Assembly (NCBI GenBank): GCA_947589465.1
Contig: CANQAE010000015.1
Span: forward strand, 1 to 33,308
Direction of reading: 5' to 3'
Origin: an uncultured Clostridia bacterium
GTDB taxonomy: Bacteria > Bacillota > Clostridia > Christensenellales > Pumilibacteraceae
DNA length: 33,308 bases
Positions 1 to 33,308 of this stretch are shown one piece after another. The position numbers and the translations under genes were made by a program. A model generated the notes under the pieces. That model saw only the letters and a list, made by a program, of their open reading frames with translations, had not been told where the DNA came from and made no database searches. Position 1 is the stretch's first letter. Every line of letters starts with the position of its first letter.

Positions 1-52
1 CCCGGCCCCATGGTCCCAAACCACGTGCGCTACCAAACTGCGCTACACCCCG
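1..52 (-). tRNA. tRNA-Pro (anticodon UGG), 3' part outside the window
   Basis: On the minus strand the 5' acceptor strand CGGGGTG begins at position 52. It is followed by TA, a D arm with GCGC on both sides of an AGTTTGGTA loop, and an anticodon arm CGTGG / CCATG closing the loop TTTGGGA. The anticodon is TGG (proline). The variable loop starts with GGGCC and the window then ends, so the T arm and 3' acceptor strand are not visible. The order of arms and the D loop agree with bacterial tRNA-Pro. Its own promoter lies at 88-116. Confidence 0.93.
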
Positions 53-87
53 CCGAGACACCTGTCGGCAACAAACCCGACTGTCAT

Positions 88-116
88 AATATACTATAAA
101 CTTAAAAATAAGTCAA
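88..116 (-). promoter_or_regulatory. sigma-A type promoter of tRNA-Pro
   Basis: On the minus strand there is a -35 box TTGACT (116-111), a 17-nt spacer and a -10 box TATATT (93-88). Transcription should start near 81, giving a leader of about 29 nt before the mature tRNA 5' end at 52. Within that leader GTCGG / CCGAC (81-77 with 68-64) and GCCGA / TCGGC (69-65 with 56-52) are two overlapping, mutually exclusive short stems. Confidence 0.8.
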
Positions 117-388
117 CAAAAAAAGCATAGTTTTGAAAAAAAATTTAGCGGGCTTTTTTTGATCTCGCTTTAAGTTTGCCGAAATCGCCGCCTAAACTAA
201 TTAAGCAAGTCATCGCAATGAATTCGTTTCGCGCTTATTGACTACCCTTTGCGGTTTCGAGAATTTTTTGCCGCGATAAAATTTACAAAAAAGCGCAAAA
301 ACGGACAATTAATGCCAAATTTTCGGGCGAGGATTTATGTATAATTTTTTTGCTTAAAGACGCGCAAAAAGAAAGTACGAGGTATTGT
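117..388. other. intergenic region upstream of spoIIAA, no gene seen
   Basis: No convincing ORF on either strand. Candidate promoter parts on the plus strand are weak: TTGACT at 238-243 with GAATTT 17 nt further on at 261-266, and a TATAAT at 340-345 without a matching -35. An AGGATTT at 330-336 resembles a sigma-H -35 element, but no GAAT-type -10 sits at the right distance. The spoIIA promoter is therefore not assigned. Confidence 0.5.
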
Positions 389-700
389 ATGAAAATAATT
401 CACAAAACCGTGGGTGCGACGTTGTATGTCGGGCTTTGCGGCGAACTTGACGAAAGCACTTCGGTCGAAACGCGAGCGGCTTTGGACAAACTTATTGAGG
501 AACACGAAAAAAATTCAAAACTGATTTTGGACCTGTCGGCGCTCAACTTTATGGACAGCACGGGCATAGGCGTGCTTCTCGGTCGTTATAAAAAAGTCAA
601 GCAAAACGGTACGACCATTTTGATCGCATCGCCCACCCCCACCGTAGACAAAATACTCAAATTGTCGGGCATATACGACATTATGCCCAAGATCGTTTAA
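389..700 (+). CDS. spoIIAA: anti-sigma F factor antagonist SpoIIAA
   Basis: A STAS-domain protein of 103 residues. In the sporulation partner-switching system, dephosphorylated SpoIIAA binds SpoIIAB and frees sigma-F in the forespore. The conserved phosphorylation site is visible as D56-S57 in the segment MDSTGIGVLLGRYK, which matches the family's usual MDSSGLGVILGRYK. The start was set at ATG 389, preceded by GAGG at 379-382 with a 6-nt spacer. An upstream in-frame TTG at 350 would add 13 residues that do not fit the family and has no ribosome binding site. It is the first gene of spoIIAA-spoIIAB-sigF. The dacF gene that precedes this operon in Bacillus is absent here; a tRNA gene on the other strand lies upstream instead. 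Confidence 0.95.
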   Translation: MKIIHKTVGATLYVGLCGELDESTSVETRAALDKLIEEHEKNSKLILDLSALNFMDSTGIGVLLGRYKKVKQNGTTILIASPTPTVDKILKLSGIYDIMPKIV

Positions 701-717
701 GGAGAATAAATCAAGAT

Positions 718-1146
718 ATGGATAACTATATGAAGTTGACAGTAGCCGCCAAAAGCCCCAACGAAGCCTTCGCACGAAGCGTGGTCGCAGCATTTTGCGC
801 CCCGCTCAATCCCACCGTCGATGAGGTCAACGATATTAAAACCGCCGTTTCCGAAGCCGTGACGAACTGTATTGTTCACGCCTACAAGGATACGGATAAC
901 GGCGAGATACTGATAGAAGTTACGTTGCAAGGCGAAGTCGTACATATTGCCGTTGCGGACCGAGGAATAGGCATAAAGGACATCGCGAAGGCGCGTCAAC
1001 CGTTTTTTACCACGGGGAACGACGAGCGTTCGGGAATGGGCTTTACCGTAATGGAAACGTTTATGGACACGCTCGACGTCGTCCCGAACGAAGGCGGCGG
1101 ACTTTTGGTCAAAATGAGCAAGGCAATAAATAACAGATCGAGGTAA
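718..1146 (+). CDS. spoIIAB: anti-sigma F factor / serine kinase SpoIIAB
   Basis: A GHKL-fold protein kinase of 142 residues that holds sigma-F inactive and phosphorylates SpoIIAA. Visible ATP-site motifs are the N box with E46 and N50 (SEAVTNCIVHAY), the G1 box D81-R-G-I-G and the G2 region SGMGFT near 105-110. ARQPFFTT near 92-99 matches the family ATP lid. The N-terminus aligns residue for residue with Bacillus SpoIIAB, which supports ATG 718. The AGGAG at 700-704 is 13 nt upstream, longer than usual, so translation may partly depend on coupling to spoIIAA, which ends 17 nt before. It is followed 5 nt later by sigF. Confidence 0.96.
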   Translation: MDNYMKLTVAAKSPNEAFARSVVAAFCAPLNPTVDEVNDIKTAVSEAVTNCIVHAYKDTDNGEILIEVTLQGEVVHIAVADRGIGIKDIAKARQPFFTTGNDERSGMGFTVMETFMDTLDVVPNEGGGLLVKMSKAINNRSR

Positions 1147-1151
1147 AACTA

Positions 1152-1871
1152 TTGCTTAGCAACGAAGAAAACATCAGATTGATAGGGCTTGCGCAACAGG
1201 GCGACGAGAGCGCGAAAACAACTCTCATAAACGAACACTCGCCGCTTATCAAGAGCATTATTCGCAATTACAAGAACAAGGGCGTTGAATACGACGATCT
1301 TTTTCAACTCGGTTGCATGGGCTTCTTGAAAGCGGTCAAGAATTTTTCGACCGAATACAACGTCAAGTTTTCCACATACGCAGTGCCCATGATCGCGGGC
1401 GAAGTAAAGCGATTCTTGCGTGACGACGGTTATATCAAGATCTCGCGTTCGACCAAAACCCTTGCGGCGAAGATAACTTACTTTGTGCGCGATTACAAGG
1501 CAAAAAATTGCGCCTCGCCCACTATCGAGCAAATAGCCGAGGAATTTAAGATAGACCCGCAGGAAGTCGTCTTTGCAATGGATTCGGCGAAGTTCCCCCT
1601 TTCGTTGTACGAGAAAAGCGACGACGATAACAATCTTTCGCTTATAGACAAAATCGCCTCCAAAGAAACGGGCGACGAAAATATCGACAAGATCTTATTG
1701 AAAGAAGTTATTTCTTCCCTCGATGACCGTGACAAAAAAATAATCATACTGAGGTATTACAGGGACAAAACGCAAAGCGAAGTCGCGCGTATCCTTAACG
1801 TTTCTCAGGTGCAGGTTTCGCGCCTCGAAAGCAAGATCATAGACAAGTTGCGCCTTGAATTCGGCGCATGA
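1152..1871 (+). CDS. sigF: RNA polymerase sigma-F factor, early forespore
   Basis: A sigma-70 family protein of 239 residues, slightly shorter than the roughly 255 of Bacillus. Region 2 shows DDLFQLGCMGFLKAV (48-62) and FSTYAVPMIAGEVKRFLRDDG (73-93), closer to sigma-F than to sigma-G. Region 4 ends with a helix-turn-helix of the form SEVARILNVSQVQVSRLE. Translation starts at a TTG (1152) with GAGG at 1140-1143, 8 nt upstream; no ATG lies nearby. Its position directly after spoIIAB makes assignment to sigma-F, rather than the related sigma-G or sigma-B, firm. In the forespore it drives the first compartment-specific gene set. A terminator follows at 1897. Confidence 0.95.
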   Translation: MLSNEENIRLIGLAQQGDESAKTTLINEHSPLIKSIIRNYKNKGVEYDDLFQLGCMGFLKAVKNFSTEYNVKFSTYAVPMIAGEVKRFLRDDGYIKISRSTKTLAAKITYFVRDYKAKNCASPTIEQIAEEFKIDPQEVVFAMDSAKFPLSLYEKSDDDNNLSLIDKIASKETGDENIDKILLKEVISSLDDRDKKIIILRYYRDKTQSEVARILNVSQVQVSRLESKIIDKLRLEFGA

Positions 1872-1896
1872 TAATTTTGCTCTTTATTTTATTAAA

Positions 1897-1933
1897 ACAG
1901 CCGTTCGATTTTTGGGAACGACTGTTTTTCTTT
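1897..1933 (+). terminator. intrinsic terminator of the spoIIA operon
   Basis: The arms ACAG-C-CGTTC (1897-1906) and GAACG-A-CTGT (1916-1925) form a stem with one mismatch, followed by TTTTTCTTT. It lies 26 nt after the sigF stop. Confidence 0.85.
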
Positions 1934-1939
1934 ATACAA

Positions 1940-1971
1940 AATAATGCCCCGCAACGAAATAGTTTGCGGGG
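1940..1971 (-). terminator. probable terminator of rplS
   Basis: A perfect 8-bp GC-rich stem with arms CCCCGCAA (1947-1954) and TTGCGGGG (1964-1971) starts 9 nt after the rplS stop. On the minus strand it is followed by CATTATTTTG, a broken T tract, so efficiency is uncertain. It is tail to tail with the sigF terminator. Confidence 0.7.
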
Positions 1972-1980
1972 TCATATTGA

Positions 1981-2322
1981 TTATTTCTTCTCGATTATTT
2001 TAGCGGCTTTGCCGTACAAATTTCTCAAATAGTACAACTTTGCTCTGCGAACGCGTCCCTTCTTGACTACCTCGATATGGTCGATACGCGGCGAGTGTAT
2101 GGGGAAAGTCCTCTCTATGCCTACGCCGAACGATACGCGCCTTACGGTGAACGTTTCGTTAAGACCGCCGTGCTTGCGGGAAATGGCAATGCCCTCGAAT
2201 GCTTGAAGTCTTTCGCGATTGCCCTCGACGACTTTAACGAATACTCTTATCGTATCGCCGACGTTGAATTGCGGAACTTCTTTTTTCAAATAATCTTGTT
2301 CGATAGATTCGATAATGTTCAT
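1981..2322 (-). CDS. rplS: 50S ribosomal protein L19
   Basis: A protein of 113 residues, the normal length for L19, which sits at the 30S-50S interface. Diagnostic segments include [20 protein letters not shown] near 21-40 and [13 protein letters not shown]. The start ATG at 2322 has AAGGAGG 9-15 nt upstream. In most Firmicutes this gene follows trmD in the rpsP operon. Here it stands alone, with its own promoter (2400-2428), structured leader and terminator, between tgt and the sigF operon, while trmD at 23023 is followed directly by rbgA. Confidence 0.97.
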
Positions 2323-2333
2323 ATGACTAATAA

Positions 2334-2393
2334 CCTCCTTTACATAATGTTCTTGGCTAACGCTTTCAGCCAGCGGAACATACGAGTCATAAC
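2334..2393 (-). promoter_or_regulatory. rplS 5' leader, resembles an L19 autoregulatory leader
   Basis: The transcript from the promoter at 2400-2428 has about 70 nt before the rplS ATG. It contains a long hairpin: outer arms ATGTTC / GAACAT (2381-2376 with 2352-2347) and inner arms GGCT / AGCC (2371-2368 with 2358-2355) separated by an asymmetric internal loop. The ribosome binding site follows 7 nt later. Firmicutes are known to carry an L19 leader at this place. The assignment rests on position and fold, not on a covariance-model match. Confidence 0.6.
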
Positions 2394-2399
2394 CTATAT

Positions 2400-2428
2400 A
2401 TTATACTAAATAAAAAGTATTAAATCAA
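2400..2428 (-). promoter_or_regulatory. sigma-A promoter of rplS
   Basis: Minus strand: TTGATT (2428-2423), 17-nt spacer, TATAAT (2405-2400). A near-consensus promoter about 78 nt upstream of the rplS start codon. Confidence 0.88.
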
Positions 2429-2519
2429 GCATTTTTCAATGGTTTTTAGGTATTAACTAAAAAATTTTCGGTGATTGCAGTTGTATTTACTTGAAAAAAT
2501 TTTATTTTTGCTTATCGAT

Positions 2520-4784
<2,265 letters not shown>

Positions 4785-4792
<8 letters not shown>

Positions 4793-5840
4793 CGTTTGAC
4801 ACCTTGTCGAAAATGCTCAGTTGATTTTGCGCCGCTTCGCTTATAGGTAAATTCAAATGTTTATAAGCGGCAGGCAAAGCGATCCTTCCGCGCGGAGTTC
4901 GGGAAATAAATCCGAGTTGGATCAAAAACGGTTCGACGACGTCCTCGATGGTAACGCCCTCCTCGTTTGTGGCGGCGGCGATCGTTTCGAGTCCGACGGG
5001 ACCGCCGTTGAATTTGGTGATTATGGCGTCCAAAACTTTGCGGTCGGTATAGTCGAGTCCGAGAGAATCGACTTCGAGATGTTGCAAAGCGTGGTTTGCT
5101 ATGTCGTTTGTAATTCCGCTTTTGCCCATTACGATAGCAAAGTCGCTCACGCGTTTTAGTAGTCTGTTGGCTATTCTCGGCGTGCCGCGGCTTCTACCCG
5201 CGATATTGAGGCACGCCTTTTCGTCCACCGTAATATCGAGTATGCTTGCCGAGCGTCTAATAATTTGCGCAAGGTCGTCGGGCGAATACAGTTCGAGCCT
5301 GCAAATCACGCCGAATCTGTCGCGCAACGGTCCCGTAAGCATTCCCGCACGCGTTGTGGCGCCTATCAAAGTGAAATGCGGAAGCGAAAGTCGCATACTT
5401 CGCGCGCTCGGTCCTTTGCCTATTACTATGTCGAGCGCGAAATCTTCCATGGCGGGATAAAGCACTTCTTCGACCGCTCTGTTCAATCGGTGAATTTCAT
5501 CTACGAAAAGCACGTCGTTTTCGTTCAAATTGGTGAGGATCGCGGCAAGGTCTGCGGCGCGTTCAATGGCGGGACCGCTCGTTATTCGCAATTGAACGCC
5601 GAGTTCATTGGCGATTATATGCGAAAGCGTCGTCTTGCCGAGTCCGGGAGGACCGTACAGTAAGACGTGATCGAGCGCCTCGCCTCTTTTTTTGCTCGCC
5701 TCGATAAACACTTTTAAATTGTTTTTTATTTTTTGTTGACCGACGTATTCGTCAAAAGATTTGGGACGAAGCGAATTTTCTTCGCCGTCCAAGTCGAGTT
5801 TTGTGCTTGTTACGAAACGTTCATCGAATTCTTCTTGCAT
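4785..5840 (-). CDS. ruvB: Holliday junction branch-migration helicase RuvB
   Basis: 351 residues. This AAA+ motor forms hexamers that drive branch migration together with RuvA. The Walker A motif GPPGLGKTT spans 63-71, and Walker B gives D114-E115 in [11 protein letters not shown]. Sensor 1 is GATTRAG, the arginine finger region is LRDRFG, and a C-terminal winged-helix domain contains [12 protein letters not shown]. The start ATG 5840 has GAGGT 7-11 nt upstream, overlapping the ruvA stop region, and the gene begins right after the ruvA stop. Gene order on the transcript is radC-ruvC-ruvA-ruvB-queA. Confidence 0.98.
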
Positions 5841-5841
5841 A

Positions 5842-6417
5842 TCAACCTCGTTTTAGGGCGGCGACGACGATTTCTTCGACCGTTTTGTTTGCCGTATCTA
5901 TGCGCTTAACGGCATTTACTGCCTCTTGTTTCGAATAACCGAGCGCAATCAGAGCAAGTACCGCGTCCTCGTTAATGTCCGTCTTGACAAATTCGCCGGG
6001 AAGTACATCGTTATATTCGTCAGTGAGTTTTTCGCGCAGTTCCAAAACAATGCGTTCGGCTGTTTTTTTGCCGATCCCCTTGATCGTGCTCAGGCTTTTA
6101 ACGTTCCCGCTTGCGATAGCGGCGCATAATTCGTTGAGTGGCAAACCGCTCAATATGGCGATCGCACCTTTTGCGCCTATTCCGTTGACCGTATTCAATC
6201 TCGAAAACATTGCCTTTTCCTGTTTCGAATAGAAGCCTATAAGATTTACGGCGTCTTCGCGAACGCACAATTGTGCGTAAAGTTTGGCAGATTCGTTTTG
6301 TTTCAGATTGAGCAAACAGAATTTGCTCGCGATAAATTCGAATCCTATACCGTTACATTCCAAAACGACGGTATTTTCGCCGATATCTTTTACTGTTCCA
6401 ATAAAATAGTCGAACAT
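5842..6417 (-). CDS. ruvA: Holliday junction DNA-binding protein RuvA
   Basis: 191 residues. RuvA recognises the four-way junction and recruits RuvB. The order seen is an N-terminal OB fold ([20 protein letters not shown]), two helix-hairpin-helix motifs around [13 protein letters not shown] and [16 protein letters not shown], and a C-terminal RuvB-binding three-helix domain ([21 protein letters not shown]). The start was set at ATG 6417, which has GAGGA upstream and matches the family N-terminus. A longer open frame upstream overlaps ruvC and is not family-like. The gap to the ruvC stop is 14 nt. Confidence 0.97.
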
Positions 6418-6431
6418 TTTGTCCTCGCTTG

Positions 6432-6923
6432 TCAGTTTAGTATTCGTTGATTGTATGTAGCCGTATGCGCGTGGCATATTGCCGCGGCAAGAGCGTCGGC
6501 GGCGTCGTCGGGTTTTGGTTCTTCGCGCAAATTCAAAAATGCTTTTACCATATATTGCATTTGTTTTTTGTCTGCGCGTCCGTTCCCCGTAAGGGCAAGT
6601 TTGATTTGCAAAGGCGTGTATTCGTACAAATGTCCGCACTCGTTTATCGCACAAAGCAAAATAACGCCGCGCGCTTGCGCTACCTTGATCCCCGTCGTAA
6701 TGTTTGTATTGAAAAACAATTCTTCGACCGAAACGGCGTCGGGCTTGTATTTCTTTATTATCGACGTCAAAGCCGTACTCAGCATGGCAAGTCTTACGGG
6801 GATACTTTCGTTTTTGGGCGTTTCAATAACGCCGTAATCGACGGTTACGAGTCCCCGCGGATTTTTGTCTATTATGCCGTAACCTATGGTGGCATATCCC
6901 GGATCTATACCTAATATTCTCAT
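6432..6923 (-). CDS. ruvC: Holliday junction resolvase RuvC
   Basis: 163 residues. This RNase H-fold endonuclease cuts Holliday junctions symmetrically. The four acidic catalytic positions are visible: D7 in GIDPG, E67 in SVEELFF, and the D140/D143 pair in PDDAADALAAAICH. The GKVAQARG-like helix appears as GIKVAQARGVIL. The start ATG 6923 overlaps the radC stop by 4 nt and has GGAGAT upstream. All three Ruv genes are contiguous, so the full branch-migration and resolution machine is encoded here. Confidence 0.97.
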   Translation of the reverse strand: MRILGIDPGYATIGYGIIDKNPRGLVTVDYGVIETPKNESIPVRLAMLSTALTSIIKKYKPDAVSVEELFFNTNITTGIKVAQARGVILLCAINECGHLYEYTPLQIKLALTGNGRADKKQMQYMVKAFLNLREEPKPDDAADALAAAICHAHTATYNQRILN

Positions 6924-7726
6924 TCGGTCATCTCCGACTTGTTTATTTCCGATTCGGAAATGTACAGACCTTCGGCGCGTTTTGCTCGCATTTCCTCGTA
7001 CGAATTTTTGCCGAACATTCTGTCCGTTCCGAGCGCGATCTTTTCGAATAATCCGTGTTCGTAAAAACTGAAATAATCTTTCGTATTGAAGATCAAATGA
7101 TCCGCAAGCGTTGCGTCAATGCTCTGCAATATCAAAAACAAAGAATTTGTGGATAGAATATCCTGTTCCGAAGGTATCAAAGAACCCGCGGGATGATTGT
7201 GCGCCAAAATTATCTTCTTTGCCTTGTTTCGACTTGCCAATGCAAGAATTTTGTTGTTTTGAATTATGGTAAAGTCGGCAATGCCCTCGCCGACCAGCGC
7301 AACCTGTATCACGCGATCATTGAGGTCGAGTACGGCGCAATAGACGCGTTCTTCGTTTCGACCCAAAAAGTAAGGTCTAAGCAGTTCCACCGCTTCCGCG
7401 ACTCTCGTTATGCACGGACGCTTTTTTAAGCGCGACATTTCACTTTTGCGGATTATGGAATAGATATTCGGCAAGAGATTGGCGGCGTTTTGAGTCATAT
7501 TCGGTATGGCAAAGAGTTCTTCGGATGGCGCTTGAAGGACGCCGTACAAACTACCGAACTCGTCGATAAGTCGGTGCGCGATCGGATTTGTATCTTTACG
7601 AGGGATCAAGAAACTCAATAAATATTCAAGCACTTCGTAATCGCTGAACGACGCCATATCTTTGTCGCGTTCGACCGCTTCCCTCATTCGAGAACGGTGT
7701 CCCTCATGAAGCGTTTTCTCTGCCAT
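6920..7726 (-). CDS. radC: RadC family protein (JAB/MPN domain)
   Basis: 268 residues. An N-terminal helix-hairpin-helix-like region (DYEVLEYLLSFLIPRKDTNPIAHRLIDEFGSL) precedes a JAB-type metalloenzyme domain with the motif HNHPAGSLIPSEQD, whose histidines and aspartate match the zinc site of the family. The name comes from an old radiation-repair assignment; biochemical function is unsettled, and the C-terminal domain looks like a metal-dependent hydrolase. It sits directly upstream of ruvC with a 4-nt overlap, which fits a DNA-metabolism context. Start ATG 7726 has GAGG 11 nt upstream; yebC ends 5 nt before. Confidence 0.9.
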   Translation of the reverse strand: MAEKTLHEGHRSRMREAVERDKDMASFSDYEVLEYLLSFLIPRKDTNPIAHRLIDEFGSLYGVLQAPSEELFAIPNMTQNAANLLPNIYSIIRKSEMSRLKKRPCITRVAEAVELLRPYFLGRNEERVYCAVLDLNDRVIQVALVGEGIADFTIIQNNKILALASRNKAKKIILAHNHPAGSLIPSEQDILSTNSLFLILQSIDATLADHLIFNTKDYFSFYEHGLFEKIALGTDRMFGKNSYEEMRAKRAEGLYISESEINKSEMTE

Positions 7727-7731
7727 TATAA

Positions 7732-8475
7732 TTATTCCTCAACCTCATCTTCGGGGAGTTCTGCGTTGTGATAGACGTTTTGAACGTCGTCGTTTTCGTC
7801 AAACATATCGAGCATTCTCATAACTTTTTTTGCGGTTTCGTCGTCGAGCCCGATATAACTTGCAGGCAGCATATCGAGTTGAGCCGACACGAATTCATAT
7901 CCCGCCTTTTCGAGATTTTCGCGTACCGTCGAGAATGTCGCGGGATCAGTAAGTATCTCGTAATTTCCGTCCTCAATATTAAAGTCCTCCGCGCCTGCGT
8001 CGAGAGCCGCCATCATTACTTCGTCGTCATCCATTTTCTCTGTCTTTTCGATTATTATGACGCCTTTGTTTGAAAAAAGATAGGACACGCAACCGTTTGT
8101 ACCCATAGAGCCACCCGCTCTATCGAAAATATGTCTTACATCGCTTGCCGTTCGGTTTTTGTTGTCGGTAAGCGTTTCGACAATAACGGCAGTTCCGCCC
8201 GGACCGTAACCTTCGTAAGTAATGCTTTCGTAATTTATCGAACCGAGTTCGCCGCTTGCTTTCTTTATGCTGCGAGTAATGTTGTCGCCCGGCATATTGT
8301 TGGCTTTCGCTTTCGCTATTACGTCGCGCAATCTCGAATTGCTCGACGGGTCCGGTCCGCCCATTTTTACTGCAACGGCGATCTCTCTCCCTATTTTGGT
8401 AAATACTTTGCCTCTGGCGGCGTCGGTTTTGCCTTTTTGCCTTTTAATGGTAGCCCATTTGCTGTGTCCTGACAT
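7732..8475 (-). CDS. yebC: YebC/PmpR family DNA-binding or translation-associated protein
   Basis: 247 residues. The family signature is clear from the N-terminus ([15 protein letters not shown], then [13 protein letters not shown]) through [16 protein letters not shown] and the mid-domain [14 protein letters not shown]. YebC proteins were described as transcriptional regulators; some members are now linked to relieving ribosome stalling at proline-rich stretches. The true start is ATG 8475, with GGAGGA 6 nt upstream. The in-frame TTG four codons earlier is part of that ribosome binding site. It follows the SPOUT methyltransferase by 19 nt, and its frequent neighbour ruvC lies two genes downstream. 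Confidence 0.95.
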
Positions 8476-8494
8476 AAATTCCTCCAATATTAAC

Positions 8495-9205
8495 TTAAAA
8501 CTTAAAATAATACATCAATATTCCTGCGCTTACCGAGGCGTTGAGCGATTCCATATTGTTCATTGGGATCGTGCAAATGCTGTCGGCTCTGTCGAGAATA
8601 TGCGCGCTGATGCCGTTTGCTTCGTTGCCTATCACGAGGCAGATTTTAGTCGGCTTGTCCGCGTCGAACAAATTTTCTCCGTTCAAAGACGCACACACTA
8701 TATTGTAACCTTTTTCGGCAAGATTGTCAATAAAATTGCCTATATGAATTTCGGCTTTCGACAAAGCCGAAACGCAACTTCGCACCACTTTCGGGTTGTA
8801 AACGTCTACGCAATCGTCGCATATTATATCGTATCCCGCGGCGACTGCCGTGCGTATGATAGTGCCCATGTTCCCCGGATCGCGTATGCGGTCGAGATAA
8901 AGCACGTAATTGTTTCGAATTTCTCCGCAAAGTCGTTTGGCGGCTACGGCGACCACATCCGCTCCGCTGTCGGTAAGGCTCAATTTGTCCATAAGTTTAC
9001 GCGAAACGATTACCGTTTTATTCGAACTGATCGGTAATTTTACGTCCTCGGCAACGAAAACGGTTTTTATAAATTCGTCGGGCGTGTCGGAAACTCCCCG
9101 TAAGCCCTCGATAAGATATTCGCCGTACAGATCTCTGTATTTTTTGTCGAAAAGTTTGCACGCGTGTTTGAACAACTTGTTGCTTAAAGATGTGATTGTT
9201 TCCAT
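8495..9205 (-). CDS. TrmH/SpoU-family RNA 2'-O-methyltransferase
   Basis: 236 residues. A short N-terminal substrate-binding domain ([34 protein letters not shown] in outline) is followed by a SPOUT knot domain. The three SpoU motifs are present: [24 protein letters not shown] and [16 protein letters not shown]. The exact target nucleotide cannot be read from the sequence. The next gene upstream is rplT (L20), as in many Firmicutes, which fits an rRNA target. The start at ATG 9205 lies 9 nt after a terminator hairpin. The only Shine-Dalgarno-like bases (AGGTG) are inside the hairpin's 3' arm, so expression should be much lower than that of rplT. Confidence 0.92.
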
Positions 9206-9207
9206 AA

Positions 9208-9234
9208 ATAAAAAAGCACCTAATAATAGGTGCT
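9208..9234 (-). terminator. intrinsic terminator between rplT and the rRNA methyltransferase gene
   Basis: A perfect 8-bp stem with arms AGCACCTA (9222-9215 read on minus as the 3' arm partner) and TAGGTGCT (9227-9234), a 4-nt loop, then TTTTTTATTT on the minus strand. It ends the infC-rpmI-rplT transcript 7 nt after the rplT stop. A possible TTGCAA-16-TATTAT promoter (9250-9223) runs through the hairpin loop and could restart transcription for the methyltransferase gene; this is weaker evidence. Confidence 0.88.
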
Positions 9235-9240
9235 GAAAAA

Positions 9241-9594
9241 TTATTTGCAAGCGTTTGCTGCTTTTTCGGCAAGTGATGCAAATGTTGCCGCATCGTTTAC
9301 CGCTATATCGGCAAGCACCTTGCGATTGAGTTCGATTCCCGCAACTTTAAGACCGTGCATAAATTTGCTGTATGACAAACCGTTCATACGAGCCGCCGCG
9401 TTTATACGAGCGATCCAAAGCGTACGATATTGCCTTTTCTTTTGGCGTCTGCCGATGAAGGCATACATTTGCGATTTCATTACCGCTTCTCTTGCGATGC
9501 GGTAAGATCTGGATTTCGAGCCAAAGTAACCTTTGGCAAGTTTCATTATCTTTCTTCGTTTCTTTACTGCGTTTACCGCTCTTTTGATTCTCAT
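9241..9594 (-). CDS. rplT: 50S ribosomal protein L20
   Basis: 117 residues, typical length. The very basic N-terminus ([21 protein letters not shown]) and the segment [20 protein letters not shown] are standard L20. L20 is an early 23S rRNA assembly protein and in Bacillus represses its own operon by binding the infC leader. The start ATG 9594 has AAGGAGG upstream. It is the last gene of infC-rpmI-rplT and a terminator follows at once. Confidence 0.98.
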
Positions 9595-9608
9595 AATTTA
9601 GATCCTCC

Positions 9609-9806
9609 TTACTTTTGAATCATGGTGCGAACAGTTCTGTTCTGTTTATTGGAAGACATATATTCTCCCTGCCTCAAACCCATTTTGCGTTTGCTGGATT
9701 TTTTGGTAAGGATGTGATTCTTTCCCTGGTGGGCAATTTTTACAAGACCTGTTTTTGTGACGCGGAAACGCTTCTTTGCGCCGCTGTGACCTTTCATTTT
9801 TGGCAT
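9609..9806 (-). CDS. rpmI: 50S ribosomal protein L35
   Basis: 65 residues, the family's usual length. The sequence [19 protein letters not shown] at the start and [10 protein letters not shown] near the end are diagnostic. The start ATG 9806 is preceded by GGAGG. It lies between infC (19-nt gap) and rplT (14-nt gap), the universal order of this operon. Confidence 0.98.
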
Positions 9807-9825
9807 TTTTATTTCCTCCGTGAAA

Positions 9826-10338
9826 TTATTTTTTTGATTGCAATATCATTATGATATTTCTGCCTTCGGTTAAAGGTTTTTTGCTCATTTCGCCGACTTC
9901 GGCAACAAGAGCGAAAAAGTCATTCATAACTTCGATACCGAGTGAAGCGTGCGCCTGTTGACGACCGCGCATTTTGATAGAAACTTTGACTTTGTCGCCG
10001 TTCTTCAAAAATTTCGCGGCTTGCTTAGCCTTTGTTTCCAAATCGTGCGTATCGATCGTCATCGAAAGCCATACTTCTTTGATATCGCTTGTTTTTTGAT
10101 TTTTTCGATTGTCCTTTTCTTTTTTGGCGGCGTCGAAACGGAATTTGCCGTAATCCATTATTTTGCATACGGGCGGATTTGCCGTGGGGCTGATTTTAAC
10201 GAGATCGAGATTTTTCTCATCGGCGATCCTGTTAGCCTGAGCCGAACTCATTATGCCGAGCTGATTACCGTTTTCGTCAATGACCCTTATTTCGGGGTCG
10301 TTGATTTTGTCGTTGATTTCAACATCTTTAATAATAAT
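9826..10338 (-). CDS. infC: translation initiation factor IF-3, AUU start codon
   Basis: 170 residues. IF-3 binds the 30S subunit, checks the start codon and prevents early 50S joining. The conserved N-terminal domain ([23 protein letters not shown]) is in frame well upstream of the first ATG (10251). No ATG, GTG or TTG precedes it; the frame opens with three ATT codons directly after GGAGG (10349-10345). The first, at 10338, has the ideal 6-nt spacing and is chosen as the start. AUU is known as the infC start in Escherichia coli and other bacteria, where it lets IF-3 limit its own translation. The [22 protein letters not shown] block and the C-terminal domain are intact. Confidence 0.95.
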
Positions 10339-10355
10339 GGTATTCCTCCAAAAAA

Positions 10356-10478
10356 CAAAAAAATAATGAGCGGAAAGTAGAAAATCCGCACATCAAATAA
10401 AAACCTTTCGGCTGAATTATTTTTTTGCGTTACCAATCCAAGTAAACCCGACTGGTGAGATAAAATCTACTTTCAACT
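10356..10478 (-). promoter_or_regulatory. infC leader with alternative terminator/antiterminator, L20-leader-like
   Basis: The leader runs about 140 nt from the promoter to the infC start. Near its 3' end GCGGA / TCCGC (10389-10385 with 10374-10370) form a stem followed by TCATTATTTTTTT, a terminator-like element. The 5' end carries GAAAGTAGA (10474-10466), perfectly complementary to TCTACTTTC (10381-10373), which overlaps the loop and 3' arm of that stem. The two pairings exclude each other. A further 7-bp stem ACCAGTC / GATTGGT (10456-10450 with 10438-10432) and a GCC-GAAA-GGT hairpin lie between. Bacillus regulates this operon by L20-dependent attenuation; similarity of mechanism is inferred. 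Confidence 0.7.
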
Positions 10479-10483
10479 TGAAT

Positions 10484-10512
10484 ATTATACGACTAAATCG
10501 CACGCTTGTCAA
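10484..10512 (-). promoter_or_regulatory. consensus sigma-A promoter of infC-rpmI-rplT
   Basis: Minus strand: TTGACA (10512-10507), exactly 17 nt, TATAAT (10489-10484). Both boxes match the consensus perfectly, as expected for a highly expressed ribosomal-protein operon. Transcription should start near 10477. From here to the thrS stop at 10675 only the hairpin at 10601-10631 was found. Confidence 0.93.
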
Positions 10513-10596
10513 TCGTTTTAAGTCAGTTTTAGCCCGATTTACCGAATTTTTTTAATTTATTTTTCCTTTTGCGGCGGCTTTTATCGTCCCACACGA

Positions 10597-10631
10597 CAAA
10601 GCGCCCGATTTTTGTTTATTTAATCGAGCGC
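10597..10631 (-). terminator. probable terminator of thrS
   Basis: A 10-bp stem with one G-U pair: arms GCGCTCGATT (10631-10622) and AATCGGGCGC (10610-10601), 44 nt after the thrS stop. The following minus-strand bases are TTTGTCG, so the T tract is short. It may act as a weak terminator or as an mRNA 3'-end stabiliser. Confidence 0.5.
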
Positions 10632-10674
10632 CTTTCGCCAAATTTATTACGGTATTTACAACAATTGCAATAAT

Positions 10675-12618
10675 TTAGCCGCAGAATTTGCTGTCGATTT
10701 CTTCTCTGAGTTTTTTGACGAATTCGGTTAGATTCATTTGTCCGAGGTCGCCCACACTTCTCGATCTTACCGACAAGACGCCGCTTTCCTTTTCTTTGTC
10801 GCCCAAGATCACCATGTAAGGTACTTTTTCCATCTGTGCTTCGCGGATCTTGTACCCTATCTTTTCGCTTCTTATATCGACTTCGCAACGAATTCCTTCT
10901 CGTTGAAGATCGAGGCAGAGTTTTTTTACGTCGTCGATCGTGCGGTCGGTAAGTGACATTATCTTTACTTGAACGGGACTCATCCAAAGCGGAAGCGCCC
11001 CCGCGTATTTTTCGATGAGCATAGCCATCATTCTTTCGTAGCAACCGAAAGCGCCGCGGTGTATGATATAAGGATGTTTCTTTTCGCCGTCGGCGTCAAC
11101 ATACCACATATCGAATTTTTCGCTGAGGAACATATCGACTTGAATAGTCATTATCGTGTCCTCTTTGCCGTAAACGTTTCGCGCTTGAATATCGAGTTTA
11201 GGTCCGTAGAATGCGGCTTCGCCCTTTGCTTCCGTGTACTTGATGCCGAGGTGATCGAGGATCTTTTTCATTCTTTCTTCGGCGACGTTCCACTCGTCCG
11301 CAGAACCTATATATTTGTCGCGGTCGTTTTCGTCCCACCTCGAAAATCTGAAAAATACATCGTCGAGCATACCAAGACATTTAAGGAAATAGTAACTGAG
11401 TTCGAAACAGCCGCGGAATTCGTCTTCGAGTTGTTCGGGAGTGCATATAATATGACCGTCGCTCAAATGAAATTGCCTTATCCTTATTAGGCCGTGCATT
11501 TCGCCAGACGCTTCTTTGCGGAACAGCGGCGAAGTTTCGTTGTATCTTATGGGGAGATCGCGATAACTTTTGAGTCCGTTGCGGTAGATCATATATTGGA
11601 ACGGACAAGTCATCGGTCGCAATGCAAATACTTCGTCGTCCTTTTCGGGGTCGCCGATCACGAACATTTTGTCGAGGTAATGATCCCAATGCCCGCTGAT
11701 TTTGTACAAATCGCTTTTTGCGAATGACGGAGTTTTGGTAAGTTGATAGCCGCGGCGTTCTTCTTCATCCTCTACGAAACGTTGCAGGATCTGGAACAGT
11801 TTTGCGCCTTTGGGCATAAGCAGCGGCAGTCCTTGCCCTATTTTTTCTTCTGTCATAAAGTAACCAAGTTCTCTGCCGAGTTTGTTGTGATCTCGCCTTT
11901 TGGCTTCTTCGAGCATATTGAGATATTCGGTTAGATCGGACTTTTTGTCGAAAGCCGTGCCGTAAATGCGGGTAAGCATCTTGTTTTTTTCGTTTCCGCG
12001 CCAATAAGCGCCCGCTATCTGCGTAAGTTTGATGAATTTGACTTTGCCGGTGCTTACGAGGTGCGGTCCGCGACACAGATCGACGAACGCTCCTTGTCTG
12101 TAAAATGTGAGTTCGGCGTCATCGGGCAAATCTTCTATTATTTGAACTTTGTACGGCTCGTCGAACCCGCGCATCTGCGTGATGGCGGATTTACGCGAAA
12201 CACTCAACCTTTCGATGGGAAAATCTGCTTTTATGATCGCTTGCATCTCCTTTTCGATAAGATCGAAGTCGTTCACGGTTATCGGCGTTGAAAAATCGAA
12301 GTCGTAGTAAAAGCCGTTTGCTATGCTCGGTCCTATGGCGAGTTTTGCGTTGGGATAGATATTTTTTATCGCTTGCGCGAGAATGTGCGCCGCAGTGTGC
12401 CTGTATGCGTTGCGCCCTTCTTCATCTTTGAATGTAAGAACTTCGAGCGTACAATCTTTGCCGAGTTTGTGCGTAAGGTCTACAAGTACGCCGTCTACTT
12501 TCGCTATGAGCGCAACGCGAGCAAGACCTTCGCTTATCGTGGGCAAAATTTCCAAAATAGTAGAATTTTTCGCCGCCGAAATTACAGATCCGTCTTTTAA
12601 TGTTACATTGATATTCAT
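10675..12618 (-). CDS. thrS: threonyl-tRNA synthetase
   Basis: 647 residues, full length. It charges tRNA-Thr. Domains in order: TGS domain (about 1-60), the N2 editing domain with H-x3-H in YRHTAAHILAQ near 73-83, the class II catalytic core with MTCPFQYMIYRNGLKSYRDLPIR (zinc cysteine in MTCPF) and RFSRWDENDRDKYIG, and a C-terminal anticodon-binding domain (PVQVKIMSLTDRTIDDVKKL). The start ATG 12618 has AGGAG upstream. It is monocistronic here, with its own promoter and a threonine T-box leader, so expression should rise when uncharged tRNA-Thr accumulates. Confidence 0.98.
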   Translation of the reverse strand: MNINVTLKDGSVISAAKNSTILEILPTISEGLARVALIAKVDGVLVDLTHKLGKDCTLEVLTFKDEEGRNAYRHTAAHILAQAIKNIYPNAKLAIGPSIANGFYYDFDFSTPITVNDFDLIEKEMQAIIKADFPIERLSVSRKSAITQMRGFDEPYKVQIIEDLPDDAELTFYRQGAFVDLCRGPHLVSTGKVKFIKLTQIAGAYWRGNEKNKMLTRIYGTAFDKKSDLTEYLNMLEEAKRRDHNKLGRELGYFMTEEKIGQGLPLLMPKGAKLFQILQRFVEDEEERRGYQLTKTPSFAKSDLYKISGHWDHYLDKMFVIGDPEKDDEVFALRPMTCPFQYMIYRNGLKSYRDLPIRYNETSPLFRKEASGEMHGLIRIRQFHLSDGHIICTPEQLEDEFRGCFELSYYFLKCLGMLDDVFFRFSRWDENDRDKYIGSADEWNVAEERMKKILDHLGIKYTEAKGEAAFYGPKLDIQARNVYGKEDTIMTIQVDMFLSEKFDMWYVDADGEKKHPYIIHRGAFGCYERMMAMLIEKYAGALPLWMSPVQVKIMSLTDRTIDDVKKLCLDLQREGIRCEVDIRSEKIGYKIREAQMEKVPYMVILGDKEKESGVLSVRSRSVGDLGQMNLTEFVKKLREEIDSKFCG

Positions 12619-12631
12619 TGTTTTCTCCTAT

Positions 12632-12845
12632 AAAAAAATCCTCGGCAATTAATGCTAAGGACGATATTTACCGTGATTCCACCTTATTTTACGACGCAAG
12701 CGTCGCCTCATTTATTCGGATTACGCCGACTCGCTTCCATAAAGGGTGGTTTCGCTGTTTGACCCGCAGTTATGCCGCTTTCACCTTTCGGCACTCTCTG
12801 TAAACGCAAATCAAGGCTACTTGTCCCTTCTTAAAGGAAATTTCA
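12632..12845 (-). promoter_or_regulatory. T-box leader of thrS, specifier ACC (Thr)
   Basis: Read on the minus strand: stem I begins with AAGGGACAAGTAG (12815-12803 region), continues with AGAGAGTGCCGAAAGGTGAAAGC and closes at CCCTT. The specifier loop just before this closing strand shows GAA-ACC-A, with ACC at 12750-12748, a threonine codon. A GACGC / GCGTC hairpin (12704-12693) follows. The T-box motif AAGGTGGAATCACGG is at 12685-12671. The terminator pairs TCCTTAGC with GCCGAGGA (12661-12654 with 12646-12639; one mismatch, one G-U) before seven T. It responds to the charging state of tRNA-Thr and governs readthrough into thrS. Confidence 0.92.
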
Positions 12846-12850
12846 TTTAT

Positions 12851-12879
12851 AGTATATACCGTCGGGAACAAAATGTCAA
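12851..12879 (-). promoter_or_regulatory. sigma-A promoter of thrS
   Basis: Minus strand: TTGACA (12879-12874), 17 nt, TATACT (12856-12851). The start point near 12844 agrees with the 5' edge of the T-box. Between this promoter and the comF stop at 12990 I see no gene and no clear terminator. Confidence 0.88.
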
Positions 12880-12989
12880 CGGTTTTGACGGAAAAAATCA
12901 AAAAATTTAGAAACGGAATTTATTGTGCGGAACACGATCATATTTACTGATTATGACAGGCATAAACAGCAAAATAAAATTAAAAAACG

Positions 12990-13700
12990 CTAATATAATT
13001 CGGGTTTACATACGCTTGTGCAAAAAGTCAGAACATAAACATCTCCGCAGCCCGCTTTTAAGAGCGCTTTCGTGCAGCCGTCGGTCGTCGCGCCCGTTGT
13101 TAAAACGTCGTCAACGAGCAAAATACTTTTGTTTTTGTATTTTTCGATTGCGACAAAACTCTCCTCTGCTTCGGCAAAACGTTCCTTTCGCGCGAGTCTG
13201 GCGAAGTTTGTTGAATATTTGATTCTGGTAAGAGTTTCTTTTAGAGGTTTGTCTATAATTTTCGCAAGTTCTTCGGCAATAATTTTTGCTTGATTGTATC
13301 CGCGTTTTTTGAAACGTTTTATGTGCATCGGCACAAACGATACAAAATCTATATACCATTTCGACTTGTAATATTCGTCGGCAAGATATTGCGCCATTGT
13401 TCTTGCGAGATAAAGTTGTCCGCCGTATTTCAGACGATAGACTAATTTCTTTGCCGAACCTTCGTAAATGAATGGAGCGCGCGCTTGGGTAAAACTATGC
13501 CCGTAGTTTGTGCAGTCGTAGCAGTATGTGGTAGTCGCTCCTACCGCTCTCCCGCATTTCGGACAAAAGCGGATGTTTGCTTCAAGCAAACACCCGCTAC
13601 ATATACTGTATCTGTTTTCTTCAAATAAATCTTTTCCGCAAACAACGCACTTTATGTTTTGCGGATAAAACATATTTATAACTACTTTTTTCGCGTCCAC
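12990..13700 (-). CDS. ComF family protein, zinc ribbon plus phosphoribosyltransferase domain
   Basis: 236 residues from the upstream GTG. Four CxxC pairs (C18-C21, C34-C37, C46-C49, C60-C63) form a double zinc-ribbon. A type I phosphoribosyltransferase domain follows, with the PRPP-binding motif ILLVDDVLTTGATTDGC near 193-209. ComF homologues take part in DNA uptake in competent bacteria, probably near single-stranded DNA handling. Many genomes carry this family without known competence, so the role is uncertain. The GTG start at 13700 shares one base with the ackA stop (TAGTG), suggesting coupling, but neither it nor ATG 13673 has a clear ribosome binding site. It is transcribed behind pta-ackA, an unusual partner. 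Confidence 0.85.
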   Translation of the reverse strand: MDAKKVVINMFYPQNIKCVVCGKDLFEENRYSICSGCLLEANIRFCPKCGRAVGATTTYCYDCTNYGHSFTQARAPFIYEGSAKKLVYRLKYGGQLYLARTMAQYLADEYYKSKWYIDFVSFVPMHIKRFKKRGYNQAKIIAEELAKIIDKPLKETLTRIKYSTNFARLARKERFAEAEESFVAIEKYKNKSILLVDDVLTTGATTDGCTKALLKAGCGDVYVLTFCTSVCKPELY

Positions 13701-14887
13701 TACTTTACGAGAGCAAGCGTTTCGCGCGCGATGACGAGTTCCTCGTTGGTGGGAATAATGTACGCCAAAGCACTGCTTCCTTCCGCCGAGATCTTGACTG
13801 CGTTTCCGCGTCCCGGATCAAGGTTGATTTTCTTGTCGTACTTCATGCCCATGAATGAGAGCGAATCGAGTACAGCCGCACGAACTTCGGGAGTATGTTC
13901 GCCTATTCCGCCCGTGAAAGCGATTATATCGAGTCCGCCGAGCGCGGCTACGTACGAACCTACGTATTTGAGAACTCTGTACGAGAACATATCGAGCGCA
14001 AGGCGGCATCTGTCGTTGCCCGCTTCGATTCCCGCAAGAATGTCACGGAAATCGCTGCTTACTCCGCTTACGCCCAAAACGCCCGACTTCTTGTTGAGAT
14101 ACGAGGTAATTTCGTGGATATTCATGCCTTTTTTGTCTGCAAGATATTCCAAAACTGCGGGATCGAGGTCGCCGCAACGTGTTCCCATGACAAGTCCTTC
14201 GAGCGGCGTAAGTCCCATGGACGTGTCGATGCACTTCCCGTCTTTGACCGCGCTTATGCTTGCGCCGTTGCCGAGGTGGCAAACAATGACCTTGCCTTTA
14301 CGACCGAGGATCTTTTCCGCTTCCTGACTGACGAACAAGTGGCTGGTGCCGTGGAATCCGTATTTGCGTACGCGGAAGTTCTTGTAATCTTCGTACGGAA
14401 CGCCGTACATATAAGCGTAATCGGGCATCGTCGAATGGAAAGTGTTGTCGAATACCGCTACCATTGGCGCTTTCGGCATAACCTTTTTGCAGGCTTTGAT
14501 GCCCATAATATTAGCGGGCTGATGCAAAGGAGCGAGATCTATGTTATGCTCTATGATCTTCATTACGTCATCCGTTATGAGTTGGCTTCTGTCGAAATCT
14601 TCCGCCGCATGAACGACGCGATGACCTACTGCCGAAATTTCGTCCATTGACTTGATGACGCCGTGCTTTTTGTCAACGAGAGCGTCGAGCACGAGGCTTA
14701 TCGCCTCTACGTGCGTCGGCATCGGGCTGTTTATGACCGTTTCGCCCGCCGAGGTCTTGTGAGTAAGAACGGAGCCGTCCATTCCGATGCGTTCGCAAAG
14801 ACCTTTGGCAATGACGCTTTCGTTTTCCATATTTATAAGTTGATATTTTAAGGATGAACTTCCTGCGTTGATGACGAGTATTTTCAT
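13700..14887 (-). CDS. ackA: acetate kinase
   Basis: 395 residues. It makes acetate and ATP from acetyl phosphate, the energy-conserving end of acetate fermentation. Landmarks are the N-terminal INAGSSSLKYQLI, VFDNTFHSTMPDYAYMYGVPYEDY, YGFHGTSHLFVSQEA, VCHLGNGASISAVKDGK and the C-terminal AFTGGIGEHTPEVR. The start ATG 14887 has AAGGAG upstream. It follows pta after 10 nt and shares its promoter. Confidence 0.98.
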   Translation of the reverse strand: MKILVINAGSSSLKYQLINMENESVIAKGLCERIGMDGSVLTHKTSAGETVINSPMPTHVEAISLVLDALVDKKHGVIKSMDEISAVGHRVVHAAEDFDRSQLITDDVMKIIEHNIDLAPLHQPANIMGIKACKKVMPKAPMVAVFDNTFHSTMPDYAYMYGVPYEDYKNFRVRKYGFHGTSHLFVSQEAEKILGRKGKVIVCHLGNGASISAVKDGKCIDTSMGLTPLEGLVMGTRCGDLDPAVLEYLADKKGMNIHEITSYLNKKSGVLGVSGVSSDFRDILAGIEAGNDRCRLALDMFSYRVLKYVGSYVAALGGLDIIAFTGGIGEHTPEVRAAVLDSLSFMGMKYDKKINLDPGRGNAVKISAEGSSALAYIIPTNEELVIARETLALVK

Positions 14888-14897
14888 TATGAACTCC

Positions 14898-15887
14898 TTA
14901 CATAGCAGTTTGTAAAACGGTAATGCTTACGACGTTTACTATATCTTCGACCGAGCATCCGCGGCTGAGGTCGTTTACGGGCATATTGAATCCCTGGCAA
15001 ATGGGACCTACTGCTTCTGCACCCGCAAGTCTTTGGACAAGTTTATAACCTATATTTCCCGCTTGAAGGTCGGGGAAAATGAGAACGTTCGCTTTGCCAG
15101 CAACCTTGCTGCCGGGCGCTTTGAGCGAAGCAACTTTGTCAACGATCGCTGCGTCGAGTTGAAGTTCGCCGTCCACCGAAAGATCGGGCGCGTGCTCTTT
15201 TACGAGAGCGGTCGCCGCAGTTACCTTATCCACAAGTTCGTGCTTTGCCGAACCTTTCGTCGAGAACGAAAGCATTGCCACTTTGGGCGAAATTCCCGCT
15301 ACATTCTTGGCGGTTTGAGCGCTCGAAATTGCTATATCGGCAAGTTGTTCGGCTGTCGGGCACGGATTTACCGCGCAATCGCCGAATACCATAATTCCGT
15401 TTTCGCCGTATTTGCAACCTTCCGGCAAAACCATAATGAAGCAACTGCTTACCGTGTTTATTCCGGGCGCCGTCTTGATGATTTGAAGCGCGGGACGGAG
15501 TACGTCGCCGGTAGCGTGTATTGCTCCCGAAACCATGCCGTCGGCGTCATGGCATTTTACCATCATAACTCCGAGGTAAAGGTTGTCTTTGATCTGCTGT
15601 GCAGCCGATTCCATTGTCATACCCTTGTTTTTGCGCGCTTCGTACAAAGCCGTGATATACTTTGTAAGATCCTCTTTCGCGGGGTCGAAAACTTTGATGC
15701 CGTCGAGGCAAACGCCGCTGACGACGGATTTGATCTTGTCAACGTTACCGATGAGGATAACTTTCGCAAGTTTTTGCTTGGTGATGATTTCGGCAGCGCG
15801 AATGTTGCGCTCCTCCTCGCCTTCGGGCATAACTATCGTCTTGTTCAAAGCCATTGCTTTTTGACGAATAGATTGCATTAATTCCAT
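14898..15887 (-). CDS. pta: phosphate acetyltransferase
   Basis: 329 residues, the short single-domain form typical of Firmicutes. It converts acetyl-CoA and phosphate to acetyl phosphate, feeding AckA. Landmarks: IVMPEGEEERNIRAAEII near the N-terminus, MVSGAIHATGDVLRPALQIIKTAPG, and the C-terminal ANVLIFPDLQAGNIGYKLVQRLAGAEAVGPICQG. The start ATG 15887 has AAGGAG upstream. It is the first gene of pta-ackA-comF, with a promoter that overlaps the divergent tmcAL promoter. Confidence 0.98.
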   Translation of the reverse strand: MELMQSIRQKAMALNKTIVMPEGEEERNIRAAEIITKQKLAKVILIGNVDKIKSVVSGVCLDGIKVFDPAKEDLTKYITALYEARKNKGMTMESAAQQIKDNLYLGVMMVKCHDADGMVSGAIHATGDVLRPALQIIKTAPGINTVSSCFIMVLPEGCKYGENGIMVFGDCAVNPCPTAEQLADIAISSAQTAKNVAGISPKVAMLSFSTKGSAKHELVDKVTAATALVKEHAPDLSVDGELQLDAAIVDKVASLKAPGSKVAGKANVLIFPDLQAGNIGYKLVQRLAGAEAVGPICQGFNMPVNDLSRGCSVEDIVNVVSITVLQTAM

Positions 15888-15926
15888 AATAATCTCCTTT
15901 TTTTTGATGATTACACGATTTTAAGT

Positions 15927-15954
15927 TTGAAGATTCAAAACTTTATGGTATAAT
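15927..15954 (+). promoter_or_regulatory. promoter of tmcAL
   Basis: Plus strand: TTGAAG (15927-15932), 16-nt spacer, TATAAT (15949-15954). Its -10 shares two bases with the opposing pta -10. The tmcAL ATG lies 66 nt downstream. Confidence 0.72.
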
Positions 15955-15981
15955 TATAACATAATCTTTTATCAATGTAAA
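15953..15981 (-). promoter_or_regulatory. promoter of pta-ackA
   Basis: Minus strand: TTTACA (15981-15976), 17-nt spacer, TATAAT (15958-15953). The palindromic block TATAATTATA at 15949-15958 serves both directions, so RNA polymerase probably cannot occupy both promoters at once. Confidence 0.78.
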
Positions 15982-16020
15982 ATATTTACGGGGCAAAAAG
16001 TTCGATTTTAAGGAGAAAAA

Positions 16021-17169
16021 ATGAGCGTCGGTCTGATATGCGAATTCAATCCGTTTCATAACGGCCATAAGTATATAATTGAAAAAATTCACGAACTTGT
16101 AGGTCAGCCGGTTATCTGCGTCATGAGCGGCTCGTTCGTTCAGCGCGCCGAACCCGCTTGCGTCGATAAATTCAAACGCACGAAAGCGGCTCTGCTGTGC
16201 GGAGCCGACGCCGTTATAGAATTGCCTGTAAAATTCGCGACAGCGGCGGCAAAAAATTTCGCGCTCGGCGGAGTCGAAGTATTGAAAAATATAGGCGGAG
16301 TCGAATATCTGTCATTCGGCGTCGAAATCGATGAACCCGAACTATTGTTTAAGATAGCCGAAATCAAATCCTCTCCCGCCATATCTGCCGAAATTAAAAA
16401 TTCTTTGCAACAAGGGATCTCGTATCCGACTGCCCTTTCTCGCGCTATCTCGGCTGTCGTCGGCGAAAAATTTGCACGCTGCCTCGATGAGCCGAATAAC
16501 GTGCTTGCCGTCGAATATATCGAAGCGCTTTCGGGTAGCGGAATAAAGCCTTTGCCTATTAGACGCGTCGGGTGCGGTCACAACGATTTGCGCCTTGCCG
16601 GCGGCTTTGCATCGGCTACCGCCATAAGGCAAAAATTGTACGAGGGCAAAATAGATTCTCTCAAAGATTTTGTACCCGAAGTTATGCTTACCGAAATAAC
16701 TTCTTTGCCCGACATGAGCCTTTTCGATTCGCTACGAATGTTTGCGCTGCGCAAAATGTCGGTTAGCGAAATATCTTCGCTTCCCGACGTGGAAAACGGG
16801 CTCGAATATGTAATAGCGGACGCGGTAAAAAAATGCGTAAGCATTGACGACGCAATCGCTTATTGCAAATCGAAAAGATATACTTATGCTCGACTGAAAA
16901 GAATATTTTTATACGCTATGCTTGGGATAAACAAACAGATTATGTGTGACATAAACAACATTAAAACTCGCATTCTCGGCATAAAAAAAGAGTTTAGATC
17001 GTTTTTGGGAGATCTAAACTCAAATATCATTGCACGTAATCCCGAAAAAGGAAGCGAATATTTTGACGACGAAAGCGTAAAACTCGACGCATTTTCGCAA
17101 GACGTATATTCCCTTCTTTGCGGACAAAAAGCCGACCGATATTTCTGCTCGCCGCTTATCGTCGTTTAG
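16021..17169 (+). CDS. tmcAL: tRNA(Met) cytidine acetate ligase TmcAL (YlbM)
   Basis: 382 residues. In Bacillus this enzyme uses ATP and free acetate to acetylate C34 of elongator tRNA-Met (ac4C). The N-terminal nucleotidyltransferase motif is ICEFNPFHNGHKY with HxGH at 13-16, followed by VICVMSGSFVQRAEPA. RRVGCGHND and ASATAIRQKL are further family segments. The start ATG 16021 is preceded by AAGGAG. It is one of only two plus-strand units in the window and diverges from pta-ackA, whose product acetate is its substrate. The 3' end overlaps the convergent DAHP synthase gene by 14 nt. Confidence 0.95.
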   Translation: MSVGLICEFNPFHNGHKYIIEKIHELVGQPVICVMSGSFVQRAEPACVDKFKRTKAALLCGADAVIELPVKFATAAAKNFALGGVEVLKNIGGVEYLSFGVEIDEPELLFKIAEIKSSPAISAEIKNSLQQGISYPTALSRAISAVVGEKFARCLDEPNNVLAVEYIEALSGSGIKPLPIRRVGCGHNDLRLAGGFASATAIRQKLYEGKIDSLKDFVPEVMLTEITSLPDMSLFDSLRMFALRKMSVSEISSLPDVENGLEYVIADAVKKCVSIDDAIAYCKSKRYTYARLKRIFLYAMLGINKQIMCDINNIKTRILGIKKEFRSFLGDLNSNIIARNPEKGSEYFDDESVKLDAFSQDVYSLLCGQKADRYFCSPLIVV

Positions 17170-18166
17170 CGAGCCTTTCGGCGATATCGTAGATCGCTTT
17201 TTCGGTCTTTTCTATACCTAAACAGTCGTCGGTAAGCGAAACGCCGTATCGAACGGGCGTATCTTGTTTTCCGTCAAACAGATAACTCTCTATCATCAAC
17301 CCTTTTATTTGCTTGTTTATATCAAGCGAATCAACCGCCATTGCCGCAATGAGCGGTTCTTTTTGAGCGTTTTTGCCGCTGTTGCCGTGGTTGCAATCTA
17401 TGATAACGGCGTCGTTTATGTTGAGCGCCGCACATTCGGCTCCATATCGTTCTATATTCTCGCGTTCAAAATTCGAATGCATTTTGCCGTCACGATCGGT
17501 ATATCCGCGCAAGATTGCGTGTGCAAATTTGTTGCCCGACGAAGATATTTCGTAACCGCCGTAAGCAAAATCGTTTGCCGAGTTTGCTATCTTTACCGCT
17601 TGCGCCAGGCTAATTAAATCGCCGTTCATCGGGTTTTTGATGCCGACGGCAACATCGGGACAACTTGCAAACAGTCGATGAAGTTGGTCTTCCGCCGATC
17701 TGGCGCCTACTGTTATGTAAGACAAAATGTCGTCGAAGTACGGATACAATTCGGGATAAAGCATCTCATCCGCCGCAAAGTACCCGAAATCATGAGCAAC
17801 GTTAAGCATCAATTTGCGTGCGGAAAGTATGCCTTTGTTGAAATCGGGTTCTGTGCCGTTCGGCGAATGAAGCATGCCTCGGTAAGCGCCGAGCGCCGAA
17901 CGCGGTTTCGTGGTATATATCCGCGGCACGAAAAACATGAGATCTTTTACGTTTTCTTCTATGCGGCGCAATTTTTCGCAATAAGAAAGTACCGCGTCGT
18001 GATTGTCGGCGGAGCAAGGACCTATTATCAGCATAAATTTTCCGTTTTTGCAGATAACGTCTTTTATTTTGTTATCGAAAGCAAGTTTTTGCGTTTTAAG
18101 ATCGCCCGAAGGCAATTCTGCTTTAACTTTCGTAACGGATATCAATTTCTTTATTCTTTTGTACAT
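17156..18166 (-). CDS. aroF: 3-deoxy-7-phosphoheptulonate (DAHP) synthase, class I AroFGH type
   Basis: 336 residues. It condenses phosphoenolpyruvate and erythrose 4-phosphate, the first step of the shikimate pathway. Motifs: IIGPCSADN near 47-55, the KPR element in VPRIYTTKPRS, VGARSAEDQLHR, VGIKNPMNGDL and IIDCNHGNSGK, with metal/substrate residues of the enterobacterial AroFGH type. No chorismate mutase or ACT domain is fused, so feedback control cannot be read from the sequence. The start ATG 18166 has AAGGAG upstream. The gene follows a coiled-coil protein gene by 15 nt at the end of the alr-coaD unit. No other shikimate gene is present nearby. Confidence 0.93.
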   Translation of the reverse strand: MYKRIKKLISVTKVKAELPSGDLKTQKLAFDNKIKDVICKNGKFMLIIGPCSADNHDAVLSYCEKLRRIEENVKDLMFFVPRIYTTKPRSALGAYRGMLHSPNGTEPDFNKGILSARKLMLNVAHDFGYFAADEMLYPELYPYFDDILSYITVGARSAEDQLHRLFASCPDVAVGIKNPMNGDLISLAQAVKIANSANDFAYGGYEISSSGNKFAHAILRGYTDRDGKMHSNFERENIERYGAECAALNINDAVIIDCNHGNSGKNAQKEPLIAAMAVDSLDINKQIKGLMIESYLFDGKQDTPVRYGVSLTDDCLGIEKTEKAIYDIAERLAKRR

Positions 18167-18181
18167 CGAAATTGCTCCTTT

Positions 18182-18625
18182 TTAATCGAATACGACTGCG
18201 CGTAATTCCTGTCTGTTTTTGCGTACTATATTCAGCAGCCCCAACAAAAATCTTTCGGTTTCGTCGAATAAATTTTCGAGATGAGCCTTTGTTTTGTCGA
18301 TAAGCACGTCGCGTTGGATCGCCGCCTTGTTTATTATCTTTTTCGCTTCGATTTGCGCAAGATGTTCGGTTTCGCTGCCCGAAATCATTTGTTGCGCCTT
18401 TTGTTCGGCGGTGGAAATCGTCGTTTTTGCGACAGCGTCGGCATTTTCCAGAATTTTTTGTTTTGTTTCCACGATTCGCCTTGCTTCTTTGATATATTCG
18501 GGCAATGAATTTCGAAGTTCTTCGATTATATGTATGCACTTGCCCACGTCCACTTTGCGTTTTGCGTATCCCTTACTGTCGGTAAATTCGTCGATCAGCA
18601 GTTCCAAAAGCGTGAAAGAGTCCAT
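18182..18625 (-). CDS. small coiled-coil protein, unknown function
   Basis: 147 residues without signal peptide or membrane segment. It is charged and mostly helical: residues about 30-115 run as EELRNSLPEYIKEARRIVE... with repeated A, E, K and Q in coiled-coil spacing. It resembles the ATP synthase b subunit or DivIVA-like proteins that clostridial genomes often carry next to coaD, usually annotated only as ATPase or hypothetical. That family link is from memory and weak. The start ATG 18625 has AAGGAG. The coaD stop lies 2 nt upstream, so the two are co-translated. A role in cell-envelope or division scaffolding is possible but not shown. Confidence 0.75.
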   Translation of the reverse strand: MDSFTLLELLIDEFTDSKGYAKRKVDVGKCIHIIEELRNSLPEYIKEARRIVETKQKILENADAVAKTTISTAEQKAQQMISGSETEHLAQIEAKKIINKAAIQRDVLIDKTKAHLENLFDETERFLLGLLNIVRKNRQELRAVVFD

Positions 18626-18627
18626 TT

Positions 18628-19104
18628 TTACTCCTTATATAATTCTTCCGCATATTTTTCCGCTTTTGTATCCATATAATCTTTTATCGGTGCGCCGAGT
18701 TTTACGAGTTGTCGCACGACTGTACTGCTTATGTGAAGGAATTTGCTTTCCGCAGGCAAAAGTACGATTTCTACTTGCGGATACAGCGAACGATACACCT
18801 CCATAAGATTTCGTTCGTATTCGTAATCCGCCGCCGTTCGCACTCCTCGAACAATGACTTTTATGTCGCGACTTTTCATAAAATCTGTCAAAAGTCCCGA
18901 AAACGTTACGATCGTCGCGTTTTTTAAGTCGCTCAGCGAGGCTTTGGCTATATGAGCGCGAAGTTCGAGAGATCGAGAATTTTTTCCCGTGTCTTCGGCT
19001 ATCGCGACCACTATTTCGTCGAAAATAGCCGACGCACGTTCGACTATGTTTTTATGTCCGAGTGTAAACGGATCGAACGATCCTGCGAAAACCGCTTTGT
19101 TCAT
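18628..19104 (-). CDS. coaD: phosphopantetheine adenylyltransferase
   Basis: 158 residues, typical length. It adenylates 4'-phosphopantetheine to dephospho-CoA. The nucleotidyltransferase motif GSFDPFTLGH (8-17) and the C-terminal ISSTVVRQLV are present, with VRGVRTAADYEYE in between. The start was set to ATG 19104, which has AAGGAG upstream and overlaps the rsmD stop by 4 nt; an in-frame ATG 14 codons earlier lies inside rsmD. rsmD-coaD is a conserved pair in Firmicutes. Confidence 0.97.
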   Translation of the reverse strand: MNKAVFAGSFDPFTLGHKNIVERASAIFDEIVVAIAEDTGKNSRSLELRAHIAKASLSDLKNATIVTFSGLLTDFMKSRDIKVIVRGVRTAADYEYERNLMEVYRSLYPQVEIVLLPAESKFLHISSTVVRQLVKLGAPIKDYMDTKAEKYAEELYKE

Positions 19105-19649
19105 ATTTCTCTCCTTTGTAAAAAACTTATCGTAGTCTTTCCGCAAACTCTGTTATCTATTATATACCTTTCGCCTGTTTCGGGCAAGTCGATTGTCGTC
19201 GAATGTTCCAAAAAAATTATGCCGTTTTGTGTAAGAATATCGTATCTTTGTATAAGATCGAATATAGTTTGCTCGTTTTTGCCGAAATAAGGCGGATCCA
19301 AAAATATAAAATCGAATTGCCGTCCGCTTAATTTTCTGAGCGCGACGCGGAAATCCGCAAAATATACTTCGGCTTCCGCGCCTACGTGAGCAAGGTTTAA
19401 TTTGGTGAGTTCGATGCTGTCGCGACTTTTATCTACAAAAACGGCGGTCGTGGCTCCCCTGCTGAGCGCTTCTATTCCAAGCGCCCCGCTACCCGAAAAA
19501 AGGTCGAGAACCGTCGCGCCTTCGAAATCACTCTTTGACGTAAGAATATTGAAAACCGTTTCTTTTATTCGGTCGGTCGTCGGTCGAACATCGTTTCCTT
19601 GCGGCGAAAACAGTTTTTTCCCTTTGTATTTTCCTGCTATTACTCTCAT
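19101..19649 (-). CDS. rsmD: 16S rRNA (guanine-N2-966) methyltransferase RsmD
   Basis: 182 residues. This Rossmann-fold methyltransferase has the SAM-binding motif VLDLFSGSGALGIEALSRGA and the catalytic FLDPPY. The N-terminus MRVIAGKYKGKKL and VRPTTDRIKETVFNIL are typical of RsmD. It modifies 16S rRNA during 30S assembly. Start ATG 19649 overlaps the preceding cyclo-ligase gene by 4 nt. Confidence 0.96.
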   Translation of the reverse strand: MRVIAGKYKGKKLFSPQGNDVRPTTDRIKETVFNILTSKSDFEGATVLDLFSGSGALGIEALSRGATTAVFVDKSRDSIELTKLNLAHVGAEAEVYFADFRVALRKLSGRQFDFIFLDPPYFGKNEQTIFDLIQRYDILTQNGIIFLEHSTTIDLPETGERYIIDNRVCGKTTISFLQRREI

Positions 19650-20170
19650 ATCTGCCTTTTATAGACCTTCGTTGGGGTGATGATTATGTCGAGCGGAATG
19701 TCGAATATTTCGGTAGCAACGTCGTCCGCAAATTGCTCGTCGTATGCTATTCCCGCCTTTACCGTTACCGCTGTCGCGAGATACCTGTCGTAGAATCCCC
19801 CGCCGTATCCCAATCTGTAACAGTTTTTGTCGAATGCGAGCATGGGTACGACCGTAAACGTAGGCGCGCCTTCCTCGCCGTATGAGCATGGCGAAATATT
19901 GCCACGCTTGTCCGCGATCAAATCGCCGCCGAGGTATTTAAGGCACTTCATAACATTGTTTTCGGTGTAAGGCACGTAGATCTTGTCCGCATTTTGCCTT
20001 ATGAATTCGTGCGTGGACACTTCGCTCCCGAACGAAACATAGCAAAATATCGAGTCGAAATTACCCGTAAGCAAATTCAATTTTTCGAATATCGCCATGT
20101 CTTTTGCCTTTTTTTCGGCTATTGTTTTTCGAATTTGAGTGTACTTTTTTCTTAATTCGACCTTATTCAT
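19646..20170 (-). CDS. 5-formyltetrahydrofolate cyclo-ligase
   Basis: 174 residues. It uses ATP to convert 5-formyl-THF back to 5,10-methenyl-THF. The family signature is the C-terminal block LGYGGGFYDRYL near 125-136, with VVPMLAFDKNCYR before it and IPLDIIITPTKVY near the end. The basic N-terminus (KVELRKKYTQIRKTI) is standard. Start ATG 20170 has AGGAG upstream and overlaps the alr 3' end by 8 nt. Confidence 0.95.
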   Translation of the reverse strand: MNKVELRKKYTQIRKTIAEKKAKDMAIFEKLNLLTGNFDSIFCYVSFGSEVSTHEFIRQNADKIYVPYTENNVMKCLKYLGGDLIADKRGNISPCSYGEEGAPTFTVVPMLAFDKNCYRLGYGGGFYDRYLATAVTVKAGIAYDEQFADDVATEIFDIPLDIIITPTKVYKRQI

Positions 20171-21107
20171 AAATTCTCCTGCATCTGCTCCCGAACGAAG
20201 TCAATATGTCGTAAACGATAGTATTGTTTTGCTTGGCGACGGCGATACCGTCAATATTCCTTCCGATATATTCCGCCGTATCACCCGATTTTACATTGAG
20301 TCCGCTTACATCGACAAGGCACATATCCATGCAAATATTGCCCACCGTTTCGCAAACCTTTCCATTGATGAAAAAATATTGCTTTTGTCTTTTGATCGAA
20401 TCGGCATAACCGACGCCGACGATGCAAACGGTCATGTCGCGGTCGGCAGTAAGTGAATAGCCTATTTTGTCGCCTTTTTTTACGTTGCGCACTTCGTACA
20501 CGGGCGCATAAGCGGATAAAACAGGTTTTAGCCCGTTGCCGTAGCCGTAAAGAGCAAGTCCGCAACGCACCATATCCAAATGATATTTTCGGTCGAGAAG
20601 CAAAAAATTGCTTGCGCAGCAATGCCTTTTGTACCCTATACCCACGGATTTGAATTTTTCGAATTGTACGACGGCATAATCGGCGTCCGAAAAGTGAGTG
20701 TAAACGCTTTCGATCTCGACGTTTTTGGATATACAAAGTTTTTCGAATTCGGCGAATTCGTTAGGCGCCATACCGAGGCGATTCATTCCCGTATTGATTT
20801 TAGCACAAACTCGCTTGTGTTGTAAATCGTTTTCGCTCCGCGCCGAATAAATCACTTTGTCGTCGCCTATGTCGGCAGACGGACACAGAACGTAAATTTC
20901 CTTATCGGTGAACTTTCGTAGCCTCGCTGCTTCTTCGCCGAATGCCACGGCATAACTATCCACATAGTCGTTAAGGTATTTTGCTATCTCCAAGCCGTGA
21001 CCGTAAGCGTTCGCCTTGACTACCGCGCACAACGCCGCGCTCGTTTGTTTTCGAAGATAAGTCGCGTTATGAAGCAGATTCTCGATGCCGATATGTAAAG
21101 TAAACAC
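20163..21107 (-). CDS. alr: alanine racemase, shorter than usual
   Basis: 314 residues. This PLP enzyme makes D-alanine for peptidoglycan. The PLP lysine is K31 in AVVKANAYGHG. KINTGMNRLG, CGLALYGYG, the second catalytic tyrosine in DKIGYSLTADRD and VGNICMDMCLVDVS are all present. The family is usually about 360-390 residues; the missing length is spread over loops, not lost from an end, since both catalytic residues and the C-terminal domain remain. It starts at GTG 21107 with GGAGGA 6 nt upstream. A possible promoter (GTGACA-18-TATATA, 21155-21126) precedes it. It heads a run of overlapping genes down to the DAHP synthase gene. Confidence 0.93.
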   Translation of the reverse strand: MFTLHIGIENLLHNATYLRKQTSAALCAVVKANAYGHGLEIAKYLNDYVDSYAVAFGEEAARLRKFTDKEIYVLCPSADIGDDKVIYSARSENDLQHKRVCAKINTGMNRLGMAPNEFAEFEKLCISKNVEIESVYTHFSDADYAVVQFEKFKSVGIGYKRHCCASNFLLLDRKYHLDMVRCGLALYGYGNGLKPVLSAYAPVYEVRNVKKGDKIGYSLTADRDMTVCIVGVGYADSIKRQKQYFFINGKVCETVGNICMDMCLVDVSGLNVKSGDTAEYIGRNIDGIAVAKQNNTIVYDILTSFGSRCRRIYE

Positions 21108-21125
21108 GGTATTCCTCCGTTACAA

Positions 21126-21155
21126 TATATATGAGCATCGCAGAAAAGTTGTCAC
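21126..21155 (-). promoter_or_regulatory. possible promoter of alr
   Basis: Minus strand: GTGACA (21155-21150), 18-nt spacer, TATATA (21131-21126), 18 nt before the alr GTG. The match is moderate; the gene could also be read through from yraN, which ends 117 nt upstream with no terminator seen between. Confidence 0.4.
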
Positions 21156-21224
21156 TTCGATCGATTTTCGCTTTCCCGAATGGCGTTATACTCTTGCCTT
21201 CTTCGGGGAAAACAAATGAGCCGT

Positions 21225-21587
21225 TCAATATCTTATGTAACTGTCGAACGCGTTTTCGATATGGTTGATTTCGCCGTCGCATATTTCTATCACGTCGAAA
21301 CGCACGGGATAATCGTACAGCCTTTTCGAATGGATATAACAACTTGCCGTTTGGCTTATCTTGGAGATTTTGTGCTTCGTTATCGCTTCCGCCGGTCTGC
21401 CGAATTCCTCTGTTGTACGCAACTTGACTTCGACGAACACGAGATACCCATCGTCGGCGGCGATAATGTCTATCTCGCCGTATTCGTTGGTGTAGTTGCG
21501 CTTGATAATCTCGTAACCTTTTTTCTTCAAATATTTTGCGGCGATATCTTCGCCTATTTTGCCCTTGTCTTTATTGAACTTTTTCAC
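21225..21587 (-). CDS. yraN: YraN/UPF0102 family endonuclease-like protein
   Basis: 120 residues. The restriction-endonuclease-like fold is visible as GKIGEDIAAKYLKKKGYEIIKRNY, then GEIDIIAADDGYLVFVEVKLR, with the D...ExK-type pattern. Function is not established for the family. It starts at GTG 21587 with GGGAG upstream and overlaps the end of rnhB by 17 nt, a usual neighbour. Confidence 0.93.
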   Translation of the reverse strand: MKKFNKDKGKIGEDIAAKYLKKKGYEIIKRNYTNEYGEIDIIAADDGYLVFVEVKLRTTEEFGRPAEAITKHKISKISQTASCYIHSKRLYDYPVRFDVIEICDGEINHIENAFDSYIRY

Positions 21588-22182
21588 TTGACTCTCCCGT
21601 GAAGTTGCCTATAAACGTCGCCCTGTGAATTTGACAAGGTCCGTACTTTCTCAGCGCGTCGATATGCGCTTTGGTTCCGTATCCTTTGTGTGTCGAAAAT
21701 CCGTACATGGGATAAATCTTGTCGTATTCGGTCATGAGTTTATCTCTGTACACCTTGGCGATTATGGAAGCGGCGGCAATGTTATAACTCTGCGCGTCGC
21801 CTTTGATTATCGGTATAGTCCTTATCGGCAAGTTGTTCAATTTAACTGCGTCAACGAGTACAACGTCGCATTTCCCTTCGAGCGCGCAAATACATTCCGT
21901 CATTCCCTTTATAGTGGCTTGAAGAATGTTTATTTCGTCTATTGTCTTTTCGTCGATGACAGCAATATGGTAGTCGGCGCATTTGATTATGCGGTCATAC
22001 AATATTTCGCGTTTAACGGGCGAAAGTTTTTTGCTGTCGTTGATGCCTTCTATGACGAAGCCGGTCGGCATCTTGCAGGCGGCAACGACGACGGGACCTG
22101 CGAGCGGTCCGCGTCCCGCTTCGTCGCACCCGCCTACGTTTAGTCCGTAACGCTTATCGAAATTATACAGATCCAATGTCAT
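21571..22182 (-). CDS. rnhB: ribonuclease HII
   Basis: 203 residues. It removes ribonucleotides from DNA and RNA from RNA-DNA hybrids. The catalytic motif GGCDEAGRGPLAGPVV gives D20-E21; DAVKLNNLPI and STHKGYGTKAHIDAL are further family blocks. ATG 22182, inside the rbgA 3' end (20-nt overlap), is chosen because upstream codons are not family-like. The ribosome binding site there is weak (GAAAGA), so coupling to rbgA is likely. A second RNase H, type I, is encoded at 32765-33208. Confidence 0.95.
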   Translation of the reverse strand: MTLDLYNFDKRYGLNVGGCDEAGRGPLAGPVVVAACKMPTGFVIEGINDSKKLSPVKREILYDRIIKCADYHIAVIDEKTIDEINILQATIKGMTECICALEGKCDVVLVDAVKLNNLPIRTIPIIKGDAQSYNIAAASIIAKVYRDKLMTEYDKIYPMYGFSTHKGYGTKAHIDALRKYGPCQIHRATFIGNFTGESSEKVQ

Positions 22183-23020
22183 TTTGTCTTTCGTCGAGGC
22201 ATATTTTACCCAATTTGCCTTTGCGGAAATCGTCCAATACGGCAATCGAAGTTCTGTCGATATCCGCTACATTTCCTTTCAGTAAATAGCCTCTGCTCCT
22301 TGCTATGTCTAACATAATATGTTCAATTTGGTCGTTTTGCTCAATATTATACTTCTTTAATATGATATTCGGGTCGATCGAAAGCAGTTTTTGCACAAGT
22401 AACGCCGCGAGTTCGTTTTTGTCCAGTACCTCGTCTTTTATGCTACCGATGAAAGCGAGATTTTGCGCCGCGATCTTGTTTTCGAGTTTCGGATACAAAG
22501 TCCCCGGCGTATCAAGCACTTCGAAATAGTCGCCTATTCGAACCCATTGTTTTCCGCGCGTAACTCCCGCTCTGTTGCCCGTTACCGTGCTTGCCTTGCC
22601 GCACATATTGTTAATAAGGGTGCTTTTGCCGCAATTCGGAACGCCTATTACCATAGCGCGTATCGAAGTTTTTATGCCGCGATTTTTCATTTTTTCGATC
22701 TTGTCCTTGCACAATCGCTTTGCGACGGCGATCGATACGGCAGAACTTTTTGCGGTAAGACTGCTTACCGTAACCGCGCCGTCCCCGATCTGCGCTAATC
22801 TGTTTTGCCAATATTCGGTGTCGTCCGTGGACACCATATCCGATTTATTTATGACATAAACAGTCTTTTTTCCGCCGATGATGGGCGCAAAAGACGGGTT
22901 TATGCAACTGAGCGGAGCGCGTGCGTCCACTACGTAAAAAATGAGATCGACGAGTTTTACGCTTTCTTCCATCATTCTGAGCGACTTGGTCATATGACCC
23001 GGAAACCAATGAATATCCAT
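22163..23020 (-). CDS. rbgA: ribosome biogenesis GTPase RbgA (YlqF)
   Basis: 285 residues. It is a circularly permuted GTPase needed for late 50S assembly. The G motifs occur in permuted order: G4 NKSD at 58-61, G1 GVPNCGKST at 126-134, a G2 threonine in AGVTRG near 154, and G3 DTPG at 170-173. A C-terminal helical domain follows. The N-terminal HWFPGHMTKSLR is diagnostic. The start ATG 23020 has AAGGAG. It follows trmD after 2 nt; in Bacillus rplS lies between these two. Confidence 0.97.
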   Translation of the reverse strand: MDIHWFPGHMTKSLRMMEESVKLVDLIFYVVDARAPLSCINPSFAPIIGGKKTVYVINKSDMVSTDDTEYWQNRLAQIGDGAVTVSSLTAKSSAVSIAVAKRLCKDKIEKMKNRGIKTSIRAMVIGVPNCGKSTLINNMCGKASTVTGNRAGVTRGKQWVRIGDYFEVLDTPGTLYPKLENKIAAQNLAFIGSIKDEVLDKNELAALLVQKLLSIDPNIILKKYNIEQNDQIEHIMLDIARSRGYLLKGNVADIDRTSIAVLDDFRKGKLGKICLDERQNDIGSV

Positions 23021-23022
23021 AG

Positions 23023-23688
23023 TTACTCCTTCATGAGATCGGCTCTCATTTTTGCCGTAAATTCTATTGACTTTTGTTTGCGCCAGGCGTCGATTTCGGC
23101 ATGATTGCCGCCGAGCAATACGGGCGGAACTTCGAGCCCTTTAAATACGCGCGGTCGCGTATACTGAGGGTATTCGAGTAGTCCGTTGCAAAAAGAGTCG
23201 CCATGCGCCGATTCGTCTTTTATCGTACCCGGAATAAAACGCGAAACGCAATCGACGACTACCATAGCGGGCAATTCGCCGCCCGTAAGAACGTAGTCGC
23301 CTATCGAGATCTCCTCGTCTATACATAGGTCGATCACTCGTTGATCGACCCCTTCATAATGACCGCATAGTATCAAAAGATCTCGCTTACCGAGACGTTG
23401 AGCGTCGGTAGAATCGAAAGTTTTGCCTTTGGGCGACATAAAGACGCGCAAAGCGGTATGATTCGGATCGACCGCTTCGATCGCATCGTAAATGGGCTGA
23501 GGAGTCATTACCATTCCCGCTCCTCCGCCAAAGGGTTCGTCGTCGCACTTGCCGTGTTTGTCTGCCGAATAAGAACGAATATCGATTATTTCGAGTTCAA
23601 AAATATTTCGCTCGATGGCGCGTTTTACGATACTGTGACGTAATGGTTCGAACATTTCGGGAAATAGCGTCAATATGCTAATCTTCAT
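23023..23688 (-). CDS. trmD: tRNA (guanine-N1-37) methyltransferase TrmD
   Basis: 221 residues. It is an essential SPOUT enzyme that protects against +1 frameshifting. Landmarks: ISILTLFPEMFEPL, GGGAGMVMTPQPIYDAI, the knot region LLILCGHYEGVDQR and EISIGDYVLTGGELPA, and the catalytic loop HGDSF. Start ATG 23688 has AAGGTGG upstream and lies within rimM (11-nt overlap). Confidence 0.97.
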   Translation of the reverse strand: MKISILTLFPEMFEPLRHSIVKRAIERNIFELEIIDIRSYSADKHGKCDDEPFGGGAGMVMTPQPIYDAIEAVDPNHTALRVFMSPKGKTFDSTDAQRLGKRDLLILCGHYEGVDQRVIDLCIDEEISIGDYVLTGGELPAMVVVDCVSRFIPGTIKDESAHGDSFCNGLLEYPQYTRPRVFKGLEVPPVLLGGNHAEIDAWRKQKSIEFTAKMRADLMKE

Positions 23689-24178
23689 ACACTGCCACCT
23701 TTGAAAATTCGTCTTTGCTGACAATCATCTTTTTTTCGTCTGTGTCTATCGAAACGATAAGGCAATTCAGAAACGGAAACATGATCGACTTTTCGCCCTT
23801 GATTTCGTAAACATCCGCCGCGCCGTTTTGATACACGTTTTCGATCGTGCCGAGATGTTTGCCGTCGTCGGTGAACACCTCGCAACCTATGATATCCACG
23901 ATAAAATATGTGTTTTCGGGCAAATCGACCGCATTAATTCGATCTATTTCTACGTTATGCCCGACAAGCGATTCCGCTTTCAGCCTGTCCGTAACTCCTG
24001 CGAGAGATAGATAGACATAACCGTCTAATGCCCGCTGCGAGCGTATATCGTACGACAGCCCGTTTACTATCACCTGTTTGAGTTTTTTATATCGACCGAT
24101 ATCGTCGGTAAGCGGCTTTATTTTGATTTCGCCTTTTAACCCTTGCGCTTTTATTATTTCGCCAATAATTATGTTCAT
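23678..24178 (-). CDS. rimM: 16S rRNA processing protein RimM
   Basis: 166 residues. It is a 30S assembly factor with an N-terminal RimM domain (IGEIIKAQGLKGEIKIKPLTDD) and a C-terminal PRC barrel (FIVDIIGCEVFTDDGKHLGTI region). The start ATG 24178 has no Shine-Dalgarno sequence; it lies directly after the terminator hairpin at 24184-24214. Transcription into rimM must therefore come from readthrough or from a promoter near the hairpin; TGATACAAT (24205-24197) could be an extended -10. This keeps rimM-trmD expression below that of rpsP. Confidence 0.95.
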   Translation of the reverse strand: MNIIIGEIIKAQGLKGEIKIKPLTDDIGRYKKLKQVIVNGLSYDIRSQRALDGYVYLSLAGVTDRLKAESLVGHNVEIDRINAVDLPENTYFIVDIIGCEVFTDDGKHLGTIENVYQNGAADVYEIKGEKSIMFPFLNCLIVSIDTDEKKMIVSKDEFSKVAVYED

Positions 24179-24183
24179 ATTGC

Positions 24184-24214
24184 TTAAAAATAAGGGATTG
24201 TATCAGCAATCCCT
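24184..24214 (-). terminator. intrinsic terminator between khpA and rimM
   Basis: A perfect 8-bp stem, minus strand AGGGATTG (24214-24207) with CAATCCCT (24200-24193), 6-nt loop, then TATTTTTAA. It begins 7 nt after the khpA stop and ends 5 nt before the rimM ATG. Confidence 0.88.
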
Positions 24215-24221
24215 ATTTCGA

Positions 24222-24446
24222 TCATTCTTTTTCGAGAATTTCCACTGTGTATTTTTTGTTTTCTTTTACAGAAGCGGCTTTAACGATAGTGCGCAACGCT
24301 TTGGCTATCCTTCCTTGTTTACCGATAACCTTGCCCATGTCGTCCTTTGCCACCGAAACGTTGATCACGTCGCCGTCAAGCGTGATATTGACGCTGTCTT
24401 TGTCGTCAACGAGTTCTTTTACCAAAAATTCAACCAATTCGATCAT
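24222..24446 (-). CDS. khpA: KH-domain RNA-binding protein KhpA
   Basis: 74 residues, family length. A single KH domain with the RNA-binding loop VIGKQGRIAKALR at about 39-51. KhpA proteins bind RNA with partner KhpB and influence cell-wall growth in several Firmicutes. It lies 3 nt after rpsP, its conserved neighbour, and a terminator follows. Confidence 0.95.
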   Translation of the reverse strand: MIELVEFLVKELVDDKDSVNITLDGDVINVSVAKDDMGKVIGKQGRIAKALRTIVKAASVKENKKYTVEILEKE

Positions 24447-24449
24447 AAC

Positions 24450-24746
24450 TTATTCCTTTTTCTTTTTCAACGCGCCTGTTTTTGCGGGGGCTTTTTTGCC
24501 TTCGGGAATGATACCTTGTTGGATAAGCAACGCCTTTACCGTATCGGTGGGTTGCGCGCCACTATATATCCATTTGAGGATCTTCTCTTTGTCGAGTTTA
24601 ACTTCCGCGGGTTCTACGAGAGGATTGTACGTTCCCACGAGGTCGATAAACTTACCGTCGCGAGGCGAACGCGAATCCGCTACTATTACGCGGTAGAACG
24701 GCGATTTCTTGTCGCCCATTCTTGTCAATCTGATTTTTACTGCCAT
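24450..24746 (-). CDS. rpsP: 30S ribosomal protein S16
   Basis: 98 residues. The N-terminus [25 protein letters not shown] is diagnostic, followed by [19 protein letters not shown] lysine/alanine-rich tail of about 20 residues extends the C-terminus. Start ATG 24746 has AAAGGAG upstream. It is cotranscribed behind ffh, with a 37-nt gap. Confidence 0.98.
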
Positions 24747-24783
24747 AAAACTTCTCCTTTATAAATGTAAAAATAATTATTTA

Positions 24784-26091
24784 TCAAAACGGAAATTTCT
24801 TTCCCTTTTTGCCGATTTGTTTGATCATATCTTTCGACTGCGCGAACTGATTCAAGAGTTGATTTACTTCCGTTATGGAAGTTCCGCTTCCAAGCGCAAT
24901 TCGTTTTCGTCTTGACGCTTTGATAATGTCGGGGTGTTCGCGCTCGTACATAGTCATTGATTGAATGATGGCTTTGTACCTCACCATTTTTGTTTCGTCG
25001 AAATCGGAAACTTTGAGTTTGTTCGCGCCCGGAATCATGGAAAGCAGGTCGCCTATGTTGCCCATTCGGTTGACCGCATCCATTTGCGAAAGGAAGTCGT
25101 CGAGGGTAAAGTTGTTCGAACGCAACTTCTCCTCCATTTTTTTCATTTCCTGTTCGGTGACTGCGTTTTGCGCTTTGTCGATAAGCGTCAGTACGTCGCC
25201 CATGCCGAGTATTCTCGACGCCATTCTGTCGGGAAAAAACGGTTCGATATCCCCCATTTTTTCGCCTATACCGCAGAGTTTGATCGGCTTCCCCGTTACG
25301 GCTCGTATCGAGAGCGCCGCGCCTCCTCGCGTGTCGCCGTCGAGTTTTGTAAGGATAACGCCCGAAATGTCGAGTTTTTCGTTAAACGAAGTTGCTACCG
25401 TGATGGCATCCTGTCCCGTCATGGAATCGACGACGAGCAAAATTTCGTCGGGTCGTACCGTTTTTTTGATGTCAACGAGTTCTTCCATAAGTTCTTTGTC
25501 TATATGGAGTCTGCCCGCCGTGTCTATTATGACCGTATCGTGCCCCGTGCGTTCGGCTTCCTTTATTGCCGCCGCGGCGGTTTTGTACGGCTTGTTTGTG
25601 CCTTGTTCGAAAACGTCTACGCCGACCGAAGAACCGACAACTTTAAGTTGGGTTATTGCCGCCGGTCTGTAAATATCGCACGCCACAAGCATAGGATTCT
25701 TGCCCTGCTTTTTGAGCATCAATGCGAGTTTGCCGCACATGGTAGTTTTGCCCGCGCCTTGCAGACCGCACATCATATAGACCGTGGGCGGCTTGCTTGC
25801 CACTTCGAGTTTGGAATTCGTACTGCCCATAAGAGCGGTCAGTTCGTCGTTGACGATCTTGATGACCTGCTGACCGGGAGTAAGACTGTTGATTATTTGC
25901 TCGCCGACCGCCTTTTCGGAAACCTTGGCGATAAAATCTTTTACGACCGAAAAATTGACGTCGGCTTCCAGCAAAGCGACGCGAATTTCGCGCATTGCCT
26001 GCTTTATTTCGAGTTCGGTCAATTTGCCGCGATTTCGCATCTTGCTGAAAATATGATTCAATCTTTCGCTGAGTCCGCTGAATGCTCCCAT
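24784..26091 (-). CDS. ffh: signal recognition particle protein Ffh
   Basis: 435 residues. It is the GTPase of the bacterial SRP that brings membrane and secreted proteins to the translocon. The N domain (1-85) is followed by a G domain with GLQGAGKTT (near 108-116), DTAGR and TKLDGDTRGG. The methionine-rich M domain starts near 300, with MIPGANK and RKRIALGSGTSITEVNQLL for 4.5S RNA binding. It starts 3 nt after ylxM. Its receptor gene ftsY and the SRP RNA gene are not in the window. Confidence 0.98.
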   Translation of the reverse strand: MGAFSGLSERLNHIFSKMRNRGKLTELEIKQAMREIRVALLEADVNFSVVKDFIAKVSEKAVGEQIINSLTPGQQVIKIVNDELTALMGSTNSKLEVASKPPTVYMMCGLQGAGKTTMCGKLALMLKKQGKNPMLVACDIYRPAAITQLKVVGSSVGVDVFEQGTNKPYKTAAAAIKEAERTGHDTVIIDTAGRLHIDKELMEELVDIKKTVRPDEILLVVDSMTGQDAITVATSFNEKLDISGVILTKLDGDTRGGAALSIRAVTGKPIKLCGIGEKMGDIEPFFPDRMASRILGMGDVLTLIDKAQNAVTEQEMKKMEEKLRSNNFTLDDFLSQMDAVNRMGNIGDLLSMIPGANKLKVSDFDETKMVRYKAIIQSMTMYEREHPDIIKASRRKRIALGSGTSITEVNQLLNQFAQSKDMIKQIGKKGKKFPF

Positions 26092-26094
26092 TGA

Positions 26095-26400
26095 TTACTC
26101 CCTTAAATCCAAAATATTTTTTATCTCGCCGAGTATGTTCTCTTTGCTCATAGAGTCGTCTATGCACGAGAGCCTGTCCCATATTAGCCCGAATTTGAGT
26201 ATCGCCTCGTAATTTTTGAGTGCGGCGACACCTTTGTTTACGGCGTCGTATGCGGCTTGCCTCGTAATGCCCTCGTTCTCGGCTATTTCGCCGAGCGAAA
26301 GATCGTCGTCATAGTATTGGCATATCATTTCGCTCTGTCTGTCGGTAAGCAACTTGCCGTAAATATCGTTAAGTTTGCAAATATTAAGGTCCTTTTTCAT
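26095..26400 (-). CDS. ylxM: YlxM/P13 family helix-turn-helix protein
   Basis: 101 residues. A sigma-70 region 4-like helix-turn-helix is visible at LSLGEIAENEGITRQAAYDAVNKG (about 35-58). The family sits upstream of ffh and has been linked to SRP function. No Shine-Dalgarno precedes ATG 26400. A four-codon reading frame (ATG GTA ATA TGA, 26408-26397) overlaps the start as ATGA and might couple initiation. A perfect-consensus promoter lies upstream, with an inverted repeat at the expected transcription start. Confidence 0.92.
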   Translation of the reverse strand: MKKDLNICKLNDIYGKLLTDRQSEMICQYYDDDLSLGEIAENEGITRQAAYDAVNKGVAALKNYEAILKFGLIWDRLSCIDDSMSKENILGEIKNILDLRE

Positions 26401-26407
26401 ATTACCA

Positions 26408-26429
26408 TGTAAAGCAATTTTACTTTACA
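26408..26429. repeat. inverted repeat at the ylxM transcription start
   Basis: Arms TGTAAAG (26408-26414) and CTTTACA (26423-26429), 8-nt spacer. It begins 6 nt downstream of the -10 box. It could be an operator or a 5'-terminal RNA hairpin. Confidence 0.6.
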
Positions 26430-26434
26430 GACAT

Positions 26435-26463
26435 ATTATAACTCGGTTATATTATAATGTCAA
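26435..26463 (-). promoter_or_regulatory. perfect-consensus promoter of ylxM-ffh-rpsP-khpA
   Basis: Minus strand: TTGACA (26463-26458), 17 nt, TATAAT (26440-26435). Expected start near 26428. Confidence 0.93.
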
Positions 26464-26481
26464 GCAAAAAACCGCTCGTAA

Positions 26482-26514
26482 ATAAAAAAATACAGCCGTA
26501 TTTTCGATACGACT
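26482..26514 (-). terminator. terminator of the metallophosphoesterase gene
   Basis: Stem of 8 bp with one G-U pair, minus strand AGTCGTAT (26514-26507) with ATACGGCT (26501-26494), then GTATTTTTTTATTT. The stem overlaps the last base pairs of the stop codon. Confidence 0.83.
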
Positions 26515-27211
26515 ATATTTTGATAGGTATGGGTTTGTTGTGAACAAGATCGCACGACGTCAAATAGTAAGTGATATTGTCTATCGTGACGACTTTGCAA
26601 TATTTGACGTTTGCGCCGTGCAGATGCCCGTAAACGACGGCAGTAACGTCATATTCGCCGAATAGATCGGTAAATTTCGTTTTCGAGAAAGTGCTGTTGA
26701 ATGGCGGATAATGACAAAGAACTATTGTTTTGTCCCCTTTTTCCTTGATTTTTTTTGCCGATTCTAACCCAAGTTTGAACCTTTGCAATTCGCGTTCGTA
26801 AATTTTCTGCTCGTCGGGCGGCAAGCAATCGTTCGGTTCGGGCGTGGTCCAACCTCGACTGCCGGTAAAGATAATGTTATCGAATTTGATGCAATCGTTT
26901 TGTAAAGCGTAAACATTATTCGGCAAAATATTTCGTACCGCCGATATTGACTTCCACCAATAGTCGTGATTGCCGCGAATGAGTATCTTTCTGCCTTTCA
27001 GCGAGCCTATAAAATCAAGGTCGGGTTTTGCTTCTTCGAGCGTCATAGCCCAACTTATGTCGCCTGCTATAAGCAAAATATCGTCGTCTGCAAGTTTTTC
27101 GCACTCCGATTTGATTTGATCGAGGTAATTATCCCAAACTTTGCCGAAAATGTTCATCGGTTTGGGCGAACTTATCGAGAGATGAAAATCGCTTAAAGAA
27201 AAGATATTCAT
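26513..27211 (-). CDS. calcineurin-like metallophosphoesterase
   Basis: 232 residues, cytoplasmic. The metal-binding motifs of the family occur in order: SDFH (D8, H10), GDISW (D51), GNHDYWW (N81, H82), CHYPP and YGHLHG. The substrate is unknown; relatives of this size are annotated only as phosphohydrolases. D8 lies so close to the N-terminus that ATG 27211 must be the start. Yet it has no ribosome binding site and lies only 6 nt after a TATAAT box, so the mRNA should be leaderless. It is a single-gene unit with its own terminator. Confidence 0.92.
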   Translation of the reverse strand: MNIFSLSDFHLSISSPKPMNIFGKVWDNYLDQIKSECEKLADDDILLIAGDISWAMTLEEAKPDLDFIGSLKGRKILIRGNHDYWWKSISAVRNILPNNVYALQNDCIKFDNIIFTGSRGWTTPEPNDCLPPDEQKIYERELQRFKLGLESAKKIKEKGDKTIVLCHYPPFNSTFSKTKFTDLFGEYDVTAVVYGHLHGANVKYCKVVTIDNITYYLTSCDLVHNKPIPIKI

Positions 27212-27217
27212 AAGCGA

Positions 27218-27246
27218 ATTATATCACATTCCGCAAATTAAATCAA
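27218..27246 (-). promoter_or_regulatory. promoter of the metallophosphoesterase gene, leaderless arrangement
   Basis: Minus strand: TTGATT (27246-27241), 17 nt, TATAAT (27223-27218), then TCGCTT and the ATG at 27211. The expected start point coincides with the start codon. Confidence 0.85.
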
Positions 27247-27290
27247 GTTTTAGGTTTGCCTGCGAGTACTTTTATTTGGAATTTCGAGTC

Positions 27291-27893
27291 CTATTGCTCA
27301 TTATTATTTGGAAAAATGGGCAAATCGAACAGCCCCTGACATATCTCGTTCGAGTATTCGTCGCACGGCGGGTATTCGCAATATCCGTATGACGGAACAA
27401 GAATATCAACATTTACGATAACGCGCGTTATTTGTACGACGCAAGCGCGTACAGACGCCGTATTGCCCGAAATTTCCCCTATCGTGCTTGCGAATCCGAC
27501 AGTGACTTCGATCGAATACGGACTGAGCGAGTCTTCGGGCAGCGTAAGAATAATGTCGCGCGGAATTGTGACAGATGACGCTACCGAATAGGTCGCCCCC
27601 GTTGAATCGGTGTAAGTGACAGTTATGGGCGTTGTCACATCCATTTGAATACGGTTGCGATTTTCGTCTACGGGCGTAATGATCAAATTGCTTATTTGCG
27701 AATCGCCGCTGCTGCGCGCGTCAACGAAAGTAAAGGGCGCAGTGCCCGTCGGCTCGCTGTTAAACGTCAATTCGAATGCCCTGTCGCGATAACGGGTAAT
27801 GCATCCGTCGAATATTTTGCGTACATTTATGCATACGCGCTCGTTAAGTCCGCAAAGCGGATTGCCGCAAATTCGTCCTGCTTTTTGTGCCAT
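27291..27893 (-). CDS. conserved-looking protein of unknown function, possibly spore-related
   Basis: 200 residues. No signal peptide, no membrane segment. A cysteine-bearing N-terminus (CGNPLCGLNERVCINVRKIFDGCI) precedes a beta-rich middle with many T, V and S (ITVTYTDSTGATYSVASSVTIP) and a C-terminal block LVPSYGYCEYPPCDEYSNEICQGLFDLPIFP. I recall similar uncharacterised proteins with this N- and C-terminal pattern in Clostridia, but cannot name a family. The cysteine clusters at both ends suggest cross-linking or metal binding. Start ATG 27893 has AAGGAGG, inside a perfect 9-bp inverted repeat. The -10-like CATATACT upstream would also fit a mother-cell sporulation sigma factor, which is inference. 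Confidence 0.8.
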   Translation of the reverse strand: MAQKAGRICGNPLCGLNERVCINVRKIFDGCITRYRDRAFELTFNSEPTGTAPFTFVDARSSGDSQISNLIITPVDENRNRIQMDVTTPITVTYTDSTGATYSVASSVTIPRDIILTLPEDSLSPYSIEVTVGFASTIGEISGNTASVRACVVQITRVIVNVDILVPSYGYCEYPPCDEYSNEICQGLFDLPIFPNNNEQ

Positions 27894-27897
27894 AAAT

Positions 27898-27935
27898 AAA
27901 TCCTCCTTATACTGTCAGTATATGACGGAGGATTT
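27898..27935 (-). promoter_or_regulatory. palindrome covering the ribosome binding site of the 200-residue protein
   Basis: Minus strand AAATCCTCC (27935-27927) and GGAGGATTT (27906-27898) are perfect 9-bp complements. They enclose a second stem, TATACT with AGTATA. The 3' arm contains the ribosome binding site. If transcription starts upstream, the site is masked in an RNA hairpin. Alternatively CATATACT or TATACT is a -10 box, with GTAACA 17 nt before TATACT, and the repeat is a DNA operator. Confidence 0.75.
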
Positions 27936-27972
27936 AATGTGTTACTTTGGACTTAAACGGTTTGATTTAACG

Positions 27973-28554
27973 TTAAATTTGCATTATTTCTTCGAGTCTA
28001 AGCATAATTTTATCGATTCCGAGTTTGGATACCGACGAATAAGCGATCAGATTATCTCTGCCAAGTCCCAAAAAAGCGGCAGTGGCTGTTATTTCGCTAA
28101 TTAACGCCGACTTCTTGATTTTGTCGCATTTTGTGGCGATCACCGTAAAAGGTATACGATAATAGTACAGATATTCGAGCATTTGCTTATCCTTTTCCGA
28201 TCTGTTGCGTATATCAACGAGTACAAAAACTTGCTTTATCGCATCGGAATGTTCGAAGTAATGCCCCATCAATTCGTCCCAAGTATCTTTGTCCGTTTTG
28301 CTTGCTTTCGCGAAGCCGTAACCGGGAAGATCGACCAAATTGAATTGCCCGTCGTTTATTGAAAAAATATTGATAAGTCTTGTTCTGCCGGGGGTCGAAG
28401 AAGTCTTTGCTAATTTTCCGTTATTGCAAATAGTATTTATGAACGTGGATTTTCCGACGTTGGAACGACCGACTACGCAAATTTCGGGCGCGCTGCCTCC
28501 TTCGTAACCGAAGGCAAAACTTTTTAGAAATTCGGCTTTTTTTATTTGCATCAT
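27973..28554 (-). CDS. engB: ribosome biogenesis GTP-binding protein YsxC/EngB
   Basis: 193 residues. It is an essential small GTPase for 50S assembly. G1 is GRSNVGKST, G3 DLPGYGFAK, and G4 TKCDK; the N-terminal KKAEFLKSFAF is typical. Start ATG 28554 overlaps the lon stop by 4 nt (ATGA). lon-engB is the usual Firmicutes order. The stop codon lies in a perfect 14-bp palindrome, ATTTAACGTTAAAT (27965-27978). Confidence 0.97.
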   Translation of the reverse strand: MMQIKKAEFLKSFAFGYEGGSAPEICVVGRSNVGKSTFINTICNNGKLAKTSSTPGRTRLINIFSINDGQFNLVDLPGYGFAKASKTDKDTWDELMGHYFEHSDAIKQVFVLVDIRNRSEKDKQMLEYLYYYRIPFTVIATKCDKIKKSALISEITATAAFLGLGRDNLIAYSSVSKLGIDKIMLRLEEIMQI

Positions 28555-30890
28555 TTTTCCAAAGCCAGATCGAGCACTTCGTCTATGTCCGAAACCGTGA
28601 TTATTTTTACCGAATCTTTGACTTCGGGCGGTATTTCTTCTATATCGGTAGTATTTTCTTTCGGGATCAAGAGCGTCTTAACGCCGAAGCGCAGAGCCGC
28701 GAGAGATTTTTCTTTCAAGCCGCCTATCGCAAGTACTTTTCCGCGCAAAGTGACTTCGCCCGTCATGGCTATGTCCCCGCGGACTTTTCGGTCTGTCAAC
28801 GCCGATACGAGAGCGGTGGTGATGGTGATGCCTGCGCTCGGACCGTCCTTGGGCGTCGCTCCTTCGGGGAAATGGATATGAAAATCGTTTTTAGTGAGTT
28901 TGTCGCTGTCAATGCCGTATTTTGCCGCGCGACTTTTTATGAGCGACAATGCGGCAATGCACGACTCCTTCATGACGTCGCCCAAACTGCCCGTAAGTGT
29001 CAATTCGCCTTTACCGTTAGGAATGAGCGCAACTTCGATAGACAAAGTAGTCCCGCCGACACTTGTCCAAGCAAGACCCGTCGCATGACCGACTTCGCCG
29101 CCATTTGACTTAAAGTCGTCCTTGAACTTAATGGGACCGAGATAAGATTCTATATCCCCTTCGTCGATCGTGATTTCGGCGGAAGTTTGACCCGCTTCTA
29201 CCGTTTTGACCGCCAATTTGCGCACGATCGAGCCTATTTCGCGTTCGAGAGAGCGCACGCCGCTTTCGCGAGTATAAGCCGTAATGATTTTCAAGATCGC
29301 ATTGTCCGTGAATTGTATGTTGGAATCTGCGAGTCCGCAAGCAAGCAATTGCTTTTTGACAAGGTATTTCTTCGCTATCTGCAACTTTTCGGCATACGAA
29401 TAGCCGGAAAGTTCGATTATTTCCATTCTGTCGAGCAGCGGCGGCGGGATCGTTTCGACCGTATTTGCCGTCATCACGAACATAACTTTGCTGAGGTCGT
29501 AAGGAATTTCGAGATAATGGTCGGTGAACTTATTGTTTTGATTAGGATCGAGGACTTCGAGCATGGCGCTTGCGGGATCGCCGCGAAAATCGCTCGACAT
29601 TTTGTCTACTTCATCGAACAAGAACACGGGATTGATCACTTCGGCGTTCTTCATGGACGAAATGACTCTACCCGGAAGTGCGCCTATATAAGTTCGTCTA
29701 TGCCCGCGAATTTCGGCTTCGTCTTTCACGCCGCCGAGCGAAACCGAAACCAATTTCTTCCCCGCGGCACGGGCTATCGAAGCGACTATCGAAGTTTTGC
29801 CTACGCCCGGAGGTCCGACGAAACACAAGATGGGTCCTTTGAGATTGTTTGTGAGTTTGTGGACAGCCAAAAATTCGATTATTCTGTCCTTAACCTTTTT
29901 AAGTCCGTAATGGTCCTCGTCAAGAATCTCTCTTGCGCGTTTGAGGTCTACGTTGTCGTCCGTTTGCGCCGTCCAGGGAACGTCGAGAAGCCATTCGATA
30001 TAAGTGCGAATAACAGCCGCATCGGGCGACGTCGCTGACATTTTTTCAAGTCTGGACGCTTCTTTTTTTATGCGTTCGACAACATAAGGCGGAAGATTTT
30101 TTTCCTTTGCAAGTTGTAAATATGTTTCTTCGTCCTCGTCGCCGAGTTCTTTTTTTATTGCTTTGATCTGTTCGCGCAAATAAAATTCGCGTTGTCCCTT
30201 TGAAATACTATCTCGTACATCGGCGGCTATCTTCTTTTCGACGAGCATTATCTCCGTTTCTTTCTTGAAAAATTTGGATATGTTTATAAGTTGATCGGTA
30301 ACCGTCTTTTCCTGCAAGAGTTCCTGTTTGAGCGTATCGGTATTGTAGACGAACGTCGCAATTGCGCCTATGAATTTTTCGCTGTCGTCTACCGTAAGCG
30401 TTGCGGCGACCTCGGCTGGAATTTTGCTGTCCAACTTTTTATACAGTTCGAAATTTTCGCTGACGTTGCGTTTTGCGGCTTCGTAAAGCAGCGGATCTTC
30501 GGCAGATTCGCCGTACGAAATGAGTTGCACCTCGAAAAATGGTGCGATCTGCACATAATTTTCGATTTGCATTCTCGATAGTCCCGTCGCGAGTATGCGT
30601 ACTCTGTCGTTAGGCAATTTGAGCATCTGTTTGATCTTGCATATCGTCCCGACCCTATAAATATCTTTCGGGGCGGGATTGGCAATGCTTGCCCTTTTCT
30701 GAGCGACTATGAAGATATCTTCGTTGTCTTCGGCGGCGCGTTGTAAAGCCGACAAAGACTTGTCGCGGGCAACGTCGAAATTGACCGTTTGACCCGGAAA
30801 AATTACAACTCCGCGAGTCGCGATCATCTTGTATATTTTGGGTTCCGTAAAGTTGAAATCCATTTTGTTGGGATACAATGATTCTTGCAT
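28551..30890 (-). CDS. lon: ATP-dependent protease Lon
   Basis: 779 residues, full length. It degrades misfolded and regulatory proteins in the cytoplasm. Domains: N-terminal LON substrate domain (about 15-210), AAA+ module with GPPGVGKTS and VFLFDEVDKM, and a C-terminal Ser-Lys protease domain. The catalytic serine is in PKDGPSAGIT and the lysine in LRGKVLAIGGLKEKSLAA. Start ATG 30890 has AAGGA upstream. It has its own promoter (30955-30983); no CIRCE or CtsR-type operator is recognisable. The leader carries a GTATTAA / TTAATAC hairpin (30916-30933). Confidence 0.98.
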   Translation of the reverse strand: MQESLYPNKMDFNFTEPKIYKMIATRGVVIFPGQTVNFDVARDKSLSALQRAAEDNEDIFIVAQKRASIANPAPKDIYRVGTICKIKQMLKLPNDRVRILATGLSRMQIENYVQIAPFFEVQLISYGESAEDPLLYEAAKRNVSENFELYKKLDSKIPAEVAATLTVDDSEKFIGAIATFVYNTDTLKQELLQEKTVTDQLINISKFFKKETEIMLVEKKIAADVRDSISKGQREFYLREQIKAIKKELGDEDEETYLQLAKEKNLPPYVVERIKKEASRLEKMSATSPDAAVIRTYIEWLLDVPWTAQTDDNVDLKRAREILDEDHYGLKKVKDRIIEFLAVHKLTNNLKGPILCFVGPPGVGKTSIVASIARAAGKKLVSVSLGGVKDEAEIRGHRRTYIGALPGRVISSMKNAEVINPVFLFDEVDKMSSDFRGDPASAMLEVLDPNQNNKFTDHYLEIPYDLSKVMFVMTANTVETIPPPLLDRMEIIELSGYSYAEKLQIAKKYLVKKQLLACGLADSNIQFTDNAILKIITAYTRESGVRSLEREIGSIVRKLAVKTVEAGQTSAEITIDEGDIESYLGPIKFKDDFKSNGGEVGHATGLAWTSVGGTTLSIEVALIPNGKGELTLTGSLGDVMKESCIAALSLIKSRAAKYGIDSDKLTKNDFHIHFPEGATPKDGPSAGITITTALVSALTDRKVRGDIAMTGEVTLRGKVLAIGGLKEKSLAALRFGVKTLLIPKENTTDIEEIPPEVKDSVKIITVSDIDEVLDLALEK

Positions 30891-30954
30891 AATTTCCTTC
30901 TTGTTTTCGATTATAGTATTAACATTTTAATACGGAATTTATCGCTACGCTTAC

Positions 30955-30983
30955 AGTATAACAAATATAATATCATAAGTCAA
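30955..30983 (-). promoter_or_regulatory. promoter of lon-engB
   Basis: Minus strand: TTGACT (30983-30978), 17 nt, TATACT (30960-30955). The leader is about 57 nt long. Confidence 0.87.
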
Positions 30984-31013
30984 GTAAAGTTTGATGATTA
31001 GATTGCCGAGCAA

Positions 31014-31042
31014 CTAAAAACCGCCCGAAATATTTCGGGCGG
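31014..31042 (-). terminator. strong terminator upstream of lon
   Basis: A perfect 22-bp palindrome at 31021-31042, arms CCGCCCGAAAT and ATTTCGGGCGG, followed on the minus strand by TTTTTAG. It closes the transcript that runs through the structured non-coding stretch. Confidence 0.92.
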
Positions 31043-31328
31043 CGGAATTGCTTATTTATATGCTTCAACGAAGGCAACCTACGAACAAGTTCTCATCATT
31101 ACTCGCGACAGATCTCATCATTACCCGTCGCCGCCAAAACCTTCGCGTTTGAAACGATCTCATATTTCCCTATATCTTTTTTGGCTGCCCGTCTTTCCCC
31201 AAAAACGTGTGAGCCCGATTAATCATTTTCGTTAGGCGATAACTCGCCTACTCATCATTTTATTCATAAACGAAACTTTCCCAAGACGTTTCACACTTAA
31301 ACGTCAAAGCCCATAAATGAATAAAAAC
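31043..31328 (-). ncRNA. candidate structured non-coding RNA or long structured 3' UTR, family unknown
   Basis: About 290 nt with no reading frame, between a membrane-protein stop (31329) and a strong terminator. On the minus strand it holds several perfect or near-perfect hairpins: TTTTATTCAT / ATGAATAAAA (outer, 31326-31259 region) around GACGTTT / AAACGTC; TAGGCGA / TCGCCTA (31250-31233); CGTTTTT / AAAGACG (31206-31189); CGAC / GTCG (31130-31106 region). The string AATGATGAG occurs three times (31259-31251, 31122-31114, 31100-31092), twice as the 12-mer GTAATGATGAGA. I found no clear internal promoter; it may be processed from the upstream mRNA. It does not show hallmark motifs of SRP RNA, tmRNA or RNase P RNA. 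Confidence 0.5.
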
Positions 31329-31790
31329 TCAATTTAAAAGTTTGTTGAACATCAAAAACAGATTTTTTTTCGCAAAAAAACTGCTCTTGTTTTCGCAATC
31401 TCTTTCGTCTTCGGGCTTAATGCTCTTAGAAAAGATCTTGCTCGCCTTTTTCGAAATTATATATACCGCCGCTTTGGTAGCCAAAACAACGAATATAATC
31501 AAACTTATCAGTTCGGTCAAAAGTTGTATGCCGACCGTAATCGAAGTGCCGAAGAAGAAAATCGTAGTCAGCACGTCTTTCAACATGGCGAACGCGTCTT
31601 TGCCAAGCAAACCGAAGATGGCGTTTCTTATTTCAATATATTCGACCTGAATAATTTCAGCCATTACAAACAATGACAATACGCATATATTCAAAATCAT
31701 TGCCTTAGTCTGTTTTTTGAGGCAATTGTAAATCATAAGACCCACAAGGGCAAAGAAATTGATAATTAAAATTATATCGTATACTGTCAT
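31329..31790 (-). CDS. small integral membrane protein, unknown function
   Basis: 153 residues. It has four predicted hydrophobic segments at about 4-22, 29-48, 68-92 and 95-120, then a charged cytoplasmic-looking tail (KKASKIFSKSIKPEDERDCENKSS). No family recognised. The start is ATG 31790: an in-frame TTG at 31832 lies upstream of the promoter's -10, so it cannot be on the main transcript. The ATG is only 9 nt beyond TATACT and has no ribosome binding site, so the mRNA is nearly leaderless. The structured non-coding stretch follows directly on the same strand. Confidence 0.7.
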   Translation of the reverse strand: MTVYDIILIINFFALVGLMIYNCLKKQTKAMILNICVLSLFVMAEIIQVEYIEIRNAIFGLLGKDAFAMLKDVLTTIFFFGTSITVGIQLLTELISLIIFVVLATKAAVYIISKKASKIFSKSIKPEDERDCENKSSFFAKKNLFLMFNKLLN

Positions 31791-31799
31791 TACGAAAAC

Positions 31800-31828
31800 A
31801 GTATAACCTTTAATACCGTATATGTCAA
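31800..31828 (-). promoter_or_regulatory. promoter of the small membrane protein gene
   Basis: Minus strand: TTGACA (31828-31823), 17 nt, TATACT (31805-31800), then GTTTTCGTA and the ATG. Expected 5' UTR is 0-3 nt. Confidence 0.87.
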
Positions 31829-31868
31829 GCAAATCTTAAATCAAAGTAAAAATGAAAAAATTTTCTTT

Positions 31869-32729
31869 TTACGGCTTGTTTTTGTTATTTTTATGACCTA
31901 AATATTTGTTTTTGAATTTTGCCACGAGCAACATAAGCACTATGCACAACACGAAAATTCCTATCCACACGGGAATTCCCCAGCCCGAATACGGAATTAT
32001 CTCTCCGCTACCGAAGAAACTCGTAAAAGCAATGACGATGGGACGCGTTAAGATCATCGAAATCAAGAAGAATTTCCAACTCATCGAGGTCATTCCCGCG
32101 ACGAGGCAAAGCGTATCGTCGGGGAAAAACGGAAACAGCAACATTAAAACGAAAATCCACTTGCCTTTATCGTTGAGAAGTTTGGCATATTTCTCGGCGT
32201 TTTCTTTGCCGATCATCCATTCCACCACTCTTTTGCCGCAACTTTTACCAAGCCAGAAGCAAATTACCGAACCTATATACGTGCCGACGAGCGACAGAAC
32301 GAAAGCGAGCAAAGGTCCGTATATTACGACGCCGATCAGAATAGTTACGGCGGCGGGAATTGGCAAAACAACCACTTGCAAAATCGTGAGCAGCAGATAG
32401 ATTATTATTCCCCATTGCTTTGTGCTCAAAATAAAATCGCGTATCGTATCGAAATCTTCGAAATATTTGAGCCAACCGCACTGCTCGACTATAATATATA
32501 ATGTTACAATTATTGCCGCAATCGCAAATACGACGGTAACTATGCGAAATATCGTCTTTCGATCCCCCAATATGCAAAATATCAGCAAGGAGGCGACGAA
32601 AACGGAAATTACCGCTATTTTTATCGCGCGATGAAGCGTATTCAAAAAAAGACAAGACAATAAAATCATCGCTGCCGATAATATCGAAAGGCAAATTCTG
32701 TAAATCAAATTTTTTTTAATCGAATCCAT
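31869..32729 (-). CDS. TVP38/TMEM64 (VTT, DedA-like) family membrane protein
   Basis: 286 residues with about seven hydrophobic segments. Two N-terminal helix pairs precede the VTT domain, which shows VVLPIPAAVTILIGVVIYGPLLAFVLSLVGTYIGSVICFWLGK in outline: the proline-bearing re-entrant segment and a glycine-rich GTYIGS. The second half has LLFPFFPDDTLCLVAGMTSMSWKFF, a match to the family's FxPxxPD-type re-entrant motif. Relatives include lipid scramblases and flippases of undecaprenyl phosphate; the substrate here is unknown. Start ATG 32729 has no Shine-Dalgarno, only AT-rich sequence, and 35 nt separate it from rnhA. Confidence 0.87.
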   Translation of the reverse strand: MDSIKKNLIYRICLSILSAAMILLSCLFLNTLHRAIKIAVISVFVASLLIFCILGDRKTIFRIVTVVFAIAAIIVTLYIIVEQCGWLKYFEDFDTIRDFILSTKQWGIIIYLLLTILQVVVLPIPAAVTILIGVVIYGPLLAFVLSLVGTYIGSVICFWLGKSCGKRVVEWMIGKENAEKYAKLLNDKGKWIFVLMLLFPFFPDDTLCLVAGMTSMSWKFFLISMILTRPIVIAFTSFFGSGEIIPYSGWGIPVWIGIFVLCIVLMLLVAKFKNKYLGHKNNKNKP

Positions 32730-32764
32730 AAATTTATTTATATTTTATGTAGCATTAATTCTTT

Positions 32765-33208
32765 TTATTTCTTTTGATGCTTTTCTATTTCGCCGCGTGC
32801 GGTTTTGTCGCAAAGGTTGTTGAGTTCGTTGTCGCTGTGTCCCTTTACCTTCTTAAATTCTATTTTGTGAACCGATGACAAATTTGACAGTTCTTGCCAA
32901 AGTTCTACGTTTTTTACTTCCTTGTTGTCGCTCGTTCGCCAACCTTTGAGCCGCCAGGAATAGATCCAGCCGTTGTTGAATGCGTTCACGCAATAACTCG
33001 AATCGCTGTAAAGTTCGACCTCGCAAGGTTCTTTTAGCGCTTTCAGCCCCTCGATGATCGCCATAAGTTCCATTCGATTGTTGGTAGTAGATTCTTCGTA
33101 GCCGCTTATCGTCTTTTGCACACCTTTATATATAAGAATGGCGCAATATCCGCCTTCTCCCGGATTGCCGCTGCATGCCCCGTCCGTGTAAATGGTAACT
33201 TTTTTCAT
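32765..33208 (-). CDS. rnhA: ribonuclease HI
   Basis: 147 residues. It cleaves RNA in RNA-DNA hybrids. The four acidic catalytic residues are visible: D9 (YTDGACSGNPG), E47 (NNRMEL), D69 (YSDSSY) and the aspartate in HSDNELNNLCD. The basic handle region WRLKGWRTSDNKEVKN is present. Start ATG 33208 has GAGGAAA upstream, behind a promoter at 33224-33252. No terminator is seen before the VTT gene, so both may share a transcript. Confidence 0.97.
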   Translation of the reverse strand: MKKVTIYTDGACSGNPGEGGYCAILIYKGVQKTISGYEESTTNNRMELMAIIEGLKALKEPCEVELYSDSSYCVNAFNNGWIYSWRLKGWRTSDNKEVKNVELWQELSNLSSVHKIEFKKVKGHSDNELNNLCDKTARGEIEKHQKK

Positions 33209-33223
33209 ACTTTCCTCGAAATA

Positions 33224-33252
33224 ATTGTAACATTTTTACTTTTTTCAGTCAA
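33224..33252 (-). promoter_or_regulatory. promoter of rnhA
   Basis: Minus strand: TTGACT (33252-33247), 17 nt, TACAAT (33229-33224). The rest of the window (33253-33308) shows no gene. Confidence 0.82.
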
Positions 33253-33308
33253 GCGAATATGTCGAAAAGAAAATCATTAATTCGTTCGCTCGTCGCGAAA
33301 GATTGGGT

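Follow-up and report, generated by a model that had tools for sequence, protein, structure and literature searches.

A conserved RNA with a predicted fold directly after an orphan, predicted membrane-protein gene in uncultured gut Clostridia: a candidate membrane RNA-protein pair

In an uncultured Clostridia bacterium, the DNA that follows the stop codon of an orphan, predicted membrane-protein gene encodes what is almost certainly a real conserved RNA element, with the same anatomy in every genome of the genus found to carry the gene. The window, by which we mean the whole 33,308-nucleotide stretch of DNA that was analyzed, is one contig of a 1.3-Mb genome assembled in 56 contigs, and the relatives that have the membrane gene are MAGs of uncultured gut Clostridia. 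The RNA, the membrane gene, and a gene that we take to be lon-like (28551-30890) all lie on the minus strand, with the RNA between the two genes. We favor, with a probability of roughly 0.4, a reading in which the RNA would be bound by the membrane protein, giving a small membrane-anchored RNA-protein pair that resembles OLE RNA and OapA and is unrelated to them in sequence.

The RNA begins directly after the stop codon of the membrane gene (Table 1). As a preliminary description of the region had it, the stretch at 31014-31328 is without a reading frame (no ORF of at least 40 aa, the longest closed ORF on the RNA strand having 32 aa) and rich in hairpins; the stems are present, and the folding energy lies 3.75 standard deviations below that of shuffled sequences, with 0 of 100 shuffles as low. 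The 12-mer reported there, GTAATGATGAGA, occurs in exactly two copies, at 31113-31124 and 31091-31102, 22 nt apart, and its core AATGATGAG in a third, with TGATGAG at 31251-31257. These three are the only TGATGAG on the minus strand of the 33-kb window, while the plus strand has one, and any 9-mer was seen three times in 17 of 2,000 dinucleotide shuffles. The palindromic terminator is also there, perfect and followed by a T run, but it measures 22 nt with 11-nt arms rather than the 22 bp first given; the scan assigns it a 10-pair stem and a 4-nt loop.

Table 1. Features of the membrane gene and the RNA, in positions of the window
Feature	Position	Strand	Remarks
Promoter-like site TTGACA-17-TATACT	31800..31828	-	11 of 12 consensus bases; ends 9 nt before the membrane-gene ATG
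Orphan membrane-protein gene	31329-31790	-	153 aa, about four hydrophobic segments (hydropathy), coding pattern
P1 outer helix	31258..31326	-	Arms 31317-31326 and 31258-31267; inner part P1b
P2 inner hairpin	31285..31305	-	7 bp, loop AAGUGUG; all 7 pairs standard in each of the six carriers
UUUCGUUUAUGA in P1 3' strand	31264-31275	-	GUUUAUGA in 6 of 6 carriers, UUUCGUUUAUGA in 5 of 6
Single-stranded UGAUGAG	31251..31257	-	UGAUGA conserved in 6 of 6 carriers
Hairpin in the stretch of most variable length among relatives	31233..31250	-	Outside the consensus
P3 hairpin, loop GGGG within UUGGGGAA	31190..31207	-	UUGGGGAA in 6 of 6 carriers
Small hairpin around AGGGAA	31162..31175	-	Second GGGAA 3' of P3 in 4 of 6 carriers
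Two extra GUAAUGAUGAGA copies	31091..31124	-	Absent as a conserved element from relatives
Intrinsic terminator	31016..31043	-	22-nt palindrome 31021-31042, then T run

A nucleotide search with the region in 101 genomes found no relatives of the RNA; only the terminator palindrome was matched, in one other genome (G073). Conservation was therefore sought by synteny. The genus is represented by eight genomes (the window's own and seven others), only three of which are at least 90% complete. All six carriers of the membrane gene have the same elements directly 3' of its stop codon: helices P1 and P2, a single-stranded UGAUGA, and a hairpin with a GGGG loop. Measured from the first nucleotide of the stop codon, the start of GUUUAUGA lies at 58-67, that of the first UGAUGA at 72-85, and that of UUGGGGAA at 111-130 in all six. 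Each relative's RNA yields the same helices when folded alone, and the RNA cores fold 2.9 to 6.2 standard deviations below dinucleotide shuffles.

In a hand alignment of the six sequences P2 shows compensatory changes, with one pair seen as AU, GC, UA, and CG. A second alignment, A7, holds five sequences; 91.9% of its cells are standard, and 10 of its 27 pairs are altered on both sides, compared with a shuffled mean of 4.5 and with none of 500 shuffles reaching 10, while sliding the partners brought the count to 1-3 pairs. A7 too was aligned by hand, which favors structure. Conservation and covariation in related genomes had been set out beforehand as a check on the existence of an RNA gene, and the six carriers and the 10 altered pairs bear it out. 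P1b pairs in only 3-5 of the six, yet its 3' strand is conserved and may therefore serve a second purpose; in P3, the outer pairs form in 4-5 of six. An RNA model built from all six carriers (R1) recovers its source sequences at E 5.7e-12 or better, as expected of its own input. A second model (R2), built from the trimmed alignment A7 with the G003 sequence left out, scored that held-out sequence at 17.7 bits (E 0.11), and the R2 family search did not report it, so the searches give no independent proof of the RNA. UGAUGA occurs in 3, 1, 2, 2, 1, and 1 copies in the carriers. The triple AUGAUGAG, which the preliminary description had treated as a key element, is peculiar to the window genome, with its first copy alone conserved; conservation lies in P1, P2, and the hairpin with the GGGG loop rather than in the repeated 12-mer.

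By its pattern of substitutions, the 153-aa ORF before the RNA is a protein-coding gene: differences among orthologues at the three codon positions are 0.435, 0.305, and 0.630, and 486 of 918 same-residue codon pairs differ synonymously. The last two of the roughly four hydrophobic segments suggested by hydropathy adjoin, so three are possible. A lysine, K29, is invariant in a basic stretch after the first segment, and the C-terminal tail has a net charge of +1 to +7 in five carriers and 0 in one (G006). The predicted fold is poor (mean pLDDT 51), too weak to judge a binding surface or to search with. Homologues with 34-42% identity were found in 5 of 60 relatives, all five among the other seven genus members. 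A profile of the six proteins found no further members in 74 family genomes and, against 5.8 billion proteins, seven clusters, some of them these same proteins, which makes the protein, in our view, a rare orphan. Matches in Pfam, NCBIfam, PHROGs, and PADLOC were weak or absent.

Membrane gene and RNA are both present in six of the eight genus genomes and both absent from two (G002 and G005, each 75% complete), in keeping with the membrane protein/RNA pairing that the preliminary description had raised. Those two retain the other membrane gene, which in carriers lies upstream of the unit, and the next ORF, presumably XTP/dITP-diphosphatase-like, comes 101 or 113 nt after it. By eye, the gap after the upstream gene (L048 in G005, L049 in G002) contains a TTGACATATA... 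promoter-like stretch and then an ORF with an AGGAG site. On the other side of the RNA the genes differ, and we conclude that the RNA goes with the membrane gene that precedes it. The window has lon there; G003 and G004 have a pilin-like gene and then lon; G006 has a convergent ORF; and G001 and G007 have other ORFs, which we take to be recombinase-like and malic-enzyme-like, respectively. The early suggestion of a link to lon was lost with these differences, and a separate promoter-like site precedes lon in the window (30983-30955). The pilin-like gene lies between RNA and lon in G003 and G004 only (2475-2972 of L011 and a like ORF in L014); the G004 ORF has an N_methyl match, and its G003 counterpart is similar in appearance. 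In four of the six carriers the RNA is followed by a terminator: the scan located it in the window and G001, and folding did so in G006 and G007, for which the pattern scans do not list it. Between the RNA and the pilin-like gene of G003 and G004 no clear terminator was seen, and there the RNA could also lead into that gene.

Outside the genus we found no convincing copy of the protein (74 family genomes, 5.8 billion proteins) or of the RNA (396 sampled genomes of the order). With a cutoff of E 1, R1 matched 12 of the 74 family genomes: six are the carriers, where each match follows the membrane gene, and the other matches, at E 0.036 to 0.96, look like chance; the 396 order genomes, which include four of the six carriers, gave two more matches (E 0.021 and 0.036), also unconvincing. 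The weak R1 matches in G047 (0.036), G349 (0.021), G111 (0.117), G015, G023, G031, and G046 were taken as chance, as were those of R2 in G032, G040, and, at another place, G111; the loci inspected were L027-L032 and L034, all outside the R2 set L040-L042. A second R1 match in G006 (E 0.7) and one at 334-401 of the window (E 0.0075 in a small search) were likewise put down to chance. In G111, which belongs to another genus of the family, the minus strand of L028 at 1460-1600 has AAUGAUGAG, hairpins, and then UUGGGGAA, in the right order after a gene for a small basic protein; with weak scores of only 24.2 and 17.2 bits, this element is possibly a distant relative. Of 398 phylum genomes, two contained a pattern of the three motifs: that of the window and G782, where R1 scored 9.5 bits, the level of noise. 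The pattern also occurred on four viral contigs, which were set aside: R1 gave 19.4 bits on one, inside a phage coding sequence, and no match at E up to 5 on the other three.

The strong promoter noted early on before the membrane gene is one of a set of promoter-like sites, present in all six carriers, that match the consensus at 10 to 12 of 12 bases. The distance from the end of the site to the ATG is 9 nt in the window, 8 in G004 and G001, and 6 in G006, G003, and G007. Transcription starting at the usual distance from such a promoter would leave 0-3 nt before the ATG, and the mRNA is therefore predicted to be leaderless in all six. Of 24 gene starts in the window taken as a control, 2, that of the membrane gene included, reach 10 of 12 bases at this geometry, the starts being taken from a mechanical ORF list in which some may be wrong. 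The second such start belongs to a presumably phosphoesterase-like ORF at 26513-27211 on the minus strand, likewise predicted to be leaderless, whose TTGATT-17-TATAAT site stops 6 nt short of the ATG. That the mRNA start folds back onto the RNA was considered and rejected, since no conserved pairing was found between the two and 30 to 150 of 200 shuffles had a duplex energy as good.

Searches among known RNAs agree with the initial impression that no described family fits. No Rfam family reached its gathering score in the whole window or in five related loci. At E up to 10 the region has 15 weak matches, the best being sR44, a C/D snoRNA, at E 0.061 on the AUGAUGA copies. A C box, RUGAUGA, pairs with a D box, CUGA, and a D-box CTGA is found in one of the six RNAs; the L7Ae family (PF01248) was detected in none of the eight genus genomes, three of which are at least 90% complete, while the control found it in 7 of 14 named genomes. 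We accordingly rejected a box C/D RNA and, as a form of the kink-turn-like element first suggested, a kink-turn read by L7Ae/YbxF. CsrA (PF02599) was also undetected in the eight genomes, with a control match in 3 of 14, and a CsrA sponge of the CsrB/RsmZ type was rejected on that account; the two null results weigh against two readings of the GGGGAA and UGAUGA motifs. A hammerhead core is CUGAUGA, and in the six RNAs the base before UGAUGA is A, U, or G, never C; as Rfam gave no hammerhead match either, this ribozyme was rejected. OLE RNA (RF01071) matched none of the eight genus genomes, nor the region at E up to 10, and hhalign of the membrane protein with two proteins beside OLE that we took as OapA gave a probability of 0.2 over 14 columns. 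Membership in the OLE/OapA system by sequence was thus rejected, both the RF01071 match and the profile similarity to OapA being absent, while the arrangement typical of that system, an RNA gene adjoining a small membrane-protein gene, is found in all six carriers. PADLOC had no match, and in the open literature library that was searched there was no report of AUGAUGAG as a bacterial RNA motif and, among the matches listed, no such RNA-protein pair. Taken as a whole, the preliminary interpretation is partly supported.

In the reading that we prefer, the RNA is likely the 3' end of the membrane gene's own transcript. A single transcript would run from the promoter at the ATG to the terminator, its membrane protein would be translated leaderless, and the RNA might be processed near the stop codon. 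The protein would bind the RNA and hold it at the membrane, with the invariant GUUUAUGA, UGAUGA, and UUGGGGAA as proposed contact sites in the RNA and the basic stretch around K29 and the C-terminal tail as proposed binding surfaces in the protein. This reading draws on the identical anatomy after the stop codon in six of six carriers, on covariation in 10 of 27 pairs that no shuffle of 500 equaled, on joint presence (6) and joint absence (2), and on the way the RNA accompanies the protein gene while downstream genes differ. The roughly four hydrophobic segments, the invariant K29, the mostly basic tail, and the precedent of OapA point in the same direction. Against it we count the lack of sequence relation to OLE or the two OapA-like proteins, the tail of G006, which is not basic, the protein model with its mean pLDDT of 51, P1b with its pairing in only 3-5 of six, and the weak performance of R2 on G003. 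A position in the 3' UTR also fits a cis-acting element or an sRNA equally well.

The first of these, a serious rival though somewhat less probable than the pair, is that the RNA remains attached to the mRNA, predicted to be leaderless, and governs how stable that mRNA is, how it is translated, or how it is delivered to the membrane, the conserved motifs being read by a nuclease, the ribosome, or another factor. It would account for an RNA that starts at the stop codon with no separate conserved promoter seen and for the conserved geometry of the mRNA promoter, and the P1/P2 fold persists when the whole predicted transcript is folded. The mRNA start and the RNA are, however, without conserved pairing, and the unpaired motifs appear to be conserved beyond what a stability hairpin would need. 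Also a serious rival, though less probable still, is a trans-acting sRNA cut from the mRNA, with UGAUGA or the GGGG loop pairing with target mRNAs. The invariant unpaired stretches do resemble seeds, but neither G-rich loops nor a link to a single orphan membrane gene is typical of sRNAs. Derivation of sRNAs from 3' UTRs is known, and in Gram-positives they are made by RNase III or RNase J (PMC9438474).

Other explanations are far harder to sustain. That the RNA restrains a harmful membrane protein, in the manner of a toxin-antitoxin unit, is very improbable: a small membrane protein and an RNA gained or lost together would suit it, but type I toxins are shorter than this 153-aa protein, the RNA follows the gene and is neither antisense nor an upstream repeat array, PADLOC has no match, and the unit occupies the same genomic place in all carriers whose contig includes the upstream gene. 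We hold it equally improbable that the RNA is a riboswitch-like leader for the next gene, be it lon or the pilin-like gene; the arrangement in G003 and G004, with that gene next and no clear terminator between, would allow it, but the other four carriers differ in the downstream gene and have terminators after the RNA, and the window's lon is preceded by a promoter-like site of its own. A plain 3' UTR without conservation, its repeats due to chance, would explain why the nucleotide search found nothing past the terminator palindrome, but is scarcely credible given the six-way conservation of fold and motifs and the compensatory changes.

Whatever the reading, these data describe a conserved RNA family new to Rfam; its motifs are invariant, and the leaderless start predicted for the mRNA is conserved as well. 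More tentatively, and doubtful as yet, the unit may be a second membrane RNA-protein device that evolved independently, in which a leaderless mRNA encodes a four-helix protein and its own tail serves as the RNA partner. If the pair is real, membrane RNA-protein pairs would have arisen more than once, and a smaller system would be at hand for study.

Among known RNAs, the raiA motif RNA and ModT are alike in being structured noncoding RNAs of Bacillota outside the classic riboswitches; raiA, however, occurs in over 2,500 species according to the excerpt of its source, whereas the RNA described here is without an Rfam match. sRNAs derived from 3' UTRs, such as RsaC and RsaG, form the last part of a protein-coding transcript and end in a terminator, a place that the RNA here would share if it is cotranscribed with the membrane gene; they differ from it in that here a conserved multi-helix core, invariant loops, and a fixed tie to one orphan gene are found. 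OLE RNA is the precedent known to us in which a structured RNA of bacteria goes with a small membrane protein dedicated to it. Its occurrence in the family is patchy, present in 4 of 74 genomes from three genera (L073-L076). The excerpts of two papers describe OapA as encoded by a gene that adjoins ole, with four predicted helices, and as binding the RNA and bringing it to the membrane, and they regard the biochemical role of OLE RNA as still open (PMC11332333, PMC12265935). OLE is about 600 nt long, whereas the core here is about 130 nt, with 225-315 nt to the terminator, and the RNA follows its protein gene, whereas oapA, in those excerpts, usually lies downstream of ole. What the two have in common is a structured RNA whose neighboring gene encodes a small membrane protein of about four helices, in Bacillota-type anaerobes and, for OLE, in other genera of this same family.
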